The notes below the pieces were generated by a model that saw only the letters and a list, made by a program, of their open reading frames with translations, was not told the DNA's origin and searched no databases. Below, piece after piece: positions 1 through 64,000 of a stretch of 64,000 bases of DNA. Source of the stretch: Pseudooceanicola sediminis (GTDB lineage: Bacteria; Pseudomonadota; Alphaproteobacteria; Rhodobacterales; Rhodobacteraceae). Positions within the stretch are counted from its first letter, which is position 1. Every line of letters starts with the position of its first letter. The stretch lies in the NCBI RefSeq assembly GCF_003575965.1, contig NZ_QWJJ01000001.1, forward strand, positions 248,001-312,000. Direction: 5' to 3'. Position numbers and translations under genes: made by a program.

Positions 1-1
1 G

Positions 2-490
2 CTGATGGGTGGCGCGTATTTTGAGGTGGGCAATATAACGCCGGCGGCCGAGTTCAACATTTATGTCGATCCGCAGGCTGCTGAAATCGTGTTCAAATCC
101 GGCGTCCCCATCGTTGTGATGCCGCTCGACGTGACGCACAAGGTGCTGGTCACACGTGCGCGCAGTACCCCCTTTCGTGAATTGGGCACAAAGGTCGGCA
201 TCGCCGTCGCCGAGATGACTGATTTTTTCGAGCGTTTCGATGCCGAGAAATATGGCACAGATGGCGCCCCGTTGCATGATCCCTGCGTGACCGCCTATCT
301 GATCAAGCCCGAGCTGTTTTCTGGTCGCCATATCAACGTCGAGATCGAAACCAAATCCGAACTGACGATGGGCATGACCGTGGCCGACTGGTGGGGGGTG
401 ACCGACCGCACCCCGAATGCGATGTTCATGGGCGACGTCGACGCGGATGGCTTTTTCGACCTGCTGACAGAGCGGCTTGCCCGTCTATGA
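2..490 (+). CDS. Nucleoside hydrolase, C-terminal part (5' end outside window)
   Basis: Inosine-uridine preferring nucleoside hydrolase family; these enzymes cleave the N-glycosidic bond of nucleosides for salvage. The reading frame is open from the window edge, so only about 162 C-terminal residues are seen. The visible part begins with the family stretch MGGAYFEVGNITPAAEFN, which contributes substrate and calcium contacts, followed by NIYVDPQAAEIVF and PLDVTH. The N-terminal metal-binding DxDxxxDD motif must lie upstream of the window. The stop overlaps the start of the next gene (ATGA), which suggests translational coupling. Substrate range cannot be told from this half. Confidence 0.9.
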   Translation: MMGGAYFEVGNITPAAEFNIYVDPQAAEIVFKSGVPIVVMPLDVTHKVLVTRARSTPFRELGTKVGIAVAEMTDFFERFDAEKYGTDGAPLHDPCVTAYLIKPELFSGRHINVEIETKSELTMGMTVADWWGVTDRTPNAMFMGDVDADGFFDLLTERLARL

Positions 491-939
491 CCACCTCATT
501 GCATTTGGCGAATGCGGCAGACCTGGAACGGCTCCTGCCGATGGTGCGTGCCTGTCACGAAGAACTGGGCTACGCCATGTTGACCCCCGAAGCGCTGAGC
601 GAGTCCGTCTTGCCGTTGCTGGAAGGCGACCCGCATGGGGCGATTTACATCATCGGGCCGAACCGTGCGCCGATCGGTTACGCCGCGTTGTCCTTCGGGT
701 GGTCGTTGGAGTTTGGTGGCCTGGATGGCAGCCTGCAACAAATCTGGATACGTCCGGGTGTGCGTGGCCGTGGGATCGGAACCGAAGTGCTGTCGTCGCT
801 GCCGCGTGCCTTGGCGCAGGCTGGTTTGGCGGCGCTGCATCTCGAGGTCAAACGCGAAGATGAAAAGACGCGCCGCCTCTACCATCTCAGCGGGTTCCGC
901 GCGCGCGACAACTACATGCTGATGTCCCGGCGCTTTTGA
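487..939 (+). CDS. GNAT family N-acetyltransferase
   Basis: A 150-residue single-domain acetyltransferase of the GNAT fold. The acetyl-CoA binding motif A is visible as RGRGIG at residues 93-98 after the beta-4 strand IWIRP. The usual LYxLSGF motif B end is at 131-137. The start chosen is the ATG in the ATGA overlap with the nucleoside hydrolase stop, because a longer upstream frame would run inside that gene and lacks GNAT similarity. The acceptor is not predictable. Overlap suggests co-expression with the hydrolase. Confidence 0.85.
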   Translation: MTTSLHLANAADLERLLPMVRACHEELGYAMLTPEALSESVLPLLEGDPHGAIYIIGPNRAPIGYAALSFGWSLEFGGLDGSLQQIWIRPGVRGRGIGTEVLSSLPRALAQAGLAALHLEVKREDEKTRRLYHLSGFRARDNYMLMSRRF

Positions 940-993
940 AGCGGCGTGCCAGAGCTATGGAAAGTCGCCCCATGGCGCCTTAGATTGGTACCC

Positions 994-2424
994 ATGAAAC
1001 CCAGCATCCCATTCGACAATTCCTACGCCGCGCTGCCCGAAGGCTTCTTTGCGCGCATGCAGCCGCGTACGGCCTCCAACCCGCGTCTGCTGGCCTTCAA
1101 CGCTCCGCTCGCGCAGGATCTGGGGATTGCGCCGACCAGCGATTTGGCCAGCCTGGCCGAGACGTTTTCGGGCAATGCCCTGCCCGAGGGCGCCGATCCG
1201 CTGGCGCAGGCCTACGCGGGCCATCAATTCGGCGGCTTTTCCCCGCAACTGGGCGATGGACGTGCCCTCTTGATCGGCGAAGTGGTTGATCGGCACGGCA
1301 AGCGGCGCGATCTGCAATTGAAGGGATCGGGGCGGACGCCGTTTTCGCGCGGCGGCGACGGCCTGGCGGCCATGGGGCCGGTGCTGCGGGAATACCTGAT
1401 CTCCGAAGCGATGTTTACACTCGGTGTACCGACGACCCGCTCCCTGGCGGCTGTTGCAACGGGCGATGATGTCCTGCGGGAAACGCCCCTGCCCGGCGCA
1501 GTTCTGACGCGTGTGGCTGCCTCGCACCTGCGCGTCGGTTCCTTCGAATTCTTTGCCGCCCGTCGCGACGCCGCGCGCACGTCTCAATTGCTGGGTTTTG
1601 CGACAGAGCGGCACTATCCCCAAGTCAGCACACCGCTGGAGTTTCTCAAGGCCGTCATCGCCGCGCAGGCACAGCTGGTCGCGCATTGGATGTCCATCGG
1701 TTTCATCCACGGCGTGATGAACACGGACAACACGACGATTTCCGGTGAAACGATCGACTATGGCCCCTGCGCCTTCATGGATGGTTATCACCCGGCGACG
1801 GTCTACTCCTCGATCGACCGGCAAGGACGCTATGCCTACGACAACCAGCGTCACGTGCTTCCTTGGAACATGGCACAGCTGGCGTCATCACTGCTCTTGC
1901 TGGAGGAAGACACTGAGACTGCCGTTCAGGCATACACGCAGGCGGTACACGAAATGCCTGCCCTGATAGATGCCGCCTGGTTGCAGCGCTTTGGTGCCAA
2001 GCTGGGGATGGCAAACGCCACCGTGGACGACCGGCCACTGATAGACGAACTGCTTGCCCTGATGGCAAATCAGGGGGCAGATTTCACCAACACATTCCGC
2101 GCTCTTTCGTCCGGCGATGCTAAAGATGCCGAGGCATTGTTCGTGGAGCCTTCAGCCCTGCACGACTGGAGCCACCGCTGGCACAAGCGTATCGAACGCG
2201 AAGAGTCGCCGGATCTGCGGATGCGGGCCGTGAACCCGGCTGTCATTGCCCGAAATCACCGGGTCGAGCAGACCCTTGCCGCGGCAATGACGGGCGATAT
2301 GCAGCCTTTCCAGGATTTGCAGCGCGTGCTGACCACGCCGTTCGACCTGTCCGATGACGATTCCGAATATGCCATCCCGCCGCGCCCCGACGAAGAAATC
2401 ACCGCGACATTCTGCGGCACCTGA
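994..2424 (+). CDS. selO: Protein adenylyltransferase SelO (YdiU/UPF0061)
   Basis: SelO pseudokinases transfer AMP from ATP to protein Ser/Thr/Tyr and act in redox homeostasis. The 476-residue product matches the bacterial family length. The family blocks are present: YAGHQFGGFSPQLGDGRA (74-91), the LKGSGRTPFSRGGDG ATP-binding block with Lys110, HGVMNTDN (239-246) with the proposed catalytic Asp245, and DYGP with metal-binding Asp255 exactly ten residues later. The C-terminus is CGT; the cysteine is third from the end, the position of selenocysteine in vertebrate SelO. The ATG at 994 is preferred over an upstream in-frame start at 946 because homology begins with MKPSIPFDNSY. Confidence 0.95.
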   Translation: MKPSIPFDNSYAALPEGFFARMQPRTASNPRLLAFNAPLAQDLGIAPTSDLASLAETFSGNALPEGADPLAQAYAGHQFGGFSPQLGDGRALLIGEVVDRHGKRRDLQLKGSGRTPFSRGGDGLAAMGPVLREYLISEAMFTLGVPTTRSLAAVATGDDVLRETPLPGAVLTRVAASHLRVGSFEFFAARRDAARTSQLLGFATERHYPQVSTPLEFLKAVIAAQAQLVAHWMSIGFIHGVMNTDNTTISGETIDYGPCAFMDGYHPATVYSSIDRQGRYAYDNQRHVLPWNMAQLASSLLLLEEDTETAVQAYTQAVHEMPALIDAAWLQRFGAKLGMANATVDDRPLIDELLALMANQGADFTNTFRALSSGDAKDAEALFVEPSALHDWSHRWHKRIEREESPDLRMRAVNPAVIARNHRVEQTLAAAMTGDMQPFQDLQRVLTTPFDLSDDDSEYAIPPRPDEEITATFCGT

Positions 2425-2441
2425 CAGCGCCCCCTTGTGGA

Positions 2442-3095
2442 CTAGCCGTTTCTATCGGGCCATTTCTTGAGACGGCGGAAAAAACGGGGATTGCGGTGTA
2501 CGAAATCCGCGATCAGCCCCGTCAGACCGCCCTTTTCCTGCCCCCGAAGGTAACCGTATCCGACGGATGCGCCAAAGGCCGCACCAACGTGATCGACGAT
2601 GATATCGCCCATGGTGTCGATCAAACCCGATTTCTGCATGTTCGTGCCAAGCAATTGGTCCATGGCAAACTCAAAAACCTCCCACGTGGCACCCATCGAC
2701 ACCCCGAAGCAGAAGGCGAAAAACGCAATGGCCAAGGGCGGTGCCGCGTACCTGTCGCCCTGGAACATGACAAAGACCAGAACAAAGCCGATCATGCCGA
2801 ATCCCACGGCTGATCCTGCATGCATCACGACATCCCACCACCAGTATTTATTATAGAAATCAAAGACCTCGCCCAGAAACAGCGTGCCCCAGATAAAGGC
2901 GACGATGGCGGTCAGAAACCCCGGCGGCACGCGCACCTGCGCCCAGCGGGCCAGGTAGACCGGTGCTAGCGACAACGCCAACGTGGCGGCGGCGACAAAC
3001 GCCAGCGCCCAACGACCCAGGACCAGCGATTCCGCTATCGAGAAAAGCAACGACAGCCAGATCAGCCGCGTCACGATTGTTTGTTCTCTGAACAT
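2442..3095 (-). CDS. DUF2238-like multi-pass membrane protein
   Basis: A 217-residue integral membrane protein with about five or six hydrophobic segments. It has an FLGEVFDFYNKYWWWDVVMH motif and a later GATWEVFEFAMDQLLGTN motif, both typical of the YjdF/DUF2238 family, whose function is unknown. I chose the start MFREQ at 3095; an in-frame start seven codons upstream (3116) is possible. The gene is transcribed away from the nuclease-like gene starting at 3133, leaving about 37 nt for both promoters. It converges on selO with only 17 nt between the stops. Confidence 0.75.
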   Translation of the reverse strand: MFREQTIVTRLIWLSLLFSIAESLVLGRWALAFVAAATLALSLAPVYLARWAQVRVPPGFLTAIVAFIWGTLFLGEVFDFYNKYWWWDVVMHAGSAVGFGMIGFVLVFVMFQGDRYAAPPLAIAFFAFCFGVSMGATWEVFEFAMDQLLGTNMQKSGLIDTMGDIIVDHVGAAFGASVGYGYLRGQEKGGLTGLIADFVHRNPRFFRRLKKWPDRNG

Positions 3096-3132
3096 CTTTG
3101 CTTTCCCGAAATCCACGTGTCACATCGTGCGC

Positions 3133-3840
3133 ATGAAAACACCCTCGCTGCGGATCGCAACCTACAACCTTCAGAAATGCGTCGGGATGGACCTGCGCCG
3201 GAACCCGCGCCGGTCCCTGGAGGTGCTGGAGGAGACGGGTGCGGTGCTCTGCGTCCTGCAAGAGGCCGACAAGCGGTTGCCGCCACGGCCCGCCGCATTG
3301 CCACATGACATGGTGACCGCCGAGCGATGGCAGATTCTGCAGTTCGGCGCGCCGGGCGGTTCCCTCGGCTGGCACGGCAATGCCATGCTGTTGCGCGGCG
3401 ACGTCATCGAGGTGGTCGAAACGGACCAGATCGATCTGCCCGGTCTGGAGCCCCGGGGCGCGATCCGGGCAGACCTTGAAACAGCGATCGGACCATTGAG
3501 GGTCGTTGGTGTGCATCTCGGCCTGATCGCGCGGTCGCGCCGCCAGCAATGTGCCGCATTGAGACGCATGATGGAGCGATTGCCGCCGCGCCCGACGGTC
3601 GTCGCGGGAGATTTCAATGAATGGGGCAGCGGTGCGGATCTGAACGCGGAACTCGCTCCGCTGCGGTTGCTGCATAGTCCGCCCAGCTATCCCGCCATCA
3701 GGCCAATCGCCGCGCTGGATCGCTTCAGCATCAGCCCTGATCTGACGGCGGGTCCGGTGCGGCCGCATCTGGCGCAGCCGGCACGCATCGCGTCCGACCA
3801 TTTGCCCATCACAGTCGAGATCAGCCCCCGCGCGCAATAG
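3133..3840 (+). CDS. Endonuclease/exonuclease/phosphatase (EEP) family protein
   Basis: A 235-residue protein with the EEP (DNase I-like) fold. Visible family motifs are ATYNLQKCVG near the N-terminus, LQEAD (metal-binding Glu), the AGDFNEW block in the middle and ASDHLPI at the C-terminus with the catalytic Asp-His. No signal peptide is seen, so a cytoplasmic location is likely. The start MKTPSLRIATYN was chosen because the fold begins right after it; the longer upstream frame is antisense to the neighbouring membrane-protein gene. Substrate (DNA, phosphodiester lipid or other phosphoester) is not decidable. Confidence 0.85.
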   Translation: MKTPSLRIATYNLQKCVGMDLRRNPRRSLEVLEETGAVLCVLQEADKRLPPRPAALPHDMVTAERWQILQFGAPGGSLGWHGNAMLLRGDVIEVVETDQIDLPGLEPRGAIRADLETAIGPLRVVGVHLGLIARSRRQQCAALRRMMERLPPRPTVVAGDFNEWGSGADLNAELAPLRLLHSPPSYPAIRPIAALDRFSISPDLTAGPVRPHLAQPARIASDHLPITVEISPRAQ

Positions 3841-3901
3841 CCAGCCAGCGCCGCGCATGCTATCGCCAAGGGGACCTCGACCGGCCGAATAGGGTATACT
3901 C

Positions 3902-5152
3902 ATGAATTTGCTTCAGATCGCCTCGCTTCTGATCGTGCTGGCAGCCCTTTTCGGCTCGGTGAATTACTTTTTCCTGCGCCTGCCTTCGTCCATCGGAATT
4001 CTGCTGGTCGCCTTTTTGACGTCCGTGGCGATGCTGGTGTTCGATGCTTTTCTACCCGACTTCGAATTGGCGGATCGCGTCCGGTATATCATCGACGGCA
4101 TCGACTTTTCCGAGGCGCTGCTGGAAGGCATGCTGGGATTGCTTCTGTTTGCCGGCGCCCTGCACGTGAAACTGTCGGACTTGCGCGACCAATGGCGCAT
4201 CGTGCTGTTGATGGCGACGATCGGGGTTGGTCTGTCCACGGTCATCGTCGGCGCGGGATTCAGCTATCTGACCGGTATGCCGATCCTGATCGCACTGGTC
4301 TTTGGTTCCTTGATTGCTCCGACCGATCCGGTCGCCGTTCTGGGCGTCTTGCGCGAAGCCGCGCTGCCGAAATCCCTGGAAACCAAGATCGCGGGCGAAA
4401 GCCTGTTCAACGACGGGGTCGGGTATGTCGTTTTCCTGGTGCTGATCGGCCTGGCTTTTCCCGTCGCCTCGGACCACGCGACATCCGGCCTGGCAGATGC
4501 TGCAAAGCTGTTCTTTCAGGAGGCCGTTGGCGGCGGCGTACTGGGCCTTCTGCTGGGGTATCTGACCTTCCGGTTGATGCGGCTGATCGACGATGCGTCG
4601 CTGGAGGTTCTGATTACCCTTGCCCTGGCGTTCGGCGGGTATGAGCTTTCGGTGGCGCTGCATGTGTCGGCGCCGATCATGGCGGTCTGCGCCGGGTTGC
4701 TGATCGGGGATATCGGCGCGCGTCACGGCATGTCCGAAAACACCCGCAAGTACGTCGAAACCTTCTGGCACTTGATCGACGAAATCCTGAACGCCGTGCT
4801 GTTCCTGCTGATCGGATTTGAGGTTTTCGCGGTCGCATTGAACACCGGCTATCTTTTTGCCGGGCTGATGGCGATCGTGCTGTCCCTGCTGGCCAGGCTG
4901 GTCGCCGTTGCGGTGCCGGTCCTGATGCTGCGGATCGTTCGCGACTTCAGCAATGGAACAATCCCGATCATGACCTGGGGTGGCTTGAAGGGTGGTATCT
5001 CTGTTGCTCTGGCCCTGTCGCTACCCGATAGCGAATGGAAACCGATGATCCTTGCCGCGACCTATTGCATCGTGATTTTTTCAATCGTCGTGCAGGGTCT
5101 GACCATTGGGAAATTGGCCAAACGCGTCGGACGCCAACCTGAATTGATGTAG
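3902..5152 (+). CDS. Sodium:proton antiporter, CPA1/NhaP type
   Basis: A 416-residue protein with roughly 12 hydrophobic segments. It carries the cation:proton antiporter 1 signatures: APTDPVAVL (TDP at 141-143) in the crossed-helix region, FNDGVGYVVF with the Asn170-Asp171 ion-binding pair, and WGGLKGGISVAL near residue 365. It should exchange cytoplasmic Na+ (or K+) for protons across the inner membrane, which suits a marine organism. It stands alone, with about 60 nt to the gene before and 168 nt to the gene after it. Ion preference cannot be read from the sequence. Confidence 0.9.
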   Translation: MNLLQIASLLIVLAALFGSVNYFFLRLPSSIGILLVAFLTSVAMLVFDAFLPDFELADRVRYIIDGIDFSEALLEGMLGLLLFAGALHVKLSDLRDQWRIVLLMATIGVGLSTVIVGAGFSYLTGMPILIALVFGSLIAPTDPVAVLGVLREAALPKSLETKIAGESLFNDGVGYVVFLVLIGLAFPVASDHATSGLADAAKLFFQEAVGGGVLGLLLGYLTFRLMRLIDDASLEVLITLALAFGGYELSVALHVSAPIMAVCAGLLIGDIGARHGMSENTRKYVETFWHLIDEILNAVLFLLIGFEVFAVALNTGYLFAGLMAIVLSLLARLVAVAVPVLMLRIVRDFSNGTIPIMTWGGLKGGISVALALSLPDSEWKPMILAATYCIVIFSIVVQGLTIGKLAKRVGRQPELM

Positions 5153-5320
5153 TCCGAGTGGCCGTCGATCGCGCGCCGGACCCCATCCCCCTTTTCGAAC
5201 ATCGGGCGCAACAATGACCATGCCATAATGACCATGCGATGCAGAATTCTGCAAAACGCAGGTTGAACCTTCGGTCCTGTCATAGAACAAGACTGCTATC
5301 GGCACGTACGGAGAGAGAGA

Positions 5321-6208
5321 ATGACAACCCGCAAAGATATTCTGCGTGCCGTGTTCTGGATGAGCGGCTCTGTCGTGTCATTCCTCGCTATGGCGCTGGC
5401 CGGGCGCAGTCTGGGCAGGACTTTCGATACCTTCGAGATCATGACGTGGCGCAGCCTGACGGGTGTCGTCGTGATGGTCGTCGTGCTGACGCTGCGCGGC
5501 AGCTGGGACAAGATCAAGTTCGAGCACATGGGTTTGCACGTGGCGCGCAACATTGCCCATTTCACCGGCCAGAACCTGTGGTTCTTTGCAGTTACCCTGA
5601 TCCCTATTGCCCAGGTTTTCGCGTTGGAGTTCACATCTCCGCTCTGGGTGCTCGCACTGTCTCCACTGATCCTCGGTGAACGGCTGACCTCGATCCGCGT
5701 GGCCGCAGCCGTTCTTGGATTTGCGGGTATCCTGATGGTCGCGCGTCCCGGCGCCGAGGCGATATCACCGGGCATTGTCGCCGCGGCAGTCGCGGCGATC
5801 ACCTTTGCCTTCACCATGGTCTTTACCAAACGCTTGACGCGTGATGTCAGCACACTTTGCATCATCTTCTGGATGACCGTCACCCAAAGCGTGTTTGGCC
5901 TTTTGTGTGCGGGCTACGATCTGGATATGACGATGCCGGATATGACCACCCTGCCGCTGCTGCTGCTGGTCGGTTGCGCAGGGCTCTTCGGGCACTTTTG
6001 CGTCACATCTGCGCTGTCGTTTGCCCCCGCAACGGTTGTCGTACCGATAGATTTCACACGCCTGCCGCTTGCCGCGATCATCGGCGCCCTCTTTCTGGGT
6101 GACAGAATCGATCTCTGGGTCCTGGCAGGTGCCTGCGTGATCTTTGCAGGAAACTATCTGAATATCTGGTCCGAAACACGACCGCTGACCGTCGCTGATT
6201 CCGTCTGA
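5321..6208 (+). CDS. EamA/DMT-superfamily permease
   Basis: A 295-residue inner-membrane protein with ten predicted helices arranged as two EamA repeats. The first repeat contains the TWRSLTG and SPLWVLALSPLILGE blocks, and the second the FTRLPLAAIIGALFLGDRID block, which is the usual end-of-repeat signature of drug/metabolite transporters. A strong ribosome binding site (GGAGAGAG) precedes the ATG. The substrate is unknown; members export amino acids, nucleobases or other small metabolites. No operon partner is seen. Confidence 0.88.
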   Translation: MTTRKDILRAVFWMSGSVVSFLAMALAGRSLGRTFDTFEIMTWRSLTGVVVMVVVLTLRGSWDKIKFEHMGLHVARNIAHFTGQNLWFFAVTLIPIAQVFALEFTSPLWVLALSPLILGERLTSIRVAAAVLGFAGILMVARPGAEAISPGIVAAAVAAITFAFTMVFTKRLTRDVSTLCIIFWMTVTQSVFGLLCAGYDLDMTMPDMTTLPLLLLVGCAGLFGHFCVTSALSFAPATVVVPIDFTRLPLAAIIGALFLGDRIDLWVLAGACVIFAGNYLNIWSETRPLTVADSV

Positions 6209-6388
6209 GACCGTTTCCCCCCGAAAGGCCCCGCTGAATTACAGCTGATCACACGTCACGCAGGACGGGTGACGCGGCGTTTACGCGACCATCCCGCAAC
6301 GTCAACTTACAAGACCGATTGATTGCCAAGACAAACATGTCAGTATGACAAATCTTAGTACGTCGTAATCTTTAGGGAGGAGGTCGAC

Positions 6389-7477
6389 ATGAAACTTCAA
6401 GCCGGTGTCGCACTGGTCTGTATCAGTGCATCCGCAGCATACGCTGGCGGAATAGAACGTACCACACAATCCGCCATGATATTGTATTCCGAAGGAAATC
6501 GGGTCGAACTGAGCTATGGCTTCGTGCAACCCAGCCTGAGCGGAACCAGCCGGACAGTCGTCGCGCCGATCGACAATGTTGCCAACGATTTCTCGGTACC
6601 GTCCTTTGCTCTGAAGATGGACGTGAATGAAAAACTTGCCTTCGCGTTGATCTATGACCGGCCCTTTGCTGCGGATATCGAATACCCGTCGAACCCGATG
6701 CTGGGTGGCACGATGGCAAGCTCGACCACCGATACACTGACCGCGCTCGGCAAGTATCAGTTCACCGAACAGGCCAGCGTTTTCGGCGGTCTTCGCGTTC
6801 AGAAAGCGAGCGGGGAGATCACCCTGAACGGACTGGCGTATGGTGCATTGTCCGGGTACTCGGTCGATCTGGCCGAAGATACGGCAGTTGGCTACGTGCT
6901 GGGCGCCGCGTACGAAATTCCCGACATCGCGATGCGCGTGGCGCTGACCTACAACTCGGCGATCGAACATGAATTCGATACGGTTGAAAACGTCGCGCCG
7001 ACCATGACAAGCACGACCAAAACCAAGACGCCGTCGTCGTGGAACCTCGAATTCCAGACGGGCATCGCGGCCGATACGTTGCTGATGGGCTCCATCCGCT
7101 ACGTCAAGCATTCCGAATTCAAGGTGACGCCCGCCGTCTTCTCGAACTTCCGCCCGGAAGGCCTGGTTAACCTCGAAGACACGACCACGTATCGCCTTGG
7201 TGTTGGCCGCCGTTTCAATGACCGTCTGTCCGGTTCGATCATGGTCGGCTACGAAAAAGAGGGCGATCCGCTGGTCTCTCCCCTCGCCCCCAGCACCGGT
7301 ATGACGTCGCTGACACTTGGCGTTTCCTACAAGGTGTCGGAGCAGGTCGAAATCGGCGGTGGTATCAGCCAGACCTGGATCGGGGATGCAACACCACAGA
7401 CAGGCGGCACAGCGCGCGCGGATTTCACCGACAACTCCGCAACGGCCCTGGGTCTGAAAGTGACCTATTCGTTCTAA
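6389..7477 (+). CDS. OmpP1/FadL-type outer-membrane porin
   Basis: A 362-residue beta-barrel precursor. It has an N-terminal signal peptide with a likely cleavage after AYA (residue 19), many alternating amphipathic strands, and a C-terminal VTYSF ending in Phe, the signal recognised by the BAM complex. FadL-family channels take up hydrophobic compounds such as long-chain fatty acids across the outer membrane. The ATG is preceded by a strong AGGGAGGAGG ribosome binding site, and the gene ends at a clear terminator, so it is monocistronic. The cargo is inferred from the family only. Confidence 0.85.
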   Translation: MKLQAGVALVCISASAAYAGGIERTTQSAMILYSEGNRVELSYGFVQPSLSGTSRTVVAPIDNVANDFSVPSFALKMDVNEKLAFALIYDRPFAADIEYPSNPMLGGTMASSTTDTLTALGKYQFTEQASVFGGLRVQKASGEITLNGLAYGALSGYSVDLAEDTAVGYVLGAAYEIPDIAMRVALTYNSAIEHEFDTVENVAPTMTSTTKTKTPSSWNLEFQTGIAADTLLMGSIRYVKHSEFKVTPAVFSNFRPEGLVNLEDTTTYRLGVGRRFNDRLSGSIMVGYEKEGDPLVSPLAPSTGMTSLTLGVSYKVSEQVEIGGGISQTWIGDATPQTGGTARADFTDNSATALGLKVTYSF

Positions 7478-7511
7478 GTTGCTCCGCTGAACAAGGCTGA
7501 GAATGCTCACG

Positions 7512-7542
7512 GCCCGACCTTTTCACGAGGGTCGGGCTTTTT
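7512..7542 (+). terminator. Rho-independent terminator after FadL-type porin
   Basis: An inverted repeat with arms GCCCGACC and GGTCGGGC is followed by five T residues, 35 nt past the porin stop. Confidence 0.9.
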
Positions 7543-7645
7543 CGTCGCCGACACGGGCTATGGCAAGTCGCATTAGGATTTGACCCCCCGCCATGCCTCG
7601 CCTACCCATGGCCCGACTCCGGACATGGGATACTGAGGGAAACCA

Positions 7646-8518
7646 ATGCTCTACAATTCGGCCCAAGATTGGCGTGACGCCGAAGAAAAGCGCGTTCTGC
7701 TGTTTGGCATGTCCGGCCTGGGCAAGACCCATGTGTCGAACCTGCTACGTGACGATGGCGGATGGTTTCACTATTCCATCGACTATCGGATCGGCACCCG
7801 GCACATGGGCGAACATATCGCGGACAACGCCAAACGCCACGCCATGAAGGTACCGTTTCTGCGCGAATTGCTGATGACGGATTCGATTTACATCGGCTCG
7901 AATATCACTTTCAACAATCTTGCGCCCCTTTCGACATACCTGGGCAAGCCCGGCGAGCCCAGCAAGGGCGGTTTGAGTTTCGAAGAATACATGACCCGCC
8001 AGGAACAGCATCGCGTGGCCGAAATCGCCTCGCTGCTCGACACGGACCGCTTTGCGCGGCGGTCCCTGACGCTCTATGGTTACCCGAACTTCGTCTGCGA
8101 CAGCGGCGGTTCGATCTGCGAGGTTGTCGATCCGGACGACCCCGAGGACGAAGTTCTCAAAGCGCTGGAAGCGACCACGCTGATGGTCTGGATCAAGGGC
8201 GATGACGCGCATACCGAACAATTGGTGCGCCGTTTTGACCGCGCGCCCAAACCGATGTACTACGAGCCCACGTTTTTGCGGCAAGCTTGGCAGGATTACC
8301 TGGCCAGTAATGATCTGCTGCCAGATGCAGTGGACCCCGACGCCTTCGTGCGCTGGACATATGCGCGCGCCCTTGCGCACCGTCAGCCCCGCTATGCCGC
8401 CATGGCCAAGCGCGGCGTGACCGTTCTGGCGGACGAGATCGCGGCCGTCAAAACCGCTGAGGATTTCGAAACCTTGATCGCGGATGCTCTTGCACGGCGC
8501 GTGCCGGATATTAATTAA
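7646..8518 (+). CDS. Uncharacterised P-loop ATPase upstream of metA
   Basis: A 290-residue protein with a Walker A motif GMSGLGKT at residues 21-28, directly after a hydrophobic strand (VLLF). It is then acidic and mixed in composition, without membrane segments. Further on there is LMVWIKG, possibly a Walker B-like or substrate strand, and no recognisable kinase, AAA or GTPase signature set. It lies 36 nt ahead of metA on the same strand, probably in one transcript. It could be a small-molecule kinase or a nucleotide-dependent switch; I do not recognise a named function. Confidence 0.8.
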   Translation: MLYNSAQDWRDAEEKRVLLFGMSGLGKTHVSNLLRDDGGWFHYSIDYRIGTRHMGEHIADNAKRHAMKVPFLRELLMTDSIYIGSNITFNNLAPLSTYLGKPGEPSKGGLSFEEYMTRQEQHRVAEIASLLDTDRFARRSLTLYGYPNFVCDSGGSICEVVDPDDPEDEVLKALEATTLMVWIKGDDAHTEQLVRRFDRAPKPMYYEPTFLRQAWQDYLASNDLLPDAVDPDAFVRWTYARALAHRQPRYAAMAKRGVTVLADEIAAVKTAEDFETLIADALARRVPDIN

Positions 8519-8554
8519 TCAGGCCGCCGTTCCGGCCAAGACTCAGGACTGTCC

Positions 8555-9496
8555 ATGCCCATCAAGATTCCCGAAGACCTGCCCGCCTACGATGTTCTCA
8601 CCCGCGAGGGCGTCATGGTCATGTCCGAAGGCCAGGCAGCCCTGCAGGATATTCGCCCGCTTCGGATCGGCTTGCTGAACCTGATGCCCAAGAAAATTCA
8701 GACGGAAAACCAGTTTGCCCGCCTGATCGGAGCAACACCGCTGCAAATCGAACTGAGCTTGATCCGCATGACCGAGCATCAGACCAAGAATACTGCTGCC
8801 GAACATATGGAAAGCTTTTACCGGCCATTTTCCGAGGTCGCCGCAACGGGAGAGAAGTTCGACGGCTTTATCATCACCGGCGCCCCGATCGAGCACCTTG
8901 AGTTCGAGGATGTCACCTACTGGGACGAAATCTGTCAAGTGTTCGAATGGACCCAGACACATGTGCAATCGACCTTTGGCGTATGCTGGGGTGGCATGGC
9001 CATGATCAACTATTTCCACGGCGTTCCCAAGCATATGCTGGACAGCAAGTATTTCGGATGCTTTCCGCAAACCAACCTCGACCCAGCGTCCCCCTACCTT
9101 CGGGGGTTTTCGGACATCTGCACCGTCCCGGTCAGCCGTTGGACCGAAGTTCGTCAATCAGACATCCTTGCCGCTGGTGGGTTGAATACCCTGCTGGGCG
9201 ACGAGGAAACCGGGCCGTGCCTTGTCGAGGACCCCGGACATCGTGCTGTCTACGTTTTCAATCACTTTGAATATGACAGCGACACACTGAAGCAGGAATT
9301 TGATCGCGACATCGCCGAAGGAAAGGCGATTGGCGTCCCATTGAATTACTACCCCAGCGATGACCCCAGCCGGCGGCCGCAAAACCGATGGCGCAGTCAC
9401 GCGCATCTGCTCTATGGCAACTGGATCAACCAGATTTACCAGACCACACCGTTCGACATGACCAAGATCGGGGCGACGGGCGGCGACGTTGGCTAA
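8555..9496 (+). CDS. metA: Homoserine O-acyltransferase, MetA family (probably acetyl-CoA-dependent)
   Basis: Acylates the gamma-hydroxyl of homoserine, the first committed step of methionine synthesis. The 313-residue protein has the MetA catalytic set: Lys47 (LNLMPKKI), nucleophile Cys144 (FGVCWGG), His237 and Glu239 (FNHFEYD). Two residues are inserted relative to E. coli MetA before the active site, so Glu113 (TGAPIE) aligns with E. coli Gly111. This position decides the acyl donor in the family; Glu goes with acetyl-CoA. The gene is therefore better named homoserine O-acetyltransferase (MetAA) than succinyltransferase. It follows the P-loop gene and overlaps the hydrolase gene by 8 nt. 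Confidence 0.93.
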
Positions 9497-10439
9497 ACTG
9501 ATTTTGACCATCGCCATCCTCCTGCTGTGTTTCGCCGTTGCAACGATCGTGCGGAGCGCGCAGCGTCGAATTGCGATTGAGGCCGAGTATCCAGCCGAGG
9601 GGCAGTTCCTGAATGTGGACGGGCATACCGTCCACTCCCTTCAGATGGGGTCAGGGCCGGACGTGGTGCTGATCCATGGCGCATCGGGCAGTACGCGGGA
9701 TTTCACCTTCTCTTTGGCGTCAAAGCTCGCCGAAGAATTTCGCGTCACGATGTTCGATCGTCCTGGCTTGGGATATACGCCCGCACTGGCGCCGCAATGT
9801 GTCACGCTGAACGCGCAGACTGATCTATTGGTCAGGGCCAGTCTGCAGATGGGGATTGATACGCCGATTGTCGTTGGTCACAGCTTTGGCGGTGCCTTGG
9901 TGATGAGCTGGGCCGTAAATCACCCTGATCGGATTGCCGCAGCCGTTTCGATTTCGGGGGCAACCTATCCCTGGCCGGGTAAACTCGATGGTTTCTACAA
10001 GCTGCTGTCACGCCCTGTTCTAGGGCCGATTATCGCCAATATCCTGAGTGCCTGGGTGCCCCGAAGCTATGTTCGCGGCGAGGTAGAAGGCGTTTTCTTG
10101 CCCCAACACGCCCCCGTCGGATACGCGGATCATATCGGCGCCGAACTGAACTTGCGGCCAGAGAGCCTGGTGGCAAATGCGCAGCAACGAACGGACCTGC
10201 GCGCGCAGCTGCGCAGCCTCAGCAAGTCTTATGCAACCATCGCAATACCAATCGAGATCCTTCACGGGACAGCAGACAAGACCGTCGATCCGGAGATACA
10301 TTCCGCAGCCTTGGAACGTGACGCGCAATCGGCCCATCTTACCCGCCTGAATGGCGTTGGTCACATGCCGCATCATGTCGATGAACCCGCCGTAATCGAT
10401 GCAATCCGACGTGCTGCCACGCGCGCCGGATTGCGCTGA
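9489..10439 (+). CDS. Alpha/beta hydrolase, membrane-anchored
   Basis: A 316-residue alpha/beta-hydrolase. Residues 4-21 form a hydrophobic anchor or uncleaved signal. The oxyanion motif HGASG is at 63-67 and the nucleophile elbow GHSFGG at 130-135 (Ser132). The acid is probably the Asp in [10 protein letters not shown] and the base the His in GVGHMPHH. The start is a TTG lying within the 3' end of metA (8 nt overlap), which implies translational coupling. The substrate is unknown; esterase or haloperoxidase-like relatives are the nearest fit. Confidence 0.82.
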
Positions 10440-10478
10440 GCTGGTAAGAGTTCCATATTGTATCAAAAGGATACCCCC

Positions 10479-11348
10479 ATGGACTTGCCCTTCGACGGTG
10501 CGATCAGTCGCTATTTCGAGAATGAAGCCCCAGAGGCGATCCGTCAGGCAATCAAGCGCTATGAACGAGGCGATATCCTCGACCCGTCGTTCCCCTACTC
10601 CGAACGTCTGTCCGCCAAGACCTACAACAAGGAACTGCGGATCCTGCAGATTGAACTGGTCAAGATGCAGGCATGGGCAAAGGAAACCGGCGCGCGCATC
10701 GTCTGCCTGTTCGAAGGTCGGGATGCGGCCGGCAAGGGGGGCACGATCAAGCGTTTCCGCGAAAACCTGAACCCGCGCGGCGCGAACGTCGTCGCATTGC
10801 CAACGCCGAGCAACCGCGAACAGGGCCAATGGTATTTTCAACGCTATATCGACCACCTGCCCGCGCCCGGCGAAATCGTCTTTTATGATCGCTCATGGTA
10901 CAATCGCGCGGTGGTCGAAGACGTCTTTGGCTTTTGCACCCCGGCAGAACGAGAACGGTTTTTTGCCCAGGTTGGGGATCTGGAGAAGATGCTGGTCACG
11001 GACGGCATCCACCTGTTCAAATTCTGGCTGAATGTCGGTCGCGCGGAACAATTGCGCCGATTTATCGATCGCGAGCAGGATCCGCTGAAACAATGGAAGA
11101 TCAGTACGATCGATGTGAACGGCCTGCCAAAATGGCAGGAATATTCAAAGGCCATCGCAGAAACATTTCTGCGCACACACGCGCCCTTTGCACCATGGAC
11201 GGTGATCAGATCGGATGACAAACGGCGCGCCCGTCTGGCGGCGATCCGCAAGGTTGTCAGCGCCCTTGATTACGACCGCAAATCAGCGGCATCCATTGGC
11301 CCGATCGACACAAAAATCTGCGGCGGCCCGGAAATTTGGGATGCCTAA
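10479..11348 (+). CDS. ppk2: Polyphosphate kinase 2
   Basis: PPK2 enzymes transfer phosphate between polyphosphate and nucleotides, usually forming GTP or ATP from the diphosphates. The 289-residue length and single P-loop domain fit class I. Walker A is [10 protein letters not shown] (79-88), Walker [11 protein letters not shown] (134-143), and the lid FKFWLNV block follows. I start at the ATG with an AAAAGGA ribosome binding site rather than a TTG seven codons upstream. It overlaps the TetR gene by 8 nt, so the two are probably co-transcribed. Confidence 0.93.
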
Positions 11349-11961
11349 GAAACGCGGATATCACCACGGAAACCTGCGTCAGGCGCTGGTTGAGGCGGCG
11401 CTGGACCTGATCGAGGCAAAGGGGCCAACGGGTTTCACACTGTCCGAAGCTGCCAAGCAGGCGGGTGTCACGCCAGCGGCTGTTTACCGGCACTTCGAAG
11501 GGCGCGAAGATCTGATCGCCGAAGCTGCGCGCCAAGGCTATGAAATTTTTGCCGACGTCATCGACTATGCCTATCAGTCCGGACAACCCTCTGCGCTTGC
11601 TGCTTTCGAGGCGACGGGGCGGGCCTACCTGGCCTTTGCACGTCGATACCCCGGGCATTATATTGCGATGTTCGAAAGCGGGATTTCGGTCAATCGCAAT
11701 CCCGATCTGGCCAAGGTGGCGCGTCACGCCTGGGACGTGCTGGAGCGCGCCGCCGAAGATCTGTCGCAGCATATTCCTGCGGAAAAGCGCCCACCCGCAT
11801 CGATGTTTTCGGCCCACATCTGGGCGATGAGCCACGGTGTCGTGGAATTGTTCGCACGAAATTCTCCCGGAAAGCAAAGTGCCTTTGCCGCCGAAGACCT
11901 GCTGGAGACAGGGATCGGGGTCTATCTGCGCGGCCTTGGCCTGATCGCTCCGGATAAGTAG
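11341..11961 (+). CDS. TetR/AcrR family regulator with WHG-type C-terminal domain
   Basis: A 206-residue DNA-binding regulator. The N-terminal helix-turn-helix is seen in [20 protein letters not shown], followed by a helical ligand-binding domain containing the [11 protein letters not shown] segment typical of the WHG subgroup. The ATG is embedded in the end of ppk2 (8 nt overlap), and the N-terminal [14 protein letters not shown] is the usual first helix, so a longer frame upstream was discarded. It could control its own operon with ppk2. The ligand is unknown. Confidence 0.88.
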
Positions 11962-12028
11962 CGACGTTAAGTCAGGCGAAAGACGAATCTGTCAGACCCC
12001 GGACAAACTGCTCAAGGTTGGGGGTCGC

Positions 12029-13831
12029 TTGTCCACCGTGTCGCAATCATCTGAAAAAATTGAATTCAATGCCGACACGCTTGGGCAGCGGTTCGAATCT
12101 CATCGACGCCTTGCCACCCGTATCGTTCGCTGGGTCGTCTACCTCTCGGCGCCGGCCGTAGCGGGCGCTGCCTTTCTGACCGGTGGAGGCATGTTCTGGC
12201 CGGTGTTGATCGCGACGATCCTTCTGGCGGCGTTTGGCGCCGCAACCTCCAGGATGCCGGGAAAAATTGGTCGTGTCCTCCTTTCCTTGGCCCTGATTGC
12301 ACAGTGTTTTCTGATGAACGCCGCAATGATGGGCCATCCGATGCAACCGGATAGCCATATGTTGTATTTCACCGCCCTCACGGCAATTGCGACTCTCAGC
12401 TCTCGCCCTGCTCTGCTGGCATCTTTGGCTCTGATCGTTGCCCACCATCTCTTGACCACGCTTCTTTTGCCATCCCTCACGTTTCTGACAGCCGACATCT
12501 CATTCAACCTTATACGCTCAGGGTATCACGCCGTAGCGGTAGCGTTGGCTGTGGGGAACCTGCTGCTGATTGTGAATATTCGCCTGCTGCAAACAGTGTT
12601 CTCGGAGCGTCGCGCTGTGAAGCTCGAGGAGGCAATGAAAGATGTCAAATCGGCGCTCGCTCAGGCCGAACGTCAACACGAGGCCGCGCGACAGGCACAG
12701 GTGTTGGCCGAGCAAGCCACCGCCTCAGCCATGGCCGCCCGAACAGAAGCTGAAACCGCCCTCAAGCGCGCCGAAGACAATGCCAGCGCCGCCGTCCTGG
12801 CACAGGCAGAAACTGCCGAAATGCGCCAGAAACATGAACAAGAGGTGGCAGAAGTCATTGACCACCTTCAGGAAAAGCTCGCTCTCGTTGCCGAGGGCGA
12901 TCTGACAACACGTATTGACCGTCCCCTCCCCGTGGCGTTTTCCGATCTATCCCGCAGCTTCAACACTGGCGTCGCACGCCTGGAAGATGCTCTCGTCGCA
13001 GTTCAGGAGGAAGTGCTTTCGATCCAGCGCCAGTCACAGGAAATAAATGGCGCGGCAGAGGATCTGGGAAAGCGTACTGAAAAACAGGTCAGTACCCTTA
13101 CCGAAACGGCGTCAACCCTTTCACAATTGACGCTTTTGATCCGCGATATCGCGCGCGATACAGGTGCAGCCCGGACCGCAACAGATGAAACCAAGGTCGA
13201 GGCGACTTCTGGAACCGACGTCATGGGCAAGACGGTCACGGCCATGGACCAGATCGAAGGATCTTCTTCGGAAATACGAAAAATCATCACGGTTATCGAC
13301 GATATAGCATTTCAAACCAACCTGCTTGCGCTGAACGCCGGTGTAGAGGCCGCGCGGGCTGGTGAGGCGGGGCGTGGTTTCGCGGTGGTGGCGAACGAAG
13401 TTCGCGCCTTGGCACAGCGCAGTTCAGAAGCCGCCAAGGAAATTGATGCGCTGATAAACGGTAGCGCCACACATGTCATGAATGGCGTGGGCCTGGTGAA
13501 AACAACGGGTAGCGCGCTTGAGAGCATTCGAAATGCCGTCACCCTGACAGCCGAGCGAATGCAGGCGGTCGCAGAGGCGACATCGGAGCAATCAAAAGGC
13601 CTTACAGAAGTGAATACGGCCATCAAGAATTTGGAGGCTTTCGCCCAGCAAAACGCAGCCATTTTCGAGGAGACCATCGCCGCCAATGCAGTTCTCTTCG
13701 AAACCGCAGAGGTACTTGCTGATCGGGTGGGGCAGTTCAGGATAAGGCAAACCAGCGCAGCAGCACCAAAGCACTTCGCGAAACACGAGGCTTCCTGGTC
13801 AGTAGAAAAGACAGTCAGGAAAGTGAGCTAG
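12029..13831 (+). CDS. Membrane-bound methyl-accepting chemotaxis protein without periplasmic sensor
   Basis: A 600-residue chemoreceptor. About six hydrophobic helices fill residues 30-190 with only short loops, so there is no classical periplasmic ligand domain. A long coiled coil rich in Ala/Glu/Gln follows (about 195-280), then a HAMP-like segment ([11 protein letters not shown]), and the kinase-control tip around residues 425-465 with [20 protein letters not shown] and [16 protein letters not shown]. Start is a TTG (or the GTG three codons later). A TTAA half-site sits 59-62 nt upstream. Sensing through the membrane helices, for example of redox or membrane state, is inferred only. Confidence 0.88.
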
Positions 13832-13922
13832 CCCAGTTTCTCACCCCTAGGTGGGATTAGGTTGCCACGCCCCTGTGACTTCGTCCCTGATAGCCAAAAC
13901 CGGTAAGACCTGAAACAAACGA

Positions 13923-13947
13923 AAAGGCCGCCCAAGGGGCGGCCTTT
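13923..13947 (-). terminator. Terminator of rplM-rpsI
   Basis: A hairpin with arms AAAGGCCGCC and GGCGGCCTTT lies 21 nt past the rpsI stop. It is followed on the minus strand by a T-rich tract (TTTTCGTTTGTTT, counting from the end of the stem). Confidence 0.9.
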
Positions 13948-13968
13948 CCAAAAACCAAAAAAGTTCGA

Positions 13969-14469
13969 TCACCGTTTGGAGAACTGGAAGCTACGGCGGG
14001 CCTTGGCCTTACCATATTTCTTACGCTCTACCACACGGCTGTCGCGCGTGAGGAAGCCAGCTGCTTTCAAAGCGCCACGCAGGCTCGGATTATACAACTG
14101 CAGCGCTTTCGAAATGCCGTGCTTGACTGCACCGGCCTGCCCAGAAAGCCCACCACCCTTGACGGTCGCCATGACGTCGAATTCACCTTCGACACCTGCG
14201 ATCGAGAACGGCTGCGCCAGGATCATTTGCAGAACCGGACGCGCGAAATAGGCGTTCATGTCCTTACCGTTGACGGTGACCTTGCCGGAACCCGGTTTGA
14301 TCCAAACACGAGCAACGGCATCCTTGCGTTTGCCGGTGGCGTAGGAACGGCCCAGTTCATCGCGTGTCGGTTCGGGCAGAGCGTCGGAGTCGAGCGCTGC
14401 AGCAACGGAACCGGCGTTGGCGGTTACGGTGCCCTTCAGCTCTTCGAGCGAATTGATTTGATCAGCCAT
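13969..14469 (-). CDS. rpsI: 30S ribosomal protein S9
   Basis: Component of the small ribosomal subunit whose C-terminal tail reaches the P-site tRNA. The 166 residues include an N-terminal extension of about 40 residues before the conserved core ([14 protein letters not shown]) and end in the canonical SFQFSKR. The extension is usual in alphaproteobacteria, E. coli S9 being about 130 residues. It lies 3 nt after rplM and is co-transcribed with it, as in nearly all bacteria. Confidence 0.98.
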
Positions 14470-14472
14470 CTA

Positions 14473-14934
14473 TCAGCTCCGCGTGTTCTTGGAGTTCATG
14501 GATTTTACGTCCAGCACGTCGGGCGCTTGCGCCTCGTGCGGATGCTCTGCTCCGGCGTAGACGCGCAGGTTGGTCATCTGCTGGCGGCTCAGGCGGTTGC
14601 CCGGCAGCATACGTTTGACGGCTGCAGTCACAACGCGCTCCGGGTGCGCACCTTCCAAGATCTGGGAGGCGGTGCGGTTCTTGATACCGCCCGGGTGGCC
14701 AGTGTGCCAGTAATAGGTCTTGTCCGTACGCTTCTTACCGGTCAGCTGGATCTTGTCAGCGTTGATGATAATCACGTTGTCGCCCATATCCATGTGTGGC
14801 GTGAACGACGGTTTGTGCTTGCCACGCAGGCGCATGGCGACGATCGATGCAAGACGGCCGAGAACAACGCCTTCAGCGTCGATCAGGATCCACTTCTTGT
14901 CGATGTCTGCAGGTGTTGCAGAGAAGGTTTTCAT
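14473..14934 (-). CDS. rplM: 50S ribosomal protein L13
   Basis: Early-assembling large-subunit protein. The 153-residue product has the family blocks [17 protein letters not shown] near the N-terminus, [16 protein letters not shown] and [12 protein letters not shown], and [13 protein letters not shown] followed by the short C-terminal [11 protein letters not shown]. It is the first gene of the two-gene rplM-rpsI operon; its promoter must lie in the 231-nt gap on its upstream side. Confidence 0.98.
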
Positions 14935-15165
14935 TTGGGTGCCCTTTAAGATTGGCAGCCCGCGCGGCGAACGCTTGGCGGGCGAATTGATTGGGCGGTT
15001 ATACAGCGGAACCAGAGCCAGTCAAGCGACATCACTTCCGAAAATATCATCGAAATCAACTACTTACAATTTAGGTATCAGAATACCCCATATTTTCCTG
15101 CTTACCCTCACCCGATTTCGGGCAGGTTGAGACCCGCGCCGCAGGTGGCGGTATCAACGTCGGTA

Positions 15166-15582
15166 TCAGGACGGTATCGCGTAGGTCATCGTGGCGCGCG
15201 CGACCGGGGCTTCGGCCCCTTCTGAGAACAACAGCACATCGCCGACGGCAAGACTGCGGCCGAGCTTGAGCAATGTGCACCGACCGATCAGGTCGGCATT
15301 GGCGCGCGGCTTGCGCATGAAGTCCATCGAACAGCTTGTCGTCACCGTCAGAGCCTTGGGTCCGATCATCGCAAGCACGGCAAGATAGACCGCCACATCG
15401 GCGAGCGCGAACATCGAGGGGCCCGAGACGGTGCCGCCCGGACGCAGATGACGCTCCGCCACCTTCAGGCGCACGCGCAGCGCCATATCCTGTACGTCCT
15501 CGATCACGAAATCCGCGTGAACCTGCGGGAACACCTCGACCAGAAAGGCCGAAAGGGCCTCTGCATCCATCTTTACCGCCAT
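15166..15582 (-). CDS. PaaI-type hotdog-fold thioesterase
   Basis: A 138-residue single hotdog-domain protein that should hydrolyse an acyl-CoA thioester in the cytoplasm. The typical active-site region is RPGGTVSGPSMFALADVAVY (47-66), where the helix-capping Gly-Gly and the Ala-Leu-Ala-Asp helix are seen; TTSCSMDFMRKP is the conserved second strand region. Start MAVKMDAEAL at 15582 has a GGAGG ribosome binding site; the longer frame upstream lacks one. A different overlapping frame on the same strand is a shadow. Confidence 0.88.
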   Translation of the reverse strand: MAVKMDAEALSAFLVEVFPQVHADFVIEDVQDMALRVRLKVAERHLRPGGTVSGPSMFALADVAVYLAVLAMIGPKALTVTTSCSMDFMRKPRANADLIGRCTLLKLGRSLAVGDVLLFSEGAEAPVARATMTYAIPS

Positions 15583-15814
15583 CTCGTGACCTCCTCCCAA
15601 AGGACATGTATGGCCCCTGCCCCAAACGGGCCGGACCACGCGCCACGATTTACCATGAGACGCCGCAACTCAACCCGCCGGGTTTGCAACGTCACGGCAT
15701 TTGATTTGCAAATCCGGCTCAGACGCCGGTGCGACACCAAGACAGCGCCGCTCGCAGACCCGGGGAATATCAAATGCCTTTGCCTTCATCGCGGCGATGC
15801 CTTAGATCGCGGGC

Positions 15815-17203
15815 ATGACACAAAAGCTCCATATCATCGGCGGCGGCATGGCCGGATCCGAGGCCGCATGGCAGGCCGCGCAAGCCGGTTGTCCCGTGGT
15901 CATTCACGAGATGCGCCCGACCGTCGAGACCTTTGCACATCGCACTGGCAACCTGGCCGAGATGGTCTGTTCGAACTCGTTCCGGTCGGACGACAGCGAA
16001 CAGAATGCCGTCGGGCTGCTGCACTGGGAAATGCGCGCCGCCGGCGGCATCATCATGGCCACGGCCGACAGGCACCGCCTGCCAGCCGGTGGCGCGCTGG
16101 CGGTCGACCGCGACCCCTTTGCCGCCGCGGTGACCGAAACCCTGATGAGCCATCCCCTTATCGAAGTGGAATACGGTGAAATCACGGAACTGCCACGCGA
16201 GGGCCACTGGATCATTGCCACCGGCCCGCTGACATCCGAAGGGCTGGGCCGCGCGATCCAGGCGGAGACCGGCACCGAGGCGCTGGCGTTCTTTGATGCC
16301 ATCGCGCCCATCGTCTATGCCGACAGCATCAACATGGACATCGCGTGGATGCAGTCGCGCTATGACAAGGGCGAAACCGAGGAAGAACAGCGCGCCTACC
16401 TGAATTGCCCGATGACCAAGGCCGACTATGAAGCCTTCATGGACGCCCTGCTGGACGCCGACAAGGCCGCGTTCCACGAGGGCGAAACCGCAGGTTACTT
16501 CGACGGCTGCCTGCCCATCGAAGTCATGGCGGAGCGTGGCCGCGAAACCCTGCGTCACGGACCGATGAAGCCCGTCGGCCTGACCAATGCCCACAAGCCC
16601 GAAGACAAGCCTTATGCGGTGGTGCAGCTGCGCCGAGATAATGCCCTTGGCACGCTCTACAACATCGTCGGCTTTCAGACTAAGATGAAGTATGGCGCAC
16701 AAGCTGATGTTTTCAGGATGATTCCCGGTCTGGAGGACGCGCGGTTCGCCCGCCTTGGCGGCATCCACCGGAACACCTTTATCAACTCGCCCACGCTGCT
16801 TGATGGCCAGATGCGCCTGCGGTCCTGCCCCAATATTCGCTTTGCCGGGCAGATCACAGGCGTCGAGGGATATGTTGAAAGCGCGGCAATGGGCCTGCTG
16901 GCCGGCCGCATGGCGGCGGCCGAAATCGCGGGGCGGGAACTGTTGCCACCGCCGCCGGAAACCGCGCTCGGCGCGCTCGTCACGCATATCACTGGCGGCG
17001 CGGAGGCAAAGACCTTTCAGCCGATGAACGTGAATTTCGGCCTGTTTCCACCGGTCGACGGGCTGAAAGGCGGCCGCCGTGGCCGCAAGGATCGTTACAA
17101 GGCCTATACCGATCGCGCCAAGGAATTGTGGCAAGGCTGGCTGGACGCACAAGGGAGTGCGATGCCCGATGCCGCGCGCGAAGACCACCTTGCAAGCGAC
17201 TGA
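15815..17203 (+). CDS. trmFO: TrmFO, folate-dependent tRNA (uracil-54-C5) methyltransferase
   Basis: Makes ribothymidine at position 54 of tRNA using methylene-tetrahydrofolate and FADH2. The 462-residue protein has the FAD-binding [11 protein letters not shown] at 9-19, the substrate region [15 protein letters not shown] with Cys52, and [14 protein letters not shown] with Cys236, matching the two functional cysteines known for the family. The C-terminal FGLFPPVDG and KDRYKAY blocks are also typical. It is followed after 6 nt by gluQ, another tRNA modification gene, so the pair is probably one transcript. Confidence 0.97.
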
Positions 17204-17209
17204 CATGAA

Positions 17210-18082
17210 ATGATTGTGACCCGGTTTGCACCATCCCCCACGGGGCCATTGCATCTGGGTCACGCCTTTTCTGCCCTGATGTCCCAGAGGATCGCGCGCT
17301 CTGGCGGTGGCACATTTCTGTTGCGCATCGAAGACATTGATCAATCCCGCGCGCGTGCCGAGTGGGAAACACAGATTTTTGACGATCTGCATTGGCTTGG
17401 CCTGCAATGGCCGGAGCCGGTGATGCGCCAGTCAGAACGTTTGCAAATCTATCGCGACGCTTTGCAAAGCCTTTGGGACATGGGGTTGCTATACCCGTGC
17501 CAGTGTTCCCGGCGTGACATCGCCGAGGCGCTGTCTGCACCGCAAGAGTGTGCAGAACCAAAGGTTTCTGGGCCAACGGTCGGACCCGACGGCCCGGTCT
17601 ACCCCGGGACCTGCCGCCCCTTGCGCCCGCCCACGGGCACGATCCCCACAGACCTGCCGCTGCGGCTGAACATGGCGCGCGCCGTGGCGCAGCAAGACGC
17701 TTGCTTTGACGAATGCGGCCACGGGCCGGAAGGGCAAACCGGCACCATCCGCATCCCCCCCGACCACATGATCCACGCGATCGGCGACGTCGTGCTGGCA
17801 CGGCGCGACATGGGGACGTCCTATCATCTGTCGGTGGTTTGCGATGACGCCGCGCAACAGGTCAGCGACGTTGTTCGCGGCCAGGATCTGTTCGAAGCGA
17901 CGGCGATCCATGTGCTATTGCAGCGCCTGCTGGGCCACCCGACGCCACGGTATCACCATCATCGCCTGATCCGCGACGCTGCGGGCAAGCGGCTGGCCAA
18001 GCGCGACGATGCACGCGCGATCGCCACCTATCGGGCCGAGGGCGCCCGCCCCGATGATCTCCGCGCGATGGTCGGGCTCTAG
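17210..18082 (+). CDS. gluQ: Glutamyl-Q tRNA(Asp) synthetase
   Basis: A shortened glutamyl-tRNA synthetase paralogue that attaches glutamate to queuosine-34 of tRNA-Asp. The 290 residues cover only the catalytic domain; the anticodon-binding domain is absent, as expected for GluQRS. Seen are the HIGH-type motif [11 protein letters not shown], the zinc-site CQCS pair, RIEDID, and a degenerate KMSKS as GKRLAKRD. The downstream hisI gene converges on it, and the two stop codons share the CTAG at 18079-18082. Confidence 0.95.
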
Positions 18083-18444
18083 ACCATCGGCTGCATCAGT
18101 TCGACCTCTTCGCCATCACGCAGGGCCGTGTAAAAGCAGCTTCGCCGGTTGGTATGGCAGGCCGGGCCGGTCTGGCGCACCTGGATCAGCAGGCAGTCGC
18201 GGTCGCAATCGACCCGCATCTCGACCAGGGACTGAAGGTGACCGGAAGTTTCACCCTTGATCCAGAAGCTCTGCCGCGAGCGCGACCAGTAGGTCACCTT
18301 GCCAGTCTCCAGCGTCATGTCGACCGAAGCCGCATTCATCCAGGCCATCATCAGCACTTCGCCGGTGTCGGCGTCCTGCGCAATGGCGGGAATCAGGCCT
18401 TTTTCATCGTAGTTGAGTGTCGAGGCATCAAAGCGCATCCACAA
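18079..18444 (-). CDS. hisI: Phosphoribosyl-AMP cyclohydrolase
   Basis: Third step of histidine biosynthesis, opening the adenine ring of PR-AMP. The 121-residue single-function enzyme has the family blocks [26 protein letters not shown], the metal-binding VDCDRDCLL and the zinc-binding [13 protein letters not shown]. HisE is not fused. It sits alone between gluQ (convergent) and the divergent IscU-like gene, away from other his genes in this window. Confidence 0.97.
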
Positions 18445-18518
18445 ACCCTTTGCATCCGGGAAACCGGCGCCTATCTAGGACATAAGCAGCCTGAAGAACA
18501 GCGCAGAAAGGATGCGGC

Positions 18519-18968
18519 ATGAGCGAGACGGACCTGATCAAACTCTATTCCAACCGCATCCTCGCGCTGGCGGCGGATATTCCGCGTCAGACCAGGTTGG
18601 AGGCGCCGGACGCCACGGTGCGCAAACGTGCCCCACTGTGTGGCTCGACCGTGACGGTCGATGTCCGCGTCGAGGATGGCAGGATCGTCGATTACGGCCA
18701 GGAGGTGCGCGCCTGCGCCTTGGGTCAGGCCGCCGCAAGCATCGTCGGGGGCGGGATATTGGGGCAGACACGGGCCGAGGTGCACGCCGCGCGCGATGCG
18801 CTGCGGGCCATGCTGAAGGAAGGCGGACCGACGCCGCCGGCCCCCTTTGACGGGTTGGAGGTTCTGGGCCCGGCGCGCGATTACAAGAATCGCCATGCCT
18901 CGATCCTGCTGTCACTGGACGCGCTTTGCGAGGCGATGGACGAAGTGGCCAGGGTCGACTGCGCTTAG
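18519..18968 (+). CDS. IscU/NifU-N-like Fe-S scaffold-type protein lacking the third ligand cysteine
   Basis: A 149-residue protein with the IscU/SufU-type scaffold fold. Cys41 (APLCGSTV) and Cys66 (RACALGQ) align with the first two cluster ligands of IscU, and the spacing is nearly the same. The third IscU cysteine (Cys106 in E. coli) is Ala127 here, next to a conserved His126 (NRHASIL). Two other cysteines occur at 137 and 148. It may be a divergent scaffold, a transfer protein or a non-Fe-S member. It stands apart from any isc or suf operon and diverges from hisI. Confidence 0.85.
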   Translation: MSETDLIKLYSNRILALAADIPRQTRLEAPDATVRKRAPLCGSTVTVDVRVEDGRIVDYGQEVRACALGQAAASIVGGGILGQTRAEVHAARDALRAMLKEGGPTPPAPFDGLEVLGPARDYKNRHASILLSLDALCEAMDEVARVDCA

Positions 18969-19039
18969 TCGATTGCGCTTAACGGGTTGTTTGGACATCG
19001 CCCCTATGCCTGAAGGTCAGACGATCTCTCTGGGCAAAT

Positions 19040-20446
19040 ATGGAACAGACATCAACATTTCATGATCCGTCGCCGGTGGGCGCATCTCTCGACCGGCTGG
19101 CGGAAAATGCCGCCTCGCTCGGCCAGGAAGTGGTGGATGTCGAGGGGTTCCTGGAGGACCTGAACCAGCGCACGGGCGACCTGCTGGCCGAGCTGCGTAA
19201 TGTCCGCAAGGGCACCGGCACGGTGCTGCAGATGAACGCCAGTGTCATGGTCACCATCCAGGAGGCCTATGCCGAGCTTGAGCAGACCCAGGCGCGCTTT
19301 CTGGACGGTCACGCCAAGACCCGTCAGGCCGGTGAACTGGGGCGCCAGGTGACGGACTGGATCGACACTCTGGAACGGCGCACCGGCAACGTCGGGCAGA
19401 TCCTGACGGACGTACAGCAAAGCAACAATCAGGTGGCCGCCATCGCCACGCAGGTCAACATGCTGGCGATCAATGCCAAGATCGAGGCCGCCCGTGCAGG
19501 CGAGGCCGGCCGTGGGTTTTCCGTCGTCGCCGATGCAATCAATGCCTTGTCACAGCAGACCGGGGTCGCCGCCGACCTGATCAGCGAAAACGTTCAGCGC
19601 CTGGTGGACTGGATCATCCAGTTGCAAAAGGAAACCGGCAGTGTCGCGAAGACGTCGCAAACCCTGTCCGGTGTCAGCAAGATGTCGCAGGAATTGACGA
19701 TTCAGGTGCGTGACGCGCTTGATCTGACCGTCGGGCGCATGAAGCTGGTGCGCGACGATGCCGTCGAGGCAGACCGCGCCCTGCGTGTATTCTCTCCGCA
19801 AATCGAGGAGACCTTCAATATCGTGCGTGAGAGCGCAGACGCTGTGGCCGAAGTTCACGACAGGGTTCATGATCTGGTCGATTTGTCGGAAACGCTGGTA
19901 CAGGACAGCGTGATGGCCGGTGGTGGCGCCAGCGATCTGCCCCTGATCCGCGCGGTGCAGGCGCGCGCCAGCCAGATTACCCAGCTGTTCAATGACGCGA
20001 TAGACTCTGGGCGGATCAGTTTCGAGGACATGTTCGACGAGGAGTATCGCAGCATCCCTCGCACGAATCCCGAACAGCTGATGGCGCCGTTTACCGCGCT
20101 GACAGACTCGCTGCTGCCGGAAATACTGGAAACGGCGCTGGATCTGGATGAAAGGATCGTGTTTTGCGCCGCTGTCGATCGCAATGGCTATCTACCGACG
20201 CACAATCGCAAATTTTCCGAACCGCAGGGTGATGACCCCGTCTGGAACATGGCGCATAGCCGGAACAGGCGTATTTTCGATGACCGTGTCGGGCTGAAAG
20301 CGGGCCGCAACAAGACACCTTTCCTGATGCAGGTCTATCGCCGCGATATGGGCGGCGGAGAATTCATGTTGATGAAGGATCTCTCGGCGCCGATCTTTGT
20401 CAAGAATCGTCATTGGGGAGGTCTGCGCCTGGCGTTTCAGTTCTGA
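19040..20446 (+). CDS. Soluble methyl-accepting chemotaxis protein with C-terminal sensory module
   Basis: A 468-residue chemoreceptor with no membrane segment, so it should be cytoplasmic. The signalling hairpin tip is near residues 132-175 ([21 protein letters not shown]), much closer to the N-terminus than usual. The C-terminal third (about 330-468) is a separate globular module with DRNGYLPTHNRKFS, NRRIFDDRVGL and KNRHWGGLRLAF, a pattern met in cytoplasmic receptors of alphaproteobacteria. The ligand is unknown. A weak TTAA-N7-TTTG sequence lies 47-61 nt upstream. Confidence 0.85.
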   Translation: MEQTSTFHDPSPVGASLDRLAENAASLGQEVVDVEGFLEDLNQRTGDLLAELRNVRKGTGTVLQMNASVMVTIQEAYAELEQTQARFLDGHAKTRQAGELGRQVTDWIDTLERRTGNVGQILTDVQQSNNQVAAIATQVNMLAINAKIEAARAGEAGRGFSVVADAINALSQQTGVAADLISENVQRLVDWIIQLQKETGSVAKTSQTLSGVSKMSQELTIQVRDALDLTVGRMKLVRDDAVEADRALRVFSPQIEETFNIVRESADAVAEVHDRVHDLVDLSETLVQDSVMAGGGASDLPLIRAVQARASQITQLFNDAIDSGRISFEDMFDEEYRSIPRTNPEQLMAPFTALTDSLLPEILETALDLDERIVFCAAVDRNGYLPTHNRKFSEPQGDDPVWNMAHSRNRRIFDDRVGLKAGRNKTPFLMQVYRRDMGGGEFMLMKDLSAPIFVKNRHWGGLRLAFQF

Positions 20447-20552
20447 TCCCCCTGCTCCCTACCCCGATCAGCCCGGCCCCGAAACCCGATATCGGCGGGC
20501 CGTTCGAGAGACAGACACTGTTAAAGGCCAAAAACCCATAAATAACAAAAAT

Positions 20553-20580
20553 GCCGCCGCATCACTCGGGATGCGGCGGC
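20553..20580 (-). terminator. Terminator of the LexA-controlled micro-gene
   Basis: A ten-base-pair inverted repeat (GCCGCCGCAT / ATGCGGCGGC, loop of eight) is followed on the minus strand by ATTTTTGTTATTT-like sequence. It closes the short transcript that begins at the LexA operator near 20901. Confidence 0.88.
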
Positions 20581-20711
20581 CAGTGATGCAATGTCGCTTG
20601 GGACCAGACGCGGGTATCGGGAAGAGGCACTTCCGATCCTCGGGGACAGGCAATCCCGGAGGAAACCGCTGGGGAAGCGGCCGCGTCATGAACGACTTGC
20701 AGGCAGAAACC

Positions 20712-20834
20712 TCAGGTCAGGACAGGCAGGAACAGGGATCCGACCAGCAGAACGGTCAGCGCAATGGCGCCAAGCAGATCCTCTAGCAAAGTGGCACGAG
20801 AGCGCCTTGCGGCATTGAGAATATCGTTCAGCAT
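20712..20834 (-). CDS. 40-aa membrane micro-protein under a LexA operator (uncharacterised)
   Basis: A short frame coding for 40 residues. A basic, amphipathic N-terminus (Arg10, Arg11, Arg13) and acidic pair precede one hydrophobic helix at about 20-39 (LLGAIALTVLLVGSLFLPVL). The ATG at 20834 has a well-placed AAGGAA ribosome binding site; the same frame can be opened further upstream to 20927, but that would run through the LexA box. It has its own operator (20901-20915) and terminator (20553-20580). By design it resembles SOS-induced membrane peptides such as SidA of Caulobacter or TisB, without sequence similarity that I can recognise. Confidence 0.65.
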   Translation of the reverse strand: MLNDILNAARRSRATLLEDLLGAIALTVLLVGSLFLPVLT

Positions 20835-20900
20835 CGTCCAGTTCCTTTCCATCATCGCTAGTGTTGCTTCTTTGTTCTCACATAGATTGCCCCACGTAAA

Positions 20901-20915
20901 GAACTTTTTAAGAAC
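20901..20915 (-). promoter_or_regulatory. LexA box (GAAC-N7-GAAC)
   Basis: A perfect alphaproteobacterial SOS box as a direct repeat, GAAC followed by seven bases and GAAC (GTTC-N7-GTTC on the minus strand). A third GAAC follows six bases later (20922-20925). It lies 67 nt or more upstream of the ATG of the 40-aa gene and 40 nt past the recG stop. Confidence 0.8.
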
Positions 20916-20954
20916 ATAGGTGAACAAAGTGCGATTACTGGCGCGACAGAGGGA

Positions 20955-25204
<4,250 letters not shown>

Positions 25205-25315
25205 TCACACTCTCGGCCGACCCGAGGGTCGTTTCGAGAAGTGATAGGGGGCGTCTTTAGCAAGGTCCAGTCGTGAGTGGTGGCGCGGGGGGACCGACTT
25301 CCCCTTGGTCAGTCG

Positions 25316-26038
25316 TCAGCTTGCAGCGCCGATGGCCATACGCTTTTCGTCCATCTGCCCCGGCTCGGGGTCACGAAGCACATAGCCGCGGCCCCAGACG
25401 GTTTCGATGTAATTGTCGCCTTCGGTAGCCGTAGACAGTTTCTTGCGTAGTTTGCAGATGAAGACATCGATGATCTTCAGCTCGGGTTCATCCATGCCGC
25501 CGTACAGATGGTTCAGGAACATTTCCTTTGTCAGGGTCGTCCCCTTCCGCAGGCTGAGCAACTCAAGCATCTGGTATTCCTTGCCCGTCAGATGGACCGG
25601 CTTGCCGTCCGCCTCGACAGTCTTCGCGTCGAGATTGACCTCGATCCGGCCGGTACTGATGACCGACTGCGAATGGCCCTTGGAGCGACGGATGATCGCA
25701 TGTATGCGCGCGACCAGCTCTTCTCGGTGGAAGGGTTTCGTAAGATAGTCGTCAGCGCCGAACCCGAAGCCCTTGAGCTTGTTTTCCGTGTCGTCTGCAC
25801 CCGAGAGGATCAGGATCGGCGTTTCGATCCTGGCCAGGCGCAATTGACGCAGCACCTCGTGGCCGTTCATGTCCGGAAGACCGAGATCCAGCAGGATCAG
25901 GTCGTAATCATAAAGCTTCGCAAGATCGATCCCCTCTTCCCCCAAGTCCGTCGTGTAGACGTTGAGATTGGCATGGGTCAGCATCAACTCGATACTCTTC
26001 GACGTCGTCGGATCATCTTCAACCAAAAGCACACGCAT
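25316..26038 (-). CDS. ctrA: Cell-cycle response regulator CtrA
   Basis: Essential or motility-linked master regulator of alphaproteobacteria, phosphorylated through CckA and ChpT. The 240-residue protein has a receiver domain with phospho-acceptor Asp51 (ILLDLGLPD) and conserved Lys ([11 protein letters not shown]), then an OmpR-type winged helix with [10 protein letters not shown] and [12 protein letters not shown]. The start at 26038 was chosen because MRVLLVEDD is the family N-terminus; a longer frame exists upstream. It lies next to sciP and carries a CtrA-type site 54-68 nt upstream, pointing to autoregulation. Confidence 0.97.
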
Positions 26039-26091
26039 ACCGAGTTTTCTCCGTTTATCCCCTAGACGTAAACGACCCTGACGCCATTTGG

Positions 26092-26106
26092 TTAATCTTA
26101 AGTTAC
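26092..26106 (-). promoter_or_regulatory. CtrA-type site upstream of ctrA
   Basis: TTAA-N7-TTAC on the plus strand, one base from the TTAA-N7-TTAA consensus, located 54-68 nt before the ctrA start codon in the gap between sciP and ctrA. Confidence 0.6.
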
Positions 26107-26132
26107 CGCATATGACGCTTTCCAGCAACAAC

Positions 26133-26411
26133 TCATGGTTGACGAAACTTTTGAAGCGCAGTCGCCTTCAGCGCCTCTTCACCATGATTGGCGACGGCAC
26201 TTACCCATTCCAGAAACTCTTCGGCTGAAATTTCATATCGTTCCAAGGCTTCGTCCTGTGTGATCAGACCGTGCACGACGCCGCGCACGACCGCCGCCTT
26301 GCGTGACGCCACCCAGCGTCGCGTCTCGGCCGGCGGCAGGTCGGCCCGGGTCATGACACGACCATCGGGCAAGGTTATCGCCCGCGGCCCCTGTACTTTT
26401 TTCAGATACAT
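26133..26411 (-). CDS. sciP: SciP, DUF1153 CtrA-inhibitory protein
   Basis: Small helix-turn-helix protein that in Caulobacter binds CtrA and blocks activation of CtrA-dependent promoters. The 92-residue product has the family N-terminus [21 protein letters not shown] and the helical HTH region [14 protein letters not shown] ... [14 protein letters not shown]. It lies directly upstream of ctrA on the same strand with 94 nt between, so antagonist and target are neighbours. A CtrA-like site lies 45-59 nt before its start. Confidence 0.93.
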
Positions 26412-26455
26412 CGCTCTGATCCTCGTTCACTCGCGTGTATCCTTGGCCTTGTGTT

Positions 26456-26470
26456 TTAACGCCGGGTGAA
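26456..26470 (-). promoter_or_regulatory. Possible CtrA site upstream of sciP
   Basis: TTAA-N7-TGAA, one mismatch in the second half, 45-59 nt before the sciP start. It also lies ahead of mnmA on the other strand. Confidence 0.4.
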
Positions 26471-26549
26471 ACAGCGGGTTGAGAGTGTCTCGCATTTTCC
26501 TATATTCAGATGGTCTTGCGCCCCCTGCCGGGGCAGATCAGGAGCAATC

Positions 26550-27692
26550 ATGGCCTTGGACGCTGAAATCGGACTGAATTCGCTGGGATTTCCCAAGCCC
26601 CCGCAGCAGACGCGCGTGGTCGTCGCCATGTCTGGTGGCGTCGACAGTTCCGTCGTCGCGGCAAAGCTGGCGGAAGAGGGCTATGATGTGGTCGGGGTGA
26701 CTTTGCAGCTCTATGATCACGGGGCTGCATTGGCCAAGAAGGGTGCCTGCTGCGCGGGATTGGATATTCACGACGCGCGCCGGGTGGCCGAAGAGATGGG
26801 TTTCCCACACTATGTTCTTGATTATGAAAACATTTTCAAAGACGCGGTAATAGACGAATTCGCCGACAGCTATCTGGCCGGCGCGACACCGGTGCCCTGT
26901 ATCCGGTGCAACGAACGCGTCAAGTTCAAGGATCTTCTGGAAACCGCACGTGATCTTGATGCCGATTGCATGGCGACCGGTCACTACATCCAGCGCAAGA
27001 TGGGCGTCAACGGTCCCGAACTGCACAGCGCCGAGGACGCGAATCGCGATCAGAGCTATTTCCTCTTCTCGACAACGCCGGAACAGTTAGAATTTTTGAG
27101 ATTTCCCTTGGGGCACCTCGCCTCAAAGGCGGAAACACGTGCGCTTGCCGCGCAATACGGCCTTGCAGTGGCCGACAAGCCCGACAGCCAGGACATCTGC
27201 TTTGTTCCGAACGGAGATTACGCCAGCGTGATCGAAAAGCTGCGTCCCGGCGCGGCCGAGCCCGGTGATATCGTCGATGTCGATGGCAATGTGTTGGGCA
27301 CGCACAACGGGGTGATCCATTATACCATCGGTCAACGGCGCGGTCTGGGCATCGGCGGGCTGGCCGATCCGCTGTACGTGGTTAAGCTGGACGTTGACAA
27401 CCGCAAGGTGATCGTCGGCCCGAAAGAGTTGCTGTCGACCCGTACCATTCCGGTGCGTGAGATCAATTGGCTGGGCGATGGTGCATTGACCGACCGTGAA
27501 AGTTACGAGATTTCGGTGAAGGTCCGTTCGACCCGCCCACCCCGCGAAGCGATCCTGCGCCCGATTTCGCCAACCGAGGCCGAGGTCGAACTGCTGACAC
27601 CCGAGGAAGGCGTTTCACCGGGCCAGGCCTGCGTGTTTTATGAGACTGGCGGCACCCGGATTCTTGGTGGCGGCTGGATCTGGCGCGGCTAG
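26550..27692 (+). CDS. mnmA: tRNA-specific 2-thiouridylase MnmA
   Basis: Thiolates uridine-34 of Lys, Glu and Gln tRNAs. The 380-residue protein has the PP-loop SGGVDSSV (28-35), the catalytic pair Cys120 ([11 protein letters not shown]) and Cys217 (SQDICFVP), and the C-terminal beta-barrel. The ATG at 26550 follows an AGGAGC ribosome binding site; a longer frame starting at 26466 lacks support. Its stop is shared with the convergent lpxB stop in the CTAG at 27689-27692. Confidence 0.97.
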
Positions 27693-28840
27693 AGACGGTC
27701 CAGAATCGCCCGGGCCGCCCTCAGGCCCGGCGCCTCGCCGGTCTTGCCCAGCCGGTCCATCGTCAGCGCCATCGCAGACAGTTGTGCCTGCGGTGTTTCC
27801 AGAACGCCCGTGATCGCCGGTGCTATCAACTCTGCCCTGCAATCATCGGCAATGAACTCGGGTATCGTGCGCGTGTCCGAGACCAGATTGACCAGGGTCA
27901 CCGTGTCGGTCAGCAACATGCGTTGGATGATCCGGCGGGTCAGCCAATGCATGTCGTAGGCGATCACCATGGGCGTCGCCGCCGCGGCCAATTCAAGAGA
28001 CACCGTGCCCGATGCGGCAAGGGCGACGTCGGCGGCCTTGAATGCGGCACGCTTTTCAGCGGCAAAGGTGGTGCGGTCGACGCCGCGCGGGTCCAGGACG
28101 ATCGGCGGCACTGGCCAGGTTGCCACCATATCCTGTACCGTCTGCGCCACGTGGTCGGCCGCAGGCAACACCAACCGAAGATCCGGATGCGCGGCCTTGG
28201 CCCGCGCCAGAACGTCGGAAAAGATCGGGCCGAGCTTTGCGACCTCGCCGCGGCGGGAACCAGGCAGAACCAGCAGCAAAGGGGCCTCTCCTATGCCGTG
28301 GCGCGCACGGAATGACGCGACCTCCTCTGTCGTCGCGACAGGTTCGGTGACCACCGGATGGCCAACAAAATCACACGCCATCCCAGCACGTTGCATATAG
28401 GGCGGTTCAAACGGGAACAGCGCCAGCACGTGGTCGATGACCCTGGCCATCTTTTCCGCGCGTTTGGGGCGCCACGCCCAGACGGTCGGCGCAACATAGT
28501 GAACGGTGCGGATGTCGGAACGTTGCTTGACCAGCCCGGCCACGCGTAGACAGAAATCCGGGCTGTCGATTGTCAGCAGCAGATCCGGCGGATCGGCCAG
28601 CACTGCATCCGCGCATTCGCGGATCCGGCGCTTGAGATGAAAGTACTTCGGCGCAATTTCGGCCAGCCCCATCACCGACAATTCGTCCATCGGAAAGCGG
28701 CTTGTCAGCCCTTCGGCCTGCATCTTTGCGCCGCCAACCCCGTCAAAGCGGATGTCGGGGACAAGCGCCCTGAGACCGGCCATCACCGCCGCCCCGAGGG
28801 AATCCCCCGAGGGTTCACCGGCAATCACGAAGATACGCAT
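27689..28840 (-). CDS. lpxB: Lipid-A-disaccharide synthase
   Basis: Joins lipid X and UDP-2,3-diacylglucosamine into the lipid A disaccharide at the inner membrane. The 383-residue GT19 glycosyltransferase shows the N-terminal [15 protein letters not shown] motif, [27 protein letters not shown] and [13 protein letters not shown]. It is the last gene of the envelope operon; its start overlaps the lpxI stop by one nucleotide. Confidence 0.97.
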
Positions 28841-29715
28841 CAGACTTCCTCCGCAAGGATGGTGAGGCCCAGCTCATCAGCAAGCGGGAGCAGGACGTCG
28901 CGATCGATCAGGAGAACACGCCCTGCGGCGATCACGATACCTTCCAGCCCTGCCTCGGCGGCGCGGCGCAGGGTATCGGGACCGATGGCGGGCATGTCGA
29001 CACGCAAATCCTGCCCTGATTTCGGGAACTTGCACAGAACGCCCCGGCCGCGACGCAAGCGATCCGGCGTCTGTGCCACAAAGCGCAACATGGCATCGGT
29101 TCCCTGGATCGTCTCAATCCCGAGGCACAGACCACCGGCCACGACGCAGCCTTGGCTGACATCCAGCGGCGCCAGCCCTTCGAGGATATCGCGGCCGCGC
29201 GCGCTGTCGACGCGGGCCTCCTTCGACAACGGTGCCCCACTGAGGAGACCAGCCGAGGCGGTCAGTGCGGGCAGCAGGTCGTGGGCGCCGACAACGCTAA
29301 AACCCTGTTCCTCGAAAACGGAAATCACCAGCCGCAGCAGGGCGTCGTCGCGGCCGGTTCCCATCGCCTTCATCACCCGCGGCGCAAGCGACATGACGGT
29401 AAAATCAAGCTGCTTCATGTCGAGATGCGGGCGCGTGGTGGCGCCGGCCATCACGATCCGCGTAATGCCTTCGGCCCGCAGGGCGGTGAAGACGGAGCCG
29501 AGTTTTTCGTATCGGTATCGTGTCAGTATCTCGTCGGGCAAGGCACAGTCCGTGCCCTCGAACGTCAGGCAATAGGCATCCGGGTAGGCGTCAGCCAGCA
29601 GCACCGGCAACGTGCCGCCGCCAGCGATGATGCCGAGCCGCCCCTGAACCGCGCCACCCTGGTCTGTCGCGTTCCCGCTGGCAGCCGTTTTCCTGCGCCC
29701 TGGCAACCAGCCCAC
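28840..29715 (-). CDS. lpxI: UDP-2,3-diacylglucosamine pyrophosphatase LpxI
   Basis: Cleaves UDP-2,3-diacylglucosamine to lipid X and UMP; alphaproteobacteria use LpxI in place of the unrelated LpxH. The 291-residue DUF1009 protein has RLGIIAGGGTLPVLLAD near residue 26, then SVFEEQGFSVVGAHDLLP and GPDTLRRAAEAGLEGIVIAAG towards the C-terminus. The chosen start at 29715 is 7 nt after the lpxA stop; the first 20 residues are poorly conserved and a later start is possible. Confidence 0.93.
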   Translation of the reverse strand: MGWLPGRRKTAASGNATDQGGAVQGRLGIIAGGGTLPVLLADAYPDAYCLTFEGTDCALPDEILTRYRYEKLGSVFTALRAEGITRIVMAGATTRPHLDMKQLDFTVMSLAPRVMKAMGTGRDDALLRLVISVFEEQGFSVVGAHDLLPALTASAGLLSGAPLSKEARVDSARGRDILEGLAPLDVSQGCVVAGGLCLGIETIQGTDAMLRFVAQTPDRLRRGRGVLCKFPKSGQDLRVDMPAIGPDTLRRAAEAGLEGIVIAAGRVLLIDRDVLLPLADELGLTILAEEV

Positions 29716-29722
29716 GGCGCGC

Positions 29723-30526
29723 CTACTGCTTGCCCGGGGTCAGAAACGACCGGTCGCTGCCAGCAAGCACGAAATCGACAATCGTGCGGACGTAATCGCT
29801 TTCGGTTTCGTCACCCAGACGGCGCGCGCGATCCTGAAACGCGCCTTCGCCCTGCGCCAGCATCTGAAACGCGGCCCGTAGCGCGGTGATGTCGGAGCGC
29901 GCAACGCCCCGCCGTTTCAACCCCACCAGGTTCAGCCCGTCGAGTTTGCCGCGGTCGGCTTGCACAAGGCCGTAGGGGATCACGTCGTGGGTCACCATGG
30001 TGACCGCGCCGATGATGGCGCCGCGCCCGATCCGCACCCATTGATGCACGCCAGAAAGGCCACCGATGATCACTTCGTCGTCGATCACGCAATGCCCGGC
30101 CAACGCCGCATTGTTGACGATGATGACGTTGTTGCCGACCTGACAGTCATGGGCGACGTGGCAGCCGGCCATGAACAGGCCGTCGTCGCCAACGCGGGTC
30201 ACGCCCCCACCCCCTTCGGTCCCGGCGTTCATGGTGACATGTTCGCGGATGCGGTTGCGCTGACCAACGACCAGCCGTGTCTTTTCGCCCTTGAACTTGA
30301 GATCCTGCGGGATGCCACCGATGACCGCAAAGGGATGCACCAGCGTGTCGGCGCCGATCTCGGTCACGCCCTGAACCACCACATGGCTCATCAACTCGAC
30401 ATTCGCGCCGATGCTGACTTCGGCGCCGATGTGGCAGAACGGGCCGATCCGCGCGCCATCGCCGATCGTGGCACCGTCTTCGACCAGGGCCAGCGGGTGA
30501 ACGATCGCTTCGTGACTGATCGCCAT
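29723..30526 (-). CDS. lpxA: UDP-N-acetylglucosamine O-acyltransferase
   Basis: First step of lipid A synthesis, transferring a 3-hydroxyacyl chain from ACP to UDP-GlcNAc. The 267-residue protein consists of left-handed beta-helix hexapeptide repeats over the first 190 residues, with the catalytic His in GCHVAHDCQVG, and a helical C-terminal tail. It is 4 nt downstream of fabZ, in the standard fabZ-lpxA order. Confidence 0.97.
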   Translation of the reverse strand: MAISHEAIVHPLALVEDGATIGDGARIGPFCHIGAEVSIGANVELMSHVVVQGVTEIGADTLVHPFAVIGGIPQDLKFKGEKTRLVVGQRNRIREHVTMNAGTEGGGGVTRVGDDGLFMAGCHVAHDCQVGNNVIIVNNAALAGHCVIDDEVIIGGLSGVHQWVRIGRGAIIGAVTMVTHDVIPYGLVQADRGKLDGLNLVGLKRRGVARSDITALRAAFQMLAQGEGAFQDRARRLGDETESDYVRTIVDFVLAGSDRSFLTPGKQ

Positions 30527-30530
30527 CGGC

Positions 30531-30998
30531 TCATCCCTCCGCCGGTTGGTCGATCATCGCCATGAATTCGGATTCACAGGCCAGCTCGCCTTCGACGGTT
30601 GCGACACCGCTGAATTTCCAGACCTTGCCACCGGGCTTGCCACGCAGCGTTTGCACGCGCATTTCCAGCACATCACCGGGCACGACCATGCGACGGAATT
30701 TGCTTTTCTCGATCGACATGAAATAGATCAGGATATTCTTGTCCTCGAACCCCAGTGTCGCCCCGACCATCACCGCCGCCGTCTGCGCCATCGCTTCGAT
30801 GATGGTGACCCCCGGCATGATCGGCTTGGCCGGAAAATGCCCTTGGAAATGCGGTTCGTTCATCGTGACATTCTTGATGCCGAGCGCGGAGGTCGTGCCG
30901 TCGATCTCGACCACCTTGTCCACCAGAAGGAACGGATAGCGGTGCGGAATGATGCGAGTGATGCGATTGATGTCGGCGCTTTGGAGCGTCTCGGTCAT
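30531..30998 (-). CDS. fabZ: 3-hydroxyacyl-ACP dehydratase FabZ
   Basis: Dehydrates 3-hydroxyacyl-ACP in fatty acid elongation, competing with LpxA for the same substrate. The 155-residue hotdog protein carries the catalytic His54 in [14 protein letters not shown] and Glu68 in IEAMAQ. It is followed by lpxA. On its upstream side there is a 169-nt gap to ompH; lpxD, usual at this place, is absent. Confidence 0.97.
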
Positions 30999-31167
30999 GC
31001 TGGTCTTTCCTCGTGCGCAAGGAAGGGTCTGTATGCCCTTCTGGTCTGGATTGTCCCTAGCAAGTCAGCCGCCGTGCGGCAAGCATACTCGGGGTCAGGC
31101 GCAACCGCGCGGGCACCCTGCGTTGCCCGTTCAGGCACCGGGGCAACACCCAGCGTGGTGCAGGTTG

Positions 31168-31860
31168 TCAGGGAGAGGTCGGCGACGGCGGTGCAGGCGT
31201 GTCACCCTGCGGCGCTGTGCCATTCGGGGCATCATCGGCCGGGGCATCATCTGCCGGGTCGGACGGGACCGGTTCATCTGGGGTCGCGTCGGCGTCCGGG
31301 TCGGTTTTGACAGCGCCGTCTTCGTCCAGAAGCGCCGCGTCGATGCGTTCGATCGCCTCGTCCGTGATGTCGACGATATCGCGCGCGACAAAGACGCTGC
31401 GCTGTTCAAGGATCACGGCGGCCCCTGCTTCCTGCATCAATGAATTGAGCACCGGTTCCGCCGCTTTGAGAAAGGCGCGTCGGGCCGCATCGCTGTCCTG
31501 CCCCAGCGTCTTGGTCATTTCTTCACGTTCGCGGCGGATATCCGTCACCTTGGCATCGAATGCCTCGGCCATGACGCGAAACTTTTCGGGGTCCGTCTTG
31601 GGGCGCAGATCGGTCAGACGACGCTCTTCTTCGGCCAGCTCTCCTTCGATCCGGCGGTTGTCGGCGGCGATCCTGCTTGCCTGCGCCTCGATCTTGCTGG
31701 ACAGGCGGGCACCATAGCGGCTGTCGGAAAACAGGCGTTCGCTGTCGACCGTCAGGATCGGAGACCGGGGCAAGCCGCTGAACGACTGCGCCCCGGCAAG
31801 ACCCGGCAAAAGGCTGAGCCAGGCGGCGATGACAATGGTCAGCAGCCGGGTGGCACGCAT
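31168..31860 (-). CDS. OmpH/Skp-family periplasmic chaperone
   Basis: A 230-residue secreted protein with a signal peptide ending near GLAGA (residues 20-24). Then comes the OmpH beta strand LTVDSERLFSDSRYG and a long charged coiled coil (residues 60-150) like the Skp tentacles, which hold unfolded outer-membrane proteins. The last 40 residues are Pro/Asp/Ala-rich and of low complexity, longer than in E. coli Skp. It lies 9 nt after bamA, which fits a role in delivering barrels to the BAM complex. Confidence 0.88.
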   Translation of the reverse strand: MRATRLLTIVIAAWLSLLPGLAGAQSFSGLPRSPILTVDSERLFSDSRYGARLSSKIEAQASRIAADNRRIEGELAEEERRLTDLRPKTDPEKFRVMAEAFDAKVTDIRREREEMTKTLGQDSDAARRAFLKAAEPVLNSLMQEAGAAVILEQRSVFVARDIVDITDEAIERIDAALLDEDGAVKTDPDADATPDEPVPSDPADDAPADDAPNGTAPQGDTPAPPSPTSP

Positions 31861-31869
31861 CCCCTGCTC

Positions 31870-34218
31870 CTAGAAATCAGTGCGAATGGAGAGGTCGAAG
31901 CTCTGCTCGCGGTCGTAGGTTTCTTTCTGGAGCGCCTTGGACCAGTTGAACCGAAGCGGCCCGATGGGGGTATCCCAGAACACGGAAATGCCGATGACCT
32001 GACGGATCGGACCATCTTCATACAGCACGTTGGAGGAGCTTTCATCAAGCCCCCAAGACGTGCCCACATCGTAGAAGACGCCGCCGCTGATGCCGTATTC
32101 CTCTGGCAGGCCGAGGGGGAATTCCATGTCGAACTGGGCGACGGCAAAGGCGGTACCGCCAAGGGCATCATTATAGGACCCTTCGGAGTATTCGCGCGGC
32201 CCGATACCGTTGGGAGAGAAGCCGCGCATGTAGGAGCCGCCGATCAGGAAACGGTCGGTCACCAGTGAGGAAGACGATCCCAGCGTCTGGATCGAACCAC
32301 CGCGCAACGTGGCGCGCAGGGTCACTTCCTCGTTCAGGACCTTTTTCTGCGCCACGGCGCGGGCCATGCTGCGGATATATTCGATGTCGCCACCAACACC
32401 GGCGAAATCCTGGCTGAATTCCAGCAGGACGCCCGCATTCGGGTTCAGGCCGGTGACCCGCGTGTCATAGCTGTACTTGTAACCAAGCGAGGACGAGTAT
32501 TCGAGGTCACGGTCCGCCTCGGCCTGCAGCAGCGGGCCGATGGCCGTACCGCTGTTGGAGGAAATATCCGTGCCCTTGATGGTGTAGTTGAAGTTGAGCG
32601 TCGACTTTTCGCCGGCAGGAAAGGTCAGACCTGTGGAGATCACGCCCTGGGTCGTGTCATAGGCGGCGTAGTCGGATTCGGTTTCTTCGTAGCTGCCGCT
32701 GAGATCGAACTTGAGATCGCGGCCCAGAAAGCGCGGTTCGGAAAAGCGCAGGCTGTAGATGCGGTCGGACGAGGCGCCGGACACCGTCAGGCCGACCGAC
32801 TGGCCGCGCCCGAGGAAGTTGTTTTCCTTGAAGCTGATCGCCAGACCGAAACCATCGGTTGTGGAATAGGTGCCACCGAAGGATAGTGAGCCGGTGGTGG
32901 TTTCGTCGACGTTCACATCGACGATCACCTGATCGCTGGAGGAGCCTTCGCGGGCATTCACCTGCGCGTCGGAGAAATATCCCAGGGCGCGGATGCGTTC
33001 GGCGGATTCACGGATTTCGCGCGGATTGAAGGGATCGCCCTCGACCGTGTTGAATTCGGCCCGGATGACCCGGTCCAGCGTGGTGGTGTTGCCTTCGATG
33101 TCGATGCGTTCGACAAAGATGCGCGGCCCGCGTGTCAGCACGAAATCCACGTCCAGGGTCATGTCGCGGTCATTGCGGGTGACACGAGGTTCGACGCGCA
33201 GGAAATCCAGACCGTTGCGAATGGCCAGTCGTTCGATGCGGGCAATCGAGTTCTCGATCAGGCTGGGGGAATAGACCGTGCCCGGCTTGATGTTCAGCGC
33301 ATCGCGATAGACGGCACTGTCGACGCCTTCGTATTGGCTGGTCGCGCTGATCTTGCCCAGGCGGAATTGCTGCCCCTCCTGCACGTTGAAGGTGACGAGG
33401 TAGCCATCCCGTTCCTGCGACAGCTCGGCGTTCACACCGGTGATGCGAAAGTCGACGTAGCCGCGCGATTGATAGAAATCCTTGAGCACCTGCTTGTCGA
33501 ACTCGACCCGGTCAGCGACGAAGGTGTCGTTCTTGAACAGGACGCGCAGCAGACCGGCCTGCTTGCTTTGCAACACCTGTCGCAGACGACGATCAGAATA
33601 TTTCGTGTTGCCGACGAAGGAGATCCGCTCAACCTCGGTCACACCACCTTCGAACACCTCGAAGACCAGATCGACCCGGTTGTCGGACCGGCGGATGATG
33701 CGCGGCGTTACCCGCGCCGCCAAACGGCCCTGCGCCGCGTAGGCCTGCGAAATCAACGCAGCGTCCGCTTCGGCCTGGGATGGCGAAAACACCTGGCGCG
33801 AGGTCGATTTCACGATTCCGGTCAGCACCTCGTCCTTGATACGCTTGTTGCCCTCGAAGTTGACGACGTTGATCGTGGGGAATTCAGTCACCTTGATGAC
33901 CAGTGTGCCACCGCTCGGCGTCAGTTCGACGGTTTCGAACAGGCCAGAGGCCACGATACGCTGGTAGGCTTCGTTCAGGGAGCCGGCATCCGTCGCCTCG
34001 CCCCGCGCGATTCCCGCGTAGGACAGGATCGTCCCGGTGGGGATGCGTTCATTGCCCTGAACGGTCACCGAATTGAAACTGTATGTCTGGGCGACTGCGA
34101 CCGTGGGATACACGGCGTAAGCACCTGAAAGAAAAACGAAACTGCTGAGGATGGTAGACCCCAGGACCGTACGGGTGCGATCCATGCTGGCAGCCCCGAT
34201 TTTAAAGTACTTGTTCAT
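31870..34218 (-). CDS. bamA: Outer membrane protein assembly factor BamA
   Basis: Core of the machinery that inserts beta-barrels into the outer membrane. After a signal peptide (hydrophobic stretch ending VAVAQ) come five POTRA domains and an Omp85 barrel with the conserved RGFSPNGIGPRE loop and a C-terminal RTDF. Several starts are possible: ATG at 34239, 34218 or 34185; I list 34218, but the shortest gives the most typical signal peptide and the TTG at 34281 is unlikely. It sits between rseP and ompH, the conserved order. Confidence 0.95.
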   Translation of the reverse strand: MNKYFKIGAASMDRTRTVLGSTILSSFVFLSGAYAVYPTVAVAQTYSFNSVTVQGNERIPTGTILSYAGIARGEATDAGSLNEAYQRIVASGLFETVELTPSGGTLVIKVTEFPTINVVNFEGNKRIKDEVLTGIVKSTSRQVFSPSQAEADAALISQAYAAQGRLAARVTPRIIRRSDNRVDLVFEVFEGGVTEVERISFVGNTKYSDRRLRQVLQSKQAGLLRVLFKNDTFVADRVEFDKQVLKDFYQSRGYVDFRITGVNAELSQERDGYLVTFNVQEGQQFRLGKISATSQYEGVDSAVYRDALNIKPGTVYSPSLIENSIARIERLAIRNGLDFLRVEPRVTRNDRDMTLDVDFVLTRGPRIFVERIDIEGNTTTLDRVIRAEFNTVEGDPFNPREIRESAERIRALGYFSDAQVNAREGSSSDQVIVDVNVDETTTGSLSFGGTYSTTDGFGLAISFKENNFLGRGQSVGLTVSGASSDRIYSLRFSEPRFLGRDLKFDLSGSYEETESDYAAYDTTQGVISTGLTFPAGEKSTLNFNYTIKGTDISSNSGTAIGPLLQAEADRDLEYSSSLGYKYSYDTRVTGLNPNAGVLLEFSQDFAGVGGDIEYIRSMARAVAQKKVLNEEVTLRATLRGGSIQTLGSSSSLVTDRFLIGGSYMRGFSPNGIGPREYSEGSYNDALGGTAFAVAQFDMEFPLGLPEEYGISGGVFYDVGTSWGLDESSSNVLYEDGPIRQVIGISVFWDTPIGPLRFNWSKALQKETYDREQSFDLSIRTDF

Positions 34219-34448
34219 GCGCCAGACCCACTCAGACATCCTATTCAAGACGTGAGTATCGGGAAAGAAACCACTTGTCAAAACGCCATGGCGCCCAATC
34301 GGTTGTGGGTCGCGGTGCTGCGCATGGCCGATGTAGTTTCCAGCAGGAATGGCCGATCCGCGCTGCCGGGGCCGGTGAAAATCCGCCTATGTCATCGCAA
34401 TTCAGGCCCGCCGCCTGCGACATGCAGCCGGCGGCCAACACGGGATGT

Positions 34449-35810
34449 TCAGGGGCAAAACACGTCGTTCGTAAGGGCGAACAGCATGACACCCAGCACG
34501 ATGGTCAGACCCGCGAACATCAGCACACGCAGCGCGCGGTCGGAAGGTGGACGCCCCGCGACGGCTTCGTAGGCATGAAACACCAGGTGTCCGCCATCCA
34601 GCACCGGCACCGGAAACAGGTTCAGCAGGCCGACGCCCGTGGACAGTGCCGCTACGAACCACACAAAGCTGACGACGCCCTGACTTGCCATGGCGCCCGA
34701 CGTCTTGGCGATGCCGATGGGGCCGGTCATGTTGCACGATGAAATCGCGCCGGTCGCGATATGATACAACCCTGAAAGAGAGCTGACGATGACCTGCCAG
34801 GTCTGCACCAGACCGCCCTGGATGCTGTCGAGGACGCCGACTCGGGTGGTGGCCAGTTCGAACGCCATTCCACCGGCGATGCCGATCCGCCATTCCGTGC
34901 GGAACCCACCCGCGGGATCGGGTTCGTCGACGCGGCGCGGTGTCAGGGCGAATTCCAGGGCGGTATCGGTGCCCGGACGCCAAACGTTCAGCAGCAAAGG
35001 CGCGCCGCTGGACGCTTTGACGCTGTTCTTCAGTTGCTCGAACGAGAAGATGGAGGTTCCGTCGACCGCAGTGATCACGTCGCCCTTTTCCAGCCCGATA
35101 TCGTAGGCGGCCGAGTTCGGCGACAGCTGCGTGATGATCGGCGGATAGGGATAGGGACCGGGTACGGTGATTTCCCTGCCCTCGCGGGTGACGGCATAGT
35201 CCAGCACGGGTGCCATGGGAAGGGTGTCGCCAAACTGGCTCATCGCGGTGGCATCGCTGAAATCTGGAACGGCGACGCCACCGATGGCACGGATTTCGTC
35301 GCCCGCACGCAGATCGGGTTGTTGCGCCGCGCCCGCAACGGCGGGCAGCGGACGCATTGCTCCGACCGCCATCGGTTCCGCCACGTCGCCACGCGCAAAC
35401 AACAAGACGGCAAACAGCACCGTCGAGAGGATGAAGTTGAACACCGGGCCGGCCGCGACCGTCGCAGCGCGCGCCCAAAGGGGGGCTCCCTGCATTGTCG
35501 CGCGACGGTCCTGCGCGCTCATCGCGCGGATTGCCTCTCCGTCGCTGCCCGCCGAGGCTGCATCGGCATCGCCAAGGAACTTGACGTAGCCACCGAAGGG
35601 CAGCGCCGCGAATTGCCAGCGTGTGCCGTGCCTGTCGACGCGCGAAAACAGCACCGGCCCGAAGCCCAACGAAAACACCTCGGCCTTGATGCCCGAGACG
35701 CGGCCGATGATGTAGTGACCGTATTCATGGATGGCGACGATGATCGAAAGGGCGACCACGAAAGCCAGCAGGGTATAAAGCGTACTGCCGAACTCTGGCA
35801 AAAAATTCAT
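34449..35810 (-). CDS. rseP: RIP metalloprotease RseP
   Basis: Inner-membrane site-2 protease. The 453-residue protein has the zinc motif HEYGH (28-32) in the first helix, PDZ domains in the middle, and the second metal-ligand motif VPVLDGGHL near the C-terminus. The chosen ATG lies in a TGATG overlap with the dxr stop; the earlier in-frame start lies inside dxr. A 230-nt gap without a gene separates it from bamA. Confidence 0.96.
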   Translation of the reverse strand: MNFLPEFGSTLYTLLAFVVALSIIVAIHEYGHYIIGRVSGIKAEVFSLGFGPVLFSRVDRHGTRWQFAALPFGGYVKFLGDADAASAGSDGEAIRAMSAQDRRATMQGAPLWARAATVAAGPVFNFILSTVLFAVLLFARGDVAEPMAVGAMRPLPAVAGAAQQPDLRAGDEIRAIGGVAVPDFSDATAMSQFGDTLPMAPVLDYAVTREGREITVPGPYPYPPIITQLSPNSAAYDIGLEKGDVITAVDGTSIFSFEQLKNSVKASSGAPLLLNVWRPGTDTALEFALTPRRVDEPDPAGGFRTEWRIGIAGGMAFELATTRVGVLDSIQGGLVQTWQVIVSSLSGLYHIATGAISSCNMTGPIGIAKTSGAMASQGVVSFVWFVAALSTGVGLLNLFPVPVLDGGHLVFHAYEAVAGRPPSDRALRVLMFAGLTIVLGVMLFALTNDVFCP

Positions 35811-36994
35811 CAACTCATCCCTGCATTGGCTGTGGTGGACACGCATTCGCCCGCGTATGTTCGCGCGATGTGATCCACCGCCATGACGTTATCAAGGGTG
35901 AAATCCGCATCGATCAAGGCCACGTCCGCATCCAGACGATCAAGAACGCGCGAGACGAGCTCGGCCATCTGCATGAAACCGATACGCCGGTCGATGAAGG
36001 CATCCAGCGCCACCTCCTTGGCCGCGTTCATCGCGGCGCCGGACATTCCGCCGCGCTGCATCACGCGCTGAGCGATGGCAAGCGCAGGATAGCGGGCGGG
36101 ATCAGGCGCGCGGAACGTCAGGCTGGCCACGCGGCCCAGGTCAAGACGTTCTACTGGCAGGTCGACCCGCTCGGGCCAGTTGAGCGCATAGCCGATGGCA
36201 TGGCGCATATCAGGTGCGCCGAGGTGAGCGAGGATGCCACCATCGACATGCCCGACCAGCGCATGCACCAGGCTTTCGGGATGGACAAGCACCTCTATCT
36301 GGTCCGGTTTCAGACCAAAGAATTCTTTGGCTTCAATGACTTCCAATGCCTTGTTGAACATCGAGGCGCTGTCGATCGTGATGCGCTGTCCCATGTCCCA
36401 GTTCGGGTGGGTCGCGGCCTGTTCCGGCGTGGCCCGCGCCAGCGCGTCGAGCGGCCAATCCCTGAATGCCCCCCCCGAAGCGGTCAAGATCACACGTTCG
36501 ACGCTGTCGATGCTCTCCCCTTGCAGGGCCTGGAACACGGCGGAATGTTCGCTGTCCACCGGCAGCAGGGTTGCATCGTGACGCGCAGCCTCGGCCAACA
36601 CAAGCGGCCCGGCGCAGACCAGGCTTTCCTTGTTCGCCAGTGCCAGCGTGGCCCCGTTTCGCAGCGCCGCCAGGCCCGGCGCCAACCCTGCGGCACCAAC
36701 AATGGCCGACATCACCAGATCGGCCGGACGGCCGCCAGCCTCATGAAGTGCCTGTGTGCCTGCCGCTGCCTCGATCCCGCTGCCAGACAGGGCGGCGCGC
36801 AGATCCTCCAGGTGCGCCTCGTGCGCGGTGACGGCGATGCGGGCGTTCAGAGCGACGGCATCGCGGGCCAGCTGTGCGATGTTGTGGCCACCGGTCAGCG
36901 CCTCAACCGCAAAGGCCTCGGGCCGCCGGGCGATCAGGTCAATGGTACTCTGCCCGATAGACCCGGTGGCCCCGAGGATGGAAATGCGTCGCAT
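35810..36994 (-). CDS. dxr: 1-deoxy-D-xylulose-5-phosphate reductoisomerase
   Basis: Second enzyme of the MEP isoprenoid pathway. The 394-residue protein shows the NADPH-binding ILGATGSIGQSTIDL at the N-terminus, the ANKESLVCAG block, DSEHSAVFQ and the catalytic TASGGAFRDWP region. It provides isoprenoid precursors used by its neighbour UppS. It lies 3 nt after cdsA and overlaps rseP by one nucleotide. Confidence 0.98.
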   Translation of the reverse strand: MRRISILGATGSIGQSTIDLIARRPEAFAVEALTGGHNIAQLARDAVALNARIAVTAHEAHLEDLRAALSGSGIEAAAGTQALHEAGGRPADLVMSAIVGAAGLAPGLAALRNGATLALANKESLVCAGPLVLAEAARHDATLLPVDSEHSAVFQALQGESIDSVERVILTASGGAFRDWPLDALARATPEQAATHPNWDMGQRITIDSASMFNKALEVIEAKEFFGLKPDQIEVLVHPESLVHALVGHVDGGILAHLGAPDMRHAIGYALNWPERVDLPVERLDLGRVASLTFRAPDPARYPALAIAQRVMQRGGMSGAAMNAAKEVALDAFIDRRIGFMQMAELVSRVLDRLDADVALIDADFTLDNVMAVDHIARTYAGECVSTTANAGMS

Positions 36995-36997
36995 GGT

Positions 36998-37786
36998 TTA
37001 TCCTACGATGAAGAACAACCCCGTCCAGGGTCCGGTGATCAGCAGCATCAGCGACGCGCCGAGCATCCCGTCAAAGCGATCGAGCAGGCCGCCATGTCCG
37101 GGAATGAGGTTCGAGCTGTCCTTGATCCCGACGCGGCGTTTCGCGGCACTTTCGGCCATGTCCCCCATCTGCGAGGCCATCGACAGCGCAACCGAGATAC
37201 CCGCCATCTGGATGCCTTCACCGGTCCAGATGCCGAAAATGACACCGATGACGGCCGCCGCGACCCAGCCTGCCGCAGTGCCCGACCACGTCTTTTTCGG
37301 GCTGACGCGGGGCCAGAACTTTGGCCCGCCGATCAGACGACCGGCGAAATAGCCCGCCACATCGGTCACAACCACCACGGCCACCAGCCAGCCCAGCCAG
37401 ATGATGCCCTGGTCATCGCGCAGGCGTACCATCCCGTAACCGGACAAGAGGATCATGGCGCAGAATGTCAGGAACATCGTGCGCCGATGCGGCACCAGCG
37501 AGATCCCCACCATCGACGGTGCTAGCAGAAACGGCAGCGCCAGCCCCCCCGGCAGATACAGCGACAGCGCCAGGCAAAGACCGGCAATGCCGCCCATCTG
37601 CAACGGCATCGCGCGATTTTCGGGCGCGATCATGCGCGCCAGTTCCCACACCATGCCGCCCGAAACCAGGGCAATGGACAGGCGGAACCAATGCCCGCCG
37701 ATCCAGATCAACGTCATGCCGATCAGAACCATAGCCACACCGGAGATCATGCGCGGCGCAAGATCGGACCAATTGCGTTGTGCCAT
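36998..37786 (-). CDS. cdsA: Phosphatidate cytidylyltransferase
   Basis: Makes CDP-diacylglycerol for phospholipid synthesis in the inner membrane. The 262-residue protein has about seven hydrophobic helices, the WPRVSPKKTWSG motif, and the C-terminal family signature KRRVGIKDSSNLIPGHGG with LLDRFD. The ATG at 37786 is used; a GTG one codon earlier touches the uppS stop. Confidence 0.97.
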   Translation of the reverse strand: MAQRNWSDLAPRMISGVAMVLIGMTLIWIGGHWFRLSIALVSGGMVWELARMIAPENRAMPLQMGGIAGLCLALSLYLPGGLALPFLLAPSMVGISLVPHRRTMFLTFCAMILLSGYGMVRLRDDQGIIWLGWLVAVVVVTDVAGYFAGRLIGGPKFWPRVSPKKTWSGTAAGWVAAAVIGVIFGIWTGEGIQMAGISVALSMASQMGDMAESAAKRRVGIKDSSNLIPGHGGLLDRFDGMLGASLMLLITGPWTGLFFIVG

Positions 37787-37789
37787 CAC

Positions 37790-38521
37790 TCAGCCTTTCG
37801 CGCCGCCAAAGCGACGATCGCGGCTGGCATAGCTGGCAATCACTTCGGCCAGCACACCAGGGGTAAAATCGGGCCATAGCGTGTCGATGAACTCATACTC
37901 TGCATAGGCCGACTGCCAGAGCAGGAAATTCGAGATCCGCGCCTCTCCGCTGGTGCGGATGACCAGGTCGGGATCGGGCAACACGCATGTGTCGAGGTAT
38001 CTCGGCAGGGTTTCTTCGTCGATCGCCCCCGGATCCAGCCGCCCGGCAGCGACATCTTCGGCCAGCCGCTTGGTGGCGCGGGCCACCTCGTCGCGACCGC
38101 CGTAGTTCAGGGCGATTGTCAGGTTCGTGCCCGTGCACCCCGATGTCATTTCCTCAAGCTCGTCCATCAACAGCTGGAGCTTGGCGTCAAGACCGGGACG
38201 ATCACCGATGAAGCGCACACAGACATTGCGCGACCGAAGCGCGCGCGCTTCCTTGCGGATGTAGGACCGAAACAGGCTCATCAGACCGGCAACCTCGATC
38301 TGGGTTCTCTTCCAGTTCTCGGTCGAGAACGCAAAGATGGTCAGGTATTCGATGCCCAGACCGGGGCAGGCCTCGACGATCTCTCGCACACGACGCGCAC
38401 CCGCGTGGTGGCCAAACAGACGCGGCCGCCCCCGCATTTTCGCCCAGCGTCCGTTACCATCCATGATGATAGCGACATGGCGCGGTCCCATAGCGGGAAC
38501 GGTGGCTTCATCCTGCGCCAT
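37790..38521 (-). CDS. uppS: Undecaprenyl diphosphate synthase
   Basis: Cis-prenyltransferase making the C55 carrier lipid of peptidoglycan and O-antigen. The 243-residue protein has IIMDGNGRWAK with catalytic Asp21, FSTENWKR and the C-terminal PDPDLVIRTSGEARISNFL and YAEYEF blocks. The ATG at 38521 is preferred over a GTG two codons earlier because the GGGAG ribosome binding site is better spaced. It follows frr by 70 nt. Confidence 0.97.
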   Translation of the reverse strand: MAQDEATVPAMGPRHVAIIMDGNGRWAKMRGRPRLFGHHAGARRVREIVEACPGLGIEYLTIFAFSTENWKRTQIEVAGLMSLFRSYIRKEARALRSRNVCVRFIGDRPGLDAKLQLLMDELEEMTSGCTGTNLTIALNYGGRDEVARATKRLAEDVAAGRLDPGAIDEETLPRYLDTCVLPDPDLVIRTSGEARISNFLLWQSAYAEYEFIDTLWPDFTPGVLAEVIASYASRDRRFGGAKG

Positions 38522-38591
38522 ATGCACTCCCCTTCATGGCCACTGCCCCCCGGTCGCAGACTGCGCGCGAACCGGGGCGTGGCGTGTCCTA

Positions 38592-39155
38592 TCAGACCTG
38601 CATGATCTCGGCTTGCTTCGTCTCGAGCGCCTCGTCGACCTTGGCGATATAGGCGTTCGTCAGATCCTGCACTTCCTGCTCCCAGAATTTCTGGTCGTCC
38701 TCGGACAGACCATCGGCCTTGGCCTTCTTGATCTTGTCCATGCCGTCACGGCGCAGGTTGCGCACGGCAACGCGGCAATGTTCGGCATATTGCGCGGCGA
38801 CCTTGGTCAGTTCTCGGCGGCGTTCCTCGTTCAGCTCCGGGATCGGCAGCATGATGATGGTGCCATTCATCTGCGGGTTGATGCCCAGGCCGCTCTCGCG
38901 GATCGCCTTTTCGACCTTGTTCACAAGGCCCTTGTCCCAGACGTTGATCGTAACCATGCGCGGTTCAGGCACGTTGACGGTGCCGACCTGGTTGATCGGG
39001 GTCGGGCTGCCGTAGGCATCGACCATGATCGGCTCCAACATCGAACCGGAGGCCCGGCCAGTGCGCAACGAGGCGAATTCGGTTCTGAGGCTGGAGATTG
39101 CGCCGTCCATGCGCCGGGACAGGTCGTCGGTATCCAGCTCGAAATCATCGGCCAT
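38592..39155 (-). CDS. frr: Ribosome recycling factor
   Basis: Splits post-termination ribosomes together with EF-G. The 187-residue product has the family pattern: RTGRAS near residue 35, [36 protein letters not shown] and the C-terminal helix pair with [13 protein letters not shown]. It lies after pyrH with a gap of about 160 nt, in the universal pyrH-frr order. Confidence 0.98.
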
Positions 39156-39314
39156 TTGTCATTCCCTCAAGTCGTCTTATCCGGTGCATCTATATCGTCA
39201 CCGGGCAGAGTTTGTATAGACTGCGGCCCACGAATTGCACGCAGGCCGGGTGCGGTGCACAAGGCGCAGCGATGATCGCGACGCCCAGCCGCCCCACTTC
39301 GTGTCGACGTCGGC

Positions 39315-40043
39315 TTATTCCTGCACCTTGGTATAGGTGCCCTGCCCCGCAAGGATGCCACGGAACCCGCCCGGCTCGTCCAGCGAAAAGACGATGATCG
39401 GCTTGCGGTTGTCGCGTGCCAGCGCGATTGCCGATGCGTCCATGACGTTCAGGTGCTGCGCGAGCACTTCGTCGTAGGTCACCGTGTCATAGCGTTTGGC
39501 GTCTGCGTGCTTCATCGGATCCTTGTCGTAGACGCCATCAACCTTCGTGCCTTTGAAGATCGCCTCGCAGGCCATTTCGTTTGCGCGCAGCGTCGCCGCA
39601 GTGTCGGTGGTGAAATAAGGGTTTCCCGTTCCGGCGGCAAAGATGCAGACGCGCTTTTTCTCAAGGTGACGCACGGCGCGACGGCGAATGTAGGGTTCGG
39701 CCACTTCATCCATGCGAATGGCGCTGATCACGCGGGTGAACACCCCGATCTCCTCAAGCGAGGATTGCATCGCCAGCGCGTTCATCACCGTTGCCAGCAT
39801 CCCCATGTAATCGGCTGTCGTGCGTTCCATGCCCTGCGCCGATCCGGCCAGGCCGCGAAAGATATTGCCGCCACCGATGACCATGCAGATCTCGACACCC
39901 AGGTCGCTGACCGACTTTACCTCTCGGGCAATCCGTTCGACAGTGGGCGGATGCAGGCCGTAGCCTTGCGGACCCATCAGAGCCTCGCCTGAGATTTTCA
40001 ACAAGACCCGCTTGTAGGTGGGCTCCTGAACACTTTCGGCCAT
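39315..40043 (-). CDS. pyrH: UMP kinase
   Basis: Phosphorylates UMP to UDP. The 242-residue hexameric amino-acid-kinase-fold protein shows [10 protein letters not shown] at the N-terminus, [10 protein letters not shown], and [12 protein letters not shown] with GVYDKDP near residue 170. It is the first visible gene of the leftward envelope operon; rpsB and tsf, often found upstream, are not here because miaA diverges 41 nt (or about 104 nt) away. Confidence 0.98.
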
Positions 40044-40084
40044 GTTGCACTCCTGCGTGACGGGGTAATAGGATCGGGCGCAAA

Positions 40085-41026
40085 ATGTCTGAAAAGCCGG
40101 TCAGGTTCAATGCGCGAAATGGCCTGACCGAGAGGAGAAAGAGCGTTTTGCAGATCAACCGGGTCCAGGGCCTTTCCGTAGAACGCCCGATACTTATCGC
40201 GGGACCGACCGCGTCGGGAAAATCGGCGCTGGCCATGCGGATCGCGGCACAGGATGGCGGCGTCATCGTGAATGCAGATGCCATACAGGTCTATGCCAAC
40301 TGGCGGGTGCTGACCGCGCGGCCCAGCCAGGCCGATGAAGATGCCCATCCCCACAGGCTGTTCGGTCATGTCGCGGCGGATCATTCCTATAGTGTCGGGG
40401 AGTGGCTGCGTGAGGTGGAGAGCCTGTTGCAAGGACCTGATCGGTTGATCATCATCGGGGGCACGGGACTGTATTTTCGGGCGCTGACCGAAGGTCTGGC
40501 GGAAATCCCACCGATTCCCGCGGCGGTGCGGTCTGCGGGTGATGCCTTGCGCGAACAAGGGGCCCTGGCGCAGATGCGCGAAGAGATCGACCCGGCAAGC
40601 GCGGCGCGTATCGACATGGCCAACCCGGCGCGGGTTCAGCGCGCCTGGGAGGTGCTGCGCGCCACCGGTCGGGGCATCGCCGCATGGCAGGACGCAACCC
40701 CTGCCCCGTTGCTGCCCGACAGTGCCACCGAGCGACTGGTTCTGGATGCGCCCAAAGACTGGCTGAGCCCGCGCATCGAGAACCGCTTTGACCTGATGCT
40801 GGCGCAGGGCGCGCTGGAGGAAGCGCGTGCCAATCTGCCGGGCTGGGATCCTGCGCTTCCATCAAGCAAGGCGATCGGTGCCCCGGAGCTGATCGCGCAT
40901 CTGCGAGGCGAGATGACGCTGGACGCCGCGCGCGAGGCTGCCGTCATCGCCACGCGCCAGTTTGCCAAGCGCCAGCGCACGTGGTTTCGCGCCCGCATGA
41001 CAACCTGGACCGCCATAACGCCCTGA
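40085..41026 (+). CDS. miaA: tRNA dimethylallyltransferase
   Basis: Adds the isopentenyl group to A37 of tRNAs reading UNN codons. The protein has the P-loop [35 protein letters not shown] and [12 protein letters not shown]. The ATG at 40085 gives 313 residues, but a TTG at 40148 preceded by GAGGAG gives 292 residues and starts closer to the homology; I consider the shorter form equally likely. It diverges from pyrH. Confidence 0.95.
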
Positions 41027-41435
41027 TATCGTCGGACCGCCGCCACCCCGCTTGATTGACCCGGCGCGGCGACCCGTGCACCCATGACAGCTGTGTCGCC
41101 GTTCCTTCGCTTTCCTTTGGTACAAGGCGAAAACGCGCGACATGCCGTGCCCCGAAATAGGCTGGAAATACCCCTGTCATACTGCCACGCTACCCCTGCG
41201 AAACCCCGCGACACGCGGCTTTCGGCTTGCGCTTTCGGACATGTCGCATTTGAATTGCACCAATGTCGTTTTCAGGTCCGCGAATGGCGACACGCGAATT
41301 GACCTGCCGCCCGTTTGCGTGCGCAATGCAAGAACAGAAACGGTCCGCACAAGACGGTCCGAAATAGACAAGGACATCGCGCCGAAAGGACCTAGATCCC
41401 CGGCATGAGAATTTGAAAGTCACAGGGAGAATAGC
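41027..41435. other. 409-nt gap before the ABC importer operon
   Basis: No supportable gene is visible. The stretch presumably holds the promoter and leader of the importer operon. Besides one short direct repeat (listed separately) I see no terminator or recognisable riboswitch. Confidence 0.5.
41340..41361. repeat. Direct repeat ACGGTCCG, 14-nt period
   Basis: Two identical octamers ACGGTCCG start at 41340 and 41354, 75-96 nt before the binding-protein start. One and a third helical turns apart, they could be an operator, but this is only a suggestion. Confidence 0.3.
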
Positions 41436-43079
41436 ATGACGTATCGCAATACACCGCTGGGGCGGGTTCACCCGGCGGCCAGCATGTACGCCGATGAATT
41501 CAAGGCAGGCAAGCTGAGCCGCCGTGAATTTCTGACCCGCGCCTCTGCACTGGGCGTCGCCACGACAACCGCCTATGCCCTTGGCGGCATCGCACAAGAG
41601 GCACAGGCCCAGACAGCCGAGCCGAAGATGGGGGGCACGCTGCGCATGAACATGCAGACGCGCGCATTGAAGGACCCCCGCAGCTATGACTGGTCGGAAA
41701 TGGCCAACTTTTCGCGCGGCTGGCTGGAGTACCTCGTCGAGTACCAGAAAGACGGCTCCTTCGACCCGATGCTGCTGGAGAGCTGGGACGTAAATGACGA
41801 CGCCACCGAATACCTGCTGCATGTGCGCCCGGGCGTGACATGGAATAACGGTGATCCCTTTACCGCAGAAGACGTGGCATTCAACATCGCGCGCTGGTGC
41901 GAAGCCAATGCCGAGGGCAACTCCATGGCATCGCGCATGTCGTCGCTGATCGATGAAGAGACGGGCATGGCGCGGGATGATGCGATTACGGTTGTCGACG
42001 ACCAAACCGTCAAGCTGGTCTGCTCGGTGCCCGACATCACGATCATCGCGAACTTTGCCGACTATCCCGCAGCCATCGTGCACCAGAGCTACGATGGCGG
42101 CGATCCGTCGGAAAACCCCATCGGCACCGGCCCCTTCCTGCCCGAAGCCAACGAGGTTGGCGTCAAACAGGTGCTGATCAAGAACACCGATCACGACTGG
42201 TGGGGTACAGGTGCCTATCTGGACCGGATCGAATTCATCGATTTCGGCTCCGACATGGCGTCGTGGGTGGCAGCGGCGGATGCCGACGAGATCGACATGA
42301 CCTACCAGTCAACCGGCGAATTCATCGAAGTGCTGACGGCGATGGACTGGAAACAATCCGAGGCGATCACTGCCGCGACGCTGGCCATCCGGTTCAACCA
42401 GACCAACGCACCATATGACGACGTCAAGGTGCGGCAGGCACTGACCATGGCCGTCGACAACGCCGTTGTTCTGGAACTTGGCTATGCGGGCTATGGCACC
42501 GTCGCGGAAAATCACCACGTCTGCCCGGTACACCCCGATTATGCCGAGATCCCGGCAATCCCGACCGACACCGAAAAAGCCCGCGCAATGCTGGAAGAGG
42601 CAGGACATGCCGATACGGTGTTCGAGCTGATTTCGATCGACGATCAGTGGATTTCCGAAACCTGCGACGCGGTCGCGGCCCAGGTGCGCGATGCCGGTAT
42701 CAACATCGAACGCAAGATCCTGCCCGGTTCGACATTCTGGAATGACTGGCTGTCCTACCCGTGGTCCGCGACCGACTGGGCCATGCGTCCACTGGGCGTT
42801 CAGGTGCTGTCGCTGGCCTACAAGTCAGGCGTGCCGTGGAACGAATCCGCGATGTCGAACCCGGAGTTCGATGCGCTGCTGGCCGAGGCCCTGTCGATCG
42901 CCGACGCCGACAAGCGCAAGGACGTGATGGCCAAGCTGGAGCAGATCATGCTGGATGAAGGCGTGATGATCCAGCCTTACTGGCGGTCTCTCTACAACCA
43001 CGCCAAGCCCGAGGTGATGGGGGCAGACATGCACCCCTCGATCGAGCTGCATCACTACAAATGGTGGATCGACGCCTGA
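41436..43079 (+). CDS. ABC transporter substrate-binding protein, peptide/nickel family (Tat-type signal)
   Basis: A 547-residue periplasmic solute-binding protein of the SBP_bac_5 family. The N-terminal region holds a twin-arginine-like motif ([10 protein letters not shown], Arg29-Arg30) followed by a hydrophobic stretch and a probable AQA cleavage near residue 58, so export folded via Tat is likely. The [18 protein letters not shown]-type block (seen as [17 protein letters not shown]) is the family signature. It starts a four-gene importer operon. Ligand unknown; oligopeptides or other small amphipathic compounds are possible. Confidence 0.92.
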
Positions 43080-43198
43080 TCCCGCTGCCGGGGCCGCCGC
43101 TGACAGCTGGCCCCGGCGATCATAGTGCTTCCACCTCCTGCGGACGCCAGAACAATAAGGGGCCATCGATGCCCCACCGCCACTGACAGGGATAGTGT

Positions 43199-44242
43199 AT
43201 GATCTTCTTCCTCTTGCGACGGACGGCGACGATGATCCTGACGGCCCTGTGCCTCAGCTTCATCGTCTTCTACCTGACCAATCTGCCGCCGAACCTTGAG
43301 AAGGTCGCTAAATTTCAGGGCAACAGCCGGATGACCGACGAAGAGGTCGCACGCTGGCTGGATCATAATGGCTATACCCGTCCGACCTACGTCCGCTACG
43401 GAGAGTGGCTCGGGGTCGTGCCCGGATGGACAGACGAGCGCGACGGCACGACAACCGGGCGCTGCATCGGGACAGGAGAGAGCGCCGACACCGCGCCACG
43501 GTTCTGCGGCATCCTGCAAGGCAACTGGGGCCGCAGTACGGTGTTCCGCGAGGATGTCAGCCATATCGTTGCGATCCGGCTGGCGCAGACCGGCAAGCTG
43601 ATGTTCTGGGTGATGCTGATGATGGTGCCGATGGCGCTGCTGATCGGCGTTCTGGCCGGCATGCGAGAGGGGTCGAAGCTGGACCGCGCGTTGTCGACGG
43701 TTTCCATCATGACCACGGCGACACCGGAATACGTCTCGGGGGTGATCCTGATTGCCGTGTTTGCCTCCTCTGCCGTGGGGCTGAAATGGTTCAAGGGCAC
43801 GGCGACATCGGCCATGGATGGCGCGAATTTCGAGAATTTCTTTCTGCCGGTACTGACCATCGCGCTTTATGGCACGGGCTATGTCGCACGGATGACGCGG
43901 GCGTCGATGGCCGAGGTGATGACGGCACAATACGTGCGGACCGCGCGCCTGAAAGGCGTGTCGTTTCGCAACATCGTGCTGAAACATGCCCTGAGGAATG
44001 CCCTGATTGCCCCCTTCACAGTGATCATGCTGCAATTTCCATGGTTGCTGAACGGAGTGGTGATTGTCGAAACGTTGTTCAATTTCAAGGGGCTGGGCTG
44101 GGCTTTGGTTCAAGCCGCCGGGAACAATGACATCGACCTGCTGCTGGGCATTTCGGTGGTTTCGGTGATCGTGGTCCTGGTGACGCAGCTGATTTCGGAT
44201 ATCGGCTATGTCTACCTGAATCCGCGCATCCGGATGTCCTGA
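43199..44242 (+). CDS. ABC transporter permease, DppB/OppB type
   Basis: A 347-residue inner-membrane permease. One N-terminal helix is followed by an unusually long periplasmic segment of about 100 residues (31-130) and then five helices in the C-terminal half. The EAA-like loop that contacts the ATPase is seen as YVRTARLKGVSFRNIVLKHALRNAL with the usual Gly. It pairs with the next gene to form the channel; 119 nt separate it from the binding-protein gene. Confidence 0.92.
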   Translation: MIFFLLRRTATMILTALCLSFIVFYLTNLPPNLEKVAKFQGNSRMTDEEVARWLDHNGYTRPTYVRYGEWLGVVPGWTDERDGTTTGRCIGTGESADTAPRFCGILQGNWGRSTVFREDVSHIVAIRLAQTGKLMFWVMLMMVPMALLIGVLAGMREGSKLDRALSTVSIMTTATPEYVSGVILIAVFASSAVGLKWFKGTATSAMDGANFENFFLPVLTIALYGTGYVARMTRASMAEVMTAQYVRTARLKGVSFRNIVLKHALRNALIAPFTVIMLQFPWLLNGVVIVETLFNFKGLGWALVQAAGNNDIDLLLGISVVSVIVVLVTQLISDIGYVYLNPRIRMS

Positions 44243-44256
44243 GGAGGATCGAAACC

Positions 44257-45453
44257 ATGGAAGACCTGTCCTGGGGCGCGATCATTCTGCGCATCCTCAT
44301 CCGCTTCATCCCCGTGTGGATCGCGTTGGCTGTTACATTCGGCCTGTCGATCGCCTTCAAGCGGCGGCTGGGCCTGTATGGCAAGCTGTTCGACAATACC
44401 ATCGGCGCGGTGGGTTTCGGGCTGGTGATGTTCTGGGTGTATACGGCACTGGCTGTGGGACTGTTCGACTGGATCGTGACGCATGATCCACTGTCGGCGG
44501 CGACCGGCATGAAGAACAAGCTGCCCGGCACCCCGCTCCGCGGCGCCGCCGAGGGGGAATATCCCTATTACCTGCTGGGTGGCGACACGCTGGCGCGGGA
44601 TGTGTTCAGCCGGATGATCGAGGGCGCCTGGGTGGTGATCCGCATCGCGCCGCTGGCGACACTGTTTTCCTTCATGGTCGGGATCACGCTGGGACTGCCG
44701 GCAGGCTATATCGGCGGCAAGCTGGACACCGGGTTGAGTTTTCTGGCCAACCTGATCCTGGCGTTTCCCGTGATCTTGCTGTTCTATCTGCTGGTGACAC
44801 CCGAAATGGTCGAAACCGGCATCCCGAGCTACATGGCCATCGTGCTGTTCCTGTTTCCCATCGTTTTCCTGATCGTGCTGATCAATGCACGGTTCCATAC
44901 GCAGCCCACACGGCGCAATATCATCCTTGTGGTGCTGCTGGTCGTGTTGGGCTGGTTGTATCTGTCGTTGATTTCGGACCCGATAACGGTGGTGCGGTTC
45001 TGGCCAAGCGAGCTGGATCTGTTCAACGTGCCGGCCGGGATACTGGTGGTGTTCGTCTCGGTCGTCTTCGTCAACGCGCCAACCGTGTTTCGCATCGTGC
45101 GGGGGCTGACGCTGGACATCAAGACGCGCGACTACGTGGCCGCGGCCCAGACCCGTGGCGAGGGCCCATGGTACATCATGTTGTGGGAGATCCTGCCAAA
45201 CGCGCGCGGGCCGCTGATCGTCGATTTCTGCCTTCGCATCGGGTATACGACGATCTTGCTCGGTACGCTGGGTTTTTTCGGACTGGGCTTGCCCCCCGAG
45301 AGCCCGGACTGGGGCAGCACCATCAACCAGGGGCGCAAGTTGCTGTCGATCTATCCCCATGCCGCAATCGTGCCCGCCGTGGCGCTGCTGAGCCTTGTGC
45401 TGGGCCTGAACCTGTTGGCAGACGGGTTGCGGGAAGAAAGCCTCAGGGACTGA
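44257..45453 (+). CDS. ABC transporter permease, DppC/OppC type with internal insertion
   Basis: A 398-residue permease, about 100 residues longer than typical DppC. The core is recognised by GGDTLARDVFSRMIEGA, GLPAGYIGGKLD and the EAA loop DYVAAAQTRGEGPWYIMLWEILPN. Between the helix ending in LLFYLLVTP and the EAA loop region lies an insertion with two extra hydrophobic segments (about 190-235). The N-terminus also carries two helices before the domain. Start is 14 nt after the previous gene, with GAGGA as ribosome binding site. Confidence 0.9.
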   Translation: MEDLSWGAIILRILIRFIPVWIALAVTFGLSIAFKRRLGLYGKLFDNTIGAVGFGLVMFWVYTALAVGLFDWIVTHDPLSAATGMKNKLPGTPLRGAAEGEYPYYLLGGDTLARDVFSRMIEGAWVVIRIAPLATLFSFMVGITLGLPAGYIGGKLDTGLSFLANLILAFPVILLFYLLVTPEMVETGIPSYMAIVLFLFPIVFLIVLINARFHTQPTRRNIILVVLLVVLGWLYLSLISDPITVVRFWPSELDLFNVPAGILVVFVSVVFVNAPTVFRIVRGLTLDIKTRDYVAAAQTRGEGPWYIMLWEILPNARGPLIVDFCLRIGYTTILLGTLGFFGLGLPPESPDWGSTINQGRKLLSIYPHAAIVPAVALLSLVLGLNLLADGLREESLRD

Positions 45454-45462
45454 TTACAGGTT

Positions 45463-45500
45463 CCGGACCGGGGGCCAGCCCCCGGACCCCCGGGATATTT
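45463..45500. repeat. GC-rich hairpin element, probably a dispersed intergenic repeat
   Basis: CCGGGGGC and GCCCCCGG form a tight hairpin (45468-45485) followed by GGACCCCCGGGATATTT. From memory this resembles an extragenic element frequent in Rhodobacteraceae genomes. It is placed inside the importer operon, between the second permease and the ATPase gene, where it could adjust mRNA stability. Confidence 0.5.
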
Positions 45501-45573
45501 TGCAACAGGGAAACCAGGGCAGACCTGCCCGCCGCGATTGAAACAGGGGCCCACAAACCCCGGGAGAGGTGTC

Positions 45574-47655
45574 ATGGACGACGCGTATGACGGACCCATT
45601 CTGGAGATCGACAACCTGTCGATTTCCTTTTTCACGCGGCTGAGAGAGATCCCGGCGGTCATGGATTTTTCCGTTTCCGTACGCCCTGGTGAGGCAGTCG
45701 GGCTGGTCGGGGAAAGTGGCTGTGGCAAGTCGACGGTAGCTTTGGGAGTGATGCAGGATCTGGGGGTGAACGGCAGGGTCGTCGGAGGGACGATCAGGTT
45801 CAAGGGGCGCGATCTTGGCGCGATGAGCGACGGCGAATTGCGGGCAATCCGCGGCAGCGAGATTGCCATGATCTATCAAGAGCCGATGGCCAGCCTGAAC
45901 CCCGCGATGCGCATCGGCCAGCAGTTGATGGAAGTGCCGATGATCCATGAGGGGATCGGCGCGAAAGAGGCGCGGGCAAGGGCGCTTCAGGTGGTGACGG
46001 ATGTCAAGCTGCCCGACCCCGAGCGGATCCTGAAAGCCTTTCCACACCAGCTGTCGGGGGGCCAGCAGCAGCGCATCGTCATTGCCATGGCGCTGATGTC
46101 GAAACCCGCCCTGTTGATCCTGGACGAGCCGACGACGGCGCTGGACGTGACCGTGGAGGCCGCCATTGTCGAACTGGTGCGGGATCTTGGCAAGAAATAC
46201 GGAACATCAATGCTGTTCATCAGCCACAACCTTGGCCTGGTGCTGGAGACCTGTGACAAGATCTGCGTGATGTATTCCGGCGAGGCGGTGGAGCGTGGGT
46301 CGATCGGAGATGTCTTCGACAGCATGCGCCATCCCTATACACAAGCGCTGTTCCGGTCCATTCCGCTGCCCGGGGCCGACAAGACAGCGCGACCGCTAAA
46401 AGCCATTCCGGGCAATTTCCCCCTGCCGCATGAGCGCCCGCCCGGGTGCAACTTCGGCCCCCGTTGCGACTATTTCGAAGCTGGACGATGTGATGTGCAG
46501 GACATTCCGATGGCGCCTGTCACAGGCGACGCGGCGCATACCACGCGGTGCCTGCGACATGACGAGATTGACTGGCACGCCGATTATGGCGCGGGCACGC
46601 AGAACACCAAGGGCGAGATCGGGCGCACGGTGCTGAAGGTTCAGGATCTGAAGAAATATTACGAGGTCGCGGCCTCGGCTTTGTTTGGCCGGGGCGAAAG
46701 GAAGGTCGTGAAGGCCAATGAAACCCTGAGTTTCGAGGCCCGCGAAAGCGAGACCCTGGCGATTGTCGGCGAGAGCGGTTGCGGCAAGTCCACCCTGGCC
46801 AAGGTGCTGTTGGGGCTGGAAACAGCGACCTCTGGCACGATTCTGCTGGATGATCGCGAAATTCAGAACACGGCGATCGAAAAGCGCGGGGCCCGCACGA
46901 TTGCAGATGTGCAGATGGTGTTTCAGAACCCCTTTGACACGCTGAACCCGTCGATGACCGTGGGACGGCAGATCACCCGCGCGTTGGAGGTTTTCGGCAT
47001 CGGAGACAGCAACGCGGCCCGACGGGAGCGAATGCTGACGCTGCTCGACCTGGTGAAACTGCCGCGCGCCTTTGCCGACCGCATGCCGCGACAACTGTCG
47101 GGGGGGCAAAAGCAGCGGGTCGGGATAGCACGGGCCTTTGCAGGTGGTGCACGGATCGTGGTGGCGGATGAACCGGTTTCGGCGCTGGACGTGTCGGTAC
47201 AGGCCGCTGTGACGGATCTGCTGATGGAAATTCAGCGCGAGGAAAAGACCACTCTGCTGTTTATCTCTCATGATCTGTCGATCGTGCGCTATCTCAGCGA
47301 CCGCGTGCTGGTCATGTACCTTGGCCATGTGGTCGAGATCGGGACAACGGATCAGGTCTTTGCCCCGCCCTATCACCCCTACACCGAGGCCCTTTTGTCT
47401 GCCGTGCCGATTGCCGATACGACAGTTGAAAAGGCACATATCGTGCTGGAGGGGGATATTCCCTCTGCGATGAATCCGCCGACCGGATGCCCGTTTCAGA
47501 CGCGGTGTCGCTGGAAATCCATGGTGCCGGACGACCTGTGTGACCGCGAGGTCCCCCCCCGCCGCACGATTGCCGACGGGCATGAAATCAAGTGCCACCT
47601 GGCGGATGCACAGTTTCAGCAGATGGAACCGGTCATCAGGACCGCAGCAGAGTGA
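45574..47655 (+). CDS. Fused double ATPase of a peptide-type ABC importer (DppD-DppF fusion)
   Basis: A 693-residue protein with two complete ABC ATPase domains. The first has Walker A GESGCGKST at about 46-54 and signature LSGGQQQR; the second has Walker A GESGCGKST at about 397-405 and LSGGQKQR. Each domain ends with the oligopeptide-transporter C-terminal extension containing a cysteine cluster (CNFGPRCDYF and CPFQTRCRW). It drives the two permeases encoded just upstream. The ATG at 45574 follows a GGGAGAGG ribosome binding site; a longer frame from 45538 lacks one. Confidence 0.95.
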   Translation: MDDAYDGPILEIDNLSISFFTRLREIPAVMDFSVSVRPGEAVGLVGESGCGKSTVALGVMQDLGVNGRVVGGTIRFKGRDLGAMSDGELRAIRGSEIAMIYQEPMASLNPAMRIGQQLMEVPMIHEGIGAKEARARALQVVTDVKLPDPERILKAFPHQLSGGQQQRIVIAMALMSKPALLILDEPTTALDVTVEAAIVELVRDLGKKYGTSMLFISHNLGLVLETCDKICVMYSGEAVERGSIGDVFDSMRHPYTQALFRSIPLPGADKTARPLKAIPGNFPLPHERPPGCNFGPRCDYFEAGRCDVQDIPMAPVTGDAAHTTRCLRHDEIDWHADYGAGTQNTKGEIGRTVLKVQDLKKYYEVAASALFGRGERKVVKANETLSFEARESETLAIVGESGCGKSTLAKVLLGLETATSGTILLDDREIQNTAIEKRGARTIADVQMVFQNPFDTLNPSMTVGRQITRALEVFGIGDSNAARRERMLTLLDLVKLPRAFADRMPRQLSGGQKQRVGIARAFAGGARIVVADEPVSALDVSVQAAVTDLLMEIQREEKTTLLFISHDLSIVRYLSDRVLVMYLGHVVEIGTTDQVFAPPYHPYTEALLSAVPIADTTVEKAHIVLEGDIPSAMNPPTGCPFQTRCRWKSMVPDDLCDREVPPRRTIADGHEIKCHLADAQFQQMEPVIRTAAE

Positions 47656-47733
47656 TCTGCGGCCCCTGCCCAAGGCGTGCCGGCGGCCTGATTTCGCAGC
47701 GGTGATCTGAGTGCGGGAAAGTGCGGGCGCGTC

Positions 47734-48327
47734 TCAGCCGCCCCAGATGACCTTCACGTAGTTCTGCGTTTCGGCATAGGGGGGGATACCGCCGTACCGC
47801 TTGACCACTTTCGGACCCGCGTTATAGGCGGCAAGCGCCAGGGGCCAGGAACCGAATTCACGGTATTGAAGCGCCAGGTATCGCGCGCCGCCGTCCAGGT
47901 TTTCATATGGATCACTGGCATCGACGTTGAGGACGCGGGCGGTGTCAGGCATCAGCTGGGCCAGACCGAAGGCCCCCTTGACGGATTGCGCCGTTGCGCT
48001 CCAGCCGCTCTCCTGCTGCACGAGCCGCAAAAAGAGCCCCTCGGGCACCCCATGCCGCCGAGCGGCCGAGCGCGCCATGTCCAGGTACGGACCGTTGTAA
48101 CGACCTTTGTAGAGGGCCGTGCCCCATTTGGTCGGTGCTTCGAAAGCCTGAGGTTGCAGGCGGACCGAGGCCGAATATTGCTGCGCGGAGCGGGTGTCGA
48201 GAACCCTTGTCTGTGCGCTGAACTGTGCCTTGCGCGCCTTGGAGGCCAGAACGTCCGCGGAAACCGCTATCGGCAGGGCAAGCGCCATCGCCGTGGCGCA
48301 GAACAAAATGTGCAGCTTCACCCGCAT
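47734..48327 (-). CDS. Lytic transglycosylase (SLT domain)
   Basis: A 197-residue exported peptidoglycan lyase. A signal peptide (cleavage after AVSA near residue 24) is followed by about 60 residues of variable linker, then the goose-lysozyme-like SLT domain with catalytic Glu in QQESGW, the GAFGLAQLMP motif and YNAGP. It probably cleaves glycan strands in the periplasm. It converges on the importer operon and diverges from ssb, with 276 nt of non-coding DNA in between. Confidence 0.92.
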   Translation of the reverse strand: MRVKLHILFCATAMALALPIAVSADVLASKARKAQFSAQTRVLDTRSAQQYSASVRLQPQAFEAPTKWGTALYKGRYNGPYLDMARSAARRHGVPEGLFLRLVQQESGWSATAQSVKGAFGLAQLMPDTARVLNVDASDPYENLDGGARYLALQYREFGSWPLALAAYNAGPKVVKRYGGIPPYAETQNYVKVIWGG

Positions 48328-48603
48328 CCCCTTTTACCTGTCCCACCCGCCATCCCCCCAAAGGACATCGGGTCATCGTTTTCGGCGTGCACCTTAGCGC
48401 GGAGGCTTGAAAAATTGCACCCCTTTACGTCAACATCGGCAGCGGCCCGCCCATCGTGCCCGACGGGAGATATTTTCAGGGAACTTTTCTGAAACTTTAC
48501 CTTTCGTCGTCGCTCTGTTGTAACCCTGCAAACGGCTGCTGCGGATTCGCGGTCTGCCATATGGTTTAACGGATACGCTTTTCGAACGAAGGGGAATTGC
48601 GAC

Positions 48604-49140
48604 ATGGCTGGATCTGTCAACAAGGTCATCCTGATCGGCAATCTGGGGCGCGACCCCGAAGTGCGGAACTTTGCCAATGGCGGCAAGGTCTGCAACCTGC
48701 GGATTGCCACGTCCGAGACGTGGAAAGACCGCAACAGTGGCGAACGCCGTGAGCGGACGGAATGGCATTCCGTCGCCATCTTTTCCGAACCCCTGGTGCG
48801 CGTCGCGGAACAATACCTGCGCAAGGGATCCAAGGTCTATATCGAAGGCCAGCTTGAAACCCGCAAGTGGCAGGATCAAAGCGGCGTCGACAAGTATTCG
48901 ACCGAAATCGTGTTGCGCCCCTTCAAATCCGAACTGACCATGCTGGATGGCCGTAACGAAGGCGGCAGCGGCGGTGGCGGCGGTTCCTTTGGCGGCGGTG
49001 GTGGCGGTGGCTACGATGACCGTGGTGGTTCGGGTGGCGGCTATGACGACCGTGGCGGCTCGGGCGGCGGCTACGGTGGCGGCAGCGGCGGTGGCGGTGG
49101 TACCCCCAACCGCGATATCGACGACGAAATCCCGTTCTGA
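48604..49140 (+). CDS. ssb: Single-stranded DNA-binding protein
   Basis: Binds ssDNA during replication, recombination and repair. The 178 residues comprise the N-terminal OB fold ([19 protein letters not shown], with the [10 protein letters not shown] strand), a glycine-rich linker (about 120-170) and the acidic C-terminal DDEIPF that recruits partner proteins. The linker contains a ten-residue tandem duplication. An imperfect LexA-like sequence lies about 120 nt upstream but is not convincing. A hairpin terminator follows. Confidence 0.98.
49009..49068 (+). repeat. 30-bp tandem duplication in the ssb linker
   Basis: Two consecutive 30-nt units each encode [10 protein letters not shown]; they differ only at third codon positions, so the peptide repeat is maintained while the DNA has diverged. 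Confidence 0.85.
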
Positions 49141-49286
49141 TCGGCGGCCGGCGCCGCCCATAGCATCCAGTCCAGCAGGGTCAGAACAACAAAGACCGGC
49201 GCTGCCAGACCGATGAACACAAGCAAGGCCGCCTGCCATGTCGGGCGGCTTTGTTCTATTCTGAGGTCGGAAATATTCAGCGTCAT
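49071..49286 (-). CDS. Possible small membrane protein antisense to the ssb 3' end
   Basis: A 71-residue frame with a polar N-terminus ([17 protein letters not shown]), a clear hydrophobic helix ([23 protein letters not shown]-like, residues about 20-40) and a tail that becomes Pro-rich where it runs antisense to the glycine codons of ssb. The first 50 codons lie outside ssb and look protein-like; the last 23 could be chance. No strong ribosome binding site is visible. It may be a real single-pass protein of unknown function. Confidence 0.35.
49228..49252 (+). terminator. Hairpin terminator after ssb
   Basis: GCCGCC and GGCGGC arms are followed by TTTGTTCTATT, about 90 nt past the ssb stop. 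If the antisense small frame is real, this lies inside it. Confidence 0.6.
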
Positions 49287-49332
49287 GGCCAGCATTAACC
49301 ATAAATAAGGTTTTCACAGTCTTAACAGGTCT

Positions 49333-50205
49333 ATGAAAGCTGATGGATTTGCCGGTTTCGAAACAACGAAAGAGGCCGCTGTGGCCCGGCCCGCGGCTGA
49401 TGCAGTGCGTCTACAGCAGCATCCCTTCTACGCGACGACGCTGGCAGCCCTGGGGGCACAGGTCGGTGTGCTTGAGGATGATGGGACAACTCTCGTCGTC
49501 GAACGTCGCATCGGCCCCCTGTGGCTGTCCTGGCTGCCGGCACCGCGCAGGTTGCCGGATTTCACAAAGCTCCACCGGATCACGTTGCTCAGCGCAAGGG
49601 ACATGTCGATGGACGCCGCCTTGCGCGGCACCGGCGCGATCCCTGTCATGACGCCGCAAACACATGCCGTGCTCGACCTGGCACGACCCGACGACCTGCG
49701 CCGCAGCGGCATGCACCAGAAATGGCGCAACCGTCTGTCGTCCGGCGAACGCAAGTCGCTTACCGTCACCCACAGCCGGTTTGGCGCTGCGCCGGGCCAT
49801 TGGCTGTTGCCCCTGGATCGCGCGCAACGTCAGCAAAGGGGCTACCGCGCCCTGCCCCACAGCTTTGCTCTCAGCTGGCCAGACAGCCGGTTGTTCGTTG
49901 CAAGATCGCGTGGCACGCCAATTGCCGCCCTGCTCCTCCTGCTGCACCACCCCGGCGCCACCTATCACATCGGCTGGAGCGGATGGGAAGGACGCGCGGC
50001 CTCTGCGCAAAACCTGCTGATCTGGCAGGCGAGCTGTTGGCTGAACGCGCGCGGCTTCACGCAACTGGATCTCGGGGTGGTCGACACGGTGCGCAGCGCA
50101 GGCCTGGCGCGGTTCAAGCTGGGCACAGGCGCCAGATGCGAACAATCGGGCCACACGTGGCTCTATAGTCGCGCAACCGCCCCCCTTGGGCGGCTGATCG
50201 GCTGA
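49333..50205 (+). CDS. GNAT/BioF2-like acyltransferase
   Basis: A 290-residue protein that resembles the FemAB/BioF2 (acetyltransferase PF13480-type) group: RSGMHQKWRNRLSSGER in the middle is the typical basic helix, and RSRGTPIAALLLLLHHPGATYHIGWSG is the strand-turn that in these enzymes carries the active face; LDLGVVD near the C-terminus is also seen. No signal peptide or membrane segment. It may modify a cell-wall or polysaccharide substrate, but that is family inference only. Confidence 0.75.
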   Translation: MKADGFAGFETTKEAAVARPAADAVRLQQHPFYATTLAALGAQVGVLEDDGTTLVVERRIGPLWLSWLPAPRRLPDFTKLHRITLLSARDMSMDAALRGTGAIPVMTPQTHAVLDLARPDDLRRSGMHQKWRNRLSSGERKSLTVTHSRFGAAPGHWLLPLDRAQRQQRGYRALPHSFALSWPDSRLFVARSRGTPIAALLLLLHHPGATYHIGWSGWEGRAASAQNLLIWQASCWLNARGFTQLDLGVVDTVRSAGLARFKLGTGARCEQSGHTWLYSRATAPLGRLIG

Positions 50206-50277
50206 GTTCTCGCCTTTCCTCTGGCAATTCTCGCCGAGCCGGTATAGGCGCGAGCGCAAGCTAATAAGGGATGTCCA

Positions 50278-52098
50278 ATGGACCTGCGCAACATCGCCAT
50301 CATCGCTCACGTGGACCACGGTAAAACCACGCTTGTGGATGAGCTTCTGAAACAGTCGGGTGCTTTCCGCGCCAACCAGGCCGTGGCCGAACGTGCGATG
50401 GACTCGAACGACCTCGAACGTGAACGGGGCATCACCATCCTCGCCAAGGCGACCTCGGTCGAATGGAAGGGCCTGCGGATCAACATCGTCGATACGCCCG
50501 GCCACGCCGATTTCGGCGGTGAAGTCGAACGTATCCTGTCGATGGTCGACGGTGTCGTCCTGCTGGTCGACGCGGCCGAAGGCCCGATGCCCCAGACAAA
50601 ATTCGTGACCTCCAAGGCGCTGGCCCTTGGGCTGCGCCCGATCGTTGTCCTGAACAAGGTCGACAAGCCCGATGCCGAGCCCGACCGCGCGCTCGACGAA
50701 TGCTTCGACCTGTTCGCAAGCCTCGGCGCGAACGACGATCAGCTTGATTTTCCGCATCTTTATGCCTCTGGCCGCAACGGCTGGTGCGATGCCGAGCTGG
50801 ACGGCCCGCGCAAGGACCTCTCGGCCCTGTTCAACCTGGTCGTCAACCACGTGCCGCGCCCGAAACAGGTCGCGCGCCAGGACGAAGACTTTACCATGCT
50901 GGCCACGACCCTCGGCTCCGACCCCTTCGTGGGTCGCATCCTGACGGGCCGTGTCGAATCCGGCAAACTGAAAGTCGGCGCGACCGTGCAGGCCTTGTCG
51001 CGCATCGGCCAAAAGATCGAACAGTTCCGCGTCACCAAGATCCAGGCGTTCCGTGGCCTTGGTCAGCAGGACATCGACGAGGCACAGGCAGGCGATATCG
51101 TTTCCATCGCCGGCATGACCAAGGCGACCGTGGCCGACACGATCTGCGCCCTGGCCGTCGAGACGCCGCTGGATGCACAACCGATCGACCCGCCGACCAT
51201 CACAGTGACCTTCGGCATAAACGATTCGCCGCTGGCTGGCCGGGATGGCAAGAAGGTGCAGTCCCGCGTCATTCGCGAGCGCCTGATGAAAGAGGCCGAA
51301 TCGAACGTCGCCATCAAGGTCAAGGACACCCCCGGCGGCGAGGCATTCGAAGTTTCCGGCCGTGGCGAACTTCAGATGGGCGTCCTGATCGAGAACATGC
51401 GCCGCGAAGGGTTCGAGCTTTCGATCTCGCGTCCGCAGGTGATCATGAAGGAAGGCGAGAACGGCGAAAAACTGGAGCCGATCGAAGAAGTCACCATTGA
51501 CGTCGACGATGAATACTCCGGGGCCGTGATCGAAAAGATCACTGGCGCGCGCAAGGGCGACCTGACCGAGATGAAACAGGCCGGCGCCGGCAAGACGCGG
51601 ATCATCGCGCATGTCCCGTCTCGCGGCCTGATCGGCTATCATGGTGAGTTCCTGACCGACACGCGCGGTACCGGCGTGTTGAACCGCGTGTTCCACAGCT
51701 GGGCACCGCACAAGGGTGCGATCCCGGGCCGCCGCGCGGGCGTTCTGATCTCCATGGACGATGGCACCGCAGTTGCCTACGCCCTTTGGAAACTGGAAGA
51801 TCGCGGCAAGTTCTTCATCGGTGCGCAGGCCCCCGTCTACCAGGGGATGGTCATCGGCGAACACAGCCGTGAAAACGACCTGGAAGTGAACCCGCTGAAG
51901 GGCAAGCAACTGACCAACGTACGCGCCTCGGGTACCGATGATGCGGTTCGCCTGACGACCCCGGTCACCCTGTCGCTGGAAGAGGCGATCGCCTACATCA
52001 ACGATGACGAACTGGTCGAAGTCACGCCGCTTTCGATCCGCATTCGCAAGCGCTTCCTTGACCCGCATGAGCGCAAGCGCCACTCGCGCGGCCAATAA
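50278..52098 (+). CDS. typA: Translational GTPase TypA/BipA
   Basis: Ribosome-binding GTPase of the EF-G family, acting in large-subunit assembly and stress adaptation. The 606-residue protein has the G1 motif [11 protein letters not shown]2 region RGITILAK, G3 DTPGHADF and G4 NKVDKPD, then the beta-barrel, EF-G III/V-like domains and the TypA-specific C-terminal domain ending in [12 protein letters not shown]. It is monocistronic and ends at a strong terminator. Confidence 0.98.
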
Positions 52099-52115
52099 GG
52101 CACAACGCAATAAAC

Positions 52116-52147
52116 AAAAAAGGCGGCGCTGTTTGCGCCGCCTTTTT
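52116..52147 (+). terminator. Bidirectional terminator after typA
   Basis: Nine-base-pair arms AGGCGGCGC and GCGCCGCCT with a five-base loop are flanked by six A on the left and five T on the right, so it can end typA and also the leftward DUF486 transcript. Confidence 0.92.
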
Positions 52148-52177
52148 CATGTCCCGAGGTTGCTGCTCAGGGCCGCT

Positions 52178-52531
52178 TCAGAACGGCCCCCGAAATATCA
52201 CGACGGCCCCGGCAAAAATCAGCGCGAACCCGACCAGATGATTTATCGTCAGCGATTCTTTCAGGTAAATCACTGAGAAGGCCGCGAAAACCGTCAGGGT
52301 TATCACCTCCTGAATGGTTTTGAGCTGGGCCGTGGAATAGACGGCATGACCGATCCGGTTGGCAGGCACTGCAAGGCAGTACTCCAGCAACGCGATACCC
52401 CAACTGACCAGGATCACCAGAAAAAGCGGCCTGTCGGTAAATTTCAGATGGCCATACCAGGCCAGCGTCATGAACAGGTTCGACGCGACAAGCAGAAGAA
52501 CCGGCGCAAGGTACGCGACCATGATCGGCAA
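52178..52531 (-). CDS. DMT-family protein, DUF486
   Basis: A 117-residue membrane protein with four hydrophobic helices. The block NRIGHAVYSTAQLKTIQEVITL (seen here in parts) and VIYLKESLTINHLVGFALI are typical of the DUF486 group, related to small multidrug or EamA half-transporters, which act as dimers. It directly abuts the DUF1330 gene upstream and is probably co-transcribed with it and alaS. Substrate unknown. Confidence 0.85.
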   Translation of the reverse strand: MPIMVAYLAPVLLLVASNLFMTLAWYGHLKFTDRPLFLVILVSWGIALLEYCLAVPANRIGHAVYSTAQLKTIQEVITLTVFAAFSVIYLKESLTINHLVGFALIFAGAVVIFRGPF

Positions 52532-52822
52532 TCAGTCCAATGCTTCGATGATTATCAGATCCCGCTCGGATGCACCGCGTGCATGCGCAAGGGCTTCCTG
52601 ATAATCCGGCCCGCGGTAGCAGGCCTCGGCATCCTCGAGGCTGGGAAACAACGCCACGACGTTGCGGGCATGTTCTGTCCCCTCGAGCGAGACATAACGC
52701 CCGCCACGGGCCAGAAACTTGCCGCCATGCTTGGCGATGGCCGGGCCGGCCAGCTTTGCATATCGGCCATAGGCCTCTTCATCCGTGACGGTGACGTGAG
52801 CGATCCAATAGGCTTGGGGCAT
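52532..52822 (-). CDS. DUF1330 protein (dimeric ferredoxin-like fold)
   Basis: A 96-residue cytoplasmic protein of the DUF1330 family: YWIAHVTVTDEEAYGRYAK at the N-terminus, GGKFLARGG in the middle and FPSLEDAEACYRGPDYQEAL towards the end. The fold is related to antibiotic biosynthesis monooxygenase-type dimers; no catalytic role is established. It is 5 nt after alaS, so transcription from the alaS promoter is likely. Confidence 0.9.
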   Translation of the reverse strand: MPQAYWIAHVTVTDEEAYGRYAKLAGPAIAKHGGKFLARGGRYVSLEGTEHARNVVALFPSLEDAEACYRGPDYQEALAHARGASERDLIIIEALD

Positions 52823-52827
52823 TTTGC

Positions 52828-55488
52828 TTATCCTTCGATGACAGCTTTGGCGGCAGAAATAGCCTCGGCGGAGTTGGCGGCATCCTTCGCGCCACCCTGC
52901 GCCATATCGGCCCGTCCGCCACCGCCCTTTCCGCCCAAGGCCGGAACAGCCGCACGGACCAGATCAACGGCAGACACCCGGTCGGTCAGATCGGCGGTGA
53001 CACCCGCGGCCACTGCCGCCTTGCCATCCGCATCCGCGATCAACAGGACCGCGCCGGAGCCCAGCCGATCCTTGTGCGCATCAATGAGAGCCGGAAGATC
53101 CTTGCCCGAAACACCGCTGAGCACCTGCGCCAGGAACTTGACGCCATTGACCTCGATCGCTTCGGGGCCAGCGCCCTGCCCGTTGCCACCGGACATCGCC
53201 AGCTCGCGCCGCAGTTGGGCAACCTCGTTGGTCAGGGCCTTGCGTTCATCCGACAGCGCCTTGACGCGTTCAACAACTTCGTTCGCAGGCGCCTTCAGCA
53301 GCGCGGCGATTTCCGACACGCGTTCCGCCTGTGCACCAAGGTGATCCAGCGCCGCCTGCCCTGTCAGCGCCTCGATCCGGCGCACACCGGCAGAGGATGC
53401 TGAATCGCCCAGGATCACGCAAAGGCCGATATCCCCCGTCTGCGCCACATGTGTGCCACCGCAGAGTTCCAGGGAATAGGTCTTTCCATCGTGCCCCTTG
53501 CCGGTTTCCGCGCGCCCCATTGAAACGACGCGAACCTCGTCACCATATTTTTCCCCAAACAGAGCCTGGGCGCCGATGGCGCGGGCATCGTCGGGCGTCA
53601 TGATGCGCGTCTCGACAGGGGTATTCTGACGGATATAGCGGTTCACGTCGGCCTCGACGCGGGTCATTTCGTCGGCACTCAGCGCCTGCGAATGACTGAA
53701 ATCGAACCGCAACCGATCCGGGGCATTCAGCGAACCGCGCTGCGCCACGTGATCGCCAAGCGCCTCCCGCAGGGCTTCGTGCAGCAGGTGCGTCGCCGAG
53801 TGATTGGCCCGGATCGTGCCACGGCGCGCATGGTCAACCTCCAGAATTGCCGCTTCGCCGGGTTTCAGCGTGCCCTCGACAACCTCGCCGATGTGCATGA
53901 AGATGCCCGACACTTTCTTGGTGTCGGTCACCCGCACCTTGGCGGAGTCCGTGCGAATTTCACCCGTATCTCCGACCTGGCCGCCACTTTCGCCGTAGAA
54001 CGGCGTCTGGTTCAGAACAACCGTGACCGTATCCGTCGGACCAGCCGCGGCAATTTCCGTGCCGTCCTTGACCAGGGCCAGGATCTGGCCCTCGGCAGTT
54101 TCAGTGTCATAGCCAAGGAATTCGGTCGCACCATGCTTGTCTGCCAGGTCGAACCAGATCGCCGCGTCGGCGCTTTCGCCAGTACCGGACCAGGCCGCGC
54201 GCGCCTTGGCTTTCTGTTCGGCCATTGCGGCGTCGAAACCAGCGGTATCAACGGTGCGGCCTTTTTCGCGCAGTGCATCCTGCGTCAGGTCCAGCGGAAA
54301 ACCATAGGTATCATACAGCTTGAAGGCCGACGCACCTGGCAGGGCGGCTTCCTGCCCCAGCCCCATCAGCTCGTCGTCCAGCAGTTTCAGGCCACGGTCC
54401 AGCGTTTGCTTGAACCGGGTTTCTTCCAGCTTCAGCGTTTCTTCGATCATCGCCTGCGCACGGCGCAGCTCGGGATAGGCTTCGCCCATCTGGCGCACCA
54501 GTTCGGGCACAAGACGGTACATCAGCGGGTCCTGGCTGCCCAACAGGTGCGCATGGCGCATGGCCCGGCGCATGATCCGACGCAGCACGTAACCGCGCCC
54601 GTCATTCGACGGCATCACGCCATCCGCAATCAGGAAGGAGGTAGAGCGCAGGTGATCCGCGATCACCCGGTGATGGGTGCGCCCGGGACCATCCGGATCG
54701 CTGCTGGTTGCATGGGCCGAGGCCTCGATCAGGGCCCGCATCAGATCGGTCGCATAGTTGTCGTTGGTGCCCTGAAGCAACGCGGCGACCCGCTCGATCC
54801 CCATACCGGTGTCGATCGATTGCATATCGAGGGCGCGCATCGTGCCATCCTCGAACTGCTCGTTCTGCATGAACACGACGTTCCATATCTCGATGAAGCG
54901 ATCGCCATCCTCATCCGGCGAACCCGGAGGGCCACCCCAGAATTTATCGCCGTGATCATAGAAGATCTCGGTGCAGGGCCCACAGGGTCCAGTCGGGCCC
55001 ATCTGCCAGAAGTTGTCGGAGGTCGGGATGCGGATGATCCGATCGTCGGACAATCCCGCGACCTTTTTCCACATGTCCGCCGCTTCGTCGTCGGTGTGAT
55101 AGACCGTGACCAGCAGCTTTTCCTTGGGAATACCCAGTTCCTTCGTGATCAATTCCCAGGCGAAGGGGATCGCTTCGGACTTGAAGTAATCGCCAAAGGA
55201 AAAGTTGCCCAGCATTTCGAAAAAGGTGTGGTGCCGGTTGGTGTAACCAACATTGTCGAGGTCGTTGTGCTTGCCACCCGCGCGCACGCATTTCTGTGCC
55301 GAGGTGGCACGCGTGTAGTCGCGATGCTCGACCCCGGTGAACAGGTTCTTGAACTGCACCATACCGGAGTTCGCGAACATCAGCGTCGGATCGTTACGCG
55401 GCACCAGCGGGCTGGACGGCACGACCTCGTGCCCCTGCCGTTTGAAGTAGTCAAGGAAAGTGCTGCGGATATCGTTCAACGACTGCAT
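52828..55488 (-). CDS. alaS: Alanyl-tRNA synthetase
   Basis: Charges tRNA-Ala. The 886-residue protein has class II motif 1 at the N-terminus ([20 protein letters not shown]), the [10 protein letters not shown] region, the editing domain zinc site with [11 protein letters not shown] and CGGTHV, and a C-terminal Gly-rich DHHA1-like domain ([15 protein letters not shown]). Length is normal for the family. recA lies upstream on the same strand with 275 nt between, where two terminators indicate separate transcription. Confidence 0.98.
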
Positions 55489-55651
55489 AGGGGCGGCCTT
55501 TTTCGGTTGCCTGACGGTCTTGCTGATTTAGCCGGGGCGGGCGGCGGTGTCCACCGGGTCTGCGCCGTATCACGCGACACGCTTGCAACAGTGCACACCT
55601 CGCCAAGGGGTCCGACATGCCGGAGTTGGCAAGCCGCCAGGTCAACAACGG

Positions 55652-55676
55652 AAAAAGGGTGGCCATATGACCACCC
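55652..55676 (-). terminator. Second hairpin terminator downstream of recA
   Basis: GGGTGG and CCACCC arms (55657-55676) are followed on the minus strand by five T. It lies about 50 nt beyond the first recA terminator. Confidence 0.7.
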
Positions 55677-55727
55677 CTTCGGGTTCTTCACAATCGACGC
55701 GCATGGCGCCAAGGCCACGAACGGAAA

Positions 55728-55757
55728 TCACCCCGGCCAGTCGAACGGCCGGGGTGA
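55728..55757 (-). terminator. recA terminator
   Basis: An 11-bp inverted repeat (TCACCCCGGCC / GGCCGGGGTGA) with an eight-base loop begins 7 nt after the recA stop. The following T-tract is short (TTT), so read-through to the second hairpin is possible. Confidence 0.75.
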
Positions 55758-55763
55758 AACGCC

Positions 55764-56840
55764 TCAGCTTTCCATCACGTCGTCGTCGCTGTCTTCCTTG
55801 AATCCATTGCCGAAATCCAGGCCATGCGCCGCCCTGATCTTGTCCTCGATCTCGAAGGCAAGATCCGGGTTCTCCTTCATGAAGATCTTGGCATTTTCAC
55901 GCCCCTGCCCGATCCGTTCATCCCCATAGGAATACCAGGAACCCGACTTTTCGACCACGCCAGCCTTGACGCCAAGATCCAGCAACTCCCCCGTCTTGGA
56001 GATGCCTTCGCCGTACATGATGTCGAATTCGACCTGTTTGAAGGGCGGTGCGACCTTGTTCTTCACGACCTTGACGCGGGTCGAGTTGCCGACGACCTCG
56101 TCACGATCCTTGATCGCACCGATGCGGCGAATATCCAGGCGCACGGAGGAATAGAACTTCAGCGCGTTCCCGCCCGTCGTGGTTTCGGGCGAGCCGAACA
56201 TCACGCCGATCTTCATGCGAATCTGGTTGATGAACACCACCATGCATTTGGACCGGCTGATCGAACCTGTCAGTTTGCGCATTGCCTGGCTCATCAGCCG
56301 GGCATGAACCCCAACGCTGCTGTCGCCCATGTCGCCTTCCAGCTCGGATTTCGGCGTCAGCGCCGCGACCGAGTCGACCACGACCATGGAGACCGCGCCC
56401 GAGCGTACCAGCGTATCGACGATCTCCAGCGCCTGCTCGCCCGTGTCGGGCTGAGAGATCAGCAATTCATCCAGATCGACACCCAGCTTGCGGGCATAGA
56501 GGGGATCGAGCGCGTGTTCCGCATCGACAAAGGCGCAGACACCGCCCTTTTTCTGCTCTTCGGCCACGCAATGCAGCGTCAGTGTGGTCTTGCCCGAACT
56601 CTCTGGCCCGTAGATTTCAATGATCCGCCCCTTGGGCAGACCCCCGATCCCGAGCGCGATGTCGAGACCGAGCGAGCCGGTCGAGGTCGCCTCGATTTCC
56701 TGGATGGCACCCTTGCCCCCCAGCGTCATGATGGAGCCCTTGCCGAACTGACGTTCGATCTGCGCCAACGCGCTGTCCAGGGCCTTCTGCTTGTTGGGGT
56801 CTTTTTTGCTATCCATGGATAATAGATCTGCCGTTGCCAT
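55764..56840 (-). CDS. recA: Recombinase RecA
   Basis: Strand-exchange protein and SOS co-protease. The 358-residue protein has Walker [11 protein letters not shown], the MAW-region [16 protein letters not shown], loop L2 [27 protein letters not shown] and an acidic C-terminal tail. The start MATADLL at 56840 is chosen; a frame opening 24 codons earlier would start within the LexA box region. A perfect LexA box lies 51-65 nt upstream. Confidence 0.99.
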
Positions 56841-56890
56841 TTTCTGCACCCTTATTTCACACCCGCAGGTGAGCGGCAATGATTGCCGAT

Positions 56891-56905
56891 GTTCGCCTCT
56901 TGTTC
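56891..56905 (-). promoter_or_regulatory. LexA box of recA (GTTC-N7-GTTC)
   Basis: Perfect direct repeat GTTC-N7-GTTC on the plus strand, 51-65 nt before the recA ATG; the known SOS operator form of alphaproteobacteria. Confidence 0.88.
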
Positions 56906-56976
56906 CAGACACATATGAGGCTAAAACAAGAACATTTCAATCAAATTCTTGGTAAATCGACTTTGCGGGGCGCGGG

Positions 56977-56991
56977 TTAAGGAGTAGTTTA
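56977..56991 (+). promoter_or_regulatory. Possible CtrA site before the sulfotransferase-like gene
   Basis: TTAA-N7-TTTA followed by C, one mismatch from the CtrA consensus, 42-56 nt before the start codon at 57033. The distance agrees with the sites of ctrA, sciP and cckA. Confidence 0.35.
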
Positions 56992-57032
56992 CACCTGAAT
57001 GCTCAACTGCATTTTCTGCGAAGGGTCTGAGA

Positions 57033-57626
57033 ATGCTGGTATTTTCCAAGGCGCGACTGGTGTTTCTATCGGTTCCAAAAACCGGAACAACTGCCTATGA
57101 AACCGCCCTATCGCCCCTGGCCTCGATGATTATCAGCGATCCACCTGAGCTGAAACATACGCCGCTCTATCGTTACAACCGGTTTTTTCGACCTGCGCTC
57201 GAGAAATTCATCGGCCCTGACATCGACGTCATCGCGGTTATGCGCGAACCGGTATCCTGGCTTGGCAGCTGGTTTCGCTACCGCCAGCGGTCCTTTCTGC
57301 ATGGGCATCCGAACGGCACGCATGACCTCAGCTTCGATGCATTCGTCGCGGCCTATTGCCAGCAGACCCGGCCGCCCTTTGCCAACGTGGGTAGCCAAGC
57401 GAAATTCCTGGAGCCAACCCGCAGCGGCACCCGCGTGAGCCGGATCTTTCGGTACGAAGACCAGCCGCAGCTGATCGCCTTTCTGGAAGAGCGCCTGGAA
57501 GCGAAACTTGATCTGTCTCGGAAAAATGTCTCTCCCGAGATTCCGCTTGGTCTGGCCCCGGAAATCGAGGACCGACTGCGCCACAGACATGCCGATGAAT
57601 TCGCCCTCTACGCCTCTCTTGCGTGA
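57033..57626 (+). CDS. Sulfotransferase-like protein
   Basis: A 197-residue protein with the sulfotransferase PAPS-binding features: the 5'-phosphosulfate loop VPKTGTTAYE at residues 14-23 and the 3'-phosphate block VIAVMREPVSWLGSWFRYRQR in the first half. It is short for the family and has no membrane segment or signal peptide. The acceptor is unknown; cell-surface polysaccharide or lipid sulfation is possible. It converges on cckA, and the two stops abut as TGATCA with no spacer. Confidence 0.75.
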   Translation: MLVFSKARLVFLSVPKTGTTAYETALSPLASMIISDPPELKHTPLYRYNRFFRPALEKFIGPDIDVIAVMREPVSWLGSWFRYRQRSFLHGHPNGTHDLSFDAFVAAYCQQTRPPFANVGSQAKFLEPTRSGTRVSRIFRYEDQPQLIAFLEERLEAKLDLSRKNVSPEIPLGLAPEIEDRLRHRHADEFALYASLA

Positions 57627-59972
57627 TCATCGGATCTGCCGACGCACCGTCTCGGTCAGTTCGGCCAGGGAAAACGGCTTGGGCAGAAAGACCGAATTCG
57701 GAATCTTGGAGTTGGAATCGCGGAAGCTGTCCTCCGCATAGCCCGATACAAAGACCACACGCACATCGGGATAGGTTTCGCGCGCCTTGCGCACCCAGGT
57801 TGGGCCGTCCATGCCCGGCATGATCACGTCGGTAACAAAGACGTCTATCTTCATCTCGCAGCTCTCAAGCATCTCCAGCGCCTGCTCCGCACTGTCGGCC
57901 TCAAGCACCGTATAGCCGCGCAAACGCAGCGCCCGCGATGCAAAGGCCCGTACTGGCGCCTCATCCTCGACCAGCAGCACCACCCCATCGGCGTGGGTCG
58001 GCGCATCCTCTTCGACAATCGGGGCCGGCAGTTCGAGGACAACGTCGTCGTCCCGCTGCGCCGGGAACATCAGGGTGAAACAGGTGCCCTCGCCCGGTGT
58101 GCTGTCGACAAAGATGAACCCGCCCGACTGCTTGACGATGCCATAGGCCGTCGACAGGCCCAGCCCCGTCCCCTCGCCCACACGCTTGGTGGTAAAGAAC
58201 GGTTCGAACACCTTGGGCAACTTGTCCGGGGGAATGCCGACGCCCGTGTCGGTCACCGTCACGATCACATATTCGCCCGGAACGAGCGAGGCACGATCAC
58301 GCTGGATTTCTTCGGTCAGGTGCAGGGTCTCGGTCACGATCTGGATTTCGCCGCCATTCGGCATCGCATCGCGCGCATTCACGACGAGGTTCATCAGAAC
58401 CTGTTCCAGCTGCCGCTTGTCTGCGCGAATCTTGGGCAGAACGGGATCGTGGCGCAACACCAGCGTCACCTTTTCGCCCACCAGCCGGTTCAGCAGATGC
58501 GTCAGGTCCGACAATGTATTCGGCAGGTCGAGGGTTTCGGGGCGCAGCGTCTGCTTGCGCGAAAACGCCAGCAATTGCCCGACGAGCGAGGCCGCGCGGT
58601 TGGCATTCTGGTTGATCTGTATCAGGTCGCCATAGTCGGGGTCGCCGTGGTCGTGGCGCAATAACAACAGATCGCAATGCCCTGAAATTGCTGTCAAAAG
58701 GTTATTGAAATCATGCGCCACCCCGCCCGCCAGCTGGCCGATCGCCTGCATTTTCTGGCTCTGGACGAACTGCGCCTCAAGGGTCTTCAGCTCAGTTGCG
58801 TCACTCAGCATGGCAATCAAAGCGACCCGGCCTTCGTGGCGGATCGGCTTGATCGCCACCTGCACGAAGACCTCGCGTTCGGACCGGGACAGGCGCAGGA
58901 ATTCCGAATGCGGTTTCGCACCGTGTTCCATTGCCGCCGTGGCGGCCTCGGCCAGCCATTCGTTGATCGACCGCCCAAGGCCCTCCATCAGCCCCGATAG
59001 CGGCATCTCCGGCTCACGCTCGATCGACAGCAGCTGCTGGGCCGCACCGTTCGCCAGCTCGATCATGCCCGAGGCCGCAAGACGCAGCATCGGTACAGGC
59101 AAATCGTCGATGGCCTTCCAGACGCTTTCCTCCTGCCCTGCGGCGGCGGCGGGACTCTCTGAGATATTGTGTTCGCCCTGAACCGGAATGAACAGAAATT
59201 CCGATCGTCCTGCCGCATTGGCAATCTCGGTCACGCGGCATGTTGCGGTTCCCGAACTGGTCCGGATTTCGGCCAGATCATCCCCATCCTTCAACGGCCG
59301 CGTCAGCAGATCGTCCATCCGTCGCGGACGGTTGCCGATCAACTTGCGCGCCGCGGTGTTCATGTACAGGATCGCCTGCCCGCGGCCGACCGAAATCAAG
59401 GGCACCTGCGCCTCGACATCCTCATCCGGGGCTGCCACCGAAAATTGCTCGATCCGCCACAGCAGGTTGCCGCAATCCAGCGACTGAACACTCAGCCTGA
59501 CATGGCCATTGGCACTGACCAGGTCTTCCCGCAACGCGCCTTCGGTCTGGGCCCGGCGCGACAGGCGACGCACAAGCGCCTCGGCGTTGTTGAAGCGAGA
59601 GGCCAGCGCAGCAACGACCGTTGCGCAGTCTTCGTGCCCCGTCAGCTCCAGCGCAGCGGGGTTGCGAAAGCCCAATGTGCCGTCGGGCTGAGAGATCATC
59701 GCCGGGGTGGGGTCACCGGACAGCAGCCCGGTCAGCATCCCGGTTTCGGCCGTCGCAGCGCCGGCAATCCGGCGCGGCTCACGCCTCAGCAGCACGATCA
59801 CGAGGACAAGTGTGACACCGCTCAGCAGCAGCGCCAGCGATGTGACACGATGTTCGATCAGGAGGGCAAGACTGACGAAGGCGCAACAAAGCAACATCAG
59901 CAGGCTGGTCCGCGTGCCCAGCTTGTGCCAGGCAATCGCGCCAGCATTCAAACTCAAATCCGACTGAGCCAC
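57627..59972 (-). CDS. cckA: Hybrid histidine kinase CckA
   Basis: Starts the CckA-ChpT-CtrA phosphorelay. The 781-residue protein has two N-terminal membrane helices (about 20-62), two PAS-like regions (about 80-390), a HisKA domain with His420 (GGVAHDFNNLLTA), an ATPase domain with DTGVGIPPD and GTGLGLSTAYG, and a C-terminal receiver with Asp715 (FVTDVIMPGMDG). The GTG start has an AGGAGG ribosome binding site. A perfect CtrA box lies 51-66 nt upstream, so kinase and target regulator may form a loop. chpT is not in this window. Confidence 0.96.
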   Translation of the reverse strand: MAQSDLSLNAGAIAWHKLGTRTSLLMLLCCAFVSLALLIEHRVTSLALLLSGVTLVLVIVLLRREPRRIAGAATAETGMLTGLLSGDPTPAMISQPDGTLGFRNPAALELTGHEDCATVVAALASRFNNAEALVRRLSRRAQTEGALREDLVSANGHVRLSVQSLDCGNLLWRIEQFSVAAPDEDVEAQVPLISVGRGQAILYMNTAARKLIGNRPRRMDDLLTRPLKDGDDLAEIRTSSGTATCRVTEIANAAGRSEFLFIPVQGEHNISESPAAAAGQEESVWKAIDDLPVPMLRLAASGMIELANGAAQQLLSIEREPEMPLSGLMEGLGRSINEWLAEAATAAMEHGAKPHSEFLRLSRSEREVFVQVAIKPIRHEGRVALIAMLSDATELKTLEAQFVQSQKMQAIGQLAGGVAHDFNNLLTAISGHCDLLLLRHDHGDPDYGDLIQINQNANRAASLVGQLLAFSRKQTLRPETLDLPNTLSDLTHLLNRLVGEKVTLVLRHDPVLPKIRADKRQLEQVLMNLVVNARDAMPNGGEIQIVTETLHLTEEIQRDRASLVPGEYVIVTVTDTGVGIPPDKLPKVFEPFFTTKRVGEGTGLGLSTAYGIVKQSGGFIFVDSTPGEGTCFTLMFPAQRDDDVVLELPAPIVEEDAPTHADGVVLLVEDEAPVRAFASRALRLRGYTVLEADSAEQALEMLESCEMKIDVFVTDVIMPGMDGPTWVRKARETYPDVRVVFVSGYAEDSFRDSNSKIPNSVFLPKPFSLAELTETVRRQIR

Positions 59973-60022
59973 CCCCGCCCTCCTAGCCTAGGTGTCGACG
60001 CATTCTTGTGGGACGCACCAGC

Positions 60023-60038
60023 TTAACGAGAGGTTAAC
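60023..60038 (-). promoter_or_regulatory. Perfect CtrA box before cckA (TTAA-N7-TTAAC)
   Basis: TTAA, seven bases, TTAAC in the 113-nt gap between the rsmB-like stop and the cckA start, 51-66 nt ahead of the GTG. TTAA is rare in this GC-rich sequence, so two correctly spaced copies are unlikely by chance. Confidence 0.75.
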
Positions 60039-60086
60039 AACGACGCGGAAAAAATCATAGCACCCTGATTGGCAGACTCTCCGCTT

Positions 60087-61253
60087 TCAGATGCGGCGCA
60101 GACAGGCAAGAAAGAAACCATCGCCCCCATCAAGCGGTGTCAGGCGTCGCGTCGTCTCGACCTGCCACCCCGGATTGCGCGCAAGGAACGCCGCGATCTG
60201 GTCGCCGTTTTCCGCCTCGAACAGAGAACATGTCGCATAGGCCAACAGGCCCCCCGCCGCCACAAGCGATGCCGCCTCGTCCAGGATCTGCGCCTGTATG
60301 CCCAGCAGTTGCTCAAGGCGGTCCTCGGTCAGCCGCCATTTTCCTTCGGGCGCGCGCCGCCAGGCACCGCTGCCGGAACAGGGCACGTCGCACAGCACGA
60401 CATCGAAAGGGGCCAGCCCCGCCAGCTCGCCCCGCTCGGCCAGGTGAACATCGATCCCGGCGCGGCGGGCCCGCACAGGCAGATCCCGCATCCGTTCGGG
60501 CGCCACGTCATGCGCTGTCAGGTGCAGCGTGGCCCGCGCCCCAAGCGCCAGCGTCTTGCCACCGCCCCCGGCGCAGTAATCCAGCACGCTGTGCCCGTCC
60601 TGCACCGGTATCGCGGCACAGATGGCCTGGCTGGCCGCGTCCTGCATCTCGAACCGTCCTTCGCCAAAGGCGATGGTCGACGCCAGGCGACGGGCGCCTT
60701 CCGTGACCTCAAGCGCCGTTGCCACCAGCGGGCCCGGCGTGGTCAGAATGCCTTCCGCCGCCAGTTCGCGCGCCAAGGCATCGGCACTGATCAGGCTGGT
60801 ATTGACGCGGATATAGACCGGGGCCCGGTGGCGCAGAACCTCGGCCACGGCGGCGGCCTCGTCTGCCAGTGCACGTGTCAGATGCGGCCAGAGCCACTCC
60901 GGCATATCGCCCGCCTCGGCGTCGCTTACGGGGGGCTGGCCCGCGGCGCGCTCGGCGTCGCTTAGCGCGGCGGCACCGTGGCCTTCGCCGGTAAAGATCG
61001 TCTCCGGGTCTGTTTCCGTGCTCCGGGCCATGCCGATCATCAGCCCGCGCCCTGTCATCGCACCGCCAAGGGCGGCAAAGCTGCGCAGGCAACGCAGGGC
61101 ATCAAAGACATGGTCCCGCACCGCCGCGCGATCCTTTGACCCGGCAAAGCGCGACCGGCGCGCCCAACTGGTCAGCACCTTTTCCGCCGCCGCGCCCTCC
61201 AGAACCTCGTCCAGCAGTTCCGCCGCCGTGGCGATACGTGCCGCCGGGGTCAT
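60087..61253 (-). CDS. RsmB/NOP-type RNA (cytosine-5) methyltransferase
   Basis: SAM-dependent enzyme forming m5C in rRNA or tRNA. The 388-residue protein has a helical N-terminal region, the SAM-binding LDYCAGGGGKTLAL (motif I), CDVPCSGSGAWRR with the Pro-Cys catalytic pair (motif IV) and YATCSLFEAEN with the second conserved cysteine (motif VI). The exact target is unknown; RsmB itself modifies 16S C967. Its start overlaps the preceding gene's stop by 4 nt. Confidence 0.93.
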   Translation of the reverse strand: MTPAARIATAAELLDEVLEGAAAEKVLTSWARRSRFAGSKDRAAVRDHVFDALRCLRSFAALGGAMTGRGLMIGMARSTETDPETIFTGEGHGAAALSDAERAAGQPPVSDAEAGDMPEWLWPHLTRALADEAAAVAEVLRHRAPVYIRVNTSLISADALARELAAEGILTTPGPLVATALEVTEGARRLASTIAFGEGRFEMQDAASQAICAAIPVQDGHSVLDYCAGGGGKTLALGARATLHLTAHDVAPERMRDLPVRARRAGIDVHLAERGELAGLAPFDVVLCDVPCSGSGAWRRAPEGKWRLTEDRLEQLLGIQAQILDEAASLVAAGGLLAYATCSLFEAENGDQIAAFLARNPGWQVETTRRLTPLDGGDGFFLACLRRI

Positions 61254-62653
61254 TGCACAGCCCCGAACAGCTTGCCGGGGTTCAGGATCTGGCGTGGATC
61301 CAGCGCCAGCTTGATCGCGCGCATCACGTCCAGCGACGCACCTGCCTCGGCGGCCAGAGCAGCCATCTTGCCCTGCCCGATACCATGTTCCCCGGTACAG
61401 GTGCCCCCCGCGTCCTGCGCCCGCTGCGTAATGCCTTTCAAAAACGCCGAAACCTTCTCAGCCTCTGCCGTGTCCTCGGGGTCGGTCATCAGCACCACAT
61501 GAAAGTTCCCGTCGCCGACATGCCCGAGGATGGTGCCGATCAGCGCCTTTTCCACCAGGTCGGCCTGCGCCGCCGCGATGTTTTCGGCCAGCGCCGAAAT
61601 CGGGACGCAGGCATCACTGACCAGCCCCTTGCATCCCGGTCGCAGCGCCAGCGCCGCCCAGTAACTGTCATGGCGCGCCTGCCACAACCTGCTGCGGGTA
61701 TCGCGGTCCGATGACCAGTTGATTGCCGTCGCGCCATGTTCCTCTGCGATATCGGCAAAGGTCTGTGCGGCGTCACGGGCCGACGTGTCGCTGCCCGAGC
61801 ATTCAAAGAACAGGGTCGGCACCTCTGCCAGATCCAGCTTTGAATAGGCATTGCAGGCACGGATCTGAGCGGCATCCAGCAACTCGACCCGCCCGACCTC
61901 CAGCCCGACCTGAACCATCACGATCACGGCCGCACAGGCGCTGTCCAGGTCGGGGAACGCCGCGACACCGCCCAGAGTTTCCTCGGGGATGCCACGCAGG
62001 CGCAGCGTCACTTCGGTAATGATCCCCAGCGTCCCCTCGCTGCCGATCATCAGCCGCGTCAGATCATAGCCTGCCGCGCTCTTGGCCGCCCGAGATCCCG
62101 TGCGGATCACGGTTCCGTCCGCCAGAACCACCTCCAGCGCCAGAACATTCTCGGCCATCGTGCCATATCGCACCGCATTCGTCCCCGAGGCCCGCGTCGC
62201 GCACATGCCCCCGACCGAAGCATCGGCCCCCGGATCGATCGGAAACTGCAACCCTGTCGCCCGCAATTCGTGGTTCAGCGCCTTGCGCGTGATGCCGGGC
62301 TGGGTCACCGCCAGCAGATCCTCGGCGCGCACCTCCAGCAATTGGTTCATGCGGCTCATATCGACAGACACCCCCCCCAGCGGCGCATTCAACTGCCCCT
62401 CCAGCGATGATCCGGCGCCAAAGGCGATGACAGGTACGCCATGCTGCCAGCAGCAGCGCAGGATGGCCGAGACCTCCTGCGTGTCCAGCGGATAAACCAC
62501 CAGGTCAGGGGCCTGCGTTCCGCGCCCTGTCGCCGTATTCGCATGTTGCGCGCACAGCGCCGCCGACGTCTGAAGCCGGTCGCCCAAAAGGGCGCTCAAC
62601 GTCGCGCGCACCGCATCCAGCGAAGCCTCTGCAGGTTTCACGATCGCATTCAT
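61250..62653 (-). CDS. FAD-linked D-lactate dehydrogenase / glycolate oxidase GlcD-type
   Basis: A 467-residue flavoenzyme of the PCMH FAD-binding family. Visible are VIAFGAGSSLEGQLNAP (FAD diphosphate loop), DPGADASVGGMCATRASG, RLMIGSEGTLGIITEVTLRL, and the C-terminal CTGEHGIGQGKM and LDPRQILNPGKLF. It probably oxidises D-lactate or a related 2-hydroxy acid to the keto acid. The ATG at 62653 has a GGAGG ribosome binding site; two longer frames are possible but lack one. It overlaps the methyltransferase gene by 4 nt. Confidence 0.92.
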   Translation of the reverse strand: MNAIVKPAEASLDAVRATLSALLGDRLQTSAALCAQHANTATGRGTQAPDLVVYPLDTQEVSAILRCCWQHGVPVIAFGAGSSLEGQLNAPLGGVSVDMSRMNQLLEVRAEDLLAVTQPGITRKALNHELRATGLQFPIDPGADASVGGMCATRASGTNAVRYGTMAENVLALEVVLADGTVIRTGSRAAKSAAGYDLTRLMIGSEGTLGIITEVTLRLRGIPEETLGGVAAFPDLDSACAAVIVMVQVGLEVGRVELLDAAQIRACNAYSKLDLAEVPTLFFECSGSDTSARDAAQTFADIAEEHGATAINWSSDRDTRSRLWQARHDSYWAALALRPGCKGLVSDACVPISALAENIAAAQADLVEKALIGTILGHVGDGNFHVVLMTDPEDTAEAEKVSAFLKGITQRAQDAGGTCTGEHGIGQGKMAALAAEAGASLDVMRAIKLALDPRQILNPGKLFGAVQ

Positions 62654-63103
62654 GGCCAAAACCTCCGGCAAATTGGGAACCTGCCCCGCGCCGGGACGCC
62701 GCACCATCAACCGCGCCAACGACTCGTAACACTCCGCAGGGGAATGTCTTTTCCTACCCCCCACAGCCGATGCAGGCAAGGTGCGCACCACCGCGCGCCC
62801 CGCACCACTGATCGGCCGGCCATGCGGCGATCATCGGCCACGCCAAAGGAACCTGCACCGCATCACACCCCCTATATGAACCAGAGCAGTAAGGGGCCTG
62901 GCACCGGACCATCGGCACCATCACCGGTCCCGGAAATCCGCAGCACGGCAGAGATCTTCGCAAACATATCCACTGAACAACTCGCTGTCCCCAAGACCCT
63001 TGACCGGCCCCGTCAGAAGACCCTGCGCCACAACCTTAAATAGAACCACTCATCCGGGGGCAACATCCTGAAACCTAAAGAAAAACGTTAGATATGAAGT
63101 TCA

Positions 63104-63137
63104 AGATATTGAAATACCTGAATTCGATAGATATTGA
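63104..63137. repeat. Direct repeat AGATATTGA, 25-nt period
   Basis: Identical nonamers AGATATTGA begin at 63104 and 63129; a variant, AGATATGAA, begins at 63090. All lie in the AT-rich part of the gap. Confidence 0.45.
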
Positions 63138-63257
63138 CACCACTCCAGACTTTCGCACAGCGAGAGTGCGATACAACATTAATCCCTCGGTGTCCGGCAC
63201 GGCCATATGACAGAAATGAAACCTGTCCACCCCGCAAGGTGACAAGTCTCCCCAGAC

Positions 63258-63266
63258 TTATCCACA
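63258..63266 (+). promoter_or_regulatory. DnaA box TTATCCACA
   Basis: Perfect match to the high-affinity DnaA box consensus, 62 nt past the cysteine synthase stop. Confidence 0.5.
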
Positions 63267-63298
63267 GACTTTTACGTGCGCTTTCCATGACTTGCCAG

Positions 63299-63319
63299 CC
63301 CCGCGTGGATAACGCGGGG
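63299..63319 (-). other. Hairpin with a DnaA-box-like sequence in its loop
   Basis: CCCCGCG and CGCGGGG arms enclose TGGATAA. Read on the minus strand, 63304-63312 is TTATCCACG, one base from a DnaA box. It lies 10 nt after the cysteine synthase stop; it may also act as a terminator, but no T-tract follows. Confidence 0.45.
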
Positions 63320-63328
63320 CCGCTCGTC

Positions 63329-64000
63329 TCAGCTCATCTGGTACCCGGGGGTCGAGGTTGAAATGGCCAGTTCCTCGGCGTCCATCTCGGCGTCGATGGC
63401 CTCGAACAGCGGGGTGCTCATGTACCGTTCGCCGGTGTCGGGCAGCATTACCAGGATCACCGTTCCCGGCGGGGCCGTCTCGGCCATCTGCATCGCGACG
63501 GCAAAGGTGGATCCGCCTGAAATTCCGGTCAGGATCCCCTCTCGCGCCGCCAGTTTGCGCGCCCAGGCGATCCCGTCTTCGCCTGCCACGGGGACAAGCT
63601 CGTCAAACGTCCGCTGGTCCAGCGCCTCCTGCAACACCAACGGAATGAAATCCGGCGTCCAACCCTGAATGGGATGCGGTTGAAAGGCGCTGTGGCTCAC
63701 GGCCGGGGCGCCATCGGAATCGCGGTCCTGCGTCACGCCGCTGCCGACCAGGGGGGCGTTCGACGGCTCGCTCAGCACGATGCGTATCTCGGGGCGCTCC
63801 GCCTTCAGCCGACGCCCCAGGCCCGTGGCCGTCCCGCCGGTGCCGTATCCCGTGACCACGGCGTCCAGCCGGTGCCCCTCGAAGTCGCCCAGGATCTCGG
63901 CCGCCGTGGTATGTTCGTGAATGGTGGCGTTTGCCTCCGTCTCGAACTGGTGCGCCAGGAACCAGCCGTTCTTTTCCGCCAGCTCGACAGCCTTGCGATA
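63329..64000 (-). CDS. cysK: Cysteine synthase (PLP-dependent), 5' part outside window
   Basis: O-acetylserine sulfhydrylase family; forms cysteine from O-acetylserine and sulfide. The frame is open to the window edge, so 223 C-terminal residues are seen. They include HTTAAEILGDFEG, the phosphate-binding GYGTGGTATG glycine loop, the HPIQGWTPDFIP block characteristic of CysK, and GISGGSTFAVA. The PLP lysine and substrate loop lie outside. Cystathionine beta-synthase-like relatives are an alternative, but the C-terminal features fit CysK. Confidence 0.9.
   Translation of the reverse strand, partial: YRKAVELAEKNGWFLAHQFETEANATIHEHTTAAEILGDFEGHRLDAVVTGYGTGGTATGLGRRLKAERPEIRIVLSEPSNAPLVGSGVTQDRDSDGAPAVSHSAFQPHPIQGWTPDFIPLVLQEALDQRTFDELVPVAGEDGIAWARKLAAREGILTGISGGSTFAVAMQMAETAPPGTVILVMLPDTGERYMSTPLFEAIDAEMDAEELAISTSTPGYQMS

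Follow-up and report, generated by a model that had tools for sequence, protein, structure and literature searches.

A putative LexA-controlled short gene beside recG in Rhodobacteraceae, predicted to encode a one-helix membrane peptide and followed by a conserved structured RNA

The stretch of DNA analysed here, hereafter the window, comprises 64,000 nucleotides of the Pseudooceanicola sediminis genome (Rhodobacteraceae). The original prediction had placed a complete minus-strand mini transcription unit between recG and a chemoreceptor gene in this window, and every part that it named is found in its place. The features of the locus are as follows:

20955..23042, minus strand: recG, a 695-aa frame directly upstream of the peptide gene on the same strand
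20901..20925, minus strand: putative LexA operator GTTC-N6-GTTC-N7-GTTC (sequence reading; box in 127/132 loci)
20896..20900, minus strand: conserved TTTAC, −35-like (consensus of box-selected loci)
20863..20877, minus strand: second operator-like element, GAAC-N7-CAAC (226/241 loci)
20843..20846, minus strand: Shine-Dalgarno-like AGGA (sequence reading)
20712..20834, stop included, minus strand: 40-codon gene for a predicted one-helix membrane peptide (profile, dN/dS, AlphaFold2)
20584..20707, minus strand: conserved structured RNA in the 3' UTR (covariance model R1, fold z, covariation)
20699..20706, minus strand: 5' single-stranded motif of the RNA, CUGCCUGC (enrichment of the 7-mer CTGCCTG)
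20553..20580, minus strand: intrinsic terminator, an 11-pair stem and then a T-run (covarying stem)
19040-20446, plus strand: chemoreceptor-like gene, convergent to the peptide unit

Read on the plus strand, the half-sites are GAAC at 20901-20904, seven nucleotides, GAAC at 20912-20915, six nucleotides and GAAC at 20922-20925, exactly the predicted GAAC-N7-GAAC box with a third GAAC 6 nt on; the proposed ribosome binding site is the AGGA at 20846-20843, and the proposed terminator the stem at 20580-20553, with its 11 pairs and T-run. The frame itself runs from ATG 20834 to TGA 20714-20712. Because in-frame ATGs at 20855 and 20852 also exist, giving 47 or 46 aa, the start at 20834 is likely but unproven; most relatives begin at the matching position, an agreement that is no proof, since their starts were chosen near the first profile position. 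The chemoreceptor-like neighbour recurs beside the locus in many genomes of the same genus and in only some others.

A short frame, and a terminator that by itself is about as frequent in shuffled sequence (1 observed, mean of 0.8 in shuffles), might suggest a chance frame beside a chance box, with no real gene. The locus exceeds chance because the box and the frame, in this position behind recG, are found again and again throughout a bacterial family. By tblastn (E up to 1), 34 of 61 relatives have the peptide, and a 22-row peptide profile (E up to 0.1) matched 349 of the 394 genomes searched in the family, a set with nearly one genome for each genus; conservation of the frame beyond close strains, on which the original prediction had staked its claim, is evident. 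Across the class, 30 of 385 genomes matched the profile, five of them from the family itself, and the 25 matches outside it are weak (best E 8e-4), 24 of them lying inside frames of at least 196 codons. The recG end could be located in 36 of the 45 profile-negative family genomes, and these loci retain an exact box within 400 nt in 23 cases and a short hydrophobic frame in 24; one is cut by a contig end and 10 have neither box nor peptide. After the recG of other families (27 genomes, with slightly different settings), a box within 600 nt and a short hydrophobic frame were each found once. Of the 69 peptide-bearing loci in the set L089-L158, 68 have the recG end upstream in the same orientation, and a tblastn search of plasmid and phage collections with one family peptide gave zero matches. 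The peptide gene appears to be a single-copy neighbour of recG that is common to marine Rhodobacteraceae and was previously overlooked.

The frame also evolves as a coding sequence. Synonymous and non-synonymous rates, a check named with the prediction, give dN/dS well below 1: 0-0.26 where computable in the 40 closest pairs among those listed, and a median of 0.24 for the 437 pairs that were usable and reached 60% identity, a figure that is biased downward by the choice of pairs by protein identity.

Upstream of the frame, an exact GTTC/GAAC-N7-GTTC/GAAC box lies within 200 nt in 127 of the 132 family loci with a profile match near their centre (133 were fetched, and the 132 include five repeat fetches of a single locus); the exceptions are L102, L131, L133, L144 and L147. 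In 119 loci selected by the box, the third GTTC is conserved at 0.89-0.96 per base, the distance from box to start is 67-115 nt, and the consensus reads GTTC-N6-GTTC-N7-GTTC-TTTAC, followed after about 11-12 nt by AATATGAGAACAAAGGGGCAACA. Further downstream, 18-32 nt past the box, GAAC-N7-NAAC is present in 226 of 241 loci, with C as the variable base in 208 of the 226; its counterpart in the window, GAAC-N7-CAAC at 20877-20863, had been overlooked in the original prediction and resembles an imperfect second LexA box. A sigma-70 consensus scan of the window returned zero promoters; between both operators (20863-20900, minus strand), the conserved TTTAC and AATATGAGAAC match no consensus sigma-70 promoter. 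We considered a conserved upstream open reading frame at a ATGAGAAC-like element (104 of 117 loci) and rejected it: the frames are of scattered length and in random phase to the peptide start, so that we take the element for operator or promoter.

The promoter pattern alone, built from the same set of family loci, was scanned against GTDB genomes and found at least 117 stretches; among the matches listed, 115 of 117 lie behind recG in the same orientation and 114 of 117 lead into the peptide (profile score >15), while the other three end at the edge of the fetched DNA, two of them showing the peptide start. Eighty of the listed matches come from genera that we take to be Rhodobacteraceae, or carry MAG labels of that or higher rank. 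Conservation extends jointly to the frame, its hydrophobic helix and the LexA box, as the 127 of 132 loci and the 114 of 117 listed pattern matches attest. The genome encodes its own LexA (G000:C35), and its lexA has a box of the same kind, GAAC-N7-GAAC (GAACATGTGTAGAAC), 35 nt before the MLTKKQ start, the frame as listed starting at an earlier TTG. LexA sites near recG have been reported before, in the part of a 2012 survey drawn on here (PMC3323433), which included Rhodobacter and Paracoccus; there the sites lie upstream of recG in some alphaproteobacteria, whereas the box described here lies downstream of it. Three LexA DNA-binding family matches each (E ≤0.001) occur in genomes G184, G267, G359, G363 and G429, perhaps extra LexA-like repressors. 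That the locus is a real gene under LexA control seems to us nearly certain; coincidence of frame and box is refuted by the profile matches in 349 of 394 genomes, the boxes in 127 of 132 loci, dN/dS, the 115 of 117 listed pattern matches and the covariation described below, and has a negligible probability.

The gene can be lost. Ten loci have recG with no box or peptide after it (L159, L161, L163, L169, L171, L173, L175, L177, L189 and L193), and seven of these ten genomes keep LexA, which was not found in G213, G240 and G030; the gene is therefore dispensable. Among near-complete genomes, a profile match is absent in 5 of 7 that lack LexA, as against 33 of 340 others (Fisher p 2.2e-4). This co-absence is weakened, however, because only for two of the five (G213 and G240) does the locus itself show the loss: in G346 a box and a diverged peptide are present, and recG was not found in G075 and G105. 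Two genomes that lack LexA, G196 and G206, have a peptide profile match. In a comparison of 14 genomes without the peptide and 18 with it, five of the latter counted by a diverged frame only, LexA is missing from 4 of the 14 and from none of the 18.

The C-terminal half of the peptide is hydrophobic, and AlphaFold2 predicts helices at residues 2-11 and 13-39 (mean pLDDT 91, pTM 0.50). In 76 aligned peptides, selected by promoter pattern and profile, D19, G22 and L34 are invariant, as is P37 in 74 of 74; none of the 76 has a charged residue after D19, and the N-terminal part has a mean charge of +1.4. Diverged peptides found by place break this invariance, with E for D19 in L143 and L170 and S for G22 in L166. 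An RNA motif as the source of the conserved Leu-Pro was ruled out, because the Leu-Pro codons vary (230 peptides). The hydrophobic moment is low, with a mean of 0.06 over the 76 peptides and 0.15 for the window peptide, and the helix is therefore probably not amphipathic. By its sequence, the 40-aa product would be a short inner-membrane protein under LexA. The original prediction had recognised no homology, and library searches agree: Pfam, NCBIfam, PHROGs, PADLOC and the PDB give isolated weak matches at most. The window peptide has zero Pfam matches at E up to 10; the sole Pfam match at E up to 0.01 was to DUF826, in 1 of 76 peptides (E 0.0077), and this, two PHROGs in 2 and 1 of 22 peptides (best E 0.042) and NCBIfam TIGR04207 (E 0.043, under the cut-off) were taken as chance. 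PADLOC matched 0 of 22 peptides, and a PDB search with the peptide returned none.

Short SOS-type membrane peptides offer one model. TisB of Escherichia coli is an SOS-induced short membrane peptide, and DinQ of the same species is described, in the portion of its literature drawn on here, as a toxic one-helix peptide under SOS regulation that is accompanied by antisense RNAs. A product of this type would lower membrane potential and slow growth, with the 3' RNA as an antitoxin-RNA pairing site or stability element; the single hydrophobic helix, LexA control and the DinQ precedent fit such a toxin, as do the extra operator half-sites, which are expected for a harmful product. The helix here, however, is probably not amphipathic, conservation at D19, G22, L34 and P37 is sequence-specific, and the libraries searched show no sequence relation to DinQ or TisB; upstream conservation fits operator and promoter, and by eye no antisense gene was noticed. 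We regard a toxin as unlikely.

A second model comes from SOS inhibitors of division. SidA of Caulobacter crescentus is described as a LexA-controlled inner-membrane protein of 29 aa that binds FtsW (PMC4211646, in part), and YneA (Bacillus) and ChiZ (Mycobacterium) are described as small membrane proteins that are induced by the SOS response or by damage and block division at a late stage (PMC13396833, in part), a kind to which SosA (Staphylococcus) also belongs; within these accounts, the one-helix SOS-induced proteins SidA and YneA act on the septal synthase (PMC4211646, PMC13396833). With SidA the peptide shares LexA control, a very short (here predicted) inner-membrane protein and an alphaproteobacterial host; FtsW binding is described for SidA only, and the peptide profile has no convincing match outside the family in the 385 class genomes. 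YneA carries an extracellular LysM domain, in contrast to the about 3-6 residues past the helix here. We favour the septal synthase as the target because of the analogy to SidA and YneA, the invariant polar and small residues, and the absence of SulA (PF03846) in 41 of 41 genomes searched. The peptide may well be a division inhibitor, at odds somewhat short of even.

The same small and polar residues, being conserved, point to a protein partner of some kind, and the peptide might instead modulate another membrane protein, in a DNA-repair or competence complex, a transporter, a protease or the lysis step of a gene transfer agent; in Rhodobacteraceae, LexA has been linked to competence and to gene transfer agents (PMC6473078, in part). 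No co-located partner other than recG was seen, however, and we judge such a modulator rather improbable.

The original prediction treated the locus as a stand-alone peptide gene, which stands for the gene but is too narrow for the transcript, for this also carries a conserved structured RNA. In 22 loci of the genus, nucleotide identity is 0.66 at 60-180 nt past the stop, a stretch that includes the terminator, versus 0.61 in the coding sequence. Of 241 loci, 226 have a terminator-like hairpin no more than 400 nt past the stop, in 219 cases at a distance of 100-250 nt. Relative to dinucleotide shuffles, the 3' UTR of the window has a fold z of -5.4, and 30 sampled relatives have a mean fold z of -4.2 (-8.0 to -1.3) relative to mononucleotide shuffles. 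The 7-mer CTGCCTG is found in 187 of 237 3' regions, as against ~8 in shuffles.

RNAalifold on MAFFT alignments recovered the terminator stem only, and we therefore turned to a self-versus-cross-species pairing test and a covariance model. The test used 181 of 219 RNAs, kept after removal of near-duplicates, which removes relatedness in part; n varies among stems, as anchors are missing in some RNAs. Stem halves pair better with their own partners than across species, with z of -20.5 for the closing stem (n=145), -9.9 for hairpin 1 (n=116), -5.6 for hairpin 2 (n=66) and -5.8 for hairpin 3 (n=56), versus -1.5 for random positions (n=181). Covariance model R1, made from 12 sequences, was run on 95 sources and gave 80 matches at E up to 1, of which 79 lie at the expected place by their coordinates and one lies off it (L048 183-326); at this threshold it missed 16 of 95 family loci. 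The window RNA matches at E 7e-4. Over the 80 rows, in an alignment fitted to the model, both partners vary in all 31 modelled pairs (436 cells vs 115 in shuffles), with 88.7% paired vs 37-46% in slid versions. Among 57 further loci, R1 matched 2 of the 20 diverged ones but none of the 27 from other families and none of the 10 losses. The refined model R2 matched 13 of 29 weak loci and 7 of 24 diverged ones, several of these matches at E 0.1-0.8, as well as 0 of 10 losses and, in other families, 1 of 25 (L211, weak at E 0.92); in the most diverged loci the RNA is recognised poorly. In whole genomes R2 matched 28 of 61, at one place each, many of these loci having also trained the model: 21 of 23 in the genus, 7 of 14 in the rest of the family and 0 of 24 outside it. 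Among the matches listed for 190 class genomes, R2 is found in three, all of the family itself, and 187 have no match. The absence of R2 outside the family is not strong, because these genome searches scored part of the first-look candidates (up to 54, later 17, per genome) under strict filters. Searches of Rfam gave only sub-threshold matches to ar7 (RF02342), a weak likeness over the 3' part of the RNA and the terminator, at 15.8 bits in the window and 25.8 bits in L003 (1 of 8 loci), against a threshold of 60. Rfam matches to the Yersinia sRNA Ysr141, at L033 87-346 (minus), L001 2917-2960 (plus) and L041 3033-3076 (plus), reach 20-28 bits against a threshold of 196 and are probably chance.

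CUGYCY motifs occur at 3.3 per RNA (220 RNAs), with a mean unpaired probability of 0.71 vs 0.36 for other C, U and G (80 sampled RNAs). Pairing of the 5' element with C-rich loops was considered and set aside as too variable. We are highly confident that the 3' UTR holds a functional RNA structure; whether this RNA acts in trans we would put, by analogy, at even odds. Its conservation, equal to that of the coding part (0.66 vs 0.61), and its covariation could mean that the peptide is secondary to the RNA as the main product or, in reverse, that the 3' structure serves only the stability and termination of the peptide mRNA. The purifying selection seen in the peptide argues against a by-product, however, and the conserved unpaired CUGYCY motifs against a plain stability hairpin, and to such one-sided readings we give little credence.

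A small-protein mRNA with a 3' RNA and terminator is described from the same family: the stress-induced ccaF1-CcsR1-4 transcript of Rhodobacter sphaeroides (CIN1, cuckoo RNA) has a 3' UTR with RNAs and a terminator, and CcaF1 is a 71-aa DUF1127 protein under RpoH control (PMC8625941, PMC10253847, both in part). The present unit differs from it in its membrane peptide and LexA operator. DUF1127 (Pfam) matched none of 76 peptides at E up to 0.01. The CcsR motif, which we take to be CCTCCTCC, was found in 0 of 220 RNAs in loops of the CCTCCTCC / CCUCCUCC type.

We favour, at a rough probability of 45%, a LexA-controlled bifunctional transcript that yields a membrane effector and a structured, perhaps regulatory, RNA. 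SOS control of the locus is read from its sequence, and the functions of peptide and RNA we infer. The short gene right after recG has a LexA operator in front of it, usually accompanied by a third GTTC and by a further operator-like element; LexA would repress it tightly, and RecA-triggered cleavage of LexA after DNA damage would release a burst of one short transcript. The peptide, whose coding nature is indicated by purifying selection, would sit in the inner membrane as one helix with its N-terminus inside and an acidic residue at the membrane entry. D-x2-G, L34 and P37 may make up the face by which it binds a partner in the membrane, most probably the septal synthase FtsW/FtsI; the invariance of D19, G22, L34 and P37, together with the lack of charge after D19, supports the favoured explanation. 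FtsW/FtsI would be kept inactive, and division would pause during DNA repair, as with SidA in Caulobacter. In the 3' UTR, the structured RNA, whose fold is supported by covariation, would display CUGYCY motifs in loops; it may be regulatory, perhaps cut from the 3' UTR like CcsR from the ccaF1 mRNA, with loops that pair with other RNAs or hold a binding partner. Beyond this, one transcript might couple a division-halting membrane effector to a trans-acting RNA that reprogrammes expression after damage, as a vertically inherited checkpoint of the Rhodobacteraceae, a proposal that we hold to be doubtful.

In the open-licence literature searched, we found no description of the peptide or the RNA, and none of an SOS division inhibitor of Rhodobacteraceae; an in-silico LexA survey of Dinoroseobacter shibae does not name such a gene in its abstract or the part of its text examined (PMC6473078). 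The peptide gene is small enough to slip past usual annotation, and the conserved structured RNA, which has no Rfam family, is under apparent SOS control. Rhodobacteraceae are among the commonest marine bacteria. For this family, with SulA absent in the 41 genomes searched, the locus is a strong candidate for an SOS checkpoint protein, and peptide and RNA share one place beside recG.
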